NCBI GenBank assembly: GCA_001899285.1
Contig: MKWA01000007.1
Location: forward strand, 76,188-140,187
Source of the DNA: Rhizobiales bacterium 64-17
Lineage (GTDB): Bacteria > Pseudomonadota > Alphaproteobacteria > Rhizobiales > Xanthobacteraceae
Direction of reading: 5' to 3'
DNA length: 64,000 bases
A program made the translations under genes and the position numbers. The notes under the pieces were generated by a model. It saw nothing but the letters and a program-made list of their open reading frames with translations. It had not been told where the DNA came from and did not search any database. Positions 1 to 64,000 of this stretch are shown in pieces (positions within the stretch are counted from its first letter, which is position 1; the number at the start of each line of letters is the position of its first letter).

Positions 1-2
1 AG

Positions 3-1481
3 GAGGCGAGCAGTCGTGGTGCGGCGTTGCTGGTGTCCGGTCCCGCGGGCGGCGCGCTCGGCGCGCAGTCGCTCGGCGACAAGCTCGGGATCGACAAAAT
101 CCTCACGGCGGACGTGGGCGGCACCAGCTTCGACGTCGGCATCCTGATCGACGGCAAGCCGGGCTACTCCGACGGCCCGATCATCGACAAATATCCGCTC
201 GCTCTGCCGGTGATCGACGTGACGTCGATCGGCGCCGGCGGCGGCAGCATCGGCTGGGTGGAGCCGGAGACGGGCGTGCTGCGCGTCGGCCCGCAGAGCG
301 CGGGCGCGCGGCCGGGTCCGGCCTGTTACGAGAACGGCGGCAGCGAACCGACCGTGACCGACGCCAATCTCGTGCTCGGCCGGCTCAATCCCGACTTCTT
401 CCTCGGCGGCCGCATGCGGCTTTACCCGGAGAAGGCGCGCCACGCGATCAAGACGCGGGTTGCCGATCCGCTCGGCATGACGGTGGAGGACGCTGCTGCG
501 GCGATGATCGAGATCGTCGACGCGCAGATGTCCGACATCATCCGCAAGGTCACGGTCGAGCGCGGCCAGGATCCGGAACACTTCTCCATCTTCTCGTATG
601 GTGGCGCCGGCGGCCTGCATTGCGACGCCTATTCGTCGGTGCTCGGCTGCCCGGAAGTGGTGGTGCCGTCGGTCGCGTCGGTGTTCTCGGCCTATGGCAT
701 TGCCGGCAGCGACGCCAAGCGCGTCATGGAAATGTCGGACCCGATGCGCTTCCCGTTCGATCTGGCGCGCATCCGCGACCACTTCAAGACGCTGGAATCC
801 AGCATCGTCACGCAGATGAAGGAGCAGCGCCTGCCGATCGGCAAGGTGCATCTCACCCGCTACGTGCATCTCTTGTTCAAGGGGCAGGTACACACGGTGC
901 GCGTGCCGGTGACGGATTTCGATCTGAAGGCGCCGGATCGCGGCCAGGGCATTGTCTGGCGGTTCGTCGATCTCTACGAACTGCGTTACGGCAAGGGCAC
1001 CGCCTACACCGAAGCCGGCGTCGAGGCGGTGGCGATGTCGGTGGAGGCGATTGCCGATCTGCCGAAGCCGAAGCTCGCCGAGGCGCGCATGGGCAGCGCC
1101 AATGCGGCTGGCGCGATCAAGGAACGGCGCAAGGTCTATCTGCACGAGCGCAAGGCGTTCGTGCCGATCCCGATCTATGCCGGTGACAAGCTGCGTCCGG
1201 GTCATCGCTTCAAGGGCCCGGCCATCGTCGAGGGCGAGGACATGACGGTGCTGGTGCGCACCGGCCATGATCTGTGGATCGACCGCTACCAGAACCTGCG
1301 CATTGACATGCGGCAGGGCCAGAAAGCGAAATCGTCTGCGAAGCCCGAGGCGGCGAAGGCATCGAAGAAGAAAGTCGTAAAGAGGTCGGTCAAGAAAACG
1401 ACCAAGAAAACGACCAAGAAAGCTGTCAAGAAAACGGCGAAAAAGCCCGCCAAGAAAGCAGCCCGGAAAGGATCGCGCTAG
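3..1481 (+). CDS. Hydantoinase/oxoprolinase family protein, 5'-truncated (HyuA-like, ATP-dependent)
   Basis: The reading frame is open from base 3, so the gene begins before the window; only the C-terminal ~493 codons are present against roughly 690 usual for HyuA. The family opens hydantoin or 5-oxoproline rings at the expense of ATP. Visible marks are the SGPAGG motif near the left edge, the DVGGTSFDVG phosphate-binding motif just after it and the conserved SYGGAGGLH stretch mid-protein. The last ~45 residues are not part of the family: a Lys/Ala/Thr-rich tail of KKTTKK/KKAVKK repeats that resembles a histone H1 tail. The stop is directly followed by the amidohydrolase start, so the two are translationally coupled. 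Oxoprolinase cannot be excluded, but the DUF917 neighbour favours a hydantoin-type substrate. Confidence 0.9.
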   Translation, partial: EASSRGAALLVSGPAGGALGAQSLGDKLGIDKILTADVGGTSFDVGILIDGKPGYSDGPIIDKYPLALPVIDVTSIGAGGGSIGWVEPETGVLRVGPQSAGARPGPACYENGGSEPTVTDANLVLGRLNPDFFLGGRMRLYPEKARHAIKTRVADPLGMTVEDAAAAMIEIVDAQMSDIIRKVTVERGQDPEHFSIFSYGGAGGLHCDAYSSVLGCPEVVVPSVASVFSAYGIAGSDAKRVMEMSDPMRFPFDLARIRDHFKTLESSIVTQMKEQRLPIGKVHLTRYVHLLFKGQVHTVRVPVTDFDLKAPDRGQGIVWRFVDLYELRYGKGTAYTEAGVEAVAMSVEAIADLPKPKLAEARMGSANAAGAIKERRKVYLHERKAFVPIPIYAGDKLRPGHRFKGPAIVEGEDMTVLVRTGHDLWIDRYQNLRIDMRQGQKAKSSAKPEAAKASKKKVVKRSVKKTTKKTTKKAVKKTAKKPAKKAARKGSR

Positions 1482-2714
1482 ATGGCATCGCAACCCCTCC
1501 TGTTGCGCGGCGGCCGCGTGTTGCGGACCGGTGGCGCGCGTCCGGAGCGGATCGATGTGGCGATCGGTGCTGACGGGCGGATCGAACGCCTCGGTCCAAA
1601 CCTTCAGGCATCGGCCGGCGCCAAGGTCTTCGATCTCGGCGACAAGCTGGTCTCGCCGGGCCTCGTCGATTGCCATCAGCATCTCGACAAGACCCGCACA
1701 CTGCGCGACGTGCCGAACCCGGCGGGAACGCTGCTCGGCGCGGTGGCAGCGTTCAATGATTATGCGGCGCGGATCACGCCGGAGAGCTTGCGCAAGCGCG
1801 CCGACCGCACGGTGTCCGCGTGCCTCGCGCGCGGCACCGTCGCCATTCGCACCCACGCCAATGTCGATCCGGTGCTGCGCGGTCGCGCGGTGGACATGCT
1901 GGTCGATCTTCGCGAACGCTGGCGTGACCGGATGCGCATCCAGGTGGTGGCCTTTGTCACCGCGGGTGCTACGCGTCTTGGCGATACCGCGAAAGAATGG
2001 CTGGACAGCGCCATTGCTGCCGGTGCCGATGTGATTGGTGGCACGCCGGCGATTTCCGACCAGCCGGAAGCCTTCATGGACATGCTGTTCGATGCGGCGG
2101 AGCGCCACGGCATGCCGGTCGATCTGCATCTCGACGAACATCTCGATGCCGGACGGCAATTATTCGATGCGGTGATCGCCCGCACCAAGGCGCGTGGCAT
2201 GGCAGGCCGTGTTGCCGTCGGCCATTGCTCGGCGTTGAGCGCCATGGCGCCGGACGATGCGAAGCGCGTGATCGCCGGTTTCGCCGAGGCGGGCATCGCC
2301 GTCATCACGCTGCCGGCGGCCAATCTGTTTCTGCAGGGGCGCGAGGCGCCAGCCTTGCCGCCGCGTGGCCTGACGCGTGTGCGCGAACTGATTGAGGCGG
2401 GCGTCTGCGTCGCCGCCGCCAGCGACAACATCCAGGATCCGTTCGTGCCGACCGGCACCGGCGACATGCTGGAAATCGCGCGCTGGACCTTGCTGGCGGG
2501 ACATCTGACCACGGCGGAGCTTGATCGCGCATATGCGATGGTCACGCAGGCGCCGGCCGCAACCATGGGTTTCGGCCGCGAGTACGGCATTCATGAGGGT
2601 GCGCGCGCGGACCTCATGGTCAGCGACGCGGACGATGTGGAAGATTTGGTGGCGAGCGGTCCGCCGGTTCAGGCCGTTCTGCTGGAGGGGCGCCTGACTT
2701 TCGGGAGCATGTGA
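1482..2714 (+). CDS. Amidohydrolase, cytosine-deaminase-like
   Basis: A 410-residue amidohydrolase-superfamily enzyme of the CodA/AtzC type, expected in the cytoplasm to deaminate or hydrolyse a cyclic amide. Metal and catalytic residues follow the CodA pattern: H65-x-H67 in the CHQHLDK motif, H216 and E219 in LHLDEH, H248 in VGHCS and D315 in ASDNIQDPF. Length matches the family. The ATG abuts the preceding hydantoinase stop with no gap and the DUF917 gene follows after 7 bases, so it belongs to the same operon. The context suggests a hydantoin-, pyrimidine- or triazine-like ring as substrate; the exact substrate cannot be read from sequence. Confidence 0.88.
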   Translation: MASQPLLLRGGRVLRTGGARPERIDVAIGADGRIERLGPNLQASAGAKVFDLGDKLVSPGLVDCHQHLDKTRTLRDVPNPAGTLLGAVAAFNDYAARITPESLRKRADRTVSACLARGTVAIRTHANVDPVLRGRAVDMLVDLRERWRDRMRIQVVAFVTAGATRLGDTAKEWLDSAIAAGADVIGGTPAISDQPEAFMDMLFDAAERHGMPVDLHLDEHLDAGRQLFDAVIARTKARGMAGRVAVGHCSALSAMAPDDAKRVIAGFAEAGIAVITLPAANLFLQGREAPALPPRGLTRVRELIEAGVCVAAASDNIQDPFVPTGTGDMLEIARWTLLAGHLTTAELDRAYAMVTQAPAATMGFGREYGIHEGARADLMVSDADDVEDLVASGPPVQAVLLEGRLTFGSM

Positions 2715-2721
2715 GCGACAG

Positions 2722-3870
2722 ATGGCCCTGGTGATTTCCGATCTCGAGACTGTCGAGAACCTCTGCTGGGGGCTGGCCTTCTTTGGCACCGGCGGCGGTG
2801 GCCGCGTCGAGGCCGGTCTCGACATGCTCGCGCCGGCGATCCGCGCGGGGCGCAAGCTAACGCTGGTGTCGCCCGACGAACTCTCGGCGCAGGACTGGAC
2901 TTGCTGGGCCATCATCCTCGGCGGCAAGGATCCCGACGAGCCGCCGCCGGCGGCCGATCTGGCGCGGCTCGGTCTCGACAAGGAAGAATTCCCGACGTTG
3001 GTGCCGCGCCTTGTGGAATCCGTGCGCGAGCTGACCGGCTATGCCGGCGTATCGCTCGGCGCGCTGGTGTCGATGGAGCTGTCCAGCGCCGCGACCTCCG
3101 CGACGATCATGACCGGGCTCGAACTCGGCATTCCGACCATCGACGGCGACTATGTCGGCCGCGCCATTCCCGAGCTCGAACTCAGCAAGATGGAATTGCT
3201 CGGCAAGCCGCCGACGCCGCTGGCAATGGTCGATCGCTGGGGCAATCGCATTCTGGTGAAGTCGGCGGTCAACGCCACCATGGCCGACTGGATCGGCCGC
3301 ATGGTGAGCCGTGCCGCCTATGGCCGCGGCATCGCCACCACCGGCCATCTGGTGCAGGTGAGCGAGGCGAAACCGGCGCTGGTGAAGGGCAGTCTCAGCT
3401 GCGCCATCGCCGCCGGCGCCGCGCTGCGTCAAGGCGGTGCGTTGAAAGACGACACGCTCGCGCCGCTCAAGGCGGCGACCGGCGGCCGTGTGCTGTTTCA
3501 CGGCGAGGCGACATCGGTCGATTGGCTCAGCAACGAGCCGTATATGTGGCGCGAGCTGGTCTACACCATCGAAGGGCGCGGCGCGTGGGCCGGCGCAACC
3601 TACAAGGTCTGGGTCAAGAACGAGCACCACGCGATCTGGCGCGACGACACGGTGATCGCGACCAGCCCGGATATCTTTGCGGTGCTCGATCCGCAAACCA
3701 ACAAGCCGCTGACGACGCTTGGCGACGTCACGCCTGGCCGTCCGGTGACGGTGTTCGGCATGAAGGCGCTCGATGCCGCCTGGCACACCGCCGCGGGGCG
3801 CGCGCTGCTCGGCCCGCGCCACTTCGGTCTTGGATTCGATTATGTCGATTTCGAAAAAGGGTCACGATGA
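2722..3870 (+). CDS. DUF917 family protein (S-methyl-thiohydantoin desulfurase family)
   Basis: A 382-residue protein with DUF917 hallmarks: an N-terminal glycine run FGTGGGG near residue 21, a central DGDYVGRAIPELE segment and a C-terminal all-beta part. The family is now named S-Me-THD for desulfurases acting on thiohydantoins, and its members usually sit beside HyuA/HyuB hydantoinases, as here. The likely role is removal of sulfur or another ring substituent before ring opening by the upstream hydantoinase. It is cytoplasmic, with no signal peptide. The gene follows the amidohydrolase by 7 bases and its end is 161 bases before the transporter receptor gene. Some DUF917 proteins have no assigned activity, so the reaction is inferred. 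Confidence 0.85.
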   Translation: MALVISDLETVENLCWGLAFFGTGGGGRVEAGLDMLAPAIRAGRKLTLVSPDELSAQDWTCWAIILGGKDPDEPPPAADLARLGLDKEEFPTLVPRLVESVRELTGYAGVSLGALVSMELSSAATSATIMTGLELGIPTIDGDYVGRAIPELELSKMELLGKPPTPLAMVDRWGNRILVKSAVNATMADWIGRMVSRAAYGRGIATTGHLVQVSEAKPALVKGSLSCAIAAGAALRQGGALKDDTLAPLKAATGGRVLFHGEATSVDWLSNEPYMWRELVYTIEGRGAWAGATYKVWVKNEHHAIWRDDTVIATSPDIFAVLDPQTNKPLTTLGDVTPGRPVTVFGMKALDAAWHTAAGRALLGPRHFGLGFDYVDFEKGSR

Positions 3871-4031
3871 TGGCACTTGTTTTGCATGATCCATTTGGCA
3901 CGATTGCCATGGAGCTTTGGTTTTGATGAAGGCCATCGGATTGCGCGGGCCATTGCGGCAAGCGCGATCCGACAAGAACAAAAAAGGCAAGAACAAAGGA
4001 AGGCAACGGGCACAACAGGAAGGGTTTCGTC

Positions 4032-5084
4032 ATGAAACGCGATATGACACGCAATCGGAATGCTTCATCGGGCTTGCTGACACGTCGTACGTTCGTTGCC
4101 ACCGCCGGCGCGGTGACGGCCACCGGCATTCTGCGCGTTCCGGCGTCGGCGCAGACGCTGGAAAAGGTGACGATCGGCACGAGCTGGAAGGCGCAGGGCG
4201 AGCACGGCGGCTATTATCAGGCGCTCGCGACCGGCATCTACAAGAAGTACGGTCTCGACGTGAATATCCGCATGGGCGGTCCGCAGGTCCGCTACAACCA
4301 GCTCCTCGCGGCCAAGCAGATCGAATTCAGTCAGGGCGAAAGCTTCACCGCGCTCGGCTACGTCAAGGACAACATCCCGTTGTGCTGCATCGCCTCGCCG
4401 TTCCAGAAGGACGTGCGGGTGCTGATCTCGCATCCGGGGCAGGGCAACGACACGCTGGCGGCGCTCAAGGGCAAACCGATCCTGATCGCCGGTTCGTCCC
4501 GCGTCACCTACTGGAATTATCTGAAAGCGAAGTACGGCTACGCGGAGGAGCAGGCGCGGCCTTACAGCTTCAGCCTCGCGCCGTTCCTCGCCGACAAGTC
4601 GCTCTCTGTGCAGGGCTATGTCACGTCGGAACCGTTTCAGATCATCAAGGCCGGCGTTGCCAACCCGGTCGTGCATATGCTCGCCAATGACGGCTACGCC
4701 AATTATGCCAATACGCTCGAGGCGCACTGGGATCTGGTCAAGCAGAAGCCGGACATGATCCAGCGCTTCGTCAATGCAACGATCGAGGGCTGGTACAGCT
4801 TCATCTACAAAGATCCGTCGCCGGCGAACGAGTTGATCAAGCAGGCCAATCCGGAACAGTCCGACGATCTGCTCGCCTACGCGCACAAGACGATGAAGGA
4901 TCAGCAAATCATCGATTCCGGCGATTCATTGAAGCTCGGCATCGGCGCCATGACCGACGCGCGCTGGAAGGCGTTTTACGACGCGTTGCAGCCGACCGGC
5001 ATGTATCCCGCCAATCTCGATCTCTCGAAGGCCTATACGTTGCAGTTCGTCAACAAAGGCCATGGCATCAATCTGAAGAGCTGA
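4032..5084 (+). CDS. ABC transporter substrate-binding protein, NMT1/SsuA-like, Tat-exported
   Basis: A 350-residue periplasmic receptor. The N-terminus carries a twin-arginine signal (TRRTFVATAGAV) ending near PASAQ, so it is probably exported folded. The body resembles NMT1/THI5/SsuA receptors for pyrimidine-like, nitrate or sulfonate ligands, with the HGGYYQALATGIYKKYGLDV segment characteristic of that fold. ATG 4032 has an AGGAAGGG stretch upstream. The ATPase gene follows after 11 bases and the permease after that, which makes a complete NitT/TauT-family importer. Its position inside a hydantoinase/DUF917 operon suggests that the ligand is the heterocycle degraded by the neighbours. Confidence 0.88.
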   Translation: MKRDMTRNRNASSGLLTRRTFVATAGAVTATGILRVPASAQTLEKVTIGTSWKAQGEHGGYYQALATGIYKKYGLDVNIRMGGPQVRYNQLLAAKQIEFSQGESFTALGYVKDNIPLCCIASPFQKDVRVLISHPGQGNDTLAALKGKPILIAGSSRVTYWNYLKAKYGYAEEQARPYSFSLAPFLADKSLSVQGYVTSEPFQIIKAGVANPVVHMLANDGYANYANTLEAHWDLVKQKPDMIQRFVNATIEGWYSFIYKDPSPANELIKQANPEQSDDLLAYAHKTMKDQQIIDSGDSLKLGIGAMTDARWKAFYDALQPTGMYPANLDLSKAYTLQFVNKGHGINLKS

Positions 5085-5095
5085 TAGGCCAATCG

Positions 5096-5917
5096 ATGAC
5101 CCTCGGCGACAATGCCCGGCGGAGCGCTTCCGTGCTCCGCCCCGTGTCAGGATCGCAGCCGGCTTTGCTGACGCTGAAAGGCGTCAGCAAGGCTTACTCG
5201 ACTGGCGTGGTCGCTCTGAAGAATGTCGATCTGACAATTCATCAGGGCGAATTCATCAGCCTGCTCGGACCGTCCGGCTGCGGCAAAAGCACGGTGCTGC
5301 GGCTGATCGCCGGTCTGGGAGAACTGACCCAGGGCAGCATCGCCTGGCAGGACGGCCGCAATCCGCTGGCGCAGAAGACCGATATCGGCTTCGTGTTCCA
5401 GGAACCCACGCTGATGCCGTGGGCGACGGTGTTCAAGAACGTCTACCTGCCGCTCAAGCTGCGCGGCCTCTCGAAATCGGAAGCGCGCGACCGTGTCAAT
5501 CAGGCGATCGAGCAGGTCGGTCTGGCCGGCTTCGGCGATTCCTATCCGCGCGAACTCTCGGGCGGCATGAAGATGCGCGTCTCCATCGCCCGCGCGCTGG
5601 TGGCGCAGCCGAAGATTCTGCTGATGGACGAGCCGTTCGCGGCGCTCGACGAGATCACCCGGTTCCGGCTCAACGACGATCTGCTGCGGCTGTGGGCCGA
5701 GCAGCAATGGACCGTGGTATTCGTCACCCACAGCGTCTACGAGTCGGTCTATCTGTCGAACCGCATCGTCGTGATGTCGGCGCGGCCGGGTCGCGTCCAT
5801 GCCGACATGGTCGTCGACGCGCCTTATCCGCGCAACGAGGAATACCGCACCTCGGTCGTCTACAATGACTATTGCCGTACGGCTTCGACCTATCTCGAAC
5901 AGGCGATGACATCATGA
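5096..5917 (+). CDS. ABC transporter ATP-binding protein (NitT/TauT family)
   Basis: A 273-residue ATPase subunit. It shows Walker A GPSGCGKST at residues 58-66, a FQEPTLMPW Q-loop, the signature LSGGMKMRVSIARAL, Walker B ILLMDEPFAALD and the switch histidine in FVTHS. The first ~22 residues are a non-conserved extension, so an internal start is conceivable, but ATG 5096 is the best spaced one after the receptor gene. The stop overlaps the permease start in an ATGA motif at 5914-5917, so the two subunits are translationally coupled. It would energise uptake for the receptor encoded just upstream. Confidence 0.93.
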   Translation: MTLGDNARRSASVLRPVSGSQPALLTLKGVSKAYSTGVVALKNVDLTIHQGEFISLLGPSGCGKSTVLRLIAGLGELTQGSIAWQDGRNPLAQKTDIGFVFQEPTLMPWATVFKNVYLPLKLRGLSKSEARDRVNQAIEQVGLAGFGDSYPRELSGGMKMRVSIARALVAQPKILLMDEPFAALDEITRFRLNDDLLRLWAEQQWTVVFVTHSVYESVYLSNRIVVMSARPGRVHADMVVDAPYPRNEEYRTSVVYNDYCRTASTYLEQAMTS

Positions 5918-6756
5918 GTGCGCACGCCGAGAGCCACGATGAGCCGATCGTCCTTCCGCCGACGTCGCTGTCGAGTATCGTCCTCACGCGGATCGTGCCG
6001 CCGGTTCTGTTCGGCCTGTTCGTCCTGCTGCTGTGGGAGGTGGTGGTCCGGGTCAATCAGATCCCCTTCTACATCCTGCCGGGTCCGCTGCTGGTCGGCG
6101 AGACGCTGATCAAGGACTGGGGTTCGCTCTATCCCTCGCTGCTGGTGACGGTGAGCATCACCTTGTCGGCGCTGATCGCCGCCACGGTCGCCGGCGTCGC
6201 GTTGTCGGTGCTGTTCGCGCAGTCGAAATGGATCGAGAATTGCTTGTTCCCCTACGCGGTGATCCTGCAGGTGACACCGATCGTGGCGATCGCGCCGCTG
6301 ATCATCATCTGGGTCAAGGACATTCGTGCCGCACTTTTGATCTGCGCCTGGATCGTCGCGTTCTTCCCGATCGTGTCGAACACCACGCTCGGCCTCAACA
6401 GTACCGACCATAACCTCTTGTCGCTGATGCAGCTTTACGGCGCGTCGCGCCGGCAGGTGTTCTGGAACGTGCGCCTGCCGAGCGCGCTGCCATATTTCCT
6501 CGGCGGTCTGCGCATCAGCGGCGGTCTTGCGCTGATCGGCGCGGTGGTGGCGGAATTCGTCGCCGGCACCGGCGGCGTGTCCTCGGGGCTGGCGTTTCGC
6601 ATCCTGGAGTCGAGCTATACGCTGCAGATCCCGCGCATGTTCGCGGCGTTGCTGCTGATCACCGGGACCGGCATCCTGATCTTTCTGGTGCTGACCTTCG
6701 TGTCGCACATGATCCTGCGGCGCTGGCATGAAAGCGCGATCCGAAGAGAGGGTTAG
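5914..6756 (+). CDS. ABC transporter permease (NitT/TauT family)
   Basis: A 280-residue inner-membrane protein with about six hydrophobic segments and the BPD_transp_1 coupling (EAA-like) motif around GASRRQVFWNVRLPSALPY in the second half, which docks onto the ATPase. I chose ATG 5914 (MSAHAESHD), which overlaps the ATPase stop by four bases, rather than the further upstream start that would run deep into the ATPase gene. The next gene begins only three bases after its stop. It is the sole permease gene here, so the transporter is probably a homodimer in the membrane. Confidence 0.92.
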   Translation: MSAHAESHDEPIVLPPTSLSSIVLTRIVPPVLFGLFVLLLWEVVVRVNQIPFYILPGPLLVGETLIKDWGSLYPSLLVTVSITLSALIAATVAGVALSVLFAQSKWIENCLFPYAVILQVTPIVAIAPLIIIWVKDIRAALLICAWIVAFFPIVSNTTLGLNSTDHNLLSLMQLYGASRRQVFWNVRLPSALPYFLGGLRISGGLALIGAVVAEFVAGTGGVSSGLAFRILESSYTLQIPRMFAALLLITGTGILIFLVLTFVSHMILRRWHESAIRREG

Positions 6757-6759
6757 AGC

Positions 6760-7893
6760 ATGGTCCCGCCTGCGGCGCAGCCGGGCGTGCGCTTCGCCGA
6801 GATCGATACCCCGGCGCTGATCGTCGATCTCGATGCGTTCGAGCGCAACCTCAAGCGGATGGCGGAGGCCGCCGCGCGCGCCGGGGTGCGGCTGCGGCCG
6901 CATGCCAAGACCCACAAGTGCAGCATCATCGCGCAGCAGCAGATCGCGCTCGGCGCGGTCGGTGTCTGCTGTCAGAAAGTCTCGGAAGCGGAAATCCTGG
7001 TGCGCGACGGCATCGGCGATGTGCTGATTTCCAACGAGGTCGTCGGTGCGCGCAAGATCGAGCGGCTGGTGGCGCTCGCGAAACGTGCGCGCATCGCCGT
7101 CTGCGTCGACGACGCGGGCGTCGCGCGAGACCTGGCCTCCGCGGCCGAGCGCGCTGACGTGACGCTATCAGTGCTGGTGGAGATCGATGTCGGCGGCAAC
7201 CGCTGCGGCGTCGCGCCCGGCGCGCCGGCGCTGCGGTTGGCGCAGGAGATCGCGCGGTCCAACGCGCTGCGGTTCGGCGGGTTGCAGGCCTATCACGGCT
7301 CGGCGCAGCACAAGCGCACGCTGGCCGAGCGGCAGGTGGCCATTGCGCAGGTCGCGGCGCAGGCGCGCGAGACGGTGGCGCTGCTCGCGCAGAACGGGCT
7401 TCGCTGCGAGACCATCGGCGGCGCCGGCACCGGCACGTTCGAGCTGGAAGCGGCGGGCGGCGTGATCAACGAATTGCAGGCCGGCTCCTACGTCTTCATG
7501 GATGTCGATTATGGCCGCAACAAAAAAGCCGATGGCGCCCCGTTCGACACGTTCGAGAACGCGTTGTTCGTGCTCGCCACGGTGATGAGCCGGCCCGACG
7601 ACACCCGCGCGGTGGTTGATGCCGGTCACAAGACGCTGCCGATTGATTCCGGCATGCCGGAGCCGTATCGCCGTCCGGGCATCCACTACGGCCGCCCGAG
7701 CGACGAGCATGGTGTGCTGACCACCGACGGGCCGCCGCTGCCGCACCTGGGCGAGAGAATCCTGCTGGTGCCGGCGCACTGTGACCCGACCGTGAACCTG
7801 CACGACTGGTTGATCGGCGTGCGCGGTTTGCACGGCGCATCGCCGGTGGTGGAGACGGTGTGGCCGGTCTCCGCGCGCGGCGCGGTGTTCTAG
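6760..7893 (+). CDS. DSD1 family PLP-dependent enzyme (D-threonine aldolase / D-serine dehydratase-like)
   Basis: A 377-residue fold-type III PLP enzyme. The N-terminal alanine-racemase-like barrel carries DTPALIVDLDAFERN and the PLP-lysine motif RPHAKTHK (K50). The C-terminal domain has the PAHCDPTVNLHD motif, whose His and Asp/Cys bind the divalent metal in D-threonine aldolase and D-serine dehydratase. It is the last gene of the plus-strand operon, three bases after the permease. Its role may be to process a D-configured beta-hydroxy or amino acid released after hydantoin ring opening; that is inference. Its TAG stop lies in a CTAG that is also the stop of the convergent molybdoenzyme gene. 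Confidence 0.87.
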   Translation: MVPPAAQPGVRFAEIDTPALIVDLDAFERNLKRMAEAAARAGVRLRPHAKTHKCSIIAQQQIALGAVGVCCQKVSEAEILVRDGIGDVLISNEVVGARKIERLVALAKRARIAVCVDDAGVARDLASAAERADVTLSVLVEIDVGGNRCGVAPGAPALRLAQEIARSNALRFGGLQAYHGSAQHKRTLAERQVAIAQVAAQARETVALLAQNGLRCETIGGAGTGTFELEAAGGVINELQAGSYVFMDVDYGRNKKADGAPFDTFENALFVLATVMSRPDDTRAVVDAGHKTLPIDSGMPEPYRRPGIHYGRPSDEHGVLTTDGPPLPHLGERILLVPAHCDPTVNLHDWLIGVRGLHGASPVVETVWPVSARGAVF

Positions 7894-10283
7894 GCGCCGC
7901 CGCCGTTCTTCGGCTTCGCCTCCTGCAGCGCCTGCCAGATGCGCGCCGAAGTCAGCGGCATGTCGAGTTGCGTGACGCCGGCGGGGCGGAGCGCGTCGAT
8001 CGCGGCGTTCATCACGCCGACCAGCGAGCCGACGGTGCCGGCTTCGCCCGCGCCCTTGACGCCGAGCGGGTTCTTTTGCGTCGGCACTTCGTTGGCCGCG
8101 ACCTGGATATACGGCATGATCTTCGCGCGCGGCATCGCATAATCCATGAACGAGCCGCTCAGCATCTGCCCGGCGCTGTCATAGACGACGCTCTCTTGCA
8201 GCGTCTGACCGAGACCTTGCGCGATGCCGCCATGGATCTGGCCCTTCACCAGCAGCGGGTTGATGACGGTGCCGACGTCATCCACCACCACGTATTTCAC
8301 CACGTCGAGCGTACCGGTGTCCGGATCGATTTCGACCTCGCAGATGTGGCAGCCGTTCGGGAACGTCGCCTCGTCCGGCGTGGTGATCGCGGACGCGCCG
8401 AGCCCATAACCGATGTCGTGCGGCAGCGTGCCGGTGCGGAACGCGAGCTTGGCCACGTCCTCGATGCGGATGTTGCGGTCGGTGCCGGCCACGGTGAGCG
8501 TGCCGTCGGCGAATTCGATGTCGCCCTTGTCCGCCTCCAGCGCCACGGCGGCGAGGAGCTTGGCGCGCTCGATCACCAGATCGGCGGCGCGACGCAGCGC
8601 CGTGCCGCCCGCCATCAGCGAGCGCGAGCCGAACGTGCCACGGCCATGGCGCACCTGATCGGTATCGCCGAACACGTAGCGCACCCGGTTCGGATCGACG
8701 CCGAGGAAATCGACGATCACCTGCCGGAACGCGGTCTCGTGGCCCTGGCCGTGATTGTGCGAGCCGAGCAGCACGGTGACGTCGCCGTTCGGGTCGAACT
8801 GGATTTCCGCGCCTTCGTCGCCGGGATTGCGGAACGGCCCGCCGGAAATTTCGATCGGATGCACGATGCTGATGCCGCGCAGCTTGCCGCGGCGGCGCGC
8901 TTCGGCGCGGCGCTTCTCGAAGCCGTCCCAGTCGGCGTCCTTCAGCGCCATGGTGATGTTGCCGGCGAAGTCGCCGGAATCGTAGGCGAACACCAGTCCG
9001 GTCTTGAACGGCAGTTGCTCGTTGCCGATCACATTGCGCCGGCGCAGCGTCACGCGGTCGATCCCCATGTCGAGCGCGGCCTGATCGATCACCCGCTCGA
9101 TGGCGAAGGTCGCCTCCGGCCGCCCCGCGCCGCGATAGGGCGCCGTCGGCTGCGTATGGGTGTGGATGCCCTGCACCTCGACGTGGATATGCGGCGTGCG
9201 ATAGACGCCGGCGAGCCCGCCGAGATTGTTGGTCATCGGATGCGGCGTGTTGAACGATAGATAAGCGCCGAGATTGGCGAGTGTGCGGACGCGCAGGCCG
9301 AGGAATTCTCCGTCCTTCGCCACAGCAAGCTCGACCGTGGAGACATTGTCGCGCGCGTGAAAATCCGACAGCAGCGACTCGCTGCGCGTCGCGACCCAGC
9401 GCACCGGCCGGCCGACACGGCGCGCCGCCCACAGCACCATCGCGTGTTCGGGATAGGGGCTGCCCTTCATGCCGAACGCGCCGCCGATATCCGGCGAGAC
9501 AACGCGCAGCCGCGTTTCCGGAATGCGCAGCGTGTGGGTGATCAGTTCGCTGCGCAGCTTATGCGGCGACTGCGTGCCGGTGTAGAGCGTGTAGCGTCCG
9601 TCGGCCGGATCGAAGAGGCCGATGGCGTTGCGCGGCTCGAGCGAATTGGCGGAGACGCGGGTGATGCGGAAGTCGACCTTGGCCACGTGCGCGGCCTGCG
9701 CGAAGGCGGCGTCGGTCGCGGCGCGGTCGCCCAACTCGAAGAAGAAGGATTCGTTGTTCGGCACCTCGGGCCACACCGCCGGCGCGCCGGGCTTCACTGC
9801 CTCGACGATGTCGGTCACGGCGTCGGTCGCTTCGTAATCGACCGCCACGGCGTCGGCGGCCTCGATCGCCGCGGCGCGGGTCTCCGCGACGACGATCGCT
9901 ACCGCGTCGCCGGCGAAGTGCACGGTGTCGAGGCACAGGATGCGGTAGGGCGGCTCGACCATCGGCGCGCCGCTGCGTTGCTTGCGCATGACGCTGGTGC
10001 GCAACGGGCCGAGATTATCGGCTTGCGCATCCGCGCCGGTCAGCACCGCGAGCACGCCCTCCATCGCCCGCGCGGCGGACGCGTCGATGCCGGCGATCCG
10101 CGCGGCGGCGTGCGGCGAGCGCACCACGCACAGATAGGTCTCGCCGGGGAAGTGGAAATCGTCGACATAGCGGCCGAGCCCGCGCAGGAACCGCTGATCC
10201 TCGACCCGTGGCAAAGCGGCACCGATCTTGAACGCGTCGCGCGGCAGGGCGGTGGTCGACAGAGCGGTCAGAGGCATCGTCAT
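7890..10283 (-). CDS. Xanthine dehydrogenase family protein, molybdopterin-binding subunit (CoxL/XdhB-like)
   Basis: About 797 residues of a molybdenum hydroxylase large subunit, with the N-terminal a/b hammerhead domain (RFLRGLGRYVDD) and the Mo-binding domain. Recognisable are GGAFGMKG, the PYRGAGRPE motif, the GSHNHGQGHET region and the catalytic glutamate in GAGEAGT near the C-terminus. Such enzymes hydroxylate aromatic heterocycles or aldehydes. Partner subunits (2Fe-2S CoxS and FAD CoxM) are absent from this operon, so they are either elsewhere or replaced. ATG 10283 (MTMPLTAL) is preferred to an upstream GTG at 10316. It is the last gene of the minus-strand operon, 138 bases after the fumarase beta gene. 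Confidence 0.88.
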   Translation of the reverse strand: MTMPLTALSTTALPRDAFKIGAALPRVEDQRFLRGLGRYVDDFHFPGETYLCVVRSPHAAARIAGIDASAARAMEGVLAVLTGADAQADNLGPLRTSVMRKQRSGAPMVEPPYRILCLDTVHFAGDAVAIVVAETRAAAIEAADAVAVDYEATDAVTDIVEAVKPGAPAVWPEVPNNESFFFELGDRAATDAAFAQAAHVAKVDFRITRVSANSLEPRNAIGLFDPADGRYTLYTGTQSPHKLRSELITHTLRIPETRLRVVSPDIGGAFGMKGSPYPEHAMVLWAARRVGRPVRWVATRSESLLSDFHARDNVSTVELAVAKDGEFLGLRVRTLANLGAYLSFNTPHPMTNNLGGLAGVYRTPHIHVEVQGIHTHTQPTAPYRGAGRPEATFAIERVIDQAALDMGIDRVTLRRRNVIGNEQLPFKTGLVFAYDSGDFAGNITMALKDADWDGFEKRRAEARRRGKLRGISIVHPIEISGGPFRNPGDEGAEIQFDPNGDVTVLLGSHNHGQGHETAFRQVIVDFLGVDPNRVRYVFGDTDQVRHGRGTFGSRSLMAGGTALRRAADLVIERAKLLAAVALEADKGDIEFADGTLTVAGTDRNIRIEDVAKLAFRTGTLPHDIGYGLGASAITTPDEATFPNGCHICEVEIDPDTGTLDVVKYVVVDDVGTVINPLLVKGQIHGGIAQGLGQTLQESVVYDSAGQMLSGSFMDYAMPRAKIMPYIQVAANEVPTQKNPLGVKGAGEAGTVGSLVGVMNAAIDALRPAGVTQLDMPLTSARIWQALQEAKPKNGGGA

Positions 10284-10421
10284 GGACGCACGATCCGGGG
10301 CAGGTGGAAAATTCACGCGGCGGATTTATCGCAACCGCGGGCGTGTTGCGCAATCGCTGTGGGATTGTGGGGACGGCAGGTCGGCCAGACGCGGCGTGTG
10401 GTTCCGCGATGCGGGCTGCCT

Positions 10422-11093
10422 CTAGATCACTTCCTCGGTCTTGTCGTCGGTCTCGCCGTAGCGGCGCAGCGTCGCCGGCTTCGTGCCGGCATAGAGCTTG
10501 TCGATGCCGGGCGCGATCTTGGCGTTCTCGCGCTCGAACAGCGAATTGCCGGCGAGGTCGCTCTCAACCAGGAACGGGCCGAAATGCTCGACGTCGAGCA
10601 CCCACACCGCCTGTGCGAGACCCAGTTCGTCGCGCCAGTACACGCCCGGCACGTCGCGGATGCCGCGGCCGAGCAGCGCGCCGGTGCCGTAGCCGACGGT
10701 GGTGAGATAGATCGCGTTGTGCGGCACGAACACGTTGCGATAGATCTCCGATGTCATCCCGCCCTTGCCGATGATGATGTTCGAGCCGGAAATATCGAAC
10801 CAGCCGTCGAGCCACTTGGCGAAGCGGAACGAGGCAGTGGCGGTGACTGCGCCGACCTTGTAGGTGCCGTCGGGATTGATCACCGCCGCCGGCGAGCAAT
10901 GGAAATTGGCGCTGCCGAGATCGACATTCGCGGCCGGCATGCCGGCGCCATCCTCGACCGCGCGCTTGTAGACGCCTTCGCGCGCGGTATAGAGCCGCCC
11001 GGTGAGATAGACCACGGTGCCGATCTCCAGCGCGCGCAGGTCGTCGGTCGTGGCCGGCAGTTTCAGTTCGACGGTTTTCAGTTTGGTGGCCAT
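10422..11093 (-). CDS. Class I fumarase / L(+)-tartrate dehydratase, beta subunit
   Basis: A 223-residue fumarase C-terminal-domain protein (Fumerase_C). It has the TGRLYTARE segment, an SPAAVINPDG stretch and the GKGGM motif typical of the TtdB/FumB swivelling domain. It completes the active site with the alpha subunit encoded directly upstream: the alpha stop at 11099 precedes this ATG at 11093 by five bases. Two-subunit enzymes of this class hydrate fumarate, mesaconate or dehydrate tartrate, so the exact substrate is open. Placement behind a succinate dehydrogenase/fumarate reductase makes fumarate-to-malate conversion the simplest reading. Confidence 0.88.
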   Translation of the reverse strand: MATKLKTVELKLPATTDDLRALEIGTVVYLTGRLYTAREGVYKRAVEDGAGMPAANVDLGSANFHCSPAAVINPDGTYKVGAVTATASFRFAKWLDGWFDISGSNIIIGKGGMTSEIYRNVFVPHNAIYLTTVGYGTGALLGRGIRDVPGVYWRDELGLAQAVWVLDVEHFGPFLVESDLAGNSLFERENAKIAPGIDKLYAGTKPATLRRYGETDDKTEEVI

Positions 11094-11098
11094 CGTCG

Positions 11099-12058
11099 TC
11101 ACTCCGCCGCTTCCGCGACCGGCTTGCCCCATTCGACGGTGCTGCGCCGGCTGTAGTCGGTGAACCAGTCCGGATCGGTGCGGAACGTCGCGCGCCCGTC
11201 GGCATAAACCCGCGCGGTGGCGCGGCGCGACGACAGGCAGAACATGTGCACCGACATCGGCATGCCGCCGGTGTGGCAGTAGCCGACCTCGATATGGCAA
11301 TCGACCACCATGGACGAGCCCATGAAGCCCATGGCGCCCATGCCGATGGAATTGCCGATCTCTTTCAGTTCTTCTTCCAGCGCCGCGATTTTCGGGTCGG
11401 GATTCCGCGAGCCGACCACGCGCAGACACGACGCCTGCTTGCCGAGCGTCATCGACGTATCCTTGGAGCCGCCGAGCCCGACGCCGACGATGGCCGGCTG
11501 ACAAGCAAGCCCGCGCTTGCCGAAGCCGATCAGCGTGTCGAGATAGAACCGCTTGATGCCCTCGATGCCGTCGCCGGGAAACAGCATCCGGTAGTCAGAG
11601 CCGAACAACCCGCCTTTATGCACGGTGGTCAGATCGACCCAGTCCGCGTCGGGATGGAACGCGTATTCGATCTCCGGCGCGTTGATGCCGACATTGTTGT
11701 CATGGTCGGTGCGCCAGAGCGGATGCACGCGGTTCGGTCGCAATGGCACCTCGCGCGTCGCGCGGGCGGTGGCGCTGCGCAGCGCGCGCTCCAGCGCGAC
11801 CGGGCCGCCCTCGACGCGCGCCTCGTTGCCGAACTTGACGTACCAGCGCGGCACGCCGGTGTCGCCGCACATGGCGCGGCGGTCTTCCTTGGCGGCCTCG
11901 TAGTTTTCCAGCATCGCCTGGATGACGAAGGCGGAGAGGTCGCCTTTCTCGGTGTCGGCGCAGCGGCGCAGGCCGGCGAGATAGTCGTCGGGAATTTCGA
12001 TGGCGGCCTTCGCCATCAGGTCGAAGGCGGTGCGCTCCAGCGATGCGATCGGGATCAT
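11099..12058 (-). CDS. Class I fumarase / L(+)-tartrate dehydratase, alpha subunit
   Basis: A 319-residue iron-sulfur hydratase subunit. The three expected cluster ligands are visible: C64 in MCGDTG, C186 in GLACQPA and C274 after HTGGMPMSVHMF. The IGMGAMGFMG stretch before the last cysteine is family-typical. ATG 12058 (MIPIASLERTAFDL) follows the flavoprotein stop by ten bases; a longer frame start at 12124 would run into the flavoprotein gene and adds unrelated residues. The enzyme is expected to be oxygen-sensitive and cytoplasmic. With the beta subunit it extends the succinate-to-fumarate reaction of the preceding genes to malate, or acts on a methylated analogue such as mesaconate. Confidence 0.9.
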   Translation of the reverse strand: MIPIASLERTAFDLMAKAAIEIPDDYLAGLRRCADTEKGDLSAFVIQAMLENYEAAKEDRRAMCGDTGVPRWYVKFGNEARVEGGPVALERALRSATARATREVPLRPNRVHPLWRTDHDNNVGINAPEIEYAFHPDADWVDLTTVHKGGLFGSDYRMLFPGDGIEGIKRFYLDTLIGFGKRGLACQPAIVGVGLGGSKDTSMTLGKQASCLRVVGSRNPDPKIAALEEELKEIGNSIGMGAMGFMGSSMVVDCHIEVGYCHTGGMPMSVHMFCLSSRRATARVYADGRATFRTDPDWFTDYSRRSTVEWGKPVAEAAE

Positions 12059-12068
12059 GACCGGCCTC

Positions 12069-13799
12069 TTATTCTGCTGCGTCGGCGAGCAGCGATTGGC
12101 CCGGACGGACGATGGTGAACTCAACGGGCTCGTTGGTCATTTCAATTTTGCCGCCGCGCTGCCGCGCTACGGTATAGGTCGAACTGTCGAGGTCGCCCGG
12201 CTCCGGAAAGTCCTCGCGGAAATGCGCGCCGCGGCTGTTCTCGCGCTGGATCGCGGCGAGGGTGATGACGCGGCTGGTCTCGATCAGCGAGCGCAGGTTC
12301 AGCCAGTCGTGCCAGGTGAGATTGAACGCGCGGTTGCCGTCGGCGACGCCGGTCGCCAGCAGTTCCGCCTCGATAGTGTCGAGCGCGGCGAGGCCGCGAT
12401 CGAGCCCAGCCCGGTCGCGCAGCACACCCACATCGTTCCACATCGTATCCATCAGCTTTTCCCGCAACGCGTTGACGTCGCCGGGCTTCGCCGCGAACGG
12501 CACCAGCGCCCGTGCCACCTCAGCGTCGAGCACGCCTTCGTCGGGCGGCCGGTGGCCGCGGTTGGCGGCGATCCAGCGCGGCATGGTGTCTCCGGCGATG
12601 CCGCCAAACACGGTCGAATTGGCAACGCCGTTGCCGCCGAGGCGGTTCGCGCCGTGCATGCCGCTGGCGTCCTCGCCGGCCACGAACAGGCCCGGCCGTT
12701 CCGTCGCGGTGTCGACGCCGCAGACGACACCTCCCATGAAATAGTGTGCCGTGGGCACGACTTCCACCAGCCCGCCGGCAAGATCGAAGCCGCAATCGTC
12801 GCAGCGTTCCACCATGCCCTTGAACATCTTGCGCACCTTGTCGGGGCCGAGGTGGCTCATGGCGATGTAAAGCCCGCCGTTTTTCGTGGTACGCCCGGCG
12901 CGCATCTCCGCATACATGGAGCGGCTCACCACGTCGCGGGTGGCGCGTTCCAGCTTCGGGTCGTAATCGCCCATGAAGCGGCGCATCTCGCCGTTGAGCA
13001 GATAGCCGCCCGCGCCACGCAGCCCTTCCTCCAGCACGGTTCCGGTCATGCGTGTTTCCGCGCCGCCGTAGAGACCGGTCGGATGGAACTGAACCATCTC
13101 CATGTCGCGCAGCGGCAGGCCGAAGCGCAGCGCCATGGCGAGGCCGTCCATGCTCTTGTCGCCGGACGGCGTGTGATAGCGATACATGGTCGGGCCACCG
13201 CCGGTGGCGAGCAGCACCGCCTGCGCCTCGATGAACTTGAGCGCGCCGGTGCGCACGTCGATCATCAGCAGGCCGGAGAGGGACGCGCCGTCCTTCGACG
13301 GGATCATCGCCACCGCGCGATGTTCTTCGAGTTGCCGGATGCCAGGGCGCGCCCAGACCTGCTCCATCAAGCGGCTGATGATCTCGATGCCGGTGAGGTC
13401 GCCCTTGTGCACGGTGCGGTCAAACGTTTGTCCGGCGAACGCCTTGCCGTGCAGGCTGCCGTCGGCGTTGCGGTCGAAAAAGCAGCCGATCTCGTTTTCC
13501 AGTTCGCGCACGCGCTCCACCGCGCGCGTCACCAGCGTCCACGCCAGTTCCTGATGCGGCAGCCATTTGCCGCCTTCGATCGTGTCCATGAAATGGCGTT
13601 CGATCGAATCGCCCTTGTGCAGCGAGACGTTGTAGCCGCCCTGCACCATGCGGGTGCAGCCGCATTTGCCGAGCAGGCCCTTGGTGGCGACGGTGATGTC
13701 GAGCTTGGGATCGGCGGCGTGCGCATGCAGCGCCGCGAACAGGCCGGCGCCGCCGCTGCCGAGGATCAGGATATCGGTGCGGACACGTTCGATCGGCAT
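12069..13799 (-). CDS. Succinate dehydrogenase/fumarate reductase flavoprotein subunit with non-covalent FAD signature
   Basis: A 576-residue flavoprotein of the SdhA/FrdA/NadB superfamily. The dinucleotide fold LILGSGGAGLFAALHAH lies at residues 11-27, followed by QFHPTGLYGG, the HGANRLGGNG motif and a C-terminal helical domain. The stretch that carries the covalent-FAD histidine in classical SdhA/FrdA (S-H-T before the QGG) reads G-C-T here (C48), so FAD is probably bound non-covalently. This is not the usual housekeeping sdhA order. It starts four bases after the second membrane anchor and is followed by the fumarase genes. Substrate could be succinate, fumarate or a substituted succinate. 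Confidence 0.88.
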   Translation of the reverse strand: MPIERVRTDILILGSGGAGLFAALHAHAADPKLDITVATKGLLGKCGCTRMVQGGYNVSLHKGDSIERHFMDTIEGGKWLPHQELAWTLVTRAVERVRELENEIGCFFDRNADGSLHGKAFAGQTFDRTVHKGDLTGIEIISRLMEQVWARPGIRQLEEHRAVAMIPSKDGASLSGLLMIDVRTGALKFIEAQAVLLATGGGPTMYRYHTPSGDKSMDGLAMALRFGLPLRDMEMVQFHPTGLYGGAETRMTGTVLEEGLRGAGGYLLNGEMRRFMGDYDPKLERATRDVVSRSMYAEMRAGRTTKNGGLYIAMSHLGPDKVRKMFKGMVERCDDCGFDLAGGLVEVVPTAHYFMGGVVCGVDTATERPGLFVAGEDASGMHGANRLGGNGVANSTVFGGIAGDTMPRWIAANRGHRPPDEGVLDAEVARALVPFAAKPGDVNALREKLMDTMWNDVGVLRDRAGLDRGLAALDTIEAELLATGVADGNRAFNLTWHDWLNLRSLIETSRVITLAAIQRENSRGAHFREDFPEPGDLDSSTYTVARQRGGKIEMTNEPVEFTIVRPGQSLLADAAE

Positions 13800-13802
13800 G
13801 GC

Positions 13803-14147
13803 TCAGAACACCCGCACGAGGAAATAAACGGCGACCAGCGCGGCGATCGCGATCAGCCCGAGCGCGCGCACGGCCTGGCCGCCGCGCCACGACATGTTTT
13901 CCAGCGCCAGCAATCGCAGCCCGCCGAGCATATGCACGGCGAGCAGGCCGACCAACGCGCTCTCGGAGAATTTCACCAAAGGCTGGTCGGTCCAGCGCAG
14001 GAAAGTGTCGAGCTGCGCTTCGCCGCGGATGGCGAGGCCAAGCACCAGAAAATGAAACGGCAGGAAGATCGCGAGCCCAAGCCCGGACAGGCGATGGATC
14101 ATCGCCGCGAACCACAGCGGCCGCGTGCGGTTGGCGAGCATGCTCAT
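13803..14147 (-). CDS. Succinate dehydrogenase/fumarate reductase membrane anchor (cytochrome b type), second
   Basis: A 114-residue membrane protein with three hydrophobic helices. It carries IHRLSGLGLAIFLPFH in the first helix and HMLGGLRLL in the second half, the paired histidines expected for haem b and the quinone site of SdhC-like anchors. ATG 14147 (MSMLANRTRP) is chosen; the upstream frame would overlap the other anchor gene. It is followed after four bases by the flavoprotein gene. Together with the preceding anchor it should hold the flavoprotein and iron-sulfur subunits to the cytoplasmic membrane and pass electrons to or from the quinone pool. Confidence 0.82.
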   Translation of the reverse strand: MSMLANRTRPLWFAAMIHRLSGLGLAIFLPFHFLVLGLAIRGEAQLDTFLRWTDQPLVKFSESALVGLLAVHMLGGLRLLALENMSWRGGQAVRALGLIAIAALVAVYFLVRVF

Positions 14148-14157
14148 TGTTGTGTTC

Positions 14158-14487
14158 TCATGGCAGCACCACGGCGGCGACGGCGCGCAGCCCAAGCACG
14201 GCGAGCACGAGGCCGAACAGGATCGCGAACCCGTCGATGGCGCGGCGCGGCAGCGGTGTCCATTCGATCAGGATGGTGCGCACGCCGATGGCGGCATGCA
14301 CCGACACGGCGGCGACGAACACCCCATAGAACAGCCCCCACGCAATGCTTCCGCGCGTGCGCGCCAGCATCTGCGCGGCGGAGAGGCCGGCGCCCATGGC
14401 GTAGAAGATGACGACGAGATGCACCAGCACGAGCGGCGCCATCAGCGCCGCGGTGGCCCGCTGCCAGGCATAGAGCGCGACGTTCAT
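14158..14487 (-). CDS. Succinate dehydrogenase/fumarate reductase membrane anchor, first
   Basis: A 109-residue protein with three predicted transmembrane helices. Histidines occur in LVLVHLVVI (helix 1) and in SVHAAIGVRTI (helix 2), the latter close to the HxxxGxR signature of anchor subunits. Its ATG overlaps the iron-sulfur subunit stop by four bases (ATGA at 14484-14487), so the order in the transcript is iron-sulfur, anchor, anchor, flavoprotein. Two short anchors of this kind fit a four-subunit complex. Sequence divergence in anchors is high, so the identification leans on topology and position. Confidence 0.8.
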   Translation of the reverse strand: MNVALYAWQRATAALMAPLVLVHLVVIFYAMGAGLSAAQMLARTRGSIAWGLFYGVFVAAVSVHAAIGVRTILIEWTPLPRRAIDGFAILFGLVLAVLGLRAVAAVVLP

Positions 14488-15206
14488 GGCTTCAGCTCGC
14501 CCTTGAGATACGCGGCGAGGCTCTTGCGCTTCAGCCCGGCGATGGAGCGCGTCGGGTTCAGCCCCACCGGGCAGAACTCCTGGCACGACTGATGCGAATG
14601 GCAGGAGTGGCAGCCGCTGCCTTCGGACACGGCGACCAGCCGCTCGCGGTTGCCGGCGTCGCGCACGTCGTTGACCAGCGTCCACGCGCGGTTAAGCTGC
14701 GCCGGGCCGAGATAGTCCTTGTCCCACTTCACCGTGTCGCAGGAGGCATAGCAGACGCCGCAGTTGATGCACTCGATGGCGGCATCGGCGGCGCGGCGCT
14801 GCGGCGTCGCCGGATCGATCGGCTCCACCGGATCGTTGCGCGTTTTCGACGGCGCGAAGCGGCCCTTGGCGCGCTGCCACTTGCCGAAGAATTCGCGCAT
14901 GTCGGCGGCGAGATCCTTGATCACCGGCATGTTCTCGAGCGGCGCGACGGTGAGCTTGCCGCCCTCGGCGACCTTCGACACATGCGTGCGGCAGGTCCAG
15001 CGCGCGCGGCCGTTCACCTGCATCGCGCAGGAGCCGCACATGCCGACGCGGCAGGCGAAGCGGTACGACAAGGTCGCGTCGAGGTGCCGCTGCACATAGG
15101 TGACGACGTCGAGCACCGTCTGGCTCTCGCGCGCCGGCACGGCATAATCGACATAGCGGCCGTCGCTGCCGCCGCGCCACAACGAGACCTGTAAAGTGTC
15201 AGCCAT
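14484..15206 (-). CDS. Succinate dehydrogenase/fumarate reductase iron-sulfur subunit
   Basis: A 240-residue subunit with the three expected cluster regions: a plant-type 2Fe-2S set CRVGMCGSC plus a distal Cys, the 4Fe-4S set CINCGVCYASC, and CHSCHSHQSCQEFCP near residue 205 for the 3Fe-4S/4Fe-4S clusters. The last region has two extra Cys/His residues compared with SdhB. It transfers electrons between the flavoprotein and the membrane anchors. The gene starts 16 bases after the sulfite-oxidase-like gene and overlaps the following anchor gene, which makes it part of the long minus-strand operon. Confidence 0.9.
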   Translation of the reverse strand: MADTLQVSLWRGGSDGRYVDYAVPARESQTVLDVVTYVQRHLDATLSYRFACRVGMCGSCAMQVNGRARWTCRTHVSKVAEGGKLTVAPLENMPVIKDLAADMREFFGKWQRAKGRFAPSKTRNDPVEPIDPATPQRRAADAAIECINCGVCYASCDTVKWDKDYLGPAQLNRAWTLVNDVRDAGNRERLVAVSEGSGCHSCHSHQSCQEFCPVGLNPTRSIAGLKRKSLAAYLKGELKP

Positions 15207-15222
15207 TCCTCATCTCACAGTC

Positions 15223-16323
15223 TCATCTCACAGTGACCGGCACGCGCTGCGCCGCATTGTTGCCCATGCCGGCATTGTCCCAGGGCGGGTCGAACGGCTG
15301 GGTACTGCCGTTCGCGTCGGTCGCCCGGCAGGTCAGAATGTGCTCGCCCGGCGTCGCGGTCCAGCGATAACGCCAGCCGCGCCACGCATAGAGCCCCTGC
15401 GGCGGATCGAGCGTCGCCGGGTTCCAGACGCCATCGACGCCGACCTCGACCGACGCAATCGGTACGCCGCCGCCGGACCAGGCGCGGCCGGTCAGTTCGT
15501 GCACGCCGGCCTCGACGATGCGGTGGCGCGTGTACCAGTCGGGCATGCCCGGCGGCGTCATCAGCGATTTCACGCGCAGATGCGTCACCGGCGTGCCGGC
15601 GTCGCCCTTCTTCTGCCGGTAGACGTAATTGCCGACCTGCTGATAGCCGTCGAACGGCTTGTCCAAAACCTCGATACGGTCGAGCCATTTGACGCTGGCC
15701 ATGCCGAACCAGCCGGGCACGATCAGCCGCAGCGGAAAGCCGTGCTGCGGCAGCAGCGGCGCGCCGTTCATGGCCCAGACCAGCAGCACGTCGTCCTGCA
15801 TCGCCAGCGCCGGCGTCAGGCTGCGGCCGAAATCGTGCTCGCGGCCCGCATCAATGCCGCGGTCGCGGCCGAGGAACGCTACGTCGCGCGCCGCCTCGGT
15901 GAGCCCGGCGCGTTCCAGTACATGCCGCAGCGGCGTGCCGGTCCATTCGGCGGTGCCGACCGCGCCGTATTCCCACGGCTGCGTCTGCCAGCGCGGATTG
16001 ACATGGGCGCGGCCGTTGCCGGCGCATTCCAGCGTGACGCGGAGTGTGCGCTGCGGCATTTCACGCAGCGCAGCAACGCCGAGATCGAGCGGCTGCCGCA
16101 CGCAGCCGCTGACGGAGAGCCGCCACGCGGCCTCGTCGGCGACGAACGGCACGTCGAAATGGATCAGTAGGAAATGCAGGCCCGCGGGCGTGACATCGTA
16201 GCGCAGCGTCTCCAGCGGCAGGCCCGAATTGCGGTTCGCCAGCCCCACTTCCTCGCGCGCGAAATCGCCCGCCGTGTGCACGCGCGGGGCGCTGGCCGCG
16301 CGAGAAGAGGAAACCGAGGTCAT
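15223..16323 (-). CDS. Sulfite-oxidase-type molybdopterin oxidoreductase (SorA/SoxC-like)
   Basis: A 366-residue protein with an Oxidored_molyb domain followed by a Mo-co dimerisation domain. The Mo-ligand cysteine is C100 in TLECAGNGR, and the HGFPLRLIVPGWFGMASVKW stretch and the C-terminal MGNNAAQRVPV ending are characteristic of SorA and SoxC. No haem domain is fused. No Sec or Tat signal peptide is visible from ATG 16323 (MTSVSSSR); a TTG at 16377 would add 18 residues without making an evident one. It heads the minus-strand operon, 16 bases before the iron-sulfur subunit. Sulfite oxidation, perhaps of sulfur released by the neighbouring thiohydantoin-type pathway, is plausible but unproven. 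Confidence 0.85.
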   Translation of the reverse strand: MTSVSSSRAASAPRVHTAGDFAREEVGLANRNSGLPLETLRYDVTPAGLHFLLIHFDVPFVADEAAWRLSVSGCVRQPLDLGVAALREMPQRTLRVTLECAGNGRAHVNPRWQTQPWEYGAVGTAEWTGTPLRHVLERAGLTEAARDVAFLGRDRGIDAGREHDFGRSLTPALAMQDDVLLVWAMNGAPLLPQHGFPLRLIVPGWFGMASVKWLDRIEVLDKPFDGYQQVGNYVYRQKKGDAGTPVTHLRVKSLMTPPGMPDWYTRHRIVEAGVHELTGRAWSGGGVPIASVEVGVDGVWNPATLDPPQGLYAWRGWRYRWTATPGEHILTCRATDANGSTQPFDPPWDNAGMGNNAAQRVPVTVR

Positions 16324-16446
16324 CGCTGCGATCCGCAAAATCAGTTTAGACCCTAGCAAGCTTGGCTGTTGCTGCAAGCTGCGTTTTCGGTGTCAACTCG
16401 CATCCCCGCCATTTCCATTTCTCACACATCGTCAGGGCAGGCGCGA

Positions 16447-18702
16447 ATGCCGTATTCCGACTATCGTCCCGATCTCATGGGTTCTGCGACGCTGGAGCCA
16501 TCCGGCCGGATCGAAGCCGGCTCGATGCAGAGCTTCACGCTGACCTACACCGCCGGGCGGTTCGGCCTCGACGACACCGGCTCGCTGAAGATCGGCTTTC
16601 GCTTCGCGACGGATTTCGGGCCGGTGCAGTTCGCCGATCCGAAGGCCGCGGGCTACACCACGGTGGAGGCGTCGAACGGCGCGACGCTCGACGTCAAATG
16701 GGAGTTCAAGCGCAACATCCGGCCGTGGAGCCGCTCGCTCTATATCGGCGTGGTCAAGGAATTCCTCGCGCCCGGCGACACCATCACCATCCGCTTCGGC
16801 GACCGCCGCCAGGGCTCGCCCGGCATCCGCGTGCAGACCTATTGCGAATCCGAGTTTGAATTCCGCGTGCTCACCGACGCCATCGCCACCTACGACTATG
16901 TGGCACTGCCGGTCAGCCCGCAGATCGACATCGTGCCGGGGCCGGGCGTGCGCTGGACCGCGCTGCTGCCGAGCGCGGTGCGCGCCGGCACGCCGTTTTC
17001 GCTCGCGCTGAAGATCGACGACAAATGGGGCAATCCGTCCGATCAGGTGGAGCGCACAGTGCATCTCGTCGCCGAGGGCGCGATCGAGGGTTTGCCGGAG
17101 ACGGTGACGATCCGGCGCGGCGAGTTCGGCGCGATGGTGAAAAATTTGCGCGTCGCCACGCCCGGCCTGGTGAGCATCAGCGTGCGCGACGACAACGGCG
17201 CGGACATCTGCCGCGCCAATCCGCTCGCGGTGCTCGCCGCCGACGCGCCGCTCGTGCATTTCTGGGGCGACACTCACGGACAATCCAACGAAACGCTCGG
17301 CACCAATTCGGCGCGCGATTATTTTGCGTTCGGTCGCGACAAGGCGCATCTCGACGTGATGGGCCATCAGGGCAACGATTTCCAGATCACCGGTGCGTTC
17401 TGGCGGGAATTGAATGTGCTGACTAAGGAGTTCGACCGGCCGGGAGAATTCGTCTGCATTCCCGGCTACGAATGGTCGGCCAACACCGCAGTCGGCGGCG
17501 ACCGCAACGTGCACTATCGGCACGAGGGCGAGAAAATCCATCGCTCCTCACATGCGCAGATCGCCGACGCCATCGACATCGTCGACGAGAACAGTGACGC
17601 GCACACCGCGCACGAACTGTTCGAGAAACTGAAGGGCAAGGATTGCGTCGTGCTCGCCCATGTGGGCGGCCGCTATGCCGACGTGAAATTCGCCCATGAC
17701 GGCACGCTGGAGACGGCCGTGGAGGTCCATTCCGCCTGGGGTACGTTTGAATGGATCCTGCATGACGCGTTCGAGAAGAACTATCGCGTCGGCGTCATGG
17801 GCAATTCCGACGGCCATAAAGGCCGCCCCGGTGCGTGCTATCCGGGCGCCTCGTTCTTCGGCAGCATGGGCGGACTGACCTGCTTCCTCGCTGACAAGCT
17901 CGACCGCAACGGCATTTTCGACGCGATGCGGCGGCGGCATCACTACGGCACCACCGGCAACCGTGCCCTCGCCGATGTCTCGGTGGTGCTTGCGAGCGAC
18001 GGTGCGGTGTTCGACCGCGACCCGGCGTTACAAAAGACGACATCACAGACCACGCGGCGGCTGATTATGGGCGATATCGCCCATGTGACGGACGACACGG
18101 TGGAGTGGCACATCGACGTCGCCGGCTCGGCGCCGATCGAGCGGCTCGATCTGTATGACGGCCTTGAACCGCTGGAGACGATCCGGCCGTATGAGGCGAA
18201 GCAGCTCGGTCGCCGCGTGCGTCTCGTCTATGAGGGCGCGGAATATCGCGGCCGCGCGCGCACCACCGTGTGGGACGGTTCGATCGAGATCGCCGGCAAC
18301 CGGATTCTGCGCGCCGCGGTCATAAACAACTGGAATCTCGACCGCGGCATTCAGGAGCAGACCGACAGCACGGTGCGTTTCAAGGCGGTCACGACCGGCA
18401 ACTACGGCGCCATCGACCTGTGGCTGGCGGAGGAGGGCGGCACGCTGCGCTTCAAGACCGCGCCGGTGTCGGGCGAGGTGGAGATCAAGTCGCTCGGCGT
18501 CGAGCCGCGTGTGTTCAAGGCGGGCGGTCTCGACCGCGCGGTCAGCATGCAGCGCCTGCCGGAAACCATGACCACGTCACGGCTGACGCTCAAGCGGCCG
18601 ATCAAGCTGCGGCGCGAGGGCGACACGCGGCTTTACATCCGCATGCAGCAGGAAGACGGCCACCGGCTGTGGACCAGCCCGGTCTATCTGTTCCGGGCGT
18701 GA
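16447..18702 (+). CDS. DUF3604-like protein, PHP-type metal-dependent hydrolase fold
   Basis: A 751-residue protein. After ~270 residues of beta-rich sequence comes HFWGDTHGQS, then MGHQGNDFQ, IPGYEWS, VLAHVGG and MGNSDGHKG, a succession of His/Asp motifs like that of DUF3604 and the PHP phosphoesterase superfamily. No signal peptide is evident, so it is probably cytoplasmic. ATG 16447 (MPYSDYRP) is preferred; an upstream TTG adds an unrelated leader. It is divergent from the molybdoenzyme operon across ~120 bases and ends at a hairpin shared with the convergent receptor gene. Function unknown; the family is often found in catabolic clusters. Confidence 0.7.
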   Translation: MPYSDYRPDLMGSATLEPSGRIEAGSMQSFTLTYTAGRFGLDDTGSLKIGFRFATDFGPVQFADPKAAGYTTVEASNGATLDVKWEFKRNIRPWSRSLYIGVVKEFLAPGDTITIRFGDRRQGSPGIRVQTYCESEFEFRVLTDAIATYDYVALPVSPQIDIVPGPGVRWTALLPSAVRAGTPFSLALKIDDKWGNPSDQVERTVHLVAEGAIEGLPETVTIRRGEFGAMVKNLRVATPGLVSISVRDDNGADICRANPLAVLAADAPLVHFWGDTHGQSNETLGTNSARDYFAFGRDKAHLDVMGHQGNDFQITGAFWRELNVLTKEFDRPGEFVCIPGYEWSANTAVGGDRNVHYRHEGEKIHRSSHAQIADAIDIVDENSDAHTAHELFEKLKGKDCVVLAHVGGRYADVKFAHDGTLETAVEVHSAWGTFEWILHDAFEKNYRVGVMGNSDGHKGRPGACYPGASFFGSMGGLTCFLADKLDRNGIFDAMRRRHHYGTTGNRALADVSVVLASDGAVFDRDPALQKTTSQTTRRLIMGDIAHVTDDTVEWHIDVAGSAPIERLDLYDGLEPLETIRPYEAKQLGRRVRLVYEGAEYRGRARTTVWDGSIEIAGNRILRAAVINNWNLDRGIQEQTDSTVRFKAVTTGNYGAIDLWLAEEGGTLRFKTAPVSGEVEIKSLGVEPRVFKAGGLDRAVSMQRLPETMTTSRLTLKRPIKLRREGDTRLYIRMQQEDGHRLWTSPVYLFRA

Positions 18703-18708
18703 AATGTC

Positions 18709-18735
18709 GACGGGCCGGCGTCGCGCCGGCCCGTC
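18709..18735. terminator. Convergent hairpin terminator
   Basis: A perfect 12-base-pair GC-rich inverted repeat (arms 18709-18720 and 18724-18735, three-base loop) lies between the convergent DUF3604 and Bug-receptor genes. It lacks a strong T-run, so termination efficiency is uncertain, but its position fits a bidirectional stop. Confidence 0.6.
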
Positions 18736-18759
18736 ACATCTCGCTGATCGCTGCCTTGC

Positions 18760-19761
18760 CTACTTGGCCGACGCGCCCGACGCCTTGATGATCGGCGTGA
18801 TGCGCGCCATCTCGCTGTCCACCAGCTTCTGCAGGCCGGCGGGACCGCGGTCCGCGCCCTGTGGCGCGGTGCTGCCCAGCTCGTTGTAGCGTTTCTTCAC
18901 TGACGGATCGTCCAGCGCCTTGTTGAGCGCCATCACCAGCTTGTCGATGATCGGCTTCGGCGTGCCTTTCGGCGCCACCATCGCGTTCCAGGCATTGAAC
19001 AGGAAGTCGACCCCGGCCTCCTTGGTGGTCGGCACGTCCGGCAGGCTTTCCAGCCGCGCCGGCGCGGCGACCGCGTAAGCCTTCACGGTGCCGGCCTTGA
19101 TCTGCGGGATCACGTTCAGCGACTGGTCGACGATATAGTCGATCTGCCCGGCGACGATGTCGGCCAGCGCCGGCCCGGTGCCGCGATAGGGCACCATGGT
19201 CGGCTTGATGCCGAACTGCGCGTTGAACACGAGGCCGGCCACATGCGAGATCGAGCCGACGCCGGCGTGGCCATAACTGACCTTGGCTTCGTTCTTCTTG
19301 AGATAGGCGATCAGCTCTTTCAGGTTCTTCGACGGATTGTCCTTCTTGGAGACGACGGTCTGCGGCGTGTAGTTGCAGATGCCGATCTGTTCGAAGCCCT
19401 TGGCGGGGTCATACTTCAGATTTGGATAGAGCGACGGCGCCGCCGTCTGGGTTCCCATATTGCCGACAGCAATGGTGTAGCCGTCCGGGGTGGCCTGGGC
19501 CGCGCGGGTCATGCCGATGGTGCCGCCGGCGCCGCCGACATTCTCGATCACGAAGGTGGTGTTGAGCGTCCGGCCCATATGCTCGCCGAGCAGGCGTGCC
19601 ACCACGTCGGTCGGGCCGCCGGCCGCGAACGGCACGATCACGGTGATCGGCTTGGTCGGGTAATCGGATTGGGCATAGGCAGGTCCGGCCAGAACGGCCG
19701 TAACGGCGATCGCAACAGGCGCAAGCACGCGAGCAATTCTGGACGCATCGATCGAGAGCAT
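18760..19761 (-). CDS. Tripartite tricarboxylate transporter receptor, Bug/TctC family
   Basis: A 333-residue periplasmic binding protein with a Sec signal peptide ending near GPAYAQS. The mature start YPTKPITVIVPFAAGGPTDVVARLL is the classic Bug family motif for carboxylate ligands. Length matches the family. No TctA or TctB membrane genes are adjacent, so it is an orphan receptor that would need membrane subunits from elsewhere, a common state in this family. The gene is monocistronic, with a repeat-containing leader upstream and a convergent neighbour downstream. Ligand unknown. Confidence 0.9.
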   Translation of the reverse strand: MLSIDASRIARVLAPVAIAVTAVLAGPAYAQSDYPTKPITVIVPFAAGGPTDVVARLLGEHMGRTLNTTFVIENVGGAGGTIGMTRAAQATPDGYTIAVGNMGTQTAAPSLYPNLKYDPAKGFEQIGICNYTPQTVVSKKDNPSKNLKELIAYLKKNEAKVSYGHAGVGSISHVAGLVFNAQFGIKPTMVPYRGTGPALADIVAGQIDYIVDQSLNVIPQIKAGTVKAYAVAAPARLESLPDVPTTKEAGVDFLFNAWNAMVAPKGTPKPIIDKLVMALNKALDDPSVKKRYNELGSTAPQGADRGPAGLQKLVDSEMARITPIIKASGASAK

Positions 19762-19790
19762 TCTCGTCTCCTCCCCACGGAATTGTTTTT

Positions 19791-19872
19791 ATGGCTTGGT
19801 GTCTTCGTTTGGTGCCTTGGTCTTGATGTTTTCGGTCTTGATGTCCTTGGTCTCGATATCTTGAGGTCTTGC
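19791..19872. repeat. Degenerate short tandem repeat in the receptor-gene leader
   Basis: Read on the minus strand, the stretch is a run of variants of ATCAAGACC and CAAGACC with 12-18 base periodicity, immediately upstream of the Bug receptor start at 19761. Base composition (purine-rich, few CpG) differs from its surroundings. It may be a decayed coding repeat or an untranslated leader element; no function is implied by the sequence. Confidence 0.55.
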
Positions 19873-20075
19873 CGTCATCTCCTGCCGTTATGATGGAGAA
19901 GCAATGCGAGGCACGCAAGCCTTCCCGTCGCGAGCCGTGGATGTGCTGCAGCGCGGTGCGGCGAGAGAAGGGTCGTTCTTGATTTCGGGGTATTTCTGGT
20001 GAAACGTGCCGCCCGCGTGCGGACCGCGCGACGTGGCCCGGCGAATCACATGACAGGATGAGTGGAGCGGCCCGG

Positions 20076-21302
20076 ATGGCGCAGACGGTGGTGATCGCGG
20101 GCGCGGGACATGGTGGTGTGCAGACGGCGGCCTCGCTGCGCCACAATGGGTTCGACGGCCGGATCGTCATGATCGGCGACGAGGCCGGGCTCCCTTATCA
20201 GCGGCCGCCGCTGTCGAAAGCCTATCTGCAAGGCAAGATGCCGCTGGAGACGCTGTGGCTGCGGCCGGAATCGTTTTATCTGGATAATCGCATCGAACTG
20301 ATGCCGCAGGCGCGCGTCGCCGCGATTGATCCCGCCGCGAAAAATGTCACCCTCGGAACAGGCGAGCAACTCGCTTACGACCATCTCGTGCTCGCCGTCG
20401 GCGCGCGCAACCGGCTGTTGCCGCTGCCGGGCGCCGACCTCGATGGCGTTCTGTATATTCGCACCCTGGCCGAGACCGACGCGCTCAAGCCGCGGCTGGC
20501 GCAGGCGCGGAATATCGTCGTCATCGGTGCCGGCTTCATCGGACTGGAATTCGCCGCGGTCGCCGCCGCGCAGGGCAAATCCGTCACCGTGCTGGAGATG
20601 ACCGAACGGGTGATGAGCCGCGTCGTCTCACCCGGCATGTCGCAACATTTCTCGTCATGGCATGAGAAGGGCGGCACGCAGTTTCGTTTCGCCGCGCGCG
20701 CGGCGGCGGTGATCGGCGAGAACGGCCGCGCGGTGGCGGTCGAGACCGCGGACGGCGCGCGCATTCAAGCCGACATGGTGATCGTCTCGATCGGTGTGGT
20801 GCCGAACATCGAGATCGCCAAGGCGGCGGGCCTCGCCACCGGTGATGGCATCGTCGTCAATGAGCAACTGCTGACCTCGGACTCGAACATCTCCGCTATC
20901 GGCGACTGCGCGCAGTTTCCAAGCGTGCATGGTCGCAGATTGATGCGGCTCGAATCGGTGCAGAACGCCAACGATCAGGGCAAGGCGGTGGCGGATCGCA
21001 TCACCGGCAAGAGCGCCGCGCCTTACGCGGCGGTGCCGTGGTTCTGGAGCGATCAGGGCGATCAGAAATTGCAGATCGTCGGCATCGCCGACGGTCACGA
21101 TACGGTCGTGGTGCGCGGCGACGCGGCGTCCGGCGCGTTCTCGATCTTCTGCTATGGCGGCGGCACGCTGCTGGCGATCGAGTCCGTCAACAAGCCGGGC
21201 GATCACATGTTCGGTCGCCGCAGCATGGGCGAGGGCAAGCTGTTGTCGGCAGCGCAGGCCGGCGATCCCGCTTTCGACCTGAAGAAATTTCTGCAGGGTT
21301 GA
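20076..21302 (+). CDS. NAD(P)/FAD-dependent oxidoreductase, ferredoxin reductase type (rhodocoxin/putidaredoxin reductase family)
   Basis: About 408 residues with an N-terminal FAD fold (VVIAGAGHGGVQTAASLR), the NAD fold VVIGAGFIGLEFAAVAA around residue 148, and the ISAIGDCAQF motif that contacts FAD before a C-terminal reductase domain ending in the SMGEGKLLSAAQ region. Such proteins transfer electrons from NAD(P)H to a ferredoxin that serves a P450 or ring oxygenase; no such partner is adjacent. ATG 20076 is preceded at good spacing by GGAG; ATG 20058 would add six residues and is the alternative. The region from 19762 to here holds only the repeat described separately. Confidence 0.88.
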   Translation: MAQTVVIAGAGHGGVQTAASLRHNGFDGRIVMIGDEAGLPYQRPPLSKAYLQGKMPLETLWLRPESFYLDNRIELMPQARVAAIDPAAKNVTLGTGEQLAYDHLVLAVGARNRLLPLPGADLDGVLYIRTLAETDALKPRLAQARNIVVIGAGFIGLEFAAVAAAQGKSVTVLEMTERVMSRVVSPGMSQHFSSWHEKGGTQFRFAARAAAVIGENGRAVAVETADGARIQADMVIVSIGVVPNIEIAKAAGLATGDGIVVNEQLLTSDSNISAIGDCAQFPSVHGRRLMRLESVQNANDQGKAVADRITGKSAAPYAAVPWFWSDQGDQKLQIVGIADGHDTVVVRGDAASGAFSIFCYGGGTLLAIESVNKPGDHMFGRRSMGEGKLLSAAQAGDPAFDLKKFLQG

Positions 21303-21478
21303 GTCGTCGACCGGCGATTGCCGATCGTGCTTCATCTGACCAAACGTTCATGATCTCTGCGCACGCTGCGTCAGTTCGGTACAGGACGATGGAGAAACAT
21401 TAATCTTTGTGCCGCAGGGTTTGGCAACGCGGGACGTTTAACGAGACAGCGCACGACAAACGAGGATTACAGCACATT

Positions 21479-21796
21479 ATGAAAACGCTCATCGCCATCG
21501 CTTCCGCCGCTTTCATCGCGCTCGCCGCCGCGCCCGCAAGCGCCGCACCGGCGACGTCCCCCTTCGCTCAGTCGGTCGACGGACTGCTGACGCAGATTCA
21601 ATATGCGCCGCACCGTCACGACGGCCGCCGCGGCCCGCCGCAGCGCATGCGCCATGCGCCGCCGCCGCGTCCTCACTATCGCGCGGGTGGCCGCTATCGC
21701 TCGGCGCCGCACGGCTGGCATCGCTACGACCGGCGTCCGGGTGACTGGAGCCGGCGCGGCTGCATCACCGTCGGCGCGCTCTGGTTCTGCCCGTAA
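21479..21796 (+). CDS. Small secreted His/Arg-rich protein
   Basis: A 105-residue protein with a clear Sec signal (MKTLIAIASAAFIALAAAPASA). The mature part has a short LLTQIQY segment followed by an Arg/His/Pro/Gly-rich basic stretch and a C-terminal CITVGALWFCP with two cysteines that could pair. ATG 21479 places the signal at the N-terminus; the longer frame does not. A clear terminator follows at 21861. Its QIQY-then-HR-rich arrangement recurs in the protein encoded at 40269-40568, so they may be diverged paralogues. The function is unknown; a periplasmic or envelope role is likely. Confidence 0.7.
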   Translation: MKTLIAIASAAFIALAAAPASAAPATSPFAQSVDGLLTQIQYAPHRHDGRRGPPQRMRHAPPPRPHYRAGGRYRSAPHGWHRYDRRPGDWSRRGCITVGALWFCP

Positions 21797-21860
21797 CGGA
21801 TGGCCGGCGACACCGATCCGCGCCACGTGCGTCGCGCGGGCCGGTTCGCCACCAGCGAGA

Positions 21861-21888
21861 AAAAGCCCCGGGTTTCCGGGGCTTTTTT
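21861..21888 (+). terminator. Rho-independent terminator after the small secreted protein gene
   Basis: An 11-base-pair stem (arms 21861-21871 and 21876-21886, GTTT loop) with a CCCCGG core runs into a six-base T-tract. Because the 5' arm starts with four A it could also work for transcripts from the other side. Confidence 0.88.
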
Positions 21889-21983
21889 GTGCGTCAACCA
21901 CGAGCATGGTTAACGGTTGCCCCGCGGCGCCGCATTTCCGATGATGCTGGTTGAGGTTGCGGCAGAGTGATGAAGGCAGTGCG

Positions 21984-23231
21984 ATGAAGGCGATTATTGT
22001 CGGTGGCGGCATCGGTGGGTTGACCACCGCGTTGATGCTGCATGCGCGCGGGATCGAATGCGAGATTTTCGAGCAGGCCGATCAGGTCCGCGAGCTTGGC
22101 GTCGGCATCAACACGCTGCCCCATGCGATCAAGGAACTGGCCGACCTCGGCCTGCTGCCGCGGCTCGATGCCGTCGGCATCCGCACCCACGAACTGTTCT
22201 ACACCAACCGCATGGGCCAGGAGATCTGGCGCGAGCCGCGCGGCACCGACGCCGGCTTCGACTATCCGCAGTTCTCGATCCATCGCGGCCGGTTGCAGGC
22301 GGTGATCTATCAGGCGGTGCGCACGCGGCTCGGTGAATCGCGCATCCACACCGGTCACCGGCTCGGCGCGTTCACGCAGGACGAAGCCGGCGTCACCGCG
22401 TATTTCTTCGGCCGCGACGGCTCGCATCGTTTGAGCGTGCGCGGCGACGTGCTGATCGGCGCCGACGGCATCCATTCGGTGGTGCGCGAGACGCTCTATC
22501 CCAATGAAGGCCCGGCGCGCTGGAACGGATCGATGCTGTGGCGCGGCGCGATCGACTGGCCGAAATTTCTCACCGGCCGCTCGATGGTGATCGCCGGCGG
22601 CATGGCCGGCAAGCTTGTCATCTATCCGATCGGCGAGGGCGCGCGCGAGGATCGTCCGCTCACCAACTGGGCGGTGCTGGTGAGAGTCGGCGAGGGCGGT
22701 GCGCCGCCGAAGAAGGAAGACTGGTCGCGGCTCGGACGGTTCGAGGATCTGATGCCGCATGTGCAGCGTTTCAGCATTCCCTATGTGGATGCCAAGGCCT
22801 TGATCGAGGCGACGCCGGAGTTCTGGGAATATCCGATGTGCGACCGCGATCCGCTGCCGCACTGGTCGTATGGCCGCGTCACGCTGCTCGGCGACGCCGC
22901 GCATCCGATGTATCCGGTTGGCTCCAACGGTGCGTCGCAGGCGATCCTCGACGCGCGCTGTCTCGCGGATCGGCTGCGCGACGCCGATCATGTGTTCCAG
23001 GCGCTGTGGGCCTACGAGCAGGAGCGCCTGCCGATGACCGCGCAGATCGTGAAATCGAATCGCGGCGGCGGGCCGGAAGGCGTGATCGACGCGGTCGAGG
23101 AGCGCGCGCCGGACGGCTTCAACAATATCGACGACGTGCTGTCCTACGAAGACCGCAAGGCGATCGTGCGCGGCTACGCGGCCAAGGCCGGCTTCGCCAA
23201 GGAGCAGGTCAACGCGGGCAAGGCGGCCTAA
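21984..23231 (+). CDS. Flavin-dependent monooxygenase, PhzS/UbiH-like
   Basis: A 415-residue class A flavoprotein hydroxylase. It has the Rossmann motif IIVGGGIGGLTTALML at the N-terminus, the GVGINTLPHAIKEL segment typical of PhzS-type 5-methylphenazine-1-carboxylate monooxygenase relatives, DVLIGADGIHSVVR and the second FAD motif LLGDAAHPMYPVGSNGASQAI. It hydroxylates an aromatic or heteroaromatic substrate using NAD(P)H and oxygen, in the cytoplasm. ATG 21984 (MKAIIVGG) is the family-typical start. It is monocistronic and ends convergently, overlapping the aquaporin gene by four bases. No phenazine genes are present, so the substrate is unknown. Confidence 0.88.
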   Translation: MKAIIVGGGIGGLTTALMLHARGIECEIFEQADQVRELGVGINTLPHAIKELADLGLLPRLDAVGIRTHELFYTNRMGQEIWREPRGTDAGFDYPQFSIHRGRLQAVIYQAVRTRLGESRIHTGHRLGAFTQDEAGVTAYFFGRDGSHRLSVRGDVLIGADGIHSVVRETLYPNEGPARWNGSMLWRGAIDWPKFLTGRSMVIAGGMAGKLVIYPIGEGAREDRPLTNWAVLVRVGEGGAPPKKEDWSRLGRFEDLMPHVQRFSIPYVDAKALIEATPEFWEYPMCDRDPLPHWSYGRVTLLGDAAHPMYPVGSNGASQAILDARCLADRLRDADHVFQALWAYEQERLPMTAQIVKSNRGGGPEGVIDAVEERAPDGFNNIDDVLSYEDRKAIVRGYAAKAGFAKEQVNAGKAA

Positions 23232-23911
23232 TCGGCCGCCGGCGGCGCGGACAGTTGCCACAGCCATCGTGCCAGCGCGAGGGCAGCCAGAGCGCCGGCT
23301 AGTTGCGCGACAATGAAAGCCAGCACATTGCCGGGTGCGATGCCCGCAAAGGTATCGGATGCGGCGCGCGCGATAGTCACGGCCGGATTGGCGAACGATG
23401 TCGATGCGGTGAACCAGTAAGCGGCACTGATGTAGAGACCGACCGCCGCGGCTGTCGCTGCCGGCGCACGCACGCAGCAGCCGATGATCGTCAGGATCAG
23501 TCCGAACGTGGCGACGAATTCCGCGACCCATTGCCCCGAGCCGCTGCGCAGTTTGGTCGCCAGCTGCAGCACCGGAAGATCAAACATGATGTGCGCCACC
23601 CAGACGCCGATCAGCGCGCCGGCAATTTGCACCGCAATATAACCACGGGCCGTTTGCCAGCTTATCCGGCCGATGATGGCCTCGGTGAGGGTGACGGCCG
23701 GATTGAAATGCGCACCGGAGATCGGCCCCAGAACCGTGATGAGGACGGTGAGGATCGCGCCGGTTGCGAGCGTGTTGCCGAGCAGCGCCAGCGCGATATT
23801 GCCGTCCGAGAGGCGCTCGCCCATCACGCCTGATCCAATCACGGTCGCGAGCAGCAGGGCTGTGCCCAGCGCTTCGGCCGCAAGCGCGCGCGAGCGGGTG
23901 GCGGAAGTCAC
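23228..23911 (-). CDS. aqpS: MIP family aquaglyceroporin in the arsenic operon (AqpS-like)
   Basis: A 227-residue channel with six hydrophobic helices and two NPA boxes: HFNPAVTL (N70-A72) and SFANPAVTI (N175-A177). The GTG start at 23911 overlaps the arsenate reductase stop in a GTGA motif, which fixes both the start and operon membership. In Sinorhizobium meliloti the arsR-aqpS-arsC operon uses such a channel to let arsenite formed by ArsC leave the cell down its gradient, and the same role fits here because no ArsB or Acr3 pump gene is present. It is the last gene of the operon. Confidence 0.88.
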   Translation of the reverse strand: MTSATRSRALAAEALGTALLLATVIGSGVMGERLSDGNIALALLGNTLATGAILTVLITVLGPISGAHFNPAVTLTEAIIGRISWQTARGYIAVQIAGALIGVWVAHIMFDLPVLQLATKLRSGSGQWVAEFVATFGLILTIIGCCVRAPAATAAAVGLYISAAYWFTASTSFANPAVTIARAASDTFAGIAPGNVLAFIVAQLAGALAALALARWLWQLSAPPAAD

Positions 23912-24432
23912 CCGGCAGCCGCCTTGTCGGTCGTGCCCTCCATGGCGCCGATGCTGTGGAGCTTCTGCTGCAAGCTCATGGCCGACAATTTGTCGAGCGG
24001 AAGCGCCACGAAAATCGAAATGCGCTGCAACAGCCGTCGATAGGCTTCGGCGAAGGCTAGGGCGACCTCCGCGTCGTTGCCCTGCGCGGCGGCGGGGTCG
24101 GGAATGCCCCAATGCGCGGTAGCGGGTTTGCCGGGCCAGACCGGACAGGTCTCGCCGGCGGCGGCGTCGCAGACCGTGATGATGAAATCGAGAGCCGGTG
24201 CATCGGGCTGCGCGAATTCAAGCCACGATTTCGAGCGAAGCGCGGACGTGTCGTAGCCGAGCTTCAGCAACAGCGCATGGGTCTGCGGGTGCGGCGCGCC
24301 CTTCGGCTTGCTCCCGGCGCTATAGGCGCGAAAACGGTCCTTGCCGAGCTTGTTGAGGATCGCTTCTGCGATCATCGACCGGGCCGAATTGCCGGTGCAG
24401 AGGAACAGGACGCGGAGGGGCTGGTCAGCCAC
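23908..24432 (-). CDS. arsC: Arsenate reductase, low-molecular-weight phosphatase type
   Basis: A 174-residue enzyme with the protein-tyrosine-phosphatase P-loop CTGNSARS (C12 to R18) and two further cysteines, C88 and C96, in ITVCDAAAGETCP. This triad is that of thioredoxin-coupled ArsC. It reduces arsenate to arsenite in the cytoplasm. About 30 residues of C-terminal extension go beyond the usual ~140. The start overlaps the end of the ArsR gene by eight bases and its stop overlaps the aquaporin start, so all three proteins are translated as one coupled unit. Confidence 0.92.
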   Translation of the reverse strand: MADQPLRVLFLCTGNSARSMIAEAILNKLGKDRFRAYSAGSKPKGAPHPQTHALLLKLGYDTSALRSKSWLEFAQPDAPALDFIITVCDAAAGETCPVWPGKPATAHWGIPDPAAAQGNDAEVALAFAEAYRRLLQRISIFVALPLDKLSAMSLQQKLHSIGAMEGTTDKAAAG

Positions 24433-24775
24433 AGGTCTTGGCCTTTCTGCTGCGCCGACGGGCGGGGCGGGTGATCTCGCAGATCTCGGGCCGTCCGCCG
24501 CAGCAATCGTCGGTCAGGAAGCCGAGCAGATCCTTCATCGCGTCGAAGCGTGCCGCATAGATCATCGAGCGTCCGTCTCGCTGGACCGTGACCAGCGCGG
24601 CGTGGCGCAGACGGTCGAGATGGAAGGTCAGTGTGTTCGGCGCGAGGCCGAGCCGGTTGGCGATGTCGCCCGCGCTCAGGCCGTCCGGGCCGGACGCCAC
24701 CAACAGACGAAACACCGCGAGGCGATGATTTTGCGCAAGCGCGGCAAGCGCGTTGACAGCATCTATTATTTCCAT
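24425..24775 (-). CDS. arsR: ArsR/SmtB family transcriptional repressor
   Basis: A 116-residue winged-helix repressor. The recognition helix region reads LSAGDIANRLGLAPNTLTFHLDRLRHAALV. The usual ELCVCDL arsenic site is absent; instead C91, C92 and C99 in DDCCGGRPEIC at the C-terminus resemble the C-terminal three-cysteine site of the Acidithiobacillus-type ArsR, which makes arsenite the likely inducer. It represses its own operon, and a dyad overlapping its start codon is the probable operator. The C-terminal tail is basic. Confidence 0.9.
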   Translation of the reverse strand: MEIIDAVNALAALAQNHRLAVFRLLVASGPDGLSAGDIANRLGLAPNTLTFHLDRLRHAALVTVQRDGRSMIYAARFDAMKDLLGFLTDDCCGGRPEICEITRPARRRSRKAKTCG

Positions 24776-24811
24776 AGTTCAACGAATATAGAAGTATGGT
24801 CTTGCCGTCAA
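24772..24811 (-). promoter_or_regulatory. arsR promoter and ArsR operator, near-leaderless start
   Basis: On the minus strand a TTGACG -35 (24811-24806) and a TATATT -10 (24790-24785) are separated by 15 bases. A near-perfect inverted repeat, CCATAGTTC at 24772-24780 against GAAGTATGG at 24791-24799, spans the -10 box and the ATG at 24775. No ribosome binding site precedes the ATG and the expected start of transcription is within a few bases of it, so the mRNA may be leaderless. The dyad is the natural ArsR operator candidate. Confidence 0.6.
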
Positions 24812-24839
24812 TCGGCGGGTTTGGGGCCGGCCGAGGGGT

Positions 24840-24865
24840 TTGACTTTTTCCCATATGCCTATAAT
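24840..24865 (+). promoter_or_regulatory. Candidate sigma-70 promoter facing the hairpin-dense element
   Basis: TTGACT at 24840-24845 and a perfect TATAAT at 24860-24865 point to the right into a 0.6 kb stretch with no credible protein gene. The 14-base spacer is shorter than the usual 16-18, which lowers confidence, but both boxes are rare by chance in such GC-rich DNA. Confidence 0.4.
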
Positions 24866-24871
24866 CCTATT

Positions 24872-25404
24872 CTTGTCCTGCTCGTCGAGGGGCGTCATCA
24901 TGAGGCGTCTTGATGGTGGAGCAGGAATTGCGGCGCCCGCGCGCAGGTCTCGCACCCTGCGTCCGGGACGCCCTGGGTTTGCCGTCCGCCCCAACTAAGT
25001 GGGGCCGCCTGCAAGGGCTGGACGGGGTAGGACGAACGCGGGCCAAAGCCCGCGGGAACCGATGGGGTCCGATCCCGCAAGGATCGACAACTCCATCTGT
25101 CCGCGCCCCGGAAGCACGGTCCCGGGGAGCGAAATCGCCGCCCATGACAAGCCCAGCCGGCGCAAGCTTGGCTGGGTGGAGCGCCGCAAGGCGCGCGTGT
25201 CTCTCTCTGGCGGGAGAGATGCGCTCCGTTCACGCGGTGACGCGTGAGCGGTGGCTAAGACGTTGCGCTTCGCGGCGCTCCGTCCCCCTCGATCGGTTGT
25301 CGAGGGACGAAACAGAACTCCGGCGTCCCCGCGCCGCAAACAACAGGGGCGCATCCGCATGCCTGCATGCGGGCCAGAAAAGATGACGGCGGCTCTGTGT
25401 CATC
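24872..25404 (+). other. Hairpin-dense gene-free element; candidate structured RNA or dispersed repeat
   Basis: No frame here codes for a plausible protein: those open on both strands are low-complexity and Arg-rich. Instead at least eight inverted repeats follow one another: 25037-25054, 25070-25086, 25106-25127, 25152-25176, 25181-25194, 25230-25247, 25355-25372 and 25382-25404. Stems are 5-8 base pairs; two loops are GCAA and GTGA, both GNRA-type tetraloops. A promoter-like sequence lies just upstream at 24840. This could be a non-coding RNA gene or a member of an intergenic repeat family of the Bradyrhizobiaceae; I cannot decide without a search. The strand given follows the promoter. Confidence 0.45.
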
Positions 25405-25411
25405 GGCTGTT
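25382..25411 (-). terminator. Possible terminator downstream of ndvA
   Basis: Read on the minus strand, GATGAC and GTCATC (25404-25399 and 25387-25382) form a six-base-pair stem followed by TTTT. It lies ~50 bases past the ndvA stop. The stem is short and also forms the last hairpin of the structured element, so the assignment is tentative. Confidence 0.35.
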
Positions 25412-25452
25412 TGACAATGACATCGGGCGAGAAAGTGAGCTTTCACCCCACT

Positions 25453-27222
25453 TCATCCGGAGGACGCTCCGCTGCCCGTCATGAACTGCGCCTTGGCCAG
25501 TTCCGCGAACAAGCCGCCCTGCGCCACCAGTTCGTCGAACGTGCCGCGCTCGACGATCCGGCCCTGATCGAACACCAGGATGCAGGTGGCGTCGCGCACG
25601 GTGGCGAGGCGGTGCGCGATGACGAAACTGGTGCGGCCCTTCATCACCTCGTCGAGCGCGGCGTTGACCTTGGTCTCGGTCGCGGCGTCGAGCGCGCTGG
25701 TCGCCTCGTCGAGGATCAGGATCGGCGGATCTTTCAACAAAGCGCGCGCAATCGACAGCCGCTGCCGCTCGCCGCCGGACAGCGCGCGGCCGCGCTCGCC
25801 GACATTGGCGTTGAGGCCGCCCGCGTGCCGCTCGATGAAGTCCAGCGCCTGCGCGCGGCGGCACGCCTCGCGGATCTGTTCGTCGGTGGCGTCGGGATTG
25901 CCGACCCGCAGGTTCTCCGCGATCGAGCGGTTGAACAGCAGCGGCTCCTGGAACACCACGCCGATCTTGCGGCGCAGGCTGGCGAGCGTGATGTCGCGGA
26001 TGTCGGTGCCGTCGATGGTGACGCGGCCGGATTGCGGATCGTAGACGCGATGCAGGATGGCTAGCGCCGTCGATTTGCCGGCGCCGGTGCCGCCGACCAG
26101 CGCGATGGTATCGCCGGGCTTGGCGGTGAACGACAGATCCTCGACCGCGGGCTTGGCGCCGTCATAACCAAAGGTGACGTGCTCGAACGCCACGTCGCCG
26201 CGCACATGATCGAGCGCCATCGCGCCCTTGCGCTCGACGACGCCGGAAGTGGCGTCGAGCACCGCGAAGAATTCCGTCAACCGTGGCCCATCCATGAAGA
26301 TGCGGTTGACGAAGCCGGCCATCTGTTCGAGCCGCTGGATCAGCATGCCGGCGAAGCTCATGAACATCACGATTTCGCCGATCGTCGTTTGCCCGCGCGC
26401 GAACAGCCACAGGCCGAGCAGCAGGATCGCGAGCATGGTCAGCGTGGTCGAAGCGCGGGTCAGCGTGCCGACCAGCGCCCACCACGACAGCACCGGCATC
26501 TGCGCGCCGAGCAGCCGGTCGATCACGCTGCGCAGCCCCAGCACCTCGACCTCGACGCGGGTGAAACTCTGCACCAGCGCGACATTGCCGAGCGTGTCGG
26601 AGGCGCGTTCGGCAAGATCGGAATAGTAGCGCTCCACCGCGCTCTGCAGCGTCTCGGTCTTGCGCAGCACCAGGGTCGTCAGGACGACGAAGACGAGGCA
26701 CAGCGCGAACAGCAGCAAAGCCAGCCGCCAGTTCATGTACAGCGCCATCGGCAGCAGGATCACGGTTGCTGCGAAAGCGGCGAGATGCTCGCGGAAGAAG
26801 CCGAGCCACAGCGCCCACAGCGTGTCGGTGCCGGCGAGCATCACTTTCATCAGCCGCCCGGAATGTGTGGCGCTGTGAAAGCTCAACGGCAACTGGATCA
26901 CATGCTCGAAATAGTTGCTGAGCACCGCGTGTCGGCGGCTATGCGCGAGCCGGTCGGCATAGAGCGACACGAGCGCGCCGCAGACGATCGTGAACAGGCC
27001 GAAGCCGACCCACGCTGCAACCAAGGGGAGCAGCACCGGCAGCCAGACGTCGCTCTCGCCGGCTTTCGCGCCGGCCAGCGCGTCGATGATTCGACCGAAC
27101 AGCACCGGTTCGGCGAATTGCGCGAGCGCGAGCGCGACATTGGCCGCGGCCAGAATCCAGCCGAGCAGGGCCTGTTCGCCGAGCAGACCGAGCACGCGAG
27201 CGTAAAGGTGAAGCATTTTCAT
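25453..27222 (-). CDS. ndvA: Cyclic beta-1,2-glucan exporter, ABC transporter with fused membrane and ATPase domains
   Basis: A 589-residue half-transporter: six transmembrane helices over residues 1-310, then an ATPase domain with Walker [10 protein letters not shown], signature [16 protein letters not shown], Walker [13 protein letters not shown] and the switch histidine in IAHR. The N-terminal part, with [33 protein letters not shown] and [11 protein letters not shown], is specific to NdvA/ChvA. It exports cyclic beta-1,2-glucan to the periplasm for osmotic adaptation and host interaction in Rhizobiales. The synthase gene ndvB is not nearby. The gene is monocistronic, divergent from the LysR regulator. 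Confidence 0.92.
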
Positions 27223-27430
27223 GATGATGCGCGAATTTCCGTCGCATATGCGCCGAGTTGCATACCACGACGCATGACAGGGTTCACGTGCGAAAAAAAC
27301 ACTTCGCTGCGGTGGTGGTGCTTGGTTACACTCGGGGTCCGGTGCCGCGAGGCTTGGGGCAAGAGAGACTTGCGGTCAACGGCTCAGGCGCGAGCGCCGT
27401 GAGGCGCGGGGACGAGGGAGGTGTGCTGCA

Positions 27431-28381
27431 TTGAATATTCCGACCGACCTTTTGCGCACTCTTCTCGCTGTCGTCGATGTCCGCAGCTTCACTCAGGCCG
27501 CCAGGATGTTGGGTATCACCCAGCCGGCCGTGAGCGCGCAGATGAAGCGATTGCAGGGCATGCTTGCCGGCGATCTGTTCGATCGCAGCGCGCCGGGCAT
27601 CGTGCTGACGCGCAAGGGCGAGGCGGTGGTAAGCCATGCGCGGCGGATGATCGCGCTCAACGACCAGATCATCGGTCTGACTCAGCCCACGCCGCAGGTG
27701 CAGACCATTCGCGTCGGCTTGCCGGGCGATCTTTCCGGCCCGCTGCTGCCGTGGACCATCGCCAAGTTCCGCAAGCGCTGGCCGGACTACAATTTTCAGG
27801 TACGCAGCGGCGTTGCCGGGCCGCTGATCGCGGAATTGCGCGAAGGCAATGTCGATATCGTCGTCGCGCTGTCGCATGATGAACCGACCGACGCGCGGCA
27901 CTACTGGACCGACGAACTGATCTGGGCACGCAGCGACGCGACAACGGTTGACTCGAACCTGCCGGTTCCGATGCTTGCGTTCAGCGGCGAGTGCATGTGC
28001 TATCGCGCCGGGGTGAAGGCGCTGCAGGATGCCGGGCGGACCTCGCGGCTGGTCTATACCGCATCGACGGTGCTCTCGCTCGCGGCGGGGGTCGATGCCG
28101 GCCTTGGCGTGCTGGTGATGACGCGCAGCCGTATCCGCATGACGCAACTGATCCGCTGGGATGACGCCCCGCTGCCGGCGTTGCCGAAGCTTTATGTCGG
28201 CGTCTATGTCCGCGACGGCGTCGACAGCGCGGCATTGAATGATCTCGCCGACGAACTGGCGCCGATGCTGCGGCCGAAGCCGGACGACATTCTGCTGAAC
28301 CGGCGCGAATATCAGGCGGTCAGTCACGCCTTCGATAAGGCAGCGACGCTGCGCAGCGTGCCGCGCAGCGGCGAGGGCTGA
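27431..28381 (+). CDS. LysR family transcriptional regulator
   Basis: A 316-residue regulator with the N-terminal winged helix-turn-helix (LLRTLLAVVDVRSFTQAARMLG then TQPAVSAQMKRLQ) and a C-terminal ligand-binding domain starting around residue 95. The start is a TTG at 27431; a strong GGGAGGTG ribosome binding site at 27416-27423 supports it, and no ATG or GTG gives the intact N-terminal helix. It is convergent with the ABC permease gene and divergent from ndvA, so its targets cannot be inferred from position alone; the transporter operon is one candidate. Confidence 0.88.
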   Translation: MNIPTDLLRTLLAVVDVRSFTQAARMLGITQPAVSAQMKRLQGMLAGDLFDRSAPGIVLTRKGEAVVSHARRMIALNDQIIGLTQPTPQVQTIRVGLPGDLSGPLLPWTIAKFRKRWPDYNFQVRSGVAGPLIAELREGNVDIVVALSHDEPTDARHYWTDELIWARSDATTVDSNLPVPMLAFSGECMCYRAGVKALQDAGRTSRLVYTASTVLSLAAGVDAGLGVLVMTRSRIRMTQLIRWDDAPLPALPKLYVGVYVRDGVDSAALNDLADELAPMLRPKPDDILLNRREYQAVSHAFDKAATLRSVPRSGEG

Positions 28382-28408
28382 TGTTGTAGGGACCGGCCGG
28401 CCGACGGT

Positions 28409-29197
28409 TCAGTTCTGGCCGAAGCCGGAGCGTTGCGCCCAGCGGGTCATGCGCCGCTCCAGGAGCGCCATCGCCAGATACATCAGGATGCCTTCGATCG
28501 CGAGCACGATTAGCCCGGCGAAGATCAGCGGCACCTGGAATTGCGCCTGCGCCTGCAGCATCAGGTTGCCGATGCCGTAATTGGACGCGACGCTTTCGGA
28601 GATCACCGTGCCGACGAAGGCGAGCGTGATCGCGATCTTCAGCGAGCCGAAGAAATACGGCAGCGTGCGCGGAATGCCGACCTTGCGCATGATGTCGAGC
28701 TTGGAGGCACCGAGTGCCTTGAGCACGTCCTCCATCTCCGGCTCGATGGTGGCAAGCCCGGTTGCGACGTTGACGACGATCGGGAAGAACGAGATCAGGA
28801 ACGCGGTGAGCACCGCCGGGATGAAGCCGATGCCGAACCACAGGACGAGAATCGGCACCACCGCGACCTTGGGGATTGCGTTGAAGCCGATCATCAGCGG
28901 ATAAAGCCCGGCATAGATCGCGCGCGACCAGCCGACCACGAGGCCGAGCAGCAGGCCGAAACCCACCGCCATCGCGAAGCCGATCATGGTCGCATAGAAG
29001 GTGATCCAGGAATTGCGCAGGATCGGGCCGGAATAGTCGACGAACGCCTGGGCGATCGCGGTGGGCGGCGGCAGGAAGAACGGCGGGATCTTGAAGATCA
29101 GGACCACCGCTTCCCACAGCGCGAACAGCGCGATGGTGAAAACCCACGGGGATGCCTTGATCCAGATGTCGTTGAGGCGTGTGTCGTTGCCGGTCAT
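28409..29197 (-). CDS. ABC transporter permease (NitT/TauT family)
   Basis: A 262-residue inner-membrane protein with about six helices and the coupling motif around LGASKLDIMRKVGIPRTLPYFF. ATG 29197 (MTGNDTRLND) overlaps the ATPase stop by four bases; longer starts would run through the ATPase gene. It forms the membrane part of a second importer whose ATPase and receptor are encoded upstream. The ligand is unknown: members take up nitrate, sulfonates, pyrimidine precursors and aromatic acids. Confidence 0.92.
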   Translation of the reverse strand: MTGNDTRLNDIWIKASPWVFTIALFALWEAVVLIFKIPPFFLPPPTAIAQAFVDYSGPILRNSWITFYATMIGFAMAVGFGLLLGLVVGWSRAIYAGLYPLMIGFNAIPKVAVVPILVLWFGIGFIPAVLTAFLISFFPIVVNVATGLATIEPEMEDVLKALGASKLDIMRKVGIPRTLPYFFGSLKIAITLAFVGTVISESVASNYGIGNLMLQAQAQFQVPLIFAGLIVLAIEGILMYLAMALLERRMTRWAQRSGFGQN

Positions 29198-29976
29198 TGC
29201 CGCGCCTTGACGATATGGCCGCGCAGTTCGTGGACGATGTCCTGGAACTCCGGGGTGAAGGTGACGTCGAGATCGCGCGGGCGCGGCAGTTCGATGCGGC
29301 GCTCGACGATGATGCGGCCGGGCCGCGCCGACATGACGAACACGCGGTCGGCGAGGAACACCGCTTCGCGCAGGTCGTGCGTGACCAGCACCACGGTGAT
29401 CTTGCGCATGGCGTGCAGGTCGCGGATCACGCACCACAGCTCCTCGCGCGTGAAGGCATCGAGCGCGCCGAACGGTTCGTCGAGCATCAGCAGTTGCGGC
29501 TCGTGGATCAGCGCGCGGCACAGCGAGGTGCGCTGTTGCATACCGCCCGACAGCTCCCACGGATATTTGTCGCCTTGGTCGCGCAATCCGACCGAGGTGA
29601 GCAGGTTCTTGGCCCTGGCCTCGTACTCGGCGCGCTTGCGCGGTAATTCGCGGCGATGCGGCTGGACGATTTCCAGCGGCAGCAGCAGGTTCTCCAGCGT
29701 CGTGCGCCACGGCAACAGGGTGGGCGCCTGGAATGCCATGCCGGCGATCTTGACCGGCGCGGCGACTTTTGCGCCTGCTACCGTCACCGTCCCCTTGAAC
29801 GGGAATTGCAGGCCGGTGGCGAGCTTCATCAGCGTGGACTTGCCGCAGCCGGACGGGCCGACCACGGCGGCGAACTCGCCGGGCTCGACCGACATGGTGA
29901 GCCCTTCAACAGCCAGCGTGCCGGTGCCGCCGCCATAAGCGTGGCTGACGCCATCGAGCGACACGAAACCTGTCAT
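29194..29976 (-). CDS. ABC transporter ATP-binding protein (NitT/TauT family)
   Basis: A 260-residue ATPase with Walker A GPSGCGKST (about residues 40-48), Q-loop FQAPTLLPW, signature LSGGMQQRTSLCRAL, Walker B LLMLDEPFGALD and switch histidine LVTHD. Its stop overlaps the permease start, coupling the two. The receptor gene lies 344 bases upstream on the same strand, an unusually long gap for such an operon, and the gap holds two hairpins. Confidence 0.93.
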   Translation of the reverse strand: MTGFVSLDGVSHAYGGGTGTLAVEGLTMSVEPGEFAAVVGPSGCGKSTLMKLATGLQFPFKGTVTVAGAKVAAPVKIAGMAFQAPTLLPWRTTLENLLLPLEIVQPHRRELPRKRAEYEARAKNLLTSVGLRDQGDKYPWELSGGMQQRTSLCRALIHEPQLLMLDEPFGALDAFTREELWCVIRDLHAMRKITVVLVTHDLREAVFLADRVFVMSARPGRIIVERRIELPRPRDLDVTFTPEFQDIVHELRGHIVKARQ

Positions 29977-30320
29977 GGCCGATCGCCCCGCACGGTGCTG
30001 CTGCGCCTGAAGTCGCTCAAGGCTTTTCGCGAGTCGTGATGACAGAGGGCGTCGGAGCCGGATTTGCGAGGGGAACGGAATCGATGACCGCGGGATCGCA
30101 TTGTCGCCCTTTAGAAATGTCTGCTGCGCCGGCTCGTGTGTCTCAACCTCATCCGATGGGCCAAATTATCAGCACATCGGCGGAAGCTGTCCATTCTGAG
30201 TTCCCTATGAAGCCATCGGGCCGACTTATAGCCTTGTCCGTGGCGGCAGCTTTTCAGCCGCCGCCACACGCGCGGTCGCCAGACAACGTTCGTTGTCGAA
30301 AGGCTGTCCCGACGCGGCGA
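29977..30320. other. Gene-free gap between receptor and ATPase genes, with two hairpins
   Basis: No credible gene is seen in these 344 bases. Two inverted repeats lie near the receptor end: GTGGCGGC 30240-30247 with GCCGCCAC 30260-30267 (eight base pairs), and GACAAC 30282-30287 with GTTGTC 30292-30297. Downstream of the receptor stop on the minus strand they could protect the receptor mRNA 3' end or attenuate transcription, giving more receptor than ATPase, as is common in importers. This is inference from position. Confidence 0.45.
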
Positions 30321-31367
30321 TCACTCGAACTTGCGATCGGCGGCTGACGGCAGGTACGAGGCGTCGAAGATGTCGTCGGTCTTCGGCACGGCCTTGAACT
30401 TGTAGGTCAGGCCGATCTGCTCGATCGCCTTCTCGAACCGGGCCTTGTCGATGCCGCCGTAGCCATTGGCCTTCACCTCGGGCGTGACGAAGTTGTCGCG
30501 CAGCGCCATCTGCAGACGTTCGAGTTCGACCGGCTTCTTGGCGACGTCGTTGCGCTTGAGCACCGAGTCGACCGCTGTTGCCGGCGACTTCACGGTGTCC
30601 TTGAGCCCCTTCACGAAGGCGCGCAGGAATGCCTTCACTGCATCCGGATGCTCGGCGGCGAACTTCGGATTGACGATGATGGCGTTGCCGTAAAGGTTCA
30701 CGCCGTAGTCGGCCATCAGCAGCACGGTGATGTCGTCGGCCGGCACGCCGCGGTCCTTCAGGTTGATGAAGGACGAGAACGAGAAGCCGGTGATGGCATC
30801 CACCTGGCCGGCGGCGAGCATCGGCTCGCGCACCGGGAAGCCGACGTTTTCGATCGTCACCTTGCTGGCGTCGATATTGTTGGCCTTCACGAAGATGGGC
30901 CATTGCGCATAGGCGCCGTCCGGCGCGGGCGCGCCGAGCTTGTGGCCTTCAAGATCCTTCGGCTTGTTGATGCCGCGGCTCTTGCGGCCGACCACCGAGA
31001 ACGGCGGCTTGTTGTAGACCATGAACACGGCCTTGATCGGCGTGCCCGGATTGGCGTCGCGGAACTTGATCAGCGAGTTGATGTCGCCGAAACCCATATC
31101 GTAGGTGCCGGAGGCGACGCGGTTGATCGGCTCCAGCGATCCGGCGGCGGTGTCGACCGTGACGTTCAGGTTCTCGGCCTTGTAGTAGCCCTTGTCGATC
31201 GGCACCACGAACGGCGCGGCCGGGCCTTCGAATTTGAAGTCGAGGCTGAATTTGATGTTGGTCTCGGCGGCGAAAGCCGGAGCGGTCGCCGAACCTGTGG
31301 CAACGGCCAGAGCCACAACCAATCCTGCCGGGCGGAGCATTGTCAGCGTACTGCGGTAACGAGCCAT
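30321..31367 (-). CDS. ABC transporter substrate-binding protein, NMT1/THI5-like
   Basis: A 348-residue periplasmic receptor with a Sec signal peptide ending near APAFAAE. The mature start, with the FKFEGPAAPFVVPIDKGYYKAENLNV stretch split over two strands, is typical of NMT1/THI5-like receptors of the NitT/TauT family. The protein is acidic to neutral and of family length. The permease and ATPase follow on the same strand, so it is the receptor of this importer. An internal ATG (MLRPAGLVV) would leave the signal peptide shorter but functional. It is divergent from putA. Confidence 0.9.
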   Translation of the reverse strand: MARYRSTLTMLRPAGLVVALAVATGSATAPAFAAETNIKFSLDFKFEGPAAPFVVPIDKGYYKAENLNVTVDTAAGSLEPINRVASGTYDMGFGDINSLIKFRDANPGTPIKAVFMVYNKPPFSVVGRKSRGINKPKDLEGHKLGAPAPDGAYAQWPIFVKANNIDASKVTIENVGFPVREPMLAAGQVDAITGFSFSSFINLKDRGVPADDITVLLMADYGVNLYGNAIIVNPKFAAEHPDAVKAFLRAFVKGLKDTVKSPATAVDSVLKRNDVAKKPVELERLQMALRDNFVTPEVKANGYGGIDKARFEKAIEQIGLTYKFKAVPKTDDIFDASYLPSAADRKFE

Positions 31368-31590
31368 CGTGACGAATCCTGTTTGCGGTTGTGGCCGAAG
31401 CGGCCGCCGGGTCTGGATTGGGATCGGGGTCGCGAATTGATGTCAGCAACACTTGGAATGAGTGTTAGCAAAGAGCATGCCGTATTAAAGAGCAAGCTGG
31501 TGTGGTGGCGCGGTGAGGGGTGTTCACAACATCGGTGTTCGCACCGGGGCACCGTTGTCGCGCCGCGGCATAAATCCGAGGGATCGCCAG

Positions 31591-34500
31591 ATGGCGGAAA
31601 CGGGGACGACGGCGGACGCGGCGGGACCGGGCTTTCAGGCGGCCTTTGCGCCTCCCGATGAAGCGTTGGCCGCGGTCTTTCTGGCGGCGGCGCCACGTCC
31701 GCCCGGCGCGGAAATGCGGATCGACGCGCGGGCCCGCCGGCTGATCGAGGCGATCCGGGCCAGAACCGGCGGCCTCGGCGGGGTCGAGGACTTCCTCCAT
31801 GCCTATTCCTTGTCCACCCGCGAGGGGCTGGCGCTCATGGTTTTGGCAGAGGCGCTGCTGCGGGTTCCCGATGCAGCGACCGCCGACCGGCTGATCGAGG
31901 ACAAGCTCCAGTCCGGCAACTGGTCGCAGCACGACAGCCGGTCTTCGGCGTTCCTGGTGTCGGCCTCGGCCTGGACCCTTGGCATGACGGCCCGGATCAT
32001 CCAGCCTGGCGAAACCCCGGACGGCATCGTCGGCTCGCTGGTGAAGCGGCTCGGTATGCCGGCGGTGCGGGCGGCGACCCGTCAGGCGATGCGCCTGCTT
32101 GGCTCGCATTTCGTGCTCGGCGAGACCATCGGCGATGCGCTCGACCGCGCCGCGGGCCATCACGAGTTACGCTACTCGTTCGACATGCTGGGCGAAGGCG
32201 CGCGGACCGCGGCCGACGCTGCGCGCTATCTCGCCTCCTATTCCGATGCGATCGAGGCGATCGGCGCATCGGCGGCGCCGGGTAGCGTGTTGCCGGGGCG
32301 GCCGGGCATTTCCGTGAAGCTGTCGGCGCTGCATCCGCGTTACGAGGCGCTGTCGCGCGAGCGGGTGATGCGTGAACTGGTGCCGAACGTGATTGATCTC
32401 GCCCGGCAGGCACGCGACCACGATCTCAATTTTACCGTCGACGCCGAGGAGGCGGACCGGCTGGAACTGTCACTGGCGGTGATCGCGGCCGTGCTGGCCG
32501 ACCGCTCGCTCGCCGGCTGGGATGGCTTCGGCCTCGCGGTGCAGGCCTATCAGAAGCGCGCCCGCGACGTGATCGCTTATGTCGAAAGCCTCGCCGACAG
32601 CCTGAACCGGCGGCTGATGGTTCGGCTGGTCAAGGGCGCCTACTGGGACACCGAGATCAAGCGCGCGCAGGAGCGGGGCCTTGCGGATTATCCGGTGTTC
32701 ACCCGCAAGCCGATGACCGACCTGTCCTATCTCGTCTGCGCGCGGCAACTGCTGGCAGCGCGCGCGCGGCTCTATCCGCAGTTCGCGACGCATAACGCGC
32801 TCACCGTCGCGAGCGTGATCGAGGATGCCGGTGGCGTCGACGGCTACGAATTCCAGCGCCTGCACGGCATGGGTGAGGCGCTCTACGAGACACTGCTGGA
32901 GGAGTGTCCGGATGCGGCATGCCGCGTCTATGCGCCGGTCGGCGGCTATCGCGACCTGCTCGCCTATCTGGTGCGGCGGTTGCTGGAGAACGGCGCCAAT
33001 TCGTCGTTCGTGTCGGTGGCGGCCGATCCGGCAGTGCCGATCGCCTCGATCCTGAAACGGCCACAACTGGCGATCGCCAATGCGACGGCGGCACGGCACA
33101 CGGCGATCCCGTTGCCGCGCGATCTGTATCAGCCCGAGCGCGTCAACTCGGCCGGTATTGAGTTCGGCGACGAGGCGGCGCTGATCGGATTACTCAATGA
33201 GATCGAGGAAGCGTCGCCGCCGACCTTGGCGGCGCCGCTGATCGATGGCGTGGCGGTCGCCGGGCGCGAGCGGCCGGTGCTCTCGCCGGACGATGGCCGC
33301 GTCATCGGCACGGTGCGCGAGGGCGACGAGGCGCTGGCGGCCACGGCGATCGCTGCAGCAACGGCTGGTTTTCCGGTCTGGGATGCGACCGACGTGACGG
33401 ACCGCGCTGCCGCGCTCGATCATGTCGCCGATGCGCTTGAGGCGGAGCGCGGCACGCTGATCGCGCTGTTGCAGGCCGAAGGCGGCCGGACGCTCGACGA
33501 TTGTCTGTCGGAGGTGCGCGAAGCGGCGGATTTCTGCCGCTACTATGCCGCGCAAGCGCGCCGCGTGCTGGCGCCGCAGCTGTTGCCGGGGCCGACCGGC
33601 GAGAGCAACGAATTGCAGAGCCGCGGCCGTGGCGTGTTTATCTGCATCAGCCCGTGGAATTTCCCGCTGGCGATCTTCACCGGGCAGATCGCCGCGGCAC
33701 TCGCCGCTGGCAATGCGGTGGTGGCGAAGCCCGCCGAACAGACGCCGCTGATCGCCGCCTGTACGGTCGGTTTGATGCACCGCGCCGGTATTCCGCCGCA
33801 GGCGTTGCACCTGATGCCGGGCGCCGGCGATGTCGGCGCGGCGCTGGTGCGCGATCCGCGCGTGGCCGGCGTTGCCTTCACCGGCTCGACCGAGGTCGCG
33901 CGCACCATCAACCGCACGCTGGCGCGCAAGGAAGGTCCGATCGTGCCGCTGATCGCCGAGACCGGCGGCATCAACGCGATGATCGTCGATGCGACGGCCT
34001 TGCTCGAACAGGTGACAGACGACGTGGTGATGTCGGCGTTCCGTTCCGCCGGACAGCGCTGCTCGGCGTTGCGGCTTCTCTGCGTCCAGGACGACATCGC
34101 CGACCGGCTGATCGAGATGATCGCTGGCGCGGTGGCCGAGCTGAAGCTCGGCGATCCGCGCGACGTGTCGGTGCAGGTCGGTCCGGTGATCGACGGCGAG
34201 GCGCAGGATCGGCTCGACCAGTGGATCGCCGAGATGGCGCAGGACGATGCGATCCGCTTCCGCTGGGATGCGGAACGCGCGCTGCCGGATACGGGCACCT
34301 TCGTGCCGCCGGTGATCGTCGAACTGCCGGAGGTGCGGGCGCTGCGCGACGAGGTGTTCGGCCCGGTGCTGCACGTGGTGCGCTGGCGCGCCGACGAGTT
34401 TGAAGACCTGCTCGACGATATCGCCGCGAGCGGCTATGCGCTGACGCTCGGCATCGCCACGCGCATTGACGACACCGCCGAGCGCGCCATCGCGCGGCTG

Positions 34501-34701
34501 CGCAACGGCAATGTCTATGTGAACCGCAGCATGATCGGCGCGGTGGTCGGCACGCAGCCGTTCGGCGGCAGCGGCCTGTCCGGCACCGGCCCGAAAGCCG
34601 GCGGGCCGCATTACTTGTCGCGTTTCGCGCTGGAGCAGACGCTCACCGTCAACACGGCGGCGATGGGCGGTAACGCCGCGCTGCTGGCCCAGGAAAGCTA
34701 G
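31591..34701 (+). CDS. putA: Bifunctional proline dehydrogenase / 1-pyrroline-5-carboxylate dehydrogenase
   Basis: A 1036-residue enzyme that oxidises proline to glutamate in two steps. The first half is the FAD-dependent proline dehydrogenase barrel (GRPGISVKLSALHPRY, RLVKGAYWDTEIKRAQ, EFQRLHGMGEALY). The second half is an aldehyde dehydrogenase with ISPWNFPLAIFTGQI, FTGSTEVAR, LIAETGGIN and the catalytic cysteine in RSAGQRCSALR. The N-terminal ribbon-helix-helix DNA-binding domain of enterobacterial PutA is absent, so this is the short form without autoregulation. ATG 31591 follows GAGGG; a GTG at 31513 would add 26 residues. A compound palindrome begins at its stop codon. Confidence 0.93.
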   Translation: MAETGTTADAAGPGFQAAFAPPDEALAAVFLAAAPRPPGAEMRIDARARRLIEAIRARTGGLGGVEDFLHAYSLSTREGLALMVLAEALLRVPDAATADRLIEDKLQSGNWSQHDSRSSAFLVSASAWTLGMTARIIQPGETPDGIVGSLVKRLGMPAVRAATRQAMRLLGSHFVLGETIGDALDRAAGHHELRYSFDMLGEGARTAADAARYLASYSDAIEAIGASAAPGSVLPGRPGISVKLSALHPRYEALSRERVMRELVPNVIDLARQARDHDLNFTVDAEEADRLELSLAVIAAVLADRSLAGWDGFGLAVQAYQKRARDVIAYVESLADSLNRRLMVRLVKGAYWDTEIKRAQERGLADYPVFTRKPMTDLSYLVCARQLLAARARLYPQFATHNALTVASVIEDAGGVDGYEFQRLHGMGEALYETLLEECPDAACRVYAPVGGYRDLLAYLVRRLLENGANSSFVSVAADPAVPIASILKRPQLAIANATAARHTAIPLPRDLYQPERVNSAGIEFGDEAALIGLLNEIEEASPPTLAAPLIDGVAVAGRERPVLSPDDGRVIGTVREGDEALAATAIAAATAGFPVWDATDVTDRAAALDHVADALEAERGTLIALLQAEGGRTLDDCLSEVREAADFCRYYAAQARRVLAPQLLPGPTGESNELQSRGRGVFICISPWNFPLAIFTGQIAAALAAGNAVVAKPAEQTPLIAACTVGLMHRAGIPPQALHLMPGAGDVGAALVRDPRVAGVAFTGSTEVARTINRTLARKEGPIVPLIAETGGINAMIVDATALLEQVTDDVVMSAFRSAGQRCSALRLLCVQDDIADRLIEMIAGAVAELKLGDPRDVSVQVGPVIDGEAQDRLDQWIAEMAQDDAIRFRWDAERALPDTGTFVPPVIVELPEVRALRDEVFGPVLHVVRWRADEFEDLLDDIAASGYALTLGIATRIDDTAERAIARLRNGNVYVNRSMIGAVVGTQPFGGSGLSGTGPKAGGPHYLSRFALEQTLTVNTAAMGGNAALLAQES

Positions 34702-34775
34702 GGCGTGATCCGGAAAAGTGAACGCCGGTTTTCCGAAAACGCCTGCCCTCGGGCTTGACCCGAGGGATCACGCCC
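34701..34775. repeat. Compound palindromic element able to form a three-way junction
   Basis: Directly at the putA stop, GGGCGTGATC (34701-34710) pairs with GATCACGCCC (34766-34775) as a ten-base outer stem enclosing two hairpins: CGGAAAA/TTTTCCG (34711-34717, 34729-34735) and CCCTCGGG/CCCGAGGG (34746-34753, 34759-34766) with a CTTGA loop. Both inner motifs resemble short palindromic repeats I recall as abundant between Rhizobiales genes. It may end the putA transcript or be a mobile palindromic unit. Confidence 0.7.
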
Positions 34776-34969
34776 AAAAGAAAAAAGCCAGTTCCACCAC
34801 CCGTTCCCGTGTCCGTTCCGTGCCTGCGGCGGAACGCCGCTGGTTCCATGACAAAAATGTAAGCCGGGATTCCGCGTCGGGAACGCAGGAAGCCCGTCGC
34901 CCAGGCGTTGAATCTGTAAACGCCGGGACTGCGCACGGGTGTGCGCGGGGGCCGGTGAAGGAGGATGTC

Positions 34970-35335
34970 ATGCGACACATTGCTTCCCGACGCGTCTCGG
35001 GTTTTCTGGCCGTTGCGCTCGCAGGCGCGATGGCGCTTCCCGCGCTGCCGGCGGCGGCTGCCTCGGCGGCGAAGGCTCCCGGCATCAGTGCTGATCCGGT
35101 CGCAACCACGACCACTGACTTCAGCGCGCGTCGCCGCCACTATCGCGGCAACAATGGTGCGGCCGCGCTCGCGGCGTTCGGCATGATCGCCGGCACCATC
35201 GCGACCATTGCCGCCAACGAGCGCCGGCGCGACTACTATGAGCGTGGCTACGGCTATTACGGCGGTGGCTATGGCTATGCCCCGCGGCCTTACTACGGTC
35301 CGCGTTATGGCTATCCGGGCTACCGCTACTGGTAA
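34970..35335 (+). CDS. Small secreted Gly/Tyr-rich protein
   Basis: A 121-residue protein with a Sec signal (GFLAVALAGAMALPALPAAAASA), a short hydrophobic helix (AALAAFGMIAGTIATIAA) in the mature part, then an ERRRDYY segment and a C-terminal Gly/Tyr/Pro-rich tail (YGYYGGGYGYAP). The ribosome binding site GAAGGAGGA seven bases before ATG 34970 fixes the start. Similar short envelope proteins with a glycine-zipper-like helix and tyrosine-rich tail are common in Bradyrhizobiaceae, with no known function. A hairpin terminator follows, so the gene is monocistronic. Confidence 0.75.
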   Translation: MRHIASRRVSGFLAVALAGAMALPALPAAAASAAKAPGISADPVATTTTDFSARRRHYRGNNGAAALAAFGMIAGTIATIAANERRRDYYERGYGYYGGGYGYAPRPYYGPRYGYPGYRYW

Positions 35336-35360
35336 GCGATCGGACCAGAGGGGTTTGATG

Positions 35361-35390
35361 ACGGGGCGGGAGCAATCCCGCCCCGTTTAT
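35361..35390 (+). terminator. Hairpin terminator after the Gly/Tyr-rich protein gene
   Basis: A perfect ten-base-pair GC stem (arms 35361-35370 and 35377-35386, loop AGCAAT) is followed by a short T-rich stretch, 25 bases after the stop codon. Confidence 0.75.
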
Positions 35391-35430
35391 CGTTAACAAT
35401 TTGTGATCATCTGGGGTGTATCGTCGGAAC

Positions 35431-35817
35431 ATGCCCGATTCGATTGCCCGCCTTTATCAAGCGGTGGAAGCCGCCAGCCAGCGCGATCCGGCGACCTCTC
35501 GCACCGCGCGGCTGATCCGGGCCGGCGTCCCCAAAGCTGCCAAAAAGATGGCCGAGGAAGCGGTCGAGGTGGTGATCGACGCCATGACCGGCCAAAGCGA
35601 GGCTGTGGTCAGGGAGAGTGCTGATCTGATCTACAACCTCGTCGTGCTGTGGTCGGTCTCCGGCGTGCGGCCGGAACAGGTCTGGGCCGAGATGGAGCGC
35701 CGCGAGCGAATGATGGGCATCGCTGAGAAACTGCCGAAAAAAGACGCTTCCGCGGCACCCGCCCGCCGCAAGGTTGTCGCGCTCGCCGCGCACGGCTATG
35801 GCAAACGTCCGCGCTGA
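35431..35817 (+). CDS. HisE-like phosphoribosyl-ATP pyrophosphohydrolase (MazG superfamily), stand-alone
   Basis: A 128-residue all-alpha protein. The motifs KKMAEEAVEVVIDAM and RESADLIYNLVVLW are the EExE and ExxD metal sites of HisE/MazG pyrophosphohydrolases. HisE removes pyrophosphate from phosphoribosyl-ATP in histidine synthesis, but here no his gene is nearby and the C-terminus carries an extra basic tail (PARRKVV...GKRPR). It may be a second, housekeeping or nucleotide-sanitising member. ATG 35431 is chosen; an upstream in-frame start adds five residues. The membrane protein gene follows after 29 bases. Confidence 0.82.
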   Translation: MPDSIARLYQAVEAASQRDPATSRTARLIRAGVPKAAKKMAEEAVEVVIDAMTGQSEAVVRESADLIYNLVVLWSVSGVRPEQVWAEMERRERMMGIAEKLPKKDASAAPARRKVVALAAHGYGKRPR

Positions 35818-35846
35818 CCGCGCTCTCCTTTAAGCCAGGCCATCTG

Positions 35847-36458
35847 ATGACGGAACAGACTCTGACGACGCGCTCGCCGCTCCGGCGGATTTATGACTGG
35901 TGCGTCGAAACCGCCGGCAAGCGCTACGCGGTCTGGGTCATGGGCGGGATCTCGTTCGCGGAAAGCTCGTTCTTCCCGGTTCCGCCCGATGTCATGCTGA
36001 TCCCGATGTCGCTGGCGCGGCCGGACCGCGCCTATCTGTTCGCGCTGTGGTGCACGATCACCTCGGTGCTCGGCGGCATCGTCGGCTATGCGATCGGCTA
36101 TCTGCTGTACGACACCGTCGGGCAGTGGGTGATCCACATTTATGGCTATGCCGACAAGGTGGATGCGTTCCGCGCGGCTTACGCGGAGTGGGGCGCATGG
36201 ATCATCCTGCTCAAAGGCTTGACGCCGATCCCCTACAAGCTCGTCACCATCACCTCGGGCTTTGCCGCCTACAGCCTGCCGCTGTTCATCCTGTTCTCGG
36301 TGATCACGCGCGGCGCGCGGTTCTTCCTGCTGGCGTTCCTGCTGCATCGCTATGGGCCGACGGCGCGGCAGATGCTGGAGGAGCGGCTCGGGTTCTGGGT
36401 CACCATCGGCGCGGTGGTGCTGATCGGCGGAATCATCGCGGCGTTCTACCTGTTCTGA
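35847..36458 (+). CDS. YqaA/DedA family (SNARE-associated/VTT domain) membrane protein
   Basis: A 203-residue inner-membrane protein with about five hydrophobic segments. The FAESSFFPVPPDVMLIP stretch near residue 37 and GLTPIPYKLVTITSGF near residue 125 are the re-entrant, Pro-rich motifs of the VTT/DedA domain in the YqaA branch. DedA proteins act as lipid flippases or are needed for membrane homeostasis. It follows the HisE-like gene on the same strand and may share its transcript. Confidence 0.85.
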   Translation: MTEQTLTTRSPLRRIYDWCVETAGKRYAVWVMGGISFAESSFFPVPPDVMLIPMSLARPDRAYLFALWCTITSVLGGIVGYAIGYLLYDTVGQWVIHIYGYADKVDAFRAAYAEWGAWIILLKGLTPIPYKLVTITSGFAAYSLPLFILFSVITRGARFFLLAFLLHRYGPTARQMLEERLGFWVTIGAVVLIGGIIAAFYLF

Positions 36459-36548
36459 TGCGGCTTTCTGCCGATTCACCAGGCCGCCGGCTTCTGCTAT
36501 CCTGACCGTATCCGATCCGACTCACACAGCAGCGGTTCCGCGCGGATC

Positions 36549-37040
36549 ATGAGCATCGACATGCACAGGTTTGGTCTCGCGACAGGCTGCTTCAGCCTGA
36601 TCGTGCTGTCAGCTCTGTGCCTGCCCTTGGCGCTGCGCGCCGCTTCGGCGCAACCGACGCACCCGCCCGCGCAGTCGAAGCCGGATGTGTTCGACGATAT
36701 CGGCGACTGGTTCAGCCGGCAGTGGTCGAATTTCCAGCGCGATACACGGCGCTCGGTCGATGTTGCCAAGGACGCCGCCGACGGCGTGGCGAAGTTCTCC
36801 GAGCAACGCACGGTGCGCGGCCACGAGGTCTGCGGCGTGGCGCCGAACGGCGCGCCGGATTGCCAAACCGCCGCGGTGCGGCTGTGCCGTGGCGCCGGTT
36901 ATGCGTCCGGCAAGAGCATCGACTCGACCACGGCCGAGAATTGCCCGGCGGCGCGGATGCTGCTGACCGGTCCCGCGCGGGAGGCGGCCGGTCAATGCCG
37001 GACCGAAACCTTCATCAGCCGCGCGCTGTGCACGCCGTAA
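36549..37040 (+). CDS. Hypothetical secreted cysteine-containing protein
   Basis: A 163-residue protein with an N-terminal signal peptide (FGLATGCFSLIVLSALCLPLAL...ASAQ). The mature part begins with a Pro-rich linker, then an amphipathic stretch (FDDIGDWFSRQWSNFQRD) and a C-terminal half with five cysteines (VCGVAPNGAPDCQTAAVRLC, ENCPAARML, GQCRTET) that could form disulfides. I do not recognise the family. A second ATG at 36561 is possible. It ends 12 bases before the convergent VOC gene. Confidence 0.65.
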   Translation: MSIDMHRFGLATGCFSLIVLSALCLPLALRAASAQPTHPPAQSKPDVFDDIGDWFSRQWSNFQRDTRRSVDVAKDAADGVAKFSEQRTVRGHEVCGVAPNGAPDCQTAAVRLCRGAGYASGKSIDSTTAENCPAARMLLTGPAREAAGQCRTETFISRALCTP

Positions 37041-37052
37041 CAGGTTGCTGAT

Positions 37053-37910
37053 CTAGTCGCGGAACTCGGCGATCTCCGGCTTCGCGCCCCACTCGCAAAA
37101 GCCTTTCGGCTCGAACGGCAGTTGCCGCTCGCGATAGAGCAGTTCGTCGGCGATCGAGCGCACGCCGGATGAATATTCGAACACCATGCCGTCCGGTCCG
37201 CGGAAGTAGAGGAACTTCGCCGACGAGGTCGGATGCCGTCCGGGGCCGAACACCATCGGTACCTGCCGCTCGGTGAGGAAGCGGAACGAGCGCATCACGT
37301 CGTCGCCGCTTTCGACCTGATGGTTGACGTGCTGGATGCCCGCCGTGGTCGACGGAAACAGCGCAATCGAATGATGCACCTCGTCGATGCGCAGCAGCGG
37401 CGCATCGCCGATCCGGTCGCTGACGCGGGCGTTGCAGACCGTAGTCCAGAACGCTTCGTCGCGCGCCGCGTCGGTGGTGCACAGACCGATATGCGAGAAG
37501 CCGGTGATGCCGGCGTCGCGCATGCCGTGATAGCGTTTGCCGCTATAGGCCGGCCGCCACACCAGCTCGATTGGATTGCCGCTCGGATCGCGGAAGGCGA
37601 TGAAGGCGCGTACCTTGCGCGCATCGGCTTCTTCCGGCGTACCGAACCGCACCGCATGGCCAAGTTTCTCGAGCTGTGCTGCCGCGGCATCGAGATCTTC
37701 GCGCCGGTCGATCTCGAACGCGGCCGCCTGTTCCTTCGGGTCGCCCTCGAAGTAGCACAGCGTGTGCTCCTTCTCGTCCGACTTGAAATAGACCGCGCCC
37801 TTTACCCGCTCGCTGATCTCCAGCCCGAGATAATCGGTGGCGAACAGCGTCGCGCCTTCGAGGTCGCGCGTGCCGAGCCGCACATAGGAGACGTCCTTGA
37901 GTTCGATCAT
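37053..37910 (-). CDS. VOC family extradiol-dioxygenase-like protein, metal site intact
   Basis: A 285-residue two-domain vicinal-oxygen-chelate protein like type I extradiol dioxygenases. The three iron ligands are in place: H140 (TGFSHIGL), H194 (IQHVNHQV) and E245 (MVFEYSSG), so it is likely an active ring-cleaving dioxygenase. Its ATG overlaps the stop of the preceding VOC gene (TCAT at 37907-37910 on the plus strand), so both are translated together. The two proteins align without gaps through most of their length. Substrate unknown; catechol-type or hydroxylated heterocycle. Confidence 0.85.
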   Translation of the reverse strand: MIELKDVSYVRLGTRDLEGATLFATDYLGLEISERVKGAVYFKSDEKEHTLCYFEGDPKEQAAAFEIDRREDLDAAAAQLEKLGHAVRFGTPEEADARKVRAFIAFRDPSGNPIELVWRPAYSGKRYHGMRDAGITGFSHIGLCTTDAARDEAFWTTVCNARVSDRIGDAPLLRIDEVHHSIALFPSTTAGIQHVNHQVESGDDVMRSFRFLTERQVPMVFGPGRHPTSSAKFLYFRGPDGMVFEYSSGVRSIADELLYRERQLPFEPKGFCEWGAKPEIAEFRD

Positions 37911-38773
37911 GCGTCCACTCCGGCTGCGAATTCGGGGATCTCGCTGACGCTGCCCCAGGAGCAGAACGACAGCGGCTGGAACGGGAACTGTCGCGCGCGA
38001 TGGGTCGCCTCGTCCACCGGCGTGCCTTCGGCGACATAGCTAAACAGCACGCCGTCCGGCCCGGCAAAGGTAATGAACATCTGGCCGGATGTGGGGCGGC
38101 GGCCGGGCCCGTGGACAATCCTGACCTGCGCCTGCTGCAAAAAGTAATGCGCTTGCATCAGTTGGTTGACGCTCTCGACGGCGTATTCGACGGCAAGGAC
38201 GCCGCTTTTTTTCGACGGGTGCAGCGCGAGGCGGTGATGCGCGCTGTCGAAGCGGAGATAGGCGGTATCACCGGCCCAGTCGCTGACGCGGCCGTTGAAC
38301 AGCGTGGTCCACAATGCCTCGTCAGCGGTCGCGGCGGGGCCGCGCAGGGCCACGGCTTCCAGCCCGGTGACGCCGGCGTCGCGCGACGGGAAATAGCGCC
38401 AGCCGGAATTGAGCGGCCGGACCACCAGTTCGATCTGATGCCCGCTCTTGTCGCGGAAGCTGATGAACTGGCGCACCTTGCGCGCCGCGGCCGCATCGGC
38501 GTCGCCACGCGTGACCCTGTAACCGGCCTTGGTCAGCGCGGCTTCCGCATCGTCGAGCGCCTGCGGTGTCCGTACCTCGAACGCCACGGTCTGATCGGAC
38601 GGATCGCCCGTCACGTAAACAAGGGTGTGGTCGCGGAAGTCGGAGCGGAAGCGCGCGGTGTCGTCGGTTTTTTCAATGAGTTGCAGCCCGAGCACGCGGG
38701 TTGCGAAATCGATGGCGGCGGGCAGGTCGCGGGTGCCGAGACGGACGTAGCGAAGTTGTTCGATATCGATCAT
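37907..38773 (-). CDS. VOC family protein, extradiol-dioxygenase-like with all metal ligands lost
   Basis: A 288-residue paralogue of the protein encoded just downstream, colinear without gaps from residue 1 to about 250. At the three iron-ligand positions it has A140, A194 and S245 instead of His, His and Glu, so it cannot bind iron in the standard way. The reading frame is intact and conserved in the rest of the fold (for example VRLGTRDL, GRVSDW, HGPGRRPTS), which argues for a structural or regulatory subunit rather than decay. ATG 38773 is preferred; ATG 38800 adds nine residues. It is divergent from the oxidoreductase gene at 38911. Confidence 0.85.
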   Translation of the reverse strand: MIDIEQLRYVRLGTRDLPAAIDFATRVLGLQLIEKTDDTARFRSDFRDHTLVYVTGDPSDQTVAFEVRTPQALDDAEAALTKAGYRVTRGDADAAAARKVRQFISFRDKSGHQIELVVRPLNSGWRYFPSRDAGVTGLEAVALRGPAATADEALWTTLFNGRVSDWAGDTAYLRFDSAHHRLALHPSKKSGVLAVEYAVESVNQLMQAHYFLQQAQVRIVHGPGRRPTSGQMFITFAGPDGVLFSYVAEGTPVDEATHRARQFPFQPLSFCSWGSVSEIPEFAAGVDA

Positions 38774-38910
38774 CAGGCATTCATTCAGGGCATGGACCAT
38801 CAGTGTACGGGAAGCGAAAGCCCGGCGCCACCGCGCCTCCGCTTGCTCCGACCTGTGGGCTATGGTTCGGTCAGCGAACGGATCGGGGAACGGATCAGGG
38901 CGGCGCGGCG

Positions 38911-40272
38911 ATGAATCTGCATGCGAAGCTGGCGGAGCGGGCGGCGGCCGGACGGCCAGTGACCGTGGCGGTGATCGGCGCCGGCAAATTCGGCACCATG
39001 TTCTTGAGCCAGGCACGGTTGACCACCGGTCTGCATGTGGTGGCGGTGGCCGATCTCGATGTGGCGCGGGCGCGCGCGCAACTCGCCACCGCCGGTTGGC
39101 CGCAGCCGCAATATGCCGCTGCCTCGCTCGGCGATGCCTTGCGCGGACGCGCGACGCTGGTGACCGACGACGCGGCGGCGGCGATCACCTGCCCGGAGAT
39201 CGAGGTGATCGTCGAGGCGACCGGCGTTCCGGCGGCCGGCATCGCCCATGCGCTCACGGCGATTGGTCACGGCAAGCACATCGTCATGGTCAATGTGGAG
39301 GCCGACGCGCTCGCTGGTCCGCTGCTGGCGCGCCGCGCCAAGGCGGCGGGGGTCGTTTACAGCCTGGCCTGGGGCGATCAGCCGGCGCTGATCTGCGAGC
39401 ATGTGGACTGGGCGCGCGCCTGTGGCTTCAAGGTGATCGCGGCGGGCAAAGGCACGCGCTACGAGCCGCACTATCACCAATCCAATCCCGACAATGTCTG
39501 GGACATTCTCGACAAGTATTTGAAGATCACCGACCGGAAGTCGATCAATCCGAAGATGTTCAACAGCTTCGTCGACGGCACCAAGTCCGGCATCGAGATG
39601 ACCGCGGTGTGCAACGCCACAGGCCTCATGCCGCAGTCGGATGGCTTGTCGTTTCCGCCGGCGACACGGTTCGAACTGGCGCAGGTGTGCAAGCCGAAGG
39701 CGGACGGCGGCGTGCTGGAGCAGGCCGGCGTGACCGAAGTGACGTCATCGGTGTACCGCGACGGTCGCGACGTGCCGCACCATCTCGCGCTCGGCACTTA
39801 CGTCGTGTTCGAGGGCGAGACCGACTATGCGCGGCGCTGCTTTGGCGAATATGCGATGCTGCCCGATGATAGCGGCAAGTACGCCGCGTTATACCGGCCG
39901 ATCCATATGATCGGCCTCGAACTCGGCATCTCGGTCGCGTCGGCGGCGTTGCGCGGCGAGGCGACTGGCGCACCGACTGGTTTCCGCTCCGATGTGGTGG
40001 CGACAGCCAAGCGCGCGCTGAAAGCCGGCGAAGTACTCGATGGCGAGGGCGGTTTCTGTGTTTGGGGCAAACAGGTTCCCGCCGCGCGCTCATTGCGCGA
40101 CGGGCTGCTGCCGCTCGGGCTTGCGCATCACGTCACGCTCCAGCGCGGCCTCGCCGAAGGTGAGGCGGTGCGCTGGAGCGATGTGATCTATGACCCGAAC
40201 GACAGCGCCGTTCGATTTCGTCGTGAGATGGAGGCCGCGTTCGCGCGACCTAACATGTCAGACGTAAGCTAG
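38911..40272 (+). CDS. NAD(P)-binding homoserine-dehydrogenase-like oxidoreductase with SAF domain
   Basis: A 453-residue protein. The Rossmann fold is at VTVAVIGAGKFGTMFLSQA near residue 18, followed by a homoserine-dehydrogenase/Gfo-like catalytic part, and the C-terminal ~100 residues (KRALKAGEVLDGEGGFCVWG) match a SAF domain. The family is annotated as a putative oxidoreductase and occurs in catabolic clusters; its substrate is unknown. ATG 38911 lies after a GC-rich divergent region shared with the VOC genes. Its end overlaps the convergent small-protein gene by four bases. Confidence 0.8.
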   Translation: MNLHAKLAERAAAGRPVTVAVIGAGKFGTMFLSQARLTTGLHVVAVADLDVARARAQLATAGWPQPQYAAASLGDALRGRATLVTDDAAAAITCPEIEVIVEATGVPAAGIAHALTAIGHGKHIVMVNVEADALAGPLLARRAKAAGVVYSLAWGDQPALICEHVDWARACGFKVIAAGKGTRYEPHYHQSNPDNVWDILDKYLKITDRKSINPKMFNSFVDGTKSGIEMTAVCNATGLMPQSDGLSFPPATRFELAQVCKPKADGGVLEQAGVTEVTSSVYRDGRDVPHHLALGTYVVFEGETDYARRCFGEYAMLPDDSGKYAALYRPIHMIGLELGISVASAALRGEATGAPTGFRSDVVATAKRALKAGEVLDGEGGFCVWGKQVPAARSLRDGLLPLGLAHHVTLQRGLAEGEAVRWSDVIYDPNDSAVRFRREMEAAFARPNMSDVS

Positions 40273-40568
40273 CGGCAACGGCGCACCGCCCGCCACACAG
40301 GCCGGCCGGACGGCGTGTAAACCCGATAGCGCTGCGTCCAGCAATGACGGTGGCGGCGCCAGTGGTGCCCGCGCCAATGATGGCGGTGATGCCGGTAGTG
40401 CCGGCGATGACGATATTGCACCTGCTCGATGGCGCTGCCGCTTTGCGCGACGCCGGCTGCGATTCCGGCGGCTGGCGCAGCCAGTACGGTAGCGTGGGCC
40501 GGTGCCGGCATGGCCCAGGCAGCGAGGGCTGCAAGCGCCAGAGCCGGTACGGTCAAACGAAATGTCAT
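40269..40568 (-). CDS. Small secreted His/Arg-rich protein, EcfG-type promoter
   Basis: A 99-residue protein with a Sec signal (FRLTVPALALAALAAWAMPAPAHA) and a mature chain in which IEQVQY is followed by a dense His/Arg run (HRRHYRHHRHHWRGHHWRR) and a VYTPSGRPVWRAVRRC ending. A GGAGGA ribosome binding site seven bases ahead of ATG 40568 fixes the start. A perfect GGAAC-N16-CGTT promoter lies upstream, so it probably belongs to the general stress response. The His-rich stretch could bind metal or nucleic acid; the function is unknown. It is related in design to the protein at 21479-21796. Confidence 0.75.
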   Translation of the reverse strand: MTFRLTVPALALAALAAWAMPAPAHATVLAAPAAGIAAGVAQSGSAIEQVQYRHRRHYRHHRHHWRGHHWRRHRHCWTQRYRVYTPSGRPVWRAVRRCR

Positions 40569-40603
40569 TGTTGCATCCTCCACATGTCGCCCTTGAAAAG
40601 GAC

Positions 40604-40628
40604 AACGTAGGCGAGCAGTTCGAGTTCC
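40604..40628 (-). promoter_or_regulatory. EcfG-type promoter of the His/Arg-rich protein gene
   Basis: On the minus strand GGAAC (40628-40624), a 16-base spacer and CGTT (40607-40604) match the consensus of the alphaproteobacterial general stress sigma factor EcfG exactly. The predicted transcript starts ~10 bases later and leaves a short leader before ATG 40568. Confidence 0.75.
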
Positions 40629-40796
40629 CTGTTGTGTCGGTTTGTCGCGCGTGTGAACGGGCGCTTATCGTAAACGCGCGTTAGCGGTTTGAGCGCGATC
40701 GGTTTGAGGCTCGGGTAACGCGGGTTTTCTAGGCTCGGCTCTCCTGCGGTCTCACCGAGCGCCGCGCACTGACTGTCGCAAGGACCAGGGCCACCC

Positions 40797-41045
40797 ATGT
40801 ACACCGTGGAACGCCGCAAGACGCAGCGTCGTCGTGTCCTCAAGGGCGCGACCATCGCTTTCAATCATGCCGGGGGGATTCGTTGCATGGTCCGCAACCT
40901 GTCCGCCGGCGGTGCGTGTCTCGAACTCGAATATCCGGTCGGGATACCGCGCGAATTCGTGCTGGTGATGGATTCGGATCGCGTGAGCTTCGACAGCCGC
41001 GTCGTCTGGACCGGCCCGCACCATATCGGCGTCGCGTTTCAGTAA
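40797..41045 (+). CDS. Small PilZ domain protein
   Basis: An 82-residue single PilZ domain. The N-terminal RRKTQRRRV supplies the RxxxR-type c-di-GMP contact and NLSAGGACLEL stands for the (D/N)xSxxG motif; the end DSRVVWTGPHHIGVAF is family-typical. It probably binds cyclic di-GMP in the cytoplasm and signals to motility, polysaccharide or surface functions. Aspartate of the DxSxxG motif is Asn here, which is a tolerated variant. It is monocistronic, with a 355-base gene-free gap downstream. Confidence 0.88.
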   Translation: MYTVERRKTQRRRVLKGATIAFNHAGGIRCMVRNLSAGGACLELEYPVGIPREFVLVMDSDRVSFDSRVVWTGPHHIGVAFQ

Positions 41046-41400
41046 GCGGACGATCCTTACGCCATGCGAGGCGCCACGACGGTATCTGTGGCCTGCTGAT
41101 GTGATCCTCGCGGAACTGACTGCCATTCGCAGTCATTCAAATCATCATTTCAAACATCGTTGCTCAATGCAGCGCCCGCTCTGGCTTCAGGCCGCGCGGA
41201 CTTTCCATGAGCAGGAACAGGCGCCGATCGAGTGGTGTTTGCGGCTGTGATCAAGAACCGATTTCGATCAGAACGATCGGTTTTATCGCTGCATGTCTCA
41301 AATTTGGTCCTCTCCACACAGAAAATACGTATTGCACTCAATAGAAATGATTTGCATACAATATCGACCATCTCAGTGCGCCACGTTTCGGAGAAGCGAT
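41046..41400. other. Gene-free, AT-richer control region before the Bug receptor gene
   Basis: No gene is seen. AT content is visibly higher than in the flanks. An inverted repeat AACCGAT/ATCGGTT (41256-41262 and 41276-41282) is an operator candidate. Promoter-like boxes are TTGCAC at 41332-41337 and TACAAT at 41357-41362, with a long spacer of 19. A GGAGAAG ribosome binding site precedes ATG 41401. The composition matches that of the two genes downstream, so the block may have been acquired together. Confidence 0.4.
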
Positions 41401-42381
41401 ATGAAACGCCTGCGGTCGATGAGGCTCTCTGTTTTTTCGTTTGCGATGACCTTGGTTGGAGTCGTTGGGTTTGCGCAAGCTCAAACCGCTTTCCCGACGA
41501 AGCCCATCACGGTCGTGATTCCGTATCCGGCGGGTGGCTCTCCCGATATCGGGATGCGTTTTCTGCAGCAGAAGTTTTCGGAAGCCATCGGCGCGCCGGT
41601 CGTGCTTCTCAATAAGCCCGGGGCGAGCGGCATGGTTGGCATGGCGTTTGTCGCGAATGCGGAGCCGGACGGCTACACGCTTGCCGCAACCACGTCTTCT
41701 TCGATCACGGTTGTGCAGATCGGCAGCGCCAAGGTTCCCTACAATACAACCGACTTCGTGCCCTTGGGTAACTACGCTGTCGATGTGAGCACTCTGATCG
41801 TCGCAAAAGACTCTCCGTTTGCGAATTTCGATGCGTTGGTCGCTGCGGCAAAATCGCGACCGGGCGCACTTAACTTCGGAACGCCGGGTGCGGGCACGCT
41901 GTCATCGCTCAATCTCAGCTCGGTCAAGGATGGATTGGGCTTGGACATCATGGAGGTGCCATTTCCCGGTACGCCGCAAGTGATGACGAACATTCTTGGG
42001 AAGCAGATTGACGGCGGCGCGGCGGCATTCAGCAGTTTTGCCGGCGCCGTCGAGGATGGGAGGCTTCGATCGCTGGTTGTCGCCGGTCATAAGCGGCTCG
42101 CTAAATTTCCCGACATTCCGACCTTGGCCGAAAAGGGTTTGAAGGACGGGGGCTTGAATCTCAATCTTGGGCTTTTTGCCCCGAAGGGTACGCCGGAAGC
42201 CGTCGTCCAAAAACTTCAGCAGGCAATAAAGAAAGCGGCGGCCGATCCGACCGTGGTCGCCTCAATCGAGAAAGCGGGAATGGTCGCCGAATTTGAAGAG
42301 CCCGATGATGTCGTCAAAAGCCTCGAGCGCGAACACGCCGGCGTGGTCGTTCTTGGACAGAAATTGAAGCGTGTGAAGTAA
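41401..42381 (+). CDS. Tripartite tricarboxylate transporter receptor, Bug/TctC family
   Basis: A 326-residue periplasmic receptor with a Sec signal ending near GFAQAQ and the Bug start motif FPTKPITVVIPYPAGGSPDIGMRFL. No TctA/TctB genes are near. ATG 41401, preceded by GGAGAAG, is preferred to an upstream frame start at 41293 that has no signal peptide. It is followed after 13 bases by an amidohydrolase gene, so the pair may take up and hydrolyse one carboxylate compound. Codon usage is less GC-extreme than in neighbouring genes, which hints at horizontal acquisition. Confidence 0.9.
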   Translation: MKRLRSMRLSVFSFAMTLVGVVGFAQAQTAFPTKPITVVIPYPAGGSPDIGMRFLQQKFSEAIGAPVVLLNKPGASGMVGMAFVANAEPDGYTLAATTSSSITVVQIGSAKVPYNTTDFVPLGNYAVDVSTLIVAKDSPFANFDALVAAAKSRPGALNFGTPGAGTLSSLNLSSVKDGLGLDIMEVPFPGTPQVMTNILGKQIDGGAAAFSSFAGAVEDGRLRSLVVAGHKRLAKFPDIPTLAEKGLKDGGLNLNLGLFAPKGTPEAVVQKLQQAIKKAAADPTVVASIEKAGMVAEFEEPDDVVKSLEREHAGVVVLGQKLKRVK

Positions 42382-42394
42382 GGAGGAACGATCC

Positions 42395-43297
42395 ATGATC
42401 ATCGATATGCATACGCACCCGTTTGGAAATCCCACTTTTTCCTATGGAGATGCGGTCAAGACCCGCCGCGACGTCATCAATCTTCGTCGTCAGCGGCCGG
42501 AGCTGTTTCGGCAACGTTATGTCAATGCGCGCGAGCTGACGGATCTTCTCGTTGAAGACATGAATATCGGTGGCATCGACAAAACGGTGATCCAGCCCGG
42601 ATTCCGAGAAGACCCGATCGAGGTTTATGACGCGGTGAAGAAGCACCCTGATCGCCTCGTGGGTCTTTTCAATATCGGTCACGAAGGGTCGAAGCACCCG
42701 GGCGACAGCGACATCTATCAGGATATCGACTGGAAGAAGACGCGGGAAGAGATCGACCACTATGTGAAGAAGCTGGATTTGCGCGGGTGTGGTGAGGTCA
42801 TGCTGACCCGTTTCACGCGTGAATCCGCACCCGAGAAGATCGCTCGCGACCTGCGGCCGCTCATGGAGGCATTGAGCGACCATAAGGCGCCCGTCATGTT
42901 CTTGACGGGATGGACGCAATTCTCGACGCCGCTTTATCACGGAATGCCGCTGTTTGTTGATCTTCTCGCGGAGTGGTTCCCGGAGGTGCCGATCGTCATC
43001 ACCAAGATGGGGCGGAGCTACTCCTTCATTTTCGAGATGGCGTTGGCGGTAGCCTATAAGCATTACAACGTCTTTATCGATGTCGTGCAGGCAGATCCGA
43101 GCCATATCGAACGCGCGGTATCGGAACTGGGGCCCGACCGGATCATGTTCGGCACCGATTGGTCGCCGACGTGGCGCGCCGAGGCCGGTGACATCTATAA
43201 AAAGAATCTGAAGAAGATGGGTGATCTGAAGCTCACGCCGGAAGCCCGCGAATGGATCATGTGGAAGACATCGGCGGGCTTGTTCAAGATCAAGTAA
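42395..43297 (+). CDS. Amidohydrolase_2 family protein (ACMSD-like TIM barrel)
   Basis: A 300-residue barrel enzyme of the amidohydrolase/decarboxylase family. It starts MIIDMHTHPFG (H6-x-H8) and has the terminal metal Asp in FGTDWSP near residue 255. The two internal histidines expected in strands 5 and 6 are missing at the usual places (VMFLTGW and IVITKMGRSY), so the metal site differs from ACMSD. GGAGGAA precedes ATG 42395. It is the partner of the Bug receptor upstream, and a strong terminator follows. The reaction may be hydrolysis or decarboxylation of the imported carboxylate; I cannot say which. Confidence 0.8.
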   Translation: MIIDMHTHPFGNPTFSYGDAVKTRRDVINLRRQRPELFRQRYVNARELTDLLVEDMNIGGIDKTVIQPGFREDPIEVYDAVKKHPDRLVGLFNIGHEGSKHPGDSDIYQDIDWKKTREEIDHYVKKLDLRGCGEVMLTRFTRESAPEKIARDLRPLMEALSDHKAPVMFLTGWTQFSTPLYHGMPLFVDLLAEWFPEVPIVITKMGRSYSFIFEMALAVAYKHYNVFIDVVQADPSHIERAVSELGPDRIMFGTDWSPTWRAEAGDIYKKNLKKMGDLKLTPEAREWIMWKTSAGLFKIK

Positions 43298-43344
43298 GGC
43301 GCTCGAATAGCTTGTGTCGCTAGGATGCGGCTTCGGATCTCTAA

Positions 43345-43380
43345 GGTCGCGCCGGTATTTAGCTGGCGCGACCGTTCTTT
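43345..43380 (+). terminator. Rho-independent terminator after the amidohydrolase gene
   Basis: A nine-base-pair stem GGTCGCGCC/GGCGCGACC (43345-43353 and 43365-43373) is followed by GTTCTTTTTG, about 48 bases past the stop. Confidence 0.82.
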
Positions 43381-43453
43381 TTGTTGGAAATGATCCGGCG
43401 AAGAAGCACGAGAAAAGAGTCCGGTGCGAGCAATCCCGTGTCGGGCCTCTCGC

Positions 43454-44530
43454 TTATGCCTGGGTCGGCATCGACGACCTGCGCGATGCCATGGCATCGC
43501 TGCGTCCGATATTTCGACACATCTTGAGAAGCGGCCGCTCGACAATGATGTTGAGTACGAGGCCAGCCAGCACCACGATTCCGCTGGTGGCCGCCACCAG
43601 CAGCAGCGGATGAAGCGCCGGAACGATGTAGGCCACGGCCTGTGCGGCGAAGATCACGGTGTTCACCTGCACCAGATAGATCGAGAACGAAGCGTCGCCC
43701 AGCCGCTCCAGCGCGCGCTCGATCGAGGTTGAGGTGGTGCGTTTGCGGCTGATCCAGGCCGCGGTCGCGACGAGGGCGGCCGACGGCAGTCCGAACGCCA
43801 AGGCGCGGTTTGCGGGATCGCTGACGATGAGCGTCGCGACCGCCGCGGTGGCGGCGAGCAGCATGATTCTGCCGTCGGCATCGTTCGCATTTCGGCCGCG
43901 CACGAACACGACGCCGGTCATCACGCCGAAGATGAATTCCAGGATCAGGGCATCGGTGAAGAAGCCGTAATTGCCGAGCGCCGTGGCGACGCCCGGGATC
44001 TGGCCGATGATCGTCAGCGCCGAAAACAACAGCACGATGTTGCGCCAGACATGCCGCGTCAGCGCCATCAGCAGCGCAACCACCAGATAGAAATACATCT
44101 CGTATTCGAGCGACCAGCCGAGGAACACCACCGGCATCTCGCCATCGGTGAAGGAGATGAACGCCAGCGATTTCAGGACATGGTGTGGCGTGTACCAGCC
44201 CGGTGTGTCGAAAATGTCCGGCAGCAGCATCGCCAGCAGCGTCACGGCGGCAATCGTGAAGAAGTAGAGCGGTACGATGCGTTCCACCCGGCGGCGCAGG
44301 AACGTCGCCGGTGCCAACGGTGTGCCGCGCGCGGCATGCGCCGCGGTGGCGTAGTAGATGATGAAACCGGAGATGACGAAAAACAGATCGACGCCATGGC
44401 CGGCCTGCCACAAGCCGAGGGTCGGCGTGTCCGCAGGAACGGTGATAAAGCGCGGCGCGATACCCCAGGCGTGAAACGCCGCAACCGCCAAGGCGGCGGC
44501 AAAGCGGAGGATCTGGATGTAAACCAGCAT
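43454..44530 (-). CDS. Acyltransferase 3 family membrane protein (OafA/ExoZ-like)
   Basis: A 358-residue integral membrane acyltransferase with ~10 hydrophobic helices. It shows the N-terminal QILRFAAALAVAAFHAW motif, GVDLFFVISGFIIYY, FLRRRVERIVPLYF and WSLEYEMYFYL, which together define acyltransferase_3. Such enzymes acetylate or succinylate surface polysaccharides or lipids at the cytoplasmic membrane. It is alone on the strand; no polysaccharide genes are adjacent. It shows the conserved His and Arg residues of the family (AFHAW, RRRVERI). Confidence 0.9.
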   Translation of the reverse strand: MLVYIQILRFAAALAVAAFHAWGIAPRFITVPADTPTLGLWQAGHGVDLFFVISGFIIYYATAAHAARGTPLAPATFLRRRVERIVPLYFFTIAAVTLLAMLLPDIFDTPGWYTPHHVLKSLAFISFTDGEMPVVFLGWSLEYEMYFYLVVALLMALTRHVWRNIVLLFSALTIIGQIPGVATALGNYGFFTDALILEFIFGVMTGVVFVRGRNANDADGRIMLLAATAAVATLIVSDPANRALAFGLPSAALVATAAWISRKRTTSTSIERALERLGDASFSIYLVQVNTVIFAAQAVAYIVPALHPLLLVAATSGIVVLAGLVLNIIVERPLLKMCRNIGRSDAMASRRSSMPTQA

Positions 44531-44685
44531 GGCCCTGGTTAAGCCCGAAGCCCGCGAAAGTTCAAATCATGAACGGGGGGAGAAGCGGCATGGGAGGGTC
44601 GCAAACCAAGCATTGCTGGTGCTGACGATGCGCTGATACATCAACGCGCCGGTTTCGCCGGAATCGAACCCAGGGATATGCGCCA

Positions 44686-46188
44686 TTGCCAAATGGGCTG
44701 GATAGCAACCAGAAGCCAGCCTGTTCCGAAGGTGCACCGCCGCCGCATTTCCTGAGCGTCTTTCCATCCCTGATGCTGCCGATGTTTCTGGCGGTGGTGG
44801 ACCAGACCATCATTGCCACGGCGCTGCCGGCGATCGCCGCCGCGACGGGTGAGGTCGAGCGCGCCTCCTGGGTCGTGGTGTCCTATCTGATCGCCGCGAC
44901 GGTGGCTGCGCCGATCTATGGGCGCCTCGGCGACTCGTTCGGCCGGCGCCGGATGATGTATGTCGCGCTCGCCGTCTTCATCGTCGCCTCGCTCCTGTGT
45001 GCGATGTCGTCGACCATTCTGTGGCTCACCGCGGCCCGCGTGCTGCAAGGTCTGGGCGGCGGCGGGCTGATGACGCTGTCACAGGCGCTCATCGGCGAGG
45101 CCATTCCGCCGCGCGAGCGGGCGCGCTACCAGGGCTATATCGCGACCATCGCGGTGTCCGCTAATTCGTTCGGGCCGGTCGCCGGCGGTTATCTCACCGA
45201 GCATTTCGGCTGGCAGTCGATTTTCCTGGTCAACGTGCCGATCGGTCTCCTCGCGCTTGCACTGACGATGCGGCTGCCGCAAGCGCGCGGCGAGCGGCTG
45301 CCGTGGCGCGCCGATCCGGCCGGCTTTGTTCTGTTCACCATCTTTGTCGGCACGACGCTGCTCGCGCTCGAACAAGCGCAGCATGCCGACCTGAGTGCGC
45401 TGCCGCTCGGCGGCGCGTTGCTCGCGGTCGGCATCATCTCGGTGGTGCTGCTGGTGCGGCAGGAAACCCGCACGCCGTCGCCGCTGATTCCGGTTCACCT
45501 TCTGCGGCAGTCGGCGATCTGGCACTCGGACGCGCTCGCCGCATGCCATGGCGCCGCGCTGGTTTCGCTTATCACTTTTCTGCCGGTCTATCTTCAGGTC
45601 GTGCGCGACATCTCGCCGTCCGAAACCGGTCTGCTGCTGGTGCCGCTCACCGTCGGGATCGGCACCGGCTCGCTCATCACCGGCCGGTTCGTCAGCCGTA
45701 CCGGCCGCACGATGATTTTTCCGGTCTTCGGCCTGGTGCTGCTGACCATCAGCCTTGTGGGTTTGGCGTTCACGGCCGGAACCCTGAGCATGACGGCTTT
45801 CGCCGTCATGCTGCTGTGGATCGGCCTGCTCATGGGGACGGTCATGGCGGTGGTGCAGGTGACGGTGCAGAGCGCCGCCGGCAGCCAGAGATTGGGTGAA
45901 GCGGCGGCCTCTGTGCAGTTCTCGCGCTCGATCGGGGCGGCCTTCGGCACGGCGCTCGTCGCCACCGTGCTGTTCGCTTATCTGGCGCTGAAGAATCCGG
46001 ACGCGGCGCGCGCTTTCGCGGTGATGGTCGAAGGCGGCATGGCGGCGGTGTCGAAACTCCCAGCCATTGATTTTGCAACCGTGCAGGCGGACATCGCCGA
46101 GGCTTTCCGCGCCGCGTTCCTGCTGATCGCGGGTTTCACGGCCGGCGGCTTCTTCCTGGCGCTGACTAATCCGATGCGTCGGATTTGA
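44686..46188 (+). CDS. MFS transporter, DHA2 (EmrB/QacA) drug:proton antiporter family, 14 TM
   Basis: A 500-residue exporter with ~14 hydrophobic segments. Motif D1 is LAVVDQTIIATALPAIA in helix 1, motif A is GRLGDSFGRRRMM and motif C is ANSFGPVAGGYLTEHFGW. It would expel drugs or toxic metabolites using the proton gradient. No ATG precedes helix 1 in this frame; the TTG at 44686, ten bases after AGGGA, is the best start, while ATG 44773 would cut into helix 1. It is convergent with ppc. No accessory EmrA-type gene is next to it. Confidence 0.88.
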   Translation: MPNGLDSNQKPACSEGAPPPHFLSVFPSLMLPMFLAVVDQTIIATALPAIAAATGEVERASWVVVSYLIAATVAAPIYGRLGDSFGRRRMMYVALAVFIVASLLCAMSSTILWLTAARVLQGLGGGGLMTLSQALIGEAIPPRERARYQGYIATIAVSANSFGPVAGGYLTEHFGWQSIFLVNVPIGLLALALTMRLPQARGERLPWRADPAGFVLFTIFVGTTLLALEQAQHADLSALPLGGALLAVGIISVVLLVRQETRTPSPLIPVHLLRQSAIWHSDALAACHGAALVSLITFLPVYLQVVRDISPSETGLLLVPLTVGIGTGSLITGRFVSRTGRTMIFPVFGLVLLTISLVGLAFTAGTLSMTAFAVMLLWIGLLMGTVMAVVQVTVQSAAGSQRLGEAAASVQFSRSIGAAFGTALVATVLFAYLALKNPDAARAFAVMVEGGMAAVSKLPAIDFATVQADIAEAFRAAFLLIAGFTAGGFFLALTNPMRRI

Positions 46189-46209
46189 CGGGATTTTCCA
46201 GCGTTGCGC

Positions 46210-48984
46210 TCACCCGGTGTTGCGCAGCCCGGCGGCGATGCCGTTGATGGTGATGAGGATGCCGCGCTTGGTCTTGTCGTCCTGCTGACCCTGGCGCCAG
46301 CGTTGCAGCAATTCGATCTGCAGGTGGTTGAGCGCGGCGATGTAGGGGAAGCGGTTGCGGATCGAGCGCGCGAGGCTCGCATTGTCCGGCAATCGGTCGC
46401 TGGAATTGGTGATCTGGTTGACGAACCCGACGGTGCGCAGCCATTCCGCTTCGATGGCGCCGAAGATGTGTCTCGCCTTGTCCTGATCCTTCGCCAGCCG
46501 CGAATAGCGCCGCGCGATCGCGATATCCGCCTTCGCCAGCACCATGTCCATGTTGGACATCAGGGCGCGGAAAAACGGCCATGTCCGGTACATGGCGCGC
46601 AGCGTCGCCATAGCGCGGTCGGGATCGGCATCGACGAACGCCTGAATGCCGGCGCCCATGCCGAACCAGCCGGGCAGGTTCAGCCGCGCCTGACCCCACG
46701 AGAAACTCCACGGGATCGCGCGCAGATCCTCGATCTTGCGCGTCAGCTTCCGCGAACTAGGCCGCGAGCCGATATTGAGCTGCGCGATTTCGCTGATCGG
46801 TGTCGTGTCGAAGAAGAAATCCTCAAACGCAGGGTCGCCGTAAACGAGATCGCGGTAGGCGCGGCGGCTTTCCGCCGCGATCGTCTGCGCGGCGTCGAGA
46901 AATTCATCGGCCACCGTCTGCTGTTCCGACGGCAGCAGGCTCGCTTCGATCACCGCCGCGACCAGGGCTTCGAGGTTGCGCCGGCCGATCAGCGGATTGC
47001 TGTATTTCGAGGCGATCACTTCGCCTTGCTCGGTGAAGCGGATTCGCCCGTTCACGGTCCCTGGCGGCTGTGCGAGGATCGCCTGATAACTCGGGCCGCC
47101 GCCGCGCGCCACCGTGCCGCCGCGCCCGTGAAAGAGTTGCAGCGTCAGCCCATCCATCTGCGCGAACAGTTTTGCGAGCGCCAATGAGGTGATCCGGAGC
47201 TGCCAGGTGCTGGCGAAATAGCCGCCATCCTTGTTGCTGTCGGAATAGCCGAGCATGACTTCCTGCCGGCCGCCGGCGGCGCGCAGCAAATCCAGAATGC
47301 CGGGCGTGCCGAGGAAGTCGCGCATGATCGCTTCGGCATTCATCAGGTCGGCGATCGTCTCGAACAGCGGGATGACGAGGAGGTGAGCCTGTGCGCCCGG
47401 ATCGCCGAGCGCGCCGGACATCAGCCCGCATTCTTTCTGCAGCAACAGCACTTCGAGCAGGTCGCTGACGGTTTCGGTGTGGCTGATGATGTAGTTCTGG
47501 ACCGACTTGGCTCCGAGTTTTTCCCGCAGGTGCCGCGCCGTCTCGAAGGTTTCGAGTTCGGATCGCGTGGTCTCGGAATACTCGCGGCCCGGCACCCGCA
47601 AGGGGCGCGGGTCGCGCAGCAGCGCGACCAGCAGACGTCGCCGCTCGGTTTCGTCGAGCGACCGGTAATCAGGCGCGATCCGCGCCACCTGCAGAAGCTC
47701 CGCGATGCTGGCTTCGTGCCGATCGGAATTTTGCCGCAGATCGACCGTCGCCAGATGAAAGCCGAAGACCGAGACGGCGCGGCGCAGCGGGGCGAGACGG
47801 TCGGCGATCAGAAGAGATGCGCGATGGTCGCGCAGCGATTGCTCGATCGCCGTCAGATCGGCTTCCAGCTCGGCCGCGCCGGCGTAAGGTTGTCCGTGGC
47901 CGGACGGCAGGCGCGGCGCCGTCTGTCCGGTCAGATATTCGAGCGTGGCGGCAAGTCGCGCATAGATGCCGATCAGGGCCCGGCGATAGGGCTGATCGCC
48001 GCGATGCGGGTCGTTGTCGCCGGTTTTTTCAGCGAGCGCCTTGACGGCATCGTTGCAGGCGACCAGCGCGTCCGACATCGATAACTCGAAGCCGAGTTCG
48101 TGCACTTCCGCGAGGTAGTGCGAAAGCGCCGTCTCGCTTTGCCGGTGCAACGCCTCCTTTAGCGTCGTCGCGTTGACGTTCGGATTGCCGTCGCGGTCGC
48201 CGCCGATCCATGATCCCATCTGGATGAAGGTCGCGACGGTATCGAGACCGAGCTGCTTTTCCAGCGTGCCGAACAAGGTCGGCACCTCGCGCAGGAATGT
48301 CGTCTGGTAATAGTTGAGGACGTTCTCGATCTCGTCTTCGACCGTCAGCCGGGAGACGCGCAGCAGGCGCGTCTGCCACATCTGCACGACCCGCGCCTTG
48401 ATCTGTTGCCGGTTGTCGTCGAGGTCGCGCGGTACGGTCAGCGTATCCCGCTCGATCAGCAGCGCGGTGATGCGACGCTCCGCTTCCTGCAGGCTGCGGC
48501 GCTGAACCTCGGTCGGATGCGCGGTGAGCACCGGCGAAACCAGACTGCGCGAGAGATAGTCGGTGATGTCGGCGGGTGTCTTGCCGCGCTCCTGCAGCCG
48601 CGCATGGGTGGCGGCGAGCGTGCCGGGCCGCTCCGGCGACCGGTCCGCGCGTTCGTGCGCATCGCGGCGCCGGATGAAGTGCAGATCCTCGGCGACATTG
48701 GCCAGATGCGAGAAGTAGCTGAACGCGCGCGCGACCAGAACCGCGTCCGCAACCGATAGCTGTCGCAACGCCTGCCGCAGCTCGTTTTCGGCGTCCACGT
48801 TACCGTCGGACTGAAAAGCGACGCTCCAGCGCCGGATCGCTTCGATCCGGTCGAAGATCTCGGCGCCTTCTTGCTCGCGCACCACCTCGCCGAGGATTTG
48901 TCCGAGCAGGCGGATGCCCTCGATCAGTGGGCGATCCTTCTCGATGTCGTCCGCGGCGGGGCGCTGGCCGGCCGGTTGCGTCAT
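46210..48984 (-). CDS. ppc: Phosphoenolpyruvate carboxylase
   Basis: A 924-residue enzyme that carboxylates PEP to oxaloacetate, filling up the TCA cycle. Catalytic H156 lies in VLTAHPTEVQRRS; the second active site block GYSDSNKDGGYFAS and the bicarbonate/PEP loop FHGRGGTVARGGGPSY are intact, and the C-terminus RNTG is the usual one. ATG 48984 (MTQPAGQRPAADD) is chosen because the open frame runs on upstream through the tRNA gene and beyond. It is 60 bases downstream of tRNA-Leu on the same strand. Confidence 0.96.
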   Translation of the reverse strand: MTQPAGQRPAADDIEKDRPLIEGIRLLGQILGEVVREQEGAEIFDRIEAIRRWSVAFQSDGNVDAENELRQALRQLSVADAVLVARAFSYFSHLANVAEDLHFIRRRDAHERADRSPERPGTLAATHARLQERGKTPADITDYLSRSLVSPVLTAHPTEVQRRSLQEAERRITALLIERDTLTVPRDLDDNRQQIKARVVQMWQTRLLRVSRLTVEDEIENVLNYYQTTFLREVPTLFGTLEKQLGLDTVATFIQMGSWIGGDRDGNPNVNATTLKEALHRQSETALSHYLAEVHELGFELSMSDALVACNDAVKALAEKTGDNDPHRGDQPYRRALIGIYARLAATLEYLTGQTAPRLPSGHGQPYAGAAELEADLTAIEQSLRDHRASLLIADRLAPLRRAVSVFGFHLATVDLRQNSDRHEASIAELLQVARIAPDYRSLDETERRRLLVALLRDPRPLRVPGREYSETTRSELETFETARHLREKLGAKSVQNYIISHTETVSDLLEVLLLQKECGLMSGALGDPGAQAHLLVIPLFETIADLMNAEAIMRDFLGTPGILDLLRAAGGRQEVMLGYSDSNKDGGYFASTWQLRITSLALAKLFAQMDGLTLQLFHGRGGTVARGGGPSYQAILAQPPGTVNGRIRFTEQGEVIASKYSNPLIGRRNLEALVAAVIEASLLPSEQQTVADEFLDAAQTIAAESRRAYRDLVYGDPAFEDFFFDTTPISEIAQLNIGSRPSSRKLTRKIEDLRAIPWSFSWGQARLNLPGWFGMGAGIQAFVDADPDRAMATLRAMYRTWPFFRALMSNMDMVLAKADIAIARRYSRLAKDQDKARHIFGAIEAEWLRTVGFVNQITNSSDRLPDNASLARSIRNRFPYIAALNHLQIELLQRWRQGQQDDKTKRGILITINGIAAGLRNTG

Positions 48985-49043
48985 CGGGTTCTCCGCGGCG
49001 CTGTTGGGGAGGGTGTCGCGGAAGCGGCGCGGACGGACGGTTA

Positions 49044-49128
49044 TGGTGCCCCTGGCCGGACTCGAACCAGCACGTATTGCTACACCTGATTTTGAGTCAG
49101 GCGCGTCTACCAATTCCGCCACAGGGGC
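49044..49128 (-). tRNA. tRNA-Leu (CAA)
   Basis: The minus strand folds as an 85-base class II tRNA with encoded CCA: the 5' GCCCCTG pairs with 3' CAGGGGC, the D-arm starts GGCGGAATTGGTAGAC, the anticodon stem CCTGA/TCAGG holds the loop CTCAAAA (anticodon CAA, reading UUG), then a leucine-type long variable arm and the T-arm GGTTCGAGTCC. It lies between ppc and dsbB. Confidence 0.96.
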
Positions 49129-49191
49129 TTGACCGGCGCGGATCATAGTGGCGCATTGCCTGAGGTCAATCTGCCGATCCGGGAAATTTTC

Positions 49192-49728
49192 ATGTCCGAT
49201 CTCCGCGCCGCCGGCGCTCTTTCGCCGCCCGAGAATGCCGCGCTGGCGGTGGCTGCCGGGGCGGCGCTGACGCTGATCGGCGCCTGGGTCTTTCAGTACG
49301 GGTTCGGCTATCCACCGTGTCCGCTGTGTCTGGAACAGCGGTACGCCTATTATTTTGCCGTGCCGCTCGGCGTGATGCTGTGGCTCGGCCTGAATTATGG
49401 CGCGCGACGGCGGGTGCTGGTGGCGGGCTTCGCCGCGCTGGCAGTGGCCTTCCTCTGGAACGCCGGGCTCGGCGCCTATCATTCCGGGGTCGAATGGCGG
49501 TTCTGGCCGGGGCCGTCGGATTGCTCCGGCTCGCTCGGACAGCTCGGCGGGCCGGGCGGCTTGCTGGAGCAACTGCAGAACACCCGCGTTGTCCGCTGCG
49601 ACGAAGCGGCCTGGCGCTTTCTCGGTTTGTCGTTGGCGGGATATAATGTCCTGATCTCGCTTGCGCTCGCGGCGCTTGCGCTCATCGGCGTTCGGGGCGT
49701 GTGGCACCGGTCCGACGAGACGGCGTGA
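49192..49728 (+). CDS. dsbB: Disulfide bond formation protein B
   Basis: A 178-residue inner-membrane protein with four transmembrane helices. The first periplasmic pair C43/C46 is in PPCPLCLEQR and the second pair is C111 (SDCSG) and C136 (VRCDE). DsbB re-oxidises periplasmic DsbA and passes electrons to ubiquinone. ATG 49192 (MSDLRAAG) is preferred because the longer frame begins inside the flanking tRNA region. The gene is divergent from the tRNA and followed by the small lysine-rich protein gene. Confidence 0.92.
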   Translation: MSDLRAAGALSPPENAALAVAAGAALTLIGAWVFQYGFGYPPCPLCLEQRYAYYFAVPLGVMLWLGLNYGARRRVLVAGFAALAVAFLWNAGLGAYHSGVEWRFWPGPSDCSGSLGQLGGPGGLLEQLQNTRVVRCDEAAWRFLGLSLAGYNVLISLALAALALIGVRGVWHRSDETA

Positions 49729-49810
49729 GCAGCCAAGCCACCGGGTGGCGAGTCACCGGCGAGATGTGTTGAACAGCGTTTAGGCCATCACCAGCGATCA
49801 GGAGGACGCC

Positions 49811-49927
49811 ATGGCGTCGAAGGAACAGAAGTCCAACAAAGAGAAAAAGAAACCGAAGGCCGACAAGAACAAGCAGAAGGGCAACCTCGCCCCGCATCAG
49901 CAGCGCCAGCAGGGCGGCGCGCGCTAA
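49811..49927 (+). CDS. Lysine-rich 38-residue protein
   Basis: A short frame of 38 codons after an AGGAGGA ribosome binding site six bases upstream of ATG 49811. The protein is highly charged: MASKEQKSNKEKKKPKAD, then NKQKG and a Gln-rich end. No hydrophobic segment or signal is present. A 17-base-pair terminator follows directly, so it is a self-contained transcription unit or the end of the dsbB transcript. Small proteins of this kind occur in Bradyrhizobiaceae without known function; nucleic-acid binding is a guess from charge. Confidence 0.75.
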   Translation: MASKEQKSNKEKKKPKADKNKQKGNLAPHQQRQQGGAR

Positions 49928-49930
49928 GAC

Positions 49931-49971
49931 AGCAATCGGGCGAAGTCGCTGACTTCGCCCGATTGCTTTTA
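49931..49971 (+). terminator. Strong rho-independent terminator
   Basis: A perfect 17-base-pair inverted repeat (arms 49931-49947 and 49951-49967, GCT loop) is followed by TTTT, four bases after the stop of the 38-residue protein gene. It is the strongest terminator in the window. Confidence 0.92.
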
Positions 49972-50201
49972 ACGTGAGGTTGTTGCCTCAAAACGATCAC
50001 GGCCACGAAAGACAGGGCGCGGGTACATCCGCCGTCGCCGCAATCTCGTGGCCGTTCTCACAGGTCGGTTGGTAAACGACCCGCCAGCGGAGCCGGGGGG
50101 AAGCTCAACGCCGTTAGAGCCCATATGGGGACGATCCGGCGGAACGCAAGGGCGGTGCGGCTGGTGCCTCTGCGAGCGGAAATCACGCAAATGGCCCGAA
50201 A

Positions 50202-50771
50202 TCAGGGCTCGAGTTCGCTGTCCCAGTACAGATAATCGACCCAGCTTTCGTGCAGATAGTTGGGCGGAAACAGCCGGCCGTTGCGGTGCAGGTGGTGCAC
50301 CGTCGGCTGGAACGGCTGCTGCGACGGCCACATCTTCGCTTCGTCGACGGTCTTGCTGCCCTTGCGCAGATTGCAGGGCGAGCAGGCGGCGATGACATTG
50401 TGCCAGGTGGTGGTGCCGCCGCGCGAGCGCGGGATCAGGTGGTCGAAGGTCAGGTCGTCCGGCGAGCCGCAGAACTGGCACGAGAACTTGTCGCGCAGGA
50501 AGACATTGAAGCGGGTGAAGGCCGGATAGAGCGACGGCTTCACATAGGTCTTGAGCGAGACCACGCTCGGCAGCTTCATCGCCGTGGTCGGGCTGCGCAC
50601 CGCCGTCTCGTATTCGGCGACGATGTTCACGCGATCAAGGAACACTGCCTTGATCGTGTCTTGCCAGGACCACAGCGACAGCGGGTAGTAGCTGAGGGGG
50701 CGAAAGTCGGCATTCAGGACAAGGGCCGGGAAGCCGTTTGTCGCAACACCGCTGGTCGAAACAGCGTTCAT
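50202..50771 (-). CDS. HNH endonuclease
   Basis: A 189-residue protein whose HNH nuclease fold reads CQFCGSPDDLTFDHLIPRSRGG followed by WHNVIAACSPCNLRKGSKT: the first His of the motif is in FDHL, the Asn/His in WHNV, and two CxxC pairs hold a zinc. This is the widespread chromosomal alphaproteobacterial type of unknown role, not a phage-linked one here. ATG 50771 (MNAVSTSG) is chosen; ATG 50855 would add 28 weakly conserved residues. It is divergent from the ECF sigma gene across 221 bases. Confidence 0.88.
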   Translation of the reverse strand: MNAVSTSGVATNGFPALVLNADFRPLSYYPLSLWSWQDTIKAVFLDRVNIVAEYETAVRSPTTAMKLPSVVSLKTYVKPSLYPAFTRFNVFLRDKFSCQFCGSPDDLTFDHLIPRSRGGTTTWHNVIAACSPCNLRKGSKTVDEAKMWPSQQPFQPTVHHLHRNGRLFPPNYLHESWVDYLYWDSELEP

Positions 50772-50929
50772 CGAAACATGGGCGTTCAAGCAAACCCCAT
50801 CCGTACGGGCCGGCCCGGTCGCCGACCGATTCCCGCAACAGTCTACAGTCAGCATGACCGGGGTGTGAAGGCGGTTGCTCCGGCTCCTCCCAGGGCGTTG
50901 GATGGGACCAGGGTTGCGGTCAAAAAGCC

Positions 50930-50959
50930 GGGAACCTCTGCCGTCCGGCTGCATCCAAG
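50930..50959 (+). promoter_or_regulatory. ECF-type promoter of the sigma factor gene (probable autoregulation)
   Basis: GGGAACCT (50930-50937), a 12-base spacer and TGCATCCAAG (50950-50959) lie 33 bases upstream of ATG 50993. Exactly the same two boxes with the same spacer occur before the DUF4142 gene at 51682-51711. GGAAC is a typical ECF -35 element. The match argues that the sigma factor activates its own gene. Confidence 0.7.
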
Positions 50960-50992
50960 CTTCGAGCAGAACAACAGGGCTTGAGCGACCCC

Positions 50993-51676
50993 ATGCCGTC
51001 TCCCCAGACACAACCGAATTCCACCGCCGATGCCGCGCTGGTCGCCCGGATCCGGGCCGGCGACGAGGATGCCGTCCGCGCTCTGGTCCGCCGCAATAAC
51101 CAGCGGCTGTTCCGCATCGCCCGCAGCATTCTGCGCGACGATGCCGAGGCTGAGGATGCCGTGCAGGAGGCCTATGTCCGCGCCTTCACCCATCTCGACG
51201 GCTTCCGTGGGGAGGCCCTGTTGTCCACCTGGTTGACGCGCATCGTCGTCAACGAGGCGCTCGGCCGCTTGCGGTCGCGGCGGCCGACCACGCCGTGGGT
51301 GGAAGATGTCGCCACCGATGGTGATGGCCAGGTGGTGCCGTTTCCCCTGATCTCGCCGCAGCCCGATCCGGAGCGTTCCATGGCCCAGCACGAAATCCAG
51401 AGCCTTCTCGAACGCGCCATCGATGCGCTGCCCGATCCGTTCCGCGTGGTGCTGGTCGCGCGGGTGCTCGAAGAGATGAGCATCGAGGAAACCGCCGCGC
51501 TGTTCGGCCTGCGGCCGGAAACGGTGAAGACGCGGCTGCATCGCGCGCGCGACATGCTTCGACGCGATCTCGAACAGCAGCTTGGGCCGATGCTGGCGCA
51601 GAGCTTTCCATTCGCCGGCGCGCGCTGCGAGCGCATGGCTGAAAAAGTTGTCATGCGTCTGCGCGAATTACGCTGA
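50993..51676 (+). CDS. ECF-family RNA polymerase sigma factor
   Basis: A 227-residue group IV sigma factor. Region 2 spans about residues 20-95 (RRNNQRLFRIARSILRDDAEAEDAVQEAYVRAF) and region 4 about 140-195 (LPDPFRVVLVARVLEEMSIEETAALFGLRPETVKTRLHRAR is the helix-turn-helix block, here quoted across its two helices). No anti-sigma gene is adjacent; the next genes code for exported proteins. ATG 50993 is taken; a TTG at 50981 is possible. The repeated promoter motif described separately suggests that it controls itself and the DUF4142 gene. Confidence 0.9.
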   Translation: MPSPQTQPNSTADAALVARIRAGDEDAVRALVRRNNQRLFRIARSILRDDAEAEDAVQEAYVRAFTHLDGFRGEALLSTWLTRIVVNEALGRLRSRRPTTPWVEDVATDGDGQVVPFPLISPQPDPERSMAQHEIQSLLERAIDALPDPFRVVLVARVLEEMSIEETAALFGLRPETVKTRLHRARDMLRRDLEQQLGPMLAQSFPFAGARCERMAEKVVMRLRELR

Positions 51677-51681
51677 TCGCC

Positions 51682-51711
51682 GGGAACCTGTCGCGCGCTG
51701 TTGCATCCAAG
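51682..51711 (+). promoter_or_regulatory. ECF-type promoter of the DUF4142 gene
   Basis: GGGAACCT (51682-51689), 12 bases, TGCATCCAAG (51702-51711), identical in both boxes and spacer length to the element before the sigma gene. It sits 60 bases upstream of ATG 51772, inside a 95-base intergenic gap. Confidence 0.7.
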
Positions 51712-51771
51712 TCTCCGTGAGCAGGCCGCGTCCGACCATCGGGGTCGCCGGGCCGATCAGGGAGCGATGCG

Positions 51772-52293
51772 ATGTTGAAGATCGTGAGTGGCGCGTGCGC
51801 CGTGATGTTGCTGGGTGCAGGCGCAGCGTGGGCGCAGAGCGCCAAGCCGAATGATGCGCAGATCGCGCATATCGCCTACACGGCCGGCGAACTCGATGCC
51901 AAGGCGGGCGAGCTTGCCTTGCAAAAATCCAAGAACAAAGAGGTGCGCGACTTCGCCACCAGCATGGTCAAGGACCATCGCGCGGTGAACGAGAAGGCGC
52001 TCGCCTTGGTCAAGAAGCTCAAGGTCACGCCGCAGGACAACGACACCAGCAAAGCGCTGACCAAGCAGGCGGCCGACAAGCAGGCCGAACTCAAGAAACT
52101 ATCCGGCGCGGCCTTCGACAAGGCCTATGTCGCCAACGAGGTCGCCTATCACAAGACCGTCAACGGAGCGCTGGAGCAGACGCTGATTCCGTCCGCCTCC
52201 AATGCGGAACTGAAAGAGCTGCTGCAGACCGGATTGAAGATTTTCCAGGGCCATCTGGCGCATGCCGAGCATGTCGCCGCGACGGTGAAGTAA
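51772..52293 (+). CDS. DUF4142 domain exported protein
   Basis: A 173-residue protein with a Sec signal ending near AAWAQ and a four-helix, ferritin-like DUF4142 domain: AQIAHIAYTAGELDAKAGELAL, VRDFATSMVKDH and a long Lys-rich helix. DUF4142 proteins are predicted periplasmic or outer-membrane proteins, often stress-induced. Its promoter matches that of the upstream ECF sigma factor gene. The cupredoxin gene follows after 23 bases, so the two exported proteins are probably made together. Confidence 0.87.
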   Translation: MLKIVSGACAVMLLGAGAAWAQSAKPNDAQIAHIAYTAGELDAKAGELALQKSKNKEVRDFATSMVKDHRAVNEKALALVKKLKVTPQDNDTSKALTKQAADKQAELKKLSGAAFDKAYVANEVAYHKTVNGALEQTLIPSASNAELKELLQTGLKIFQGHLAHAEHVAATVK

Positions 52294-52316
52294 CGCAAAT
52301 CCGGGAGGAAGCAGAG

Positions 52317-52637
52317 ATGCGGACGGATATCGTGCTGCCGGTCGTGCTCGGCCTGTCGCTGGGGTTCGCCACGGCGGCGTTTGCCGCGGAGACCATCGCG
52401 ATCACCATGGACAAGGTTGCGTTCGCGCCGACCGCCGTGTCCGCCCGCGTCGGCGACACCATCGAATGGCGCAACGCCGATATCGTCGCGCACACGGCGA
52501 CGGCGCGCGACAAGAGCTTCGATGTCAATGTGTTGCCGAACAAGACCGGCAAGCTGGTGCTGAAGAAGGCAGGAAAATTCGATTATTACTGCCGCTATCA
52601 CCCGACCATGACCGGCACCATCACGGTGACGGAGTAG
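52317..52637 (+). CDS. Cupredoxin (plastocyanin/amicyanin-like type I copper protein)
   Basis: A 106-residue periplasmic blue-copper protein with a Sec signal ending near AAFAAE. Copper ligands are H59 (DIVAHTAT), C92 (YYCRYH), H95 and M98 (HPTMTG), the canonical His-Cys-His-Met set with short ligand loop. It would shuttle single electrons in the periplasm. GGGAGGAAG precedes ATG 52317. Its place behind the ECF sigma and DUF4142 genes suggests a redox or metal stress function. Confidence 0.9.
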   Translation: MRTDIVLPVVLGLSLGFATAAFAAETIAITMDKVAFAPTAVSARVGDTIEWRNADIVAHTATARDKSFDVNVLPNKTGKLVLKKAGKFDYYCRYHPTMTGTITVTE

Positions 52638-52653
52638 GTCTCGTCAAAACGGT

Positions 52654-53337
52654 CTAGCGCAGGCGGCGGGCCAGAAACTCGCCGCCGTGGCGCAGACCTT
52701 CCTGATCGATCCCGTGGCCGACGCCGGGCGAGACGTGCCATTCCACCGGTACGTCGAGCGCGGACAGCGCCTGTGCCGCCATGAACAGCGCTTGCACCGG
52801 GATCAGCTCGTCGCGGTCGCCATGCACCAGCAGGACCGGCGGCCGCGAGCGAATGTCGAGGGTGATGTCCGTCTCCTCGTCAGGCGGTAGCACCAGCAGA
52901 CCGGAATAGCCGACGATCGCAGCCGGTGCGACGGCGCGGCGCAATCCGACATGCAGCGCCATCATCGTGCCTTGCGAGAAGCCGACCAGCGCAAGCGCCG
53001 ACGGCGGCAGGTTGTGCCGCGCCAGTTCGGCATCGAGGAATGCTTCGAGCGCCGGCGCCGCGGCATGCACGCCGTCCCAGCGTTCGTTCGGATCGCGGAA
53101 CGTCAGCGGAAACCATTCGCGGCCCGTGGGCGACTGGCCGCACGGGCGCGGCGCGTGCGGCGAGACGAAGGCGGTGTCGGGCAGCAGTTGCTGCCAGGCG
53201 CGGCCGATATCGATCAGGTCGTTGCCGTCGGCGCCGTAGCCATGCAGGAACACGATGAGGTTCTTGGCGCGGCCGGAGGCAGGTGCGAGGCGCGGACCAT
53301 CGAGGCGGGGAACGTTGGTCGTGGACTGATCAGCCAT
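52654..53337 (-). CDS. Phospholipase/carboxylesterase family alpha/beta hydrolase
   Basis: A 227-residue serine esterase with the oxyanion segment FLHGYGADGND, the nucleophile S121 in GFSQG, D174 in VHGDRD and H208 in GVGHGI, a complete triad. It matches the carboxylesterase/acyl-protein thioesterase-like family, cytoplasmic. CAGGAG precedes the ATG at good distance. The ATG lies within the last eight bases of the DNA glycosylase gene, so the two are coupled, although the link between functions is not evident. Confidence 0.9.
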   Translation of the reverse strand: MADQSTTNVPRLDGPRLAPASGRAKNLIVFLHGYGADGNDLIDIGRAWQQLLPDTAFVSPHAPRPCGQSPTGREWFPLTFRDPNERWDGVHAAAPALEAFLDAELARHNLPPSALALVGFSQGTMMALHVGLRRAVAPAAIVGYSGLLVLPPDEETDITLDIRSRPPVLLVHGDRDELIPVQALFMAAQALSALDVPVEWHVSPGVGHGIDQEGLRHGGEFLARRLR

Positions 53338-54007
53338 TTGAAACTCCTGCAGGCGAGGTCGGCCCCACAGGCACGCCGTCGCGCTGTTTCACCGCCTTGT
53401 AATAAGCCCATAGCAGATGGGCCGCGACGCCGCGCCAGGGTCGCCACGCTTCGGCGAGCCTCGTCAGTGCCTTTGCATCGGGCCGCCGCCGCAGGTTGAA
53501 GGCCATGCGGGCCGCTTCCTGCAAGGCGAGGTCGCCGGCGGGCCACGCATCCGCGTGCCCGAGGCAGAACAGGAGATAGATGTCCGCGGTCCAGGGCCCG
53601 ACGCCGTGCAGCTTGACGAGTGCCGCATGCGCGTCGTCGGCCGGCATCTCTCCCAGTGCATCGAGATTGATCTCGCCGCGCGCTACGGCATGGCCGAGCG
53701 CCTTCACGGTCTTGATCTTTGGCGACGACAGGCCGAGCCGTGCGAGCTTGTCGCGGCGGGCGAGACGAACCGCATCGTGGTGAAACGGATCGAAGGCGGC
53801 GGCGAAGCGGCCCCAGATGGCGGCGGCGCTGGCGACCGAGAGTTGCTGGCCCATAACGATGTGGCACAGCCCGGCGAAACCGGCGGGGCGCCGCCGCAGC
53901 GCAAAGCTCCCGGCCCTGCTCGCGACCGGGTCCAATCGCGGATCGGCCTTGAGCAGGGCGTCGAGACCCGCGCGCAAATCCGCCTCGCTGTGCAAGTATT
54001 GCGTCAT
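53330..54007 (-). CDS. DNA-3-methyladenine glycosylase II, AlkA-like (HhH-GPD)
   Basis: A 225-residue base-excision repair glycosylase. The helix-hairpin-helix KLHGVGPWTADIYLL spans residues 132-146 and the catalytic aspartate is D159 in AWPAGDLALQ, as in AlkA. It excises alkylated purines from DNA. The N-terminal TBP-like domain of E. coli AlkA is missing, so it is the short form. There is no 4Fe-4S cysteine loop. It is translationally coupled with the esterase gene and divergent from the GluQRS gene. Confidence 0.9.
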   Translation of the reverse strand: MTQYLHSEADLRAGLDALLKADPRLDPVASRAGSFALRRRPAGFAGLCHIVMGQQLSVASAAAIWGRFAAAFDPFHHDAVRLARRDKLARLGLSSPKIKTVKALGHAVARGEINLDALGEMPADDAHAALVKLHGVGPWTADIYLLFCLGHADAWPAGDLALQEAARMAFNLRRRPDAKALTRLAEAWRPWRGVAAHLLWAYYKAVKQRDGVPVGPTSPAGVSNG

Positions 54008-54105
54008 TTAAGACTTGTCAGGACCCTGTCGAACCCGCATCCATCCGCGAAGTCATGCCCACCGGTCAAGCCGGTCGCTGAAGACTGAGGTTAGCCGAGC
54101 CGTTC

Positions 54106-54951
54106 ATGAGTGTGTTCCGCTTCGCCCCGTCGCCGAACGGCTATCTGCACCTCGGCCACGCCTATTCGGCGCTGCTGAATGCGCAGGCGGCCGAGGCCGT
54201 CGGCGGACGGCTGCTGCTGCGGATCGAGGATATCGATCCGGCACGCTGCCGTCCGGAATTCGAGCGGGCAATCTACGACGATCTCGACTGGCTCGGGCTG
54301 CGCTTCGCGCCGCCGATCCGCCGCCAGTCGGAGCATCTCGCCGAACATCGCGCCGCGCTCGAGCGGCTGCAGCAGATGGGACTGATCTATCCGAGCTTCG
54401 AGAGCCGCGCCGACATCGCGCGGCTCGTCACCGAGCGCGAGGAGGAGGGCGAGTCGTGGCCGCGCGATCCCGACGGTGCGCCGCTCTATCCGGGCACCGA
54501 CAAAATGCTGTCGCCGCCGGCGCGGCAGCGCCGCATTGAGGAAGGGCGACCCTACGCGCTGCGGCTCGACATGAGCGCGGCGCTGGCGCGTGTGCCGCAA
54601 CTGACCTGGCGCGAGGCGGGGCGCGAGGCTCTCGCCGATCCGGCCGCGTGGGGCGATGTGGTGCTGGCGCGCAAGGATGCGCCGGTCGGCTATCATCTGG
54701 CGGTGACGATGGACGACGCTGCGCAGGGCGTCACCCATGTGGTGCGCGGCCTCGATCTCTACCATGCGACCTCGATCCACCGGCTGCTACAGGCGCTGCT
54801 CGGCCTGCCGGAACCCGCTTACCACCACCATCGGCTGATCCTCGATGAAGCGGGCGACAAACTGTCGAAATCGACGCAGGCCACTGGGTTGCGGGAACTG
54901 CGTGCTGCCGGCAAGACGCGGGCTGGTATCTACGCGATGATTGGTCTGTAA
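54106..54951 (+). CDS. gluQ: Glutamyl-Q tRNA(Asp) synthetase
   Basis: A 281-residue truncated glutamyl-tRNA synthetase paralogue without anticodon-binding domain. It attaches glutamate to the queuosine at position 34 of tRNA-Asp. The HIGH motif is HLGH (15-18) in RFAPSPNGYLHLGHAYSAL and the second motif is KLSKS (252-256). The zinc-binding cysteines found after the first substrate block in the E. coli enzyme are absent: the segment reads LIYPSFESRAD. It is monocistronic, divergent from the glycosylase gene. Confidence 0.92.
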   Translation: MSVFRFAPSPNGYLHLGHAYSALLNAQAAEAVGGRLLLRIEDIDPARCRPEFERAIYDDLDWLGLRFAPPIRRQSEHLAEHRAALERLQQMGLIYPSFESRADIARLVTEREEEGESWPRDPDGAPLYPGTDKMLSPPARQRRIEEGRPYALRLDMSAALARVPQLTWREAGREALADPAAWGDVVLARKDAPVGYHLAVTMDDAAQGVTHVVRGLDLYHATSIHRLLQALLGLPEPAYHHHRLILDEAGDKLSKSTQATGLRELRAAGKTRAGIYAMIGL

Positions 54952-55019
54952 CCGTAATATCGCCTCGCGCTCGCCTGAGCATGAGTTCCGTGCCATGGTG
55001 CTGAGGGGTTTGGGGCAGC

Positions 55020-56267
55020 ATGGCCAAGCGCAAAACACGATCCGGATCGACCGCGCGCCGTGGTGCGTCTGTGCGTCGCAAGGCGAAGCAGGCCAAGCGA
55101 GGCAAGCCACACGGGACACCCGCGCGGGCTCCGGCACGCCGCGCGCCCGCTGCCATCGAGGCCTCGCTCGCGGCGATCGCTCATGACGTACGCACGCCAC
55201 TGACCGGCATTCTGGCCCTGGCCGAATTGCTGGCGACGTCGGACATCGGCGAGCGCGAGCGGCAATGGGCGGCGGCGATCAAGAGTGGCGCCGAGCATCT
55301 CGCCGCCATCACGTCGCTGATCATCGACGCGGTGCGCGCCGACGCGGACAAACTCGTTCTGCAAACCGACAGCTTCTCGCCGCGCCGGGTCGCGGAAGCG
55401 GCCGGGCACGCCCTCGTTGCGCGCGCCGAGACTAAGGGCGTAACCGCCTCGGTCGAGATCGCGCGCGATCTGCCGGCGATGGTCGCCGGCGATCCGTTGC
55501 GGCTGCGCGCAGCGCTGGAAAATCTCGCCGACAACGCGGTGAAATTCACGGCCGATGGCGCGGTGGCGATGCGCGTGCGCGCCGAGCCGGTGGCGCGTCA
55601 GCGCGTTCGTCTTGTCTTCGAGGTGAGCGACAACGGCATCGGCCTGTCGCCGGCGGAGATCAAGCGCCTGTTCCGGCCATTCGCACAGGCCAGCGCACAA
55701 GTCTCGCGCGATTATGGCGGGGCCGGTCTCGGCCTCGTCTTCGTGCGCCGTATCGCGCGGGCGATGCACGGCGATCTCACGATCGACAGCAAGCCGGGCG
55801 CGGGCAGCACGTTCCGTCTCACCGTCACGCTGCCGCGCGCCGATGTCAGACCCGATCCGGCGACGGTGCGCCGCGCTGGCGCACGCGGCGAGGGGATGCG
55901 GGTGCTGTGCGTCGAGGACAATCCCTATGGCCGCGTCGTCATCAATACCATCCTCTCCGAACTCGGACACAGAGCCGATTTCGTCGAGACCGGCGAGGCG
56001 GCGGTGGTCGCGGTCGCGCGGGGTGCCTACGACGCCGTGCTGATGGACGTGACCCTTGGCGGGATCGACGGGCTCGAGGCGACGCGGAATATCCGCGCTC
56101 TGCCGGGCGCGGCGGCGCGCATTCCGGTAATCGGCATTTCCGGCCGCAGTGAAACAGGTGCTGACGTTGCTGCCCGCGCGGCCGGGATGAACGATTATCT
56201 GGCCAAGCCGGTCAGCCCCGCGCGGCTCGCGCAAGCCTTGTCCGATCTCTCGACGACCGATCGCTGA
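55020..56267 (+). CDS. Soluble hybrid histidine kinase with receiver domain and basic N-terminal tail
   Basis: A 415-residue protein. Residues 1-45 are a Lys/Arg/Ala-rich tail with no fold. The dimerisation domain has H55 in IAHDVRTPLTG. The ATP domain shows ENLADNAVKF (N box), VSDNGIGLS (G1), LFRPFAQ and GGAGLGLVF. The receiver domain from about residue 293 has the D299/D300-type acidic pair in LCVEDN and phospho-acceptor D343 in VLMDVTLGG, with K in YLAKPVS. No transmembrane or sensor domain is present, so the input must come from a partner. Its stop TGA directly abuts the convergent gene's stop. Confidence 0.9.
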   Translation: MAKRKTRSGSTARRGASVRRKAKQAKRGKPHGTPARAPARRAPAAIEASLAAIAHDVRTPLTGILALAELLATSDIGERERQWAAAIKSGAEHLAAITSLIIDAVRADADKLVLQTDSFSPRRVAEAAGHALVARAETKGVTASVEIARDLPAMVAGDPLRLRAALENLADNAVKFTADGAVAMRVRAEPVARQRVRLVFEVSDNGIGLSPAEIKRLFRPFAQASAQVSRDYGGAGLGLVFVRRIARAMHGDLTIDSKPGAGSTFRLTVTLPRADVRPDPATVRRAGARGEGMRVLCVEDNPYGRVVINTILSELGHRADFVETGEAAVVAVARGAYDAVLMDVTLGGIDGLEATRNIRALPGAAARIPVIGISGRSETGADVAARAAGMNDYLAKPVSPARLAQALSDLSTTDR

Positions 56268-56576
56268 TCAGCGCAGAGAATACATCAGGTGCCCGGTCCA
56301 CCAGCTTGCGTTGCTGGTGAGACGGATCGCGAACAGGCCAACCCCGGCGATCACCGCGATCCAGAACAGCGCCGTCGGTCCCTTGGTGCGCTGGCCGATC
56401 AGGCCGAGGATCACGGCGCCATCGACCACCATGTCGAGGATCATGGCGTGGCGGCTCGGATATTCGTGCGCCGGCACAAACAGCCGCCACAGCAAGGTGA
56501 GAATGAGGTACGCGCACAGCAGCTTGAACATCAGGCCGCCGTGGTCTTTCTGGGCCGGTGCCGGCTGGTCAGTCAT
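56268..56576 (-). CDS. Small membrane protein, hypothetical
   Basis: A 102-residue protein with three hydrophobic helices (MFKLLCAYLILTLLWRLFV, MVVDGAVILGLIG, LFWIAVIAGVGLFAIRL). A GGGGGCGAC stretch precedes ATG 56576; longer in-frame starts would run through metZ. The N-terminal MTDQPAPAQKD is polar. I do not recognise a family. It lies 68 bases downstream of metZ on the same strand and may be co-transcribed with it, which alone says little about its job. Confidence 0.7.
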   Translation of the reverse strand: MTDQPAPAQKDHGGLMFKLLCAYLILTLLWRLFVPAHEYPSRHAMILDMVVDGAVILGLIGQRTKGPTALFWIAVIAGVGLFAIRLTSNASWWTGHLMYSLR

Positions 56577-56644
56577 GGTCGCCCCCAATGAGTGATCAGT
56601 GGGGGCGAGCTTATGCCAGGCGGTGGGGCGGACGCTAGCGAGCG

Positions 56645-57880
56645 CTACGCCGCTTGCAGCGCGGTCAGCAGATCCTCGATGATATCGTCCGGGTGTTCGA
56701 GACCGGCGGAGAACCGGATCAATCCGTCGCTGATGCCCAACTCGGCGCGCGCTTCCGGCGTCAGACGCTGATGCGTCGTCGTCGCCGGATGCGTCACCAG
56801 TGTGCGGGCATCGCCGAGATTGTTGGTGATCTTCGCCAGCGACAGCGCGTTGAGGAAACGGAACGCTCCAGCCTTGCCGCCCTTCACCTCGAACGCGATC
56901 ATGGTCGAACCGGCGCGCATCTGCTTGCGCACGATGTCGGCCTGCGGGTGATCCGGCCGGCCCGGATAGACGAGCCGGCTGATCTTCGGATGGCCGTCGA
57001 GAGCGACCGACACGGCGGCCGCGTTCTCGGTCTGCTTCTGCACGCGCAGCGCCAGAGTCTCCAGACCCTTGAGCATGACCCACGCATTGAACGGCGACAT
57101 CGCCGGACCGCTCTGGCGGAGCACGTTGTGGATGTTGTCCTGGATGAATTGCTCCGAGCCGAGGATCGCGCCGCCAAGACAGCGGCCCTGGCCGTCGATG
57201 TGCTTGGTGGTGGAATAGACGACGCAGTCCGCGCCGAGCGCCAGTGGGCTCTGCCACAGCGGCGTCGCGAACACGTTGTCGATCGTCAGCTTGGCGCCGG
57301 CGGCATGCGCGATCTTGGCGATCTCGGCGATGTCGTAGACTTCCAGTGTCGGATTGGTCGGCGTTTCCATGAAGAACACCTTGGTGGTGTCACGCACGGC
57401 GTTCCGCCACTGGGCGAGATCCCCGCCGTCCACCAGCGTCGAGGTGACGCCGAAGCGCGGCAGCCAGTCCTCCACCACCCAGCGGCAGCCGCCGAACAGC
57501 GCCTTCGCAGCGACCACATGATCGCCGGCGCGCACCTGACCCATCAGCGCGGCGGTGACGGCGGCCATGCCGCTGGCGGTCGCGCGCGCGCTTTCCGCGC
57601 CTTCGAGCGCAGCGATCCGCTGCTCGAACATGTTGACCGTGGGATTGGAGAACCGCGAATAGAGGTAGCCCGGCTCCTCGCCGGTGAAGCGCCCGGCGCA
57701 TTGCTCGGCGCTGTCGTAGACGAAGCCCTGGGTCAGGAAGATCGCTTCCGAGGTCTCGCCGAATTGCGAGCGCTGCGTGCCGGCGTGGATCAGCCGCGTC
57801 TCGGGCCGATAGTCCCGCATCGCCTTGCGCGGTTGTTTTGCAGTGGAGGATTTGACGGACGGATCGGTAGACGCGGACAT
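56645..57880 (-). CDS. metZ: O-succinylhomoserine sulfhydrylase
   Basis: A 411-residue Cys/Met-metabolism PLP enzyme that makes homocysteine from O-succinylhomoserine and sulfide. The PLP lysine is K226 in VYSTTKHIDGQGR, with YSRFSNPT and ETPTNPTLEVYDI blocks. The C-terminal part, with HPATTTHQRLTPEARAELGI and GLIRFSAGLEHPDDI, is MetZ-typical. ATG 57880 has GGAGCG six bases ahead; a longer frame to 57940 lies in the leader terminator. Expression is predicted to be controlled by the SAM-II riboswitch and terminator upstream. Confidence 0.93.
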   Translation of the reverse strand: MSASTDPSVKSSTAKQPRKAMRDYRPETRLIHAGTQRSQFGETSEAIFLTQGFVYDSAEQCAGRFTGEEPGYLYSRFSNPTVNMFEQRIAALEGAESARATASGMAAVTAALMGQVRAGDHVVAAKALFGGCRWVVEDWLPRFGVTSTLVDGGDLAQWRNAVRDTTKVFFMETPTNPTLEVYDIAEIAKIAHAAGAKLTIDNVFATPLWQSPLALGADCVVYSTTKHIDGQGRCLGGAILGSEQFIQDNIHNVLRQSGPAMSPFNAWVMLKGLETLALRVQKQTENAAAVSVALDGHPKISRLVYPGRPDHPQADIVRKQMRAGSTMIAFEVKGGKAGAFRFLNALSLAKITNNLGDARTLVTHPATTTHQRLTPEARAELGISDGLIRFSAGLEHPDDIIEDLLTALQAA

Positions 57881-57920
57881 GCGACGCTCCTGACACTTCT
57901 CTGCCGCCCCGTGGGGCAAC

Positions 57921-57953
57921 AAAAAACCGGCCGGAGACAAATGCCTCGGCCGG
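57921..57953 (-). terminator. Intrinsic terminator in the metZ leader (riboswitch expression platform)
   Basis: On the minus strand CCGGCC (57953-57948) and GGCCGG (57932-57927) pair, extended by GAG/CTC, and a TTTTTT run follows (57926-57921). It lies between the SAM-II aptamer and the metZ start, so SAM binding can be expected to end transcription here. Confidence 0.8.
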
Positions 57954-57992
57954 GTCCAAGATCGGACTTGATGTCCGGAGCCTTGCGTCCTC

Positions 57993-58048
57993 GGCCTTTT
58001 AGCGACTTATTTAACGTGGCTGCAAGCCGGCCGGCTCAAAGGACCACG
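57993..58048 (-). promoter_or_regulatory. SAM-II riboswitch upstream of metZ
   Basis: The minus strand carries CGTGG (58048-58044) pairing with CCACG (58019-58015) as P1, followed by TTAAATAAGTCGCTAAAAGG, the conserved 3' strand of the SAM-II (SAM_alpha) aptamer. Loop bases GAGCCGG before the GCTTGCAG segment can pair with GGCC after CTAAAA to form the pseudoknot. SAM-II is known from alphaproteobacterial metA/metX/metZ leaders. Predicted effect: shut-off of metZ when S-adenosylmethionine is abundant. Confidence 0.88.
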
Positions 58049-58137
58049 GGATAAGCCCGCTCTTACGCCTCGTCTCCCTTTCCGTCAAGGCGCCCTTCGG
58101 GTTAGATCGGCCCTGGTTTCCATCGTTTTTGATCGTG

Positions 58138-59244
58138 ATGACACTCGCTTTTGCCGACGACGACAAAGGCATCCTGCCGGACCGCGCCATCGCCGCGCTC
58201 GCGTCGCAAGGTGTGGTCGTCACCGCACGGCCTTTTGCGTCCGACCAGATCCAGCCGGCGAGCCTCGATCTGCGGCTCGGCAACGTGGCCTATCGGGTCC
58301 GCGCGAGCTTCCTGCCGGGGCCGCACGGCGCGGTTGCGCGCCGCATCGCCGACCTGCGGCTGCACGAGATTTCGCTGTCGAACGGCGCGGTGCTCGAAAC
58401 CGGCTGCGTCTACATCGTGCCGCTGCAGGAAAGCCTGATGCTGCCGCCGGACATCTCGGCGACCACCAATCCGAAAAGCTCGACCGGCCGGCTCGATATC
58501 TTCACGCGGGTGATTTCGGATTCGATGCGCGGCTTCGACCGGATCGAGGCCGGCTATCGCGGTCCGCTCTATGTCGAGATCAGCCCGCGCACGTTCCCGG
58601 TACTGGTGCGCGAAGGCTCACGCCTGTCGCAGATCCGCTTTCGCCGTGGCCATACCACCCTGGATGCAACGGCGCTGCGCGCGCTGCATGCGGCGGAACG
58701 GCTGGTCGATAACACCGACGCCGATGTGGGCGAGGGCGTCGCGGTCGGCGTCGATCTCGCCGGCTTCGGCGCCAACGGTCTCGTCGGCTATCGCGCCAAG
58801 CGCCACACGGGCCTCATTGATGTGGAGCGGCGCGACGGTTATGCCGTCGCGGACTTCTGGGAGCCGATCCCGGTGCGAAGCGACCGCACGCTGATCCTCG
58901 ATCCGGACGAGTTCTATATCCTCGCATCGAAAGAGGCGGTGCAGGTGCCGCCGGACTACGCCGCCGAGATGGTGCCATTCGATCCGCTGGTCGGCGAATT
59001 CCGCGTGCACTATGCCGGTTTCTTCGATCCGGGCTTCGGCTATGCCGGCGCCGGTGGTACGGGCTCGCGCGCGGTGCTCGAAGTGCGTTCGCGCGAAGTG
59101 CCGTTCATCCTCGAGCACGGGCAGATCGTCGGCCGCCTCGTCTACGAAAAGATGATGACACGGCCGCAGTCGTTGTACGGGCAGGGTATCGGCTCCAACT
59201 ATCAGGCGCAGGGCCTGAAGTTGTCGAAGCATTTCAAGGCGTAA
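58138..59244 (+). CDS. dcd: 2'-deoxycytidine 5'-triphosphate deaminase, long (duplicated) form
   Basis: A 368-residue protein with two consecutive dUTPase/DCD-like domains. The first carries the DQIQPASLDLRLGNVAYRV block and TNPKSSTGRLDIF with the substrate-binding Ser and Arg; the second has VPFDPLVGEFRVHYAGFFDPGFG and the catalytic-type E in VLEVRSREVPF. It deaminates dCTP to dUTP for thymidylate synthesis. The length is nearly double that of E. coli Dcd and is typical for this alphaproteobacterial branch. ATG 58138 is taken; a TTG/GTG just before is possible. It is divergent from metZ. Confidence 0.88.
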   Translation: MTLAFADDDKGILPDRAIAALASQGVVVTARPFASDQIQPASLDLRLGNVAYRVRASFLPGPHGAVARRIADLRLHEISLSNGAVLETGCVYIVPLQESLMLPPDISATTNPKSSTGRLDIFTRVISDSMRGFDRIEAGYRGPLYVEISPRTFPVLVREGSRLSQIRFRRGHTTLDATALRALHAAERLVDNTDADVGEGVAVGVDLAGFGANGLVGYRAKRHTGLIDVERRDGYAVADFWEPIPVRSDRTLILDPDEFYILASKEAVQVPPDYAAEMVPFDPLVGEFRVHYAGFFDPGFGYAGAGGTGSRAVLEVRSREVPFILEHGQIVGRLVYEKMMTRPQSLYGQGIGSNYQAQGLKLSKHFKA

Positions 59245-59268
59245 GGTCCGTCCGAACCTGCGCCGCCG

Positions 59269-59616
59269 TCAGTCTGCGGGCGGCGGTGGCGCATATTCCG
59301 CGCGCATGGGCGTAAAGACATCGAGATTGAGCACCGGCTCGTCGCCGATCGTTTCGGCCCAGTGCTCCACATTCGGCGGAATCAGCAGCAGGCCGCCGGT
59401 GCCGACGATGACGGACTCGTTGCCGAGGTGGAAGCGGGCGGTGCCACCGACGATATAGACGATCTGTTCGTAGTGATGGCTGTGCGGGCGCGGTTCGTGG
59501 CCTGGCATCAGCCGGTGCAGGGCGAGCGTCGCGCCGTTGCCGGAGAACGACTTGCGATCCACACCCGGCCGCACCGGGCTCCACGGAATTTTGCTCCAGT
59601 CGACCTGATGGATCAT
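59269..59616 (-). CDS. Cupin domain protein
   Basis: A 115-residue single cupin barrel. Motif 1 is PRPHSHHYEQIVYIVGG (His, His, Glu for a metal) and motif 2 is LLLIPPNVEHWAE, with the final His. It may act as an oxygenase, isomerase or small-molecule sensor; the family is too broad to tell. It lies 15 bases downstream of the NTF2-like gene and 24 bases from the convergent dcd stop, so it is the last gene of a small minus-strand operon with the Bug receptor. Confidence 0.85.
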   Translation of the reverse strand: MIHQVDWSKIPWSPVRPGVDRKSFSGNGATLALHRLMPGHEPRPHSHHYEQIVYIVGGTARFHLGNESVIVGTGGLLLIPPNVEHWAETIGDEPVLNLDVFTPMRAEYAPPPPAD

Positions 59617-59631
59617 CGCGCTGCGCCTCGC

Positions 59632-60093
59632 TTACTTGTCTTGCGGGATGGTCGGCGCTTCGCCGCCCATGAAAATCGGGATCAGCCGGTGCGAGACGAA
59701 ACGCCAGCGGCCATCGGTTCCATATTCACATTCAGCAATAATGTCGGCGATCATGATGGCTGGACGTGACTCCAGTACCGGTTTCCCGTCCGCGGCATAG
59801 AGCAACATGATGCACTGAAATGTTGCGCGGTTGTCGTTGCGCGCATCCACGCGAAAATTTGTGACTACATGACGGGCTTCGCGATCGCCGCGGCCCTCGC
59901 GCCAGCGATAGAATCCAGCGATCGCATCCTGGCCTGCCATCACCTTGTCGCCGATCGCGAACACTCCGTCGGGGACATAGAGGTTGCTCGCGGTCCGGCC
60001 CCAGTTGTGGTCGACGTCGTACCAGTAATCGACCTCGAGTGCGGTCAATTCTTGCAAGACGGTCGCATTCGATGAGGCCGGATCGCGTGTCAT
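59632..60093 (-). CDS. SnoaL/NTF2-like family protein
   Basis: A 153-residue alpha+beta cone protein, recognisable from the helical start LTALEVDYWYDVDHNWGR, the FAIGDKVMAGQDAIAGFYRWR segment and the beta-sheet end with DGRWRFVSHRLIPIF. Such proteins are polyketide cyclase-, dehydratase- or isomerase-like and often accompany aromatic or terpenoid catabolism. It stands between the Bug receptor and the cupin in one operon. No catalytic residues can be assigned with confidence. Confidence 0.8.
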   Translation of the reverse strand: MTRDPASSNATVLQELTALEVDYWYDVDHNWGRTASNLYVPDGVFAIGDKVMAGQDAIAGFYRWREGRGDREARHVVTNFRVDARNDNRATFQCIMLLYAADGKPVLESRPAIMIADIIAECEYGTDGRWRFVSHRLIPIFMGGEAPTIPQDK

Positions 60094-60122
60094 GAAGGGA
60101 ATCCTCGCCGGTATTGCTTTGC

Positions 60123-61103
60123 TCAGTCAGGAATCTGGATTTTAGACTTCTCGATCACCTGTTTGCTGACCGTGAGCTGTTGATCGACAAACTTGTCGAG
60201 TTCTGCCGGCGTCGAGCCGACGGTGTCGACCACCAATTCCTTGTAGCGTTTCGCTGCGGCAGGATCCTTGAGCGCCGCCGCGATCGCCGCCGACATCTTG
60301 TCGACGATGGCTTTCGGCGTGTTGGCCGGTGCAAAAATCGCCACCCACATCGGGAAATAGAAGCCGGGCAGCGTTTCGCTGATGGTCGGCAGTTCCTTCA
60401 TGAAGGCGGAGCGTTCGCGCGTCGAGACGCCGAGCGGGATGACGCGGCCGCCCTGGATGTTGCCGATCTGTGGCGCGAGGCCGTCGATGACGAGATCGAT
60501 CTGCTCGGCGAGCAGAGCCGCCGTCGCCGGGCCGCTGCCGCGATAAGGCACGTGCACCATCTGGATGCCGGCCTGATCGGTGAACGCCGCCAGCGGAATA
60601 TGCGACGCGCCGCCGACACCGCTCGAGCCGTAGGTCAGTTTGCCCGGCTCTTTCTTGGCCAGTGCGATGAAATCCGCCAGCGTCTTCACACCGAGCGACG
60701 GGCGCGTCACCAGCACCAGCGGATAAGTCGCGACCAGCGAGACGCTGGCGAAATCCTTGCGCACGTCGTAGCCGGGATCCTTGCGGATATAGGGCAGGTA
60801 GGCGTGGCCCGGTCCCTGGAACAGGAATGAGTATCCGTCCGGGTCGGCCTTGGCGATGGCGCGCTCAGCGATCAATCCGCCGGCGGCGCCATTGTTTTCC
60901 ACGATCACGCGTTGCGGCAGATGCCGGCTCATCGCATCGGCGAGGACGCGCGCCATCAGGTCGATGCCACCGCCGGCTGCGGAGGTGACCAGCAGCTTGA
61001 TCGGTCGATCCGGCCAGGCGGACTGGGCAGAGGCTGTGCCGGACACGACCGGCATGGCCAATGAAGTGGCCACCAGCAAAAGGGCGCGCAAGGTGAGACG
61101 CAT
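60123..61103 (-). CDS. Tripartite tricarboxylate transporter receptor, Bug/TctC family
   Basis: A 326-residue periplasmic receptor with a Sec signal ending near GTASAQ and the Bug motif WPDRPIKLLVTSAAGGGIDLMARVL. GGAGG seven bases ahead makes ATG 61103 (MRLTLRALLL) the better start; ATG 61109, two codons upstream, has the ribosome binding site only one base away. It heads the operon receptor, NTF2-like, cupin and is divergent from the deacetylase gene. No TctA/B genes are near, as for the two other receptors in this window. Confidence 0.9.
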   Translation of the reverse strand: MRLTLRALLLVATSLAMPVVSGTASAQSAWPDRPIKLLVTSAAGGGIDLMARVLADAMSRHLPQRVIVENNGAAGGLIAERAIAKADPDGYSFLFQGPGHAYLPYIRKDPGYDVRKDFASVSLVATYPLVLVTRPSLGVKTLADFIALAKKEPGKLTYGSSGVGGASHIPLAAFTDQAGIQMVHVPYRGSGPATAALLAEQIDLVIDGLAPQIGNIQGGRVIPLGVSTRERSAFMKELPTISETLPGFYFPMWVAIFAPANTPKAIVDKMSAAIAAALKDPAAAKRYKELVVDTVGSTPAELDKFVDQQLTVSKQVIEKSKIQIPD

Positions 61104-61289
61104 GGGCATTCCTCCGGTGTCTTTTAGCCGGTGTAGCCCCCGGCTGGCGCGGCCCCGGCATGGGTCCGCTTTCTTGACGAGCATATTATTAATAATTAAT
61201 CATTGGGCAAGGCAAGCCCTTTTCCCCGAGGGCCCCGAACCGGCCGGTGGTGGCGAATGAGCGCACCCCTGCGAGACAGTGAGGATACG

Positions 61290-62141
61290 ATGGCGAATTC
61301 CAAGGAACTGATCTGGCCCAACGGCAAGCGCATCGCAGTTGCCGTGACGGTGATGTACGAAACGTGGGCGGAGGGCAAAGCGCCGAACTATTCGGTGCAG
61401 ACGACGCATCTCAAGCCCGGCACCGTCGACCTCGCCGGCCGCGCCTGGTCGACCTATGGCGGCCGTGTCGGCGTGTGGCGCGTGATCCGCACGCTGGACC
61501 GGCTGCAGATTCCCGGCACGTTCTTCACCAATGCGCGTTGTGCCGAGCTTTATCCGGATACGGTGAAGCAGATCGTCAAGTCGGGCCACGATGTCGGCGG
61601 CCACAACTACACGCAGGATGCGCTGCTCGCCTATATGGAGCCCGACGAGGAGCAGAAGACCATCAAGAAGTGCCTCGACATTCTCGGCGACAAGGCCGGC
61701 AAGCGCCCGGCCGGCTGGTTGTCCTCCGTGCTCGCCTTCACCGAGCACACCGTTGATTTCCTCGCGGCGGAAAAGCTCACCTATCAGGCGGACGTGACTT
61801 ATACCGATCTGCCGATCGCGCTCGACACCAAGAACGGCCGCATCGCCGCCGTGCCGAACAGCGACTTCACCGACAACCGCGTGCTGCGCTCCAGCCCGCG
61901 CGATCTGTGGGACGTGTACAAGGGTACGTTCGATTATCTGCGCGAGAACGAGCCGATGTCGATGCTGTGCCTGACGCTGCATTGCCATTTCGGCGGGCGT
62001 CCGATGATCACCTCGGTGTTCGAGGAGGTCATCAAGTACATGCAGCAGTTCCCCGATGTCTGGTTCGCCCGACACGAGGAATTGGGCAAATGGGCGCTCG
62101 CGCAGAAGGATAGCCACAGCTATCAGAGCCGTTTCTTCTGA
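61290..62141 (+). CDS. Polysaccharide-deacetylase-fold hydrolase (PuuE/allantoinase-like)
   Basis: A 283-residue NodB-fold enzyme. The first catalytic Asp of classical deacetylases is E24 in TVMYETWAEG, as in PuuE-type allantoinases and related cyclic amide hydrolases; the metal histidines H100 and H105 are in SGHDVGGHNYTQD; LCLTLHCHFGGRP near residue 225 supplies the last His. The enzyme more likely opens a cyclic amide or removes an acyl group from a small molecule than acts on polysaccharide. GAGGA precedes ATG 61290. A GntR regulator follows after 76 bases. Confidence 0.82.
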   Translation: MANSKELIWPNGKRIAVAVTVMYETWAEGKAPNYSVQTTHLKPGTVDLAGRAWSTYGGRVGVWRVIRTLDRLQIPGTFFTNARCAELYPDTVKQIVKSGHDVGGHNYTQDALLAYMEPDEEQKTIKKCLDILGDKAGKRPAGWLSSVLAFTEHTVDFLAAEKLTYQADVTYTDLPIALDTKNGRIAAVPNSDFTDNRVLRSSPRDLWDVYKGTFDYLRENEPMSMLCLTLHCHFGGRPMITSVFEEVIKYMQQFPDVWFARHEELGKWALAQKDSHSYQSRFF

Positions 62142-62217
62142 CGTGCATTGATGAAGCGGCGGTGTCTGTGCTGATATCGCCGCTCCTCATTTCAAGACAC
62201 AGGCCGGCGTCGGTTCG

Positions 62218-62973
62218 ATGACATCGCAAAAATCCGTGCGGCGGTCTGCGTCCCGATCCCCGGCATCGCATCCTTCGTCCAGTCGTGGCAAGGTGTCCGG
62301 CAAACCGCCCGGAACACCTCCGTCGGCGGATGCCGCGCGATTTTCACGCACCGAATGGCTCGCCGATATTCTGCGGGAGCGGATTCTCAATGGCACCTAC
62401 GCGCCGGGCGAGCGCATCCGCGAGATCCAGCTTCGCAACGAATTCGGATTCTCCAACGGTCCGATCCGCGAGGCGCTGCAGGCGATCGTCGCCGAAGGAT
62501 TGGCGGAGCGCGCGCCGTGGCACGGTGTCAGCATCAAGCAACTCGATGAAGGCCAGCTACTGGAACTGTTTCAGTTGCGGCTGGCATTGCTCGAATATGC
62601 GGCGGAGCTTGCCGCGCGTAACCGCTCCAAGGATGCTCTGGACAAGGCGGCGGTGCTGAAAACGGAGATGGATGCAGGCTTCTCCGAGATCGACCGGGGC
62701 GGGCAGCATCCCTCGTTCAACGGCAAGCTGTCGCAATGGCTGCTGACGGCAGCCGGCAACCGGATGATGCGGGAAGTCTGGGACAAGACCATGCACCAGA
62801 CGCTGATCTACGTGAACGCGTCGCTGCTGCGCAGTCACGGACGCAAGAGCCGGGCGCTGATCCATGCCCTGATCGACACGATCTGCAAGGGCGACGTGAT
62901 GGCGGCGCGCCAGGCGGCGCGCGATCTCACCCAGCAGACGCTGGTCGATCTCGGCATCAAGGGGACGCTGTAA
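62218..62973 (+). CDS. GntR family transcriptional regulator with FCD domain
   Basis: A 251-residue regulator. After a basic, low-complexity leader of ~40 residues comes the GntR winged helix (LADILRERILNGTYAPGERIREIQLRNEFGFSNGPIREALQ covers helices 1-3, read in parts) and an alpha-helical FCD effector domain from about residue 115. It probably controls the deacetylase gene before it and the divergent receptor operon. The effector is likely a small carboxylate, by family precedent. The start could lie closer to the helix-turn-helix than ATG 62218. Confidence 0.88.
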   Translation: MTSQKSVRRSASRSPASHPSSSRGKVSGKPPGTPPSADAARFSRTEWLADILRERILNGTYAPGERIREIQLRNEFGFSNGPIREALQAIVAEGLAERAPWHGVSIKQLDEGQLLELFQLRLALLEYAAELAARNRSKDALDKAAVLKTEMDAGFSEIDRGGQHPSFNGKLSQWLLTAAGNRMMREVWDKTMHQTLIYVNASLLRSHGRKSRALIHALIDTICKGDVMAARQAARDLTQQTLVDLGIKGTL

Positions 62974-62990
62974 CTCCGCGTGAAATCCGG

Positions 62991-63015
62991 GGAACCGCTA
63001 TTCCATGCCGGCGTT
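62991..63015 (+). promoter_or_regulatory. EcfG-type promoter of the zinc-ribbon-like gene
   Basis: GGAAC (62991-62995), 16 bases and CGTT (63012-63015) match the EcfG general-stress consensus exactly. The predicted transcription start near 63022 lies after the ATG at 63005 and so favours ATG 63044 as the true start. Confidence 0.75.
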
Positions 63016-63043
63016 GTCCTGCGCATCACGTCAGGAGTTCGCC

Positions 63044-63274
63044 ATGTTGTCCGCCTCGCGCTACGTCCTTGCCGGCCATCCCCGCAATTGCGCGTTCTGC
63101 CGCGAGCCGCTGACGACGCAGGCGCATCGCCGCGATAGCGCCTATTTCTGCAACGAGCTTTGCGCCGATGCGGCGATCGAGGTGATCGATGCGCCGCGGC
63201 TGCCGGGACGCGATCTTGCGCCGTCGCAGCCACGGGCTGCGCCGGCGTTGCGGTTGCTGGATGCGGTGGCCTGA
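63044..63274 (+). CDS. Small zinc-ribbon-like protein of the stress regulon
   Basis: A 76-residue protein with CAFC and CNELC pairs spaced by about 17 residues, enough for a zinc-ribbon or treble-clef site, followed by an Ala/Pro/Arg-rich tail. AGGAG seven bases ahead of ATG 63044 and the EcfG-type promoter upstream both support this start over ATG 63005. No signal peptide. The function is unknown; a nucleic acid or protein-binding role under stress is only a guess. It is the neighbour of the convergent PRC-barrel gene. Confidence 0.72.
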   Translation: MLSASRYVLAGHPRNCAFCREPLTTQAHRRDSAYFCNELCADAAIEVIDAPRLPGRDLAPSQPRAAPALRLLDAVA

Positions 63275-63406
63275 CCCGCGTCACTCTTAATCGACCAAAA
63301 GAACGACTGGTGCTGGACAGCGTTTGCCCTGTGTGGATCGATTGTTGCAAAGGGCTTTGCGGGAAATAGGTCGATAAAAAAGCCTACTGATAGAAAGCCG
63401 ATAGAG

Positions 63407-63442
63407 AAAAACCCTCGCCTGATCTTCCATCAGGCGAGGGTT
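63407..63442 (-). terminator. Rho-independent terminator of the PRC-barrel gene
   Basis: On the minus strand a 14-base-pair stem AACCCTCGCCTGAT/ATCAGGCGAGGGTT (63442-63429 and 63423-63410) runs into TTTTT, eight bases past the stop codon at 63450. Confidence 0.9.
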
Positions 63443-63449
63443 CGCTAAT

Positions 63450-63815
63450 TCAATAGGCCGCCCAGGGCGCGCCGTAATAGTCATTCACCGCGCGTGCGCG
63501 CGTGCGGTCTTCCCAATCCCAGTTGCTGCCGGAATATTTCGGCGCACCTTCGAGCCGGTCCTTGGTCAGATTGACCAGGTATCCGCCGAGGTCGGTGTCG
63601 TAAGTCAACTGGTTCCAGGGCAAAGGATAATGATCGTCGCCCATGCCGAGGAAGCCGCCGAAGCTTAATACGGCATAAGCCACTCTGCCGTCGCGCTTGC
63701 CGAGCATGACGCGCTCGATCGAGCCGATCTTCTTGCGGTCGGCGCCGTAGACATTGGTGCCTTCGACCTTGTCGCTGCCGATCAAACCCGTTGTTTCTTT
63801 TGTTTCTGTTGCCAT
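63450..63815 (-). CDS. PRC-barrel domain protein
   Basis: A 121-residue cytoplasmic protein with a PRC barrel: GSDKVEGTNVYGADRKKIGSIERV followed by GRVAYAVLSFGGFLGMGDDHYPLPW, here cited in two parts, and a short acidic-aromatic tail (NWDWEDRTRARAVNDYYGAPW). PRC-barrel proteins of this type are typical members of the EcfG general stress regulon in Rhizobiales. AGGAG before ATG 63815 fixes the start; the open frame continues upstream without coding character. A GGAAC-N17-TGTT element lies 26 bases upstream. Confidence 0.9.
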   Translation of the reverse strand: MATETKETTGLIGSDKVEGTNVYGADRKKIGSIERVMLGKRDGRVAYAVLSFGGFLGMGDDHYPLPWNQLTYDTDLGGYLVNLTKDRLEGAPKYSGSNWDWEDRTRARAVNDYYGAPWAAY

Positions 63816-63840
63816 CGCAAAACTCCTTGTGATGGATGGC

Positions 63841-63866
63841 AACACATCATCGGGTCGGAACGTTCC
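63841..63866 (-). promoter_or_regulatory. EcfG-like promoter of the PRC-barrel gene
   Basis: On the minus strand GGAAC (63866-63862), 17 bases and TGTT (63844-63841), one mismatch from the EcfG -10 CGTT. The -35 lies within the palindrome CGGAACGTTCCG (63856-63867). Confidence 0.6.
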
Positions 63867-63922
63867 GGCACTGATGCCGCAGTGTCTTTCGACATAGAAT
63901 TGCTGGCGCATTGACTTCCGCG

Positions 63923-63938
63923 GCGGTGTGAACACCGC
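63923..63938. repeat. Short perfect inverted repeat upstream of the PRC-barrel gene
   Basis: GCGGTGT (63923-63929) and ACACCGC (63932-63938) form a dyad with a two-base centre, about 57 bases upstream of the EcfG-like promoter. It could be an operator; nothing else is seen between 63867 and the window end. Confidence 0.35.
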
Positions 63939-64000
63939 GTTGCTTCCTATTCGCCGTGTCGTTTTATACGCGACCACCTCATCAACAGACAGGTTGGTGC

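Follow-up and report, generated by a model that had tools for sequence, protein, structure and literature searches.

The interval that begins at position 24840 of this stretch raises the question of whether it encodes a structured RNA or is a copy of a dispersed repeat. A sequence-only reading of the window (the whole 64,000-nucleotide stretch of DNA analyzed here) put these forward as alternatives, and the two appear to be largely right together. The candidate structured RNA, which is absent from Rfam, is borne out by strand-specific covariation and a promoter. The dispersed intergenic repeat was found as well, but its host probably belongs to the Pseudolabrys group of the Xanthobacteraceae and not to the Bradyrhizobiaceae, as had been proposed.

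The interval represents a single copy of a dispersed repeat, whose features in the window are collected in Table 1. We aligned 13 copies from its own genome, of which 12 are near-complete and one lacks the 3′ part. On the left, similarity ends immediately before TTGAC, even among copies that are more than 90% identical, and the right limit was taken from the tail common to the copies. The unit has a size of 500–600 bases with ordered domains, and entire hairpin modules were gained or lost among the 13 copies. When the region was used as a BLAST query, 30 matching pieces were found in the same genome, one of which comes from the flanking regulator gene and not from the unit. About 10 of these pieces are located at contig ends, as expected from assembly breaks at repeats. 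A covariance model of the first 136 positions of the 5′ domain, designated R1, gave 16 matches in this genome, of which two overlap within the same copy. Its sole match in the window (24874–25011, 113 bits) is to a sequence that is among the model's own sequences. On the minus strand at 23228–24775, an ArsR-type regulator, a low-molecular-weight phosphatase family protein (probably arsenate-reductase-like), and a MIP channel lie in a row and read away from the repeat; 65 bases separate the start of the regulator frame from the repeat's left edge.

Table 1. Coordinates of the repeat unit and its parts in the window.
Feature	Position	Strand	Basis
Whole repeat unit	24840–25433	+	Alignment of 13 own-genome copies; right edge less certain than the sharp left one
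Putative promoter (TTGACT 24840–24845, TATAAT 24860–24865)	24840–24867	+	Family-consensus −10 position about 24862–24867
Conserved 5′ RNA domain (model R1), four helices	24874–25013	+	Covariation alignment
Helix 1 (24874–24883 with 24919–24930) enclosing helix 2 (24892–24896 with 24904–24908)	24874–24930	+	Covariation
Hairpin (helix 4) with conserved ACTA-like loop	24988–25005	+	5 of 5 counted pairs covary
Middle-region hairpin (GCGGGCC...GCCCGC type)	25037–25054	+	Perfect hairpin, kept in own-genome copies
11-bp helix (25176–25186 with 25273–25283) closing variable modules	25176–25283	+	Copy count
CCCTCGA...TCGAGGG hairpin, variable sequence	25286–25306	+	Perfect-hairpin scan
Hairpin 25321–25336, loop CCCC (25327–25330) able to pair with GGGG (25346–25349): predicted pseudoknot	25320–25349	+	Alignment A2
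Tail GGCTGTTTGACAAT...	25405–25426	+	Exact-site search; specific to the repeat in its own genome

The run of 5–8-bp hairpins from which the sequence-only reading started is well outside chance. Between 24873 and 25372, we counted 10 perfect non-overlapping hairpins of at least 5 bp, compared with 4.0 ± 1.7 in dinucleotide shuffles (0 of 200 shuffles reached 10), and 8 of at least 6 bp, compared with 1.2. The RNA folding z was −7.0 on the plus strand and −5.0 on the minus strand, and the plus-strand folding energy was below those of all 125 other 500-base pieces of the window. Some of the individual hairpins that had been stressed fall in variable modules. The GTGA loop (25237–25240) is formed in the minimum-energy fold, but it belongs to one of the variable modules inside the 11-bp helix; 7 of the 13 own-genome copies have this module, and the rest differ there. 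GCAA (25186–25189) is the loop of a local hairpin, but three of its four bases are paired in the minimum-energy fold, and the local hairpin competes with the conserved 11-bp helix. A hairpin does exist at 25355–25372, with seven pairs and a four-base loop in the minimum-energy fold instead of the eight pairs described, and it sits in a variable tail.

Because an alignment of 92 near-full-length copies mixed subfamilies and gave a weak whole-length consensus, we used alignments of single domains. Filtering the 92 copies by length, N content, and identity left 85, of which 83 were aligned over the 5′ domain (L005 and L019 were left out). The consensus of the first ~140 nt contains 33 pairs, 20 of which show double compensatory changes; both sides changed in 8 of the 10 pairs of helix 1 and in 1 of the 5 pairs of helix 2. 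The proportion of paired cells was 96.7%, compared with 81.4% in shuffled and 37–55% in slid alignments. The covariation score was 0.553, compared with 0.266 (shuffled) and 0.08–0.16 (slid), and exceeded all 500 shuffles and all slid controls. The observed number of 20 pairs changed on both sides was reached by 2 of 500 shuffles. A search for covarying pairs among homologues had been proposed as a check on the structured RNA, and such pairs are present.

An exact TTGAC was found within 60 nt upstream of the 5′ domain in 61 of the 83 copies, and there is little conservation farther upstream. Alignment of 60 rows on TTGAC gave the family promoter consensus TTGACN-N17-TATNCT, in which TATNCT is the weaker part, and helix 1 begins five or six bases after the −10 element. 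We designate this element a putative sigma-70 type promoter inside the unit, at its left edge. TTGACT and TATAAT had been described as lying just upstream of the hairpins; both are present, but inside the repeat, and they are 14 nt apart in the window copy, whereas the family consensus has a spacing of 17.

The central region is closed by the 11-bp helix, the second arm of which was not found in 4 of the 92 copies. All 11 positions are paired in 80 of the 88 copies that have it; at one position, 57 of the 88 have A-T and 23 have C-G. The first arm was taken as the best match within 260 nt, which biases the count upward; a control that shuffles single bases, in which the best match in the upstream sequence never exceeded 10, answers this in part. 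The distance between the starts of the two arms ranges from 63 to 210 bases (median, 81), and the enclosed modules vary between copies.

For the 3′ end, an anchor motif was found in 74 of 105 ends, 54 of which were aligned (alignment A2). Pair 77–96 of this alignment, in the putative pseudoknot, is G-C in 27 copies, C-G in 26, and unpaired in 1. Two of the three remaining pseudoknot pairs are invariant, and the third changes on a single side. Pair 71/72–79, in the hairpin underneath, is G-C in 34, C-G in 14, and T-G in 6 of the 54 copies. The paired cells and the covariation of A2 exceeded all 500 shuffles, and two of the five measures, both-side changes (reached by 49 of 500) and further pair types (498 of 500), were not above them. 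In Rhodoplanes copies, which have no anchor motif and are outside this count, CCGGG can be seen by eye opposite CCCGG. A pseudoknot near the 3′ end is indicated as a prediction that rests on one strongly compensated pair. The tail has 11 exact sites in its own genome, every one at a unit copy (the eleventh is L178), and its GGCTGTTTGAMAAT part occurs within 75 nt in 25 of the 74 ends, where about 0.0025 per end is expected by chance. GGCTGTTTGAMAAT presumably resembles the rRNA antitermination boxA, an idea that we dropped. A search with the 16S rRNA model (RF00177) gave no match in the own genome and three others (G000, G004, G011, and G018), which left no rRNA leader for a comparison with the tail, and it matched 9 of 14 control genomes.

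R1 matches were found in 35 of 40 genomes of the same genus, own genome included, with 0–26 matches each. The 5 genomes with no match, three of which are at least 90% complete, suggest that the unit is dispensable. By BLAST, unit matches were present in 32 of 60 genomes, own genome included. Across the order, under stricter filters, R1 matched 11 of 199 genomes and 9 of 100 genera, own genome included, with a weakest E value of 7.6e-5, and gave no match in 6 genomes of the same family but other genera. The 5′ domain is recognizable across seven coded families of the order (weakest hits, E 1e-5 to 1e-4), and several genomes of other families have one or two copies each. A pattern scan of named genomes yielded at least 115 stretches, and those listed include Pseudolabrys, Rhodoplanes, Pseudorhodoplanes, Afipia, Tardiphaga, Enterovirga, Methylobrevis, Methyloceanibacter, Rhizobium sp. 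Q54, and other Hyphomicrobiales. One record labelled Gemmatimonadetes (L167) also matched the pattern, yet the profile finds no unit in it. Beyond the genus and the named records, it is the 5′ domain alone that the model establishes. Plasmid and phage collections gave no match by blastn, and viral contigs gave 0 matches to one exact pattern.

The mean similarity of genome-labelled copies is 0.81 within a genome (172 pairs) and 0.57 between genomes (1719 pairs). At four sites (pssA, MAKIEN, sulfite, and MEMPN), the copies of two species are mutually nearest, a pattern that agrees with vertical inheritance and possibly with a host role at these sites. Same-site copies are not mutually nearest at hppA, gcdh, argG, and acs. 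In six genomes (L037, L040, L053, L088, L125, and L138), the unit at the gcdh site lies just upstream of an acyl-CoA dehydrogenase-like gene (assigned by recognition). Because these six units are not each other's nearest relatives, we read the site as one of possible repeated insertion or copy exchange. In G001, a unit is located between two copies of a second dispersed repeat, designated R. At the orthologous site of its close relative G000, the profile finds no unit, the flanks are 92 and 98% identical, and the R sequence comprises one complete set of boxes plus half a set. This difference fits either an insertion in G001 or a loss in G000 through recombination between R repeats. In a comparison of the window site with G001, the sequence agrees at 95% on the ABC-transporter side, the neighbor on the opposite side is a different one, and the unit is absent beside the transporter gene; neither this comparison nor that of the argB side presents a clean empty site.

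The palindromic R repeat (CCTCATCCTGAGGAG ... GGCGTCTCGAA / TTCGAGACG ... CTCCTCACCATGAGG) often adjoins the unit on one or both sides. It was seen at about 1310–1480 and 2080–2270 of L010 and flanking several G000 copies. No target-site duplication was obvious by eye in the flanks of 12 copies, with one unit-less site compared, and neither a protein partner nor a transposase nor a terminal inverted repeat was found for the unit.

The locus probably encodes a long, ornate noncoding RNA absent from Rfam 15, the gene for which would sit on a promoter-bearing, dispensable, and largely self-serving dispersed unit of about 0.5–0.6 kb. From the sigma-70 type promoter at the left edge, transcription would begin at helix 1 or a few bases ahead of it. 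The product, presumably made in cells, would fold into the 5′ domain of four helices, followed by a central region closed by the 11-bp helix, in which interior modules come and go, and then by a 3′ hairpin with a pseudoknot and, in part of the copies, a short tail. It appears to act in trans, most likely by binding a protein of the host or of a mobile element, and through that protein it may serve the spread of the unit itself. Recombination between adjoining palindromic R repeats may aid the gain and loss of units. What is copied is probably the whole DNA unit including the promoter. Because similarity between copies sets in right at the −35 box, we favor whole-unit copying over retroposition of the unit's own transcript. 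SINE-like retroposition of this kind is disfavored, the unit edge lying upstream of the expected start site.

A possible but rather doubtful alternative is a multi-copy regulatory or housekeeping RNA of the host, whose copies act in trans for the cell and are kept for dosage. 6S and CsrB RNA, for example, sequester a protein. The unit's own promoter, the strong constraint on its RNA, the copies that are nearest to a same-site copy of another species, and the low copy numbers in other families would suit such a role, but the 5 of 40 genus genomes without a match, the range of copy number, and the fact that unit sites differ between near relatives argue against it. It is likewise conceivable, though we think it unlikely, that the unit is a mobile element with RNA as its sole product, in which a protein-less element with its own promoter and a 3′-pseudoknot RNA would be mobilized in trans by an RNA-recognizing protein. 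Its logic would be like that of omega-RNA systems, but with no nuclease gene of its own.

The neighborhood of the copies bears on a further reading, a cis-acting, riboswitch-like leader of downstream genes, to which we give a small probability. For this purpose, 109 rows were retained from 174 profile hits after weaker, shorter, and ten duplicate rows were dropped. Some copies do have a gene of the same orientation no more than about 160 nt away (argB-, argG-, and mnmG-like genes in G000, named by their N-termini), and in two genomes of another family (L185 and L186) a lepA-like gene, also named by N-terminus recognition, follows downstream of the RNA on the same strand. However, the downstream gene is on the same strand in 53 rows, on the opposite strand in 47, and not called in 9 (one place enters the count twice, as L052 and L149). 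This even orientation led us to reject a leader as a general rule. Moreover, the downstream genes listed are diverse, and the gene next to the window copy on its downstream side, an ABC transporter gene, is convergent with it.

A DNA-level palindromic repeat (BIME/MITE-like), the hairpins of which would act as DNA without an RNA role, is very improbable, although the unit is dispersed, intergenic in the copies examined, and found beside other palindromic repeats. Over the 33 consensus pairs of the 5′ domain, G-U was counted 443 times and A-C 27 times, where column independence predicts 542 and 148. Per pair, G-U is in excess in 27, A-C in 2, and the two are equal in 4. These counts come from related copies, so that the events are not independent, and the count does not include control repeats of DNA-level role. 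A DNA palindrome would be indifferent to this distinction and an RNA from the other strand would reverse it; therefore, the alignment indicates that selection acts on a plus-strand RNA. The direction of the promoter consensus agrees with this strand, the loops are conserved, a pseudoknot is indicated, and no inverted pair of at least 12 nt joins the two unit edges. The unit is more than a set of DNA hairpins.

The remains of a protein gene, or a gene for a small protein, can practically be dismissed: the window has a 158-codon open frame (24910–25386, plus strand), so that the earlier statement that no protein-like frame exists is right in essence though not to the letter, but its open frames match no family in Pfam or NCBIfam, the outcome of the protein-gene check proposed with that statement; its counterpart is shorter in each of the 12 other copies (37 to 152 codons, more than 90 in 10); and whole hairpin modules are inserted or lost. 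Stop-free stretches of 120–190 codons occur in some frame in all 13 copies, so that length alone cannot exclude coding. A called gene overlaps the unit in 1 of the 109 rows (L118, with a simple codon-usage caller).

For the preferred reading, a structured RNA on a self-serving repeat, up to 26 matches per genome, a promoter inside the unit, and a 5′ domain in seven families provide natural replicates for finding the partner and function of the RNA. Large structured bacterial RNAs with no protein product are few, and the majority of them occur as single copies or are linked to one protein. The unit also prompts one to ask whether a repeat in bacteria can owe its spread to the RNA that it encodes.

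Comparison with known families began with Rfam 15 (4227 families). At gathering thresholds, the whole window gave only a SAM_alpha (SAM-II) riboswitch (57979–58057, minus strand, 77 bits) and a tRNA-Leu (CAA) gene (49044–49128, minus strand), both elsewhere. On 24600–25600, the best sub-threshold scores were 17.9 and 15.5 bits against gathering values of 125.8 and 380, and nothing relevant to the unit appeared at E values up to 5. This Rfam scan, which the sequence-only reading had also proposed, is consistent with a structured RNA that is not in Rfam. HEARO and IscB omega RNA are structured RNAs with many chromosomal copies, and an IscB-type nuclease gene stands beside some of them. The unit is also structured and multi-copy, but it has no Rfam match, although the library includes a HEARO model, and its promoter lies inside the unit; no nuclease gene was recognized by eye among the downstream neighbors listed for its copies.

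REP and BIME sequences are short palindromic units of 20–40 nt, a class that we rejected for a unit of 500–600 bases with ordered domains. In the part of PMC5082802 that describes them, Br-REP1 and Br-REP2 of Bradyrhizobium, a related group, are transcribed intergenic repeats with stem-loops and printed consensus sequences of 20 and about 40 nt. They are set apart from the unit by the printed consensus, and the larger element may be a relative. PMC2864571 lists a Rhizobiales-1 motif with no Rfam number. Among the results listed in searches of openly accessible journal papers, no description of the family was found. A survey of noncoding RNAs in 50 genomes (PMC11109978) reports, in its main text, 'mobile/repeat sequence candidates' that often occur with transposases, integrases, nucleases, or helicases. 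The same text makes no mention of Rhizobiales or Alphaproteobacteria. These candidates resemble the unit in having several copies per genome and an inconsistent orientation to genes, but no transposase, integrase, nuclease, or helicase was recognized beside the unit.

The absence of an Rfam match and the many copies per chromosome distinguish the unit from the OLE, ROOL, and GOLLD RNAs, as does its occurrence, which is confirmed here in Hyphomicrobiales only (the Gemmatimonadetes pattern hit being unconfirmed by the profile). Those RNAs have many helices, no protein product, and mostly unclear functions. The unit shares with these large ornate noncoding RNAs (PMC12286853) the character of a large structured bacterial RNA, and its conserved structure is supported by covariation.
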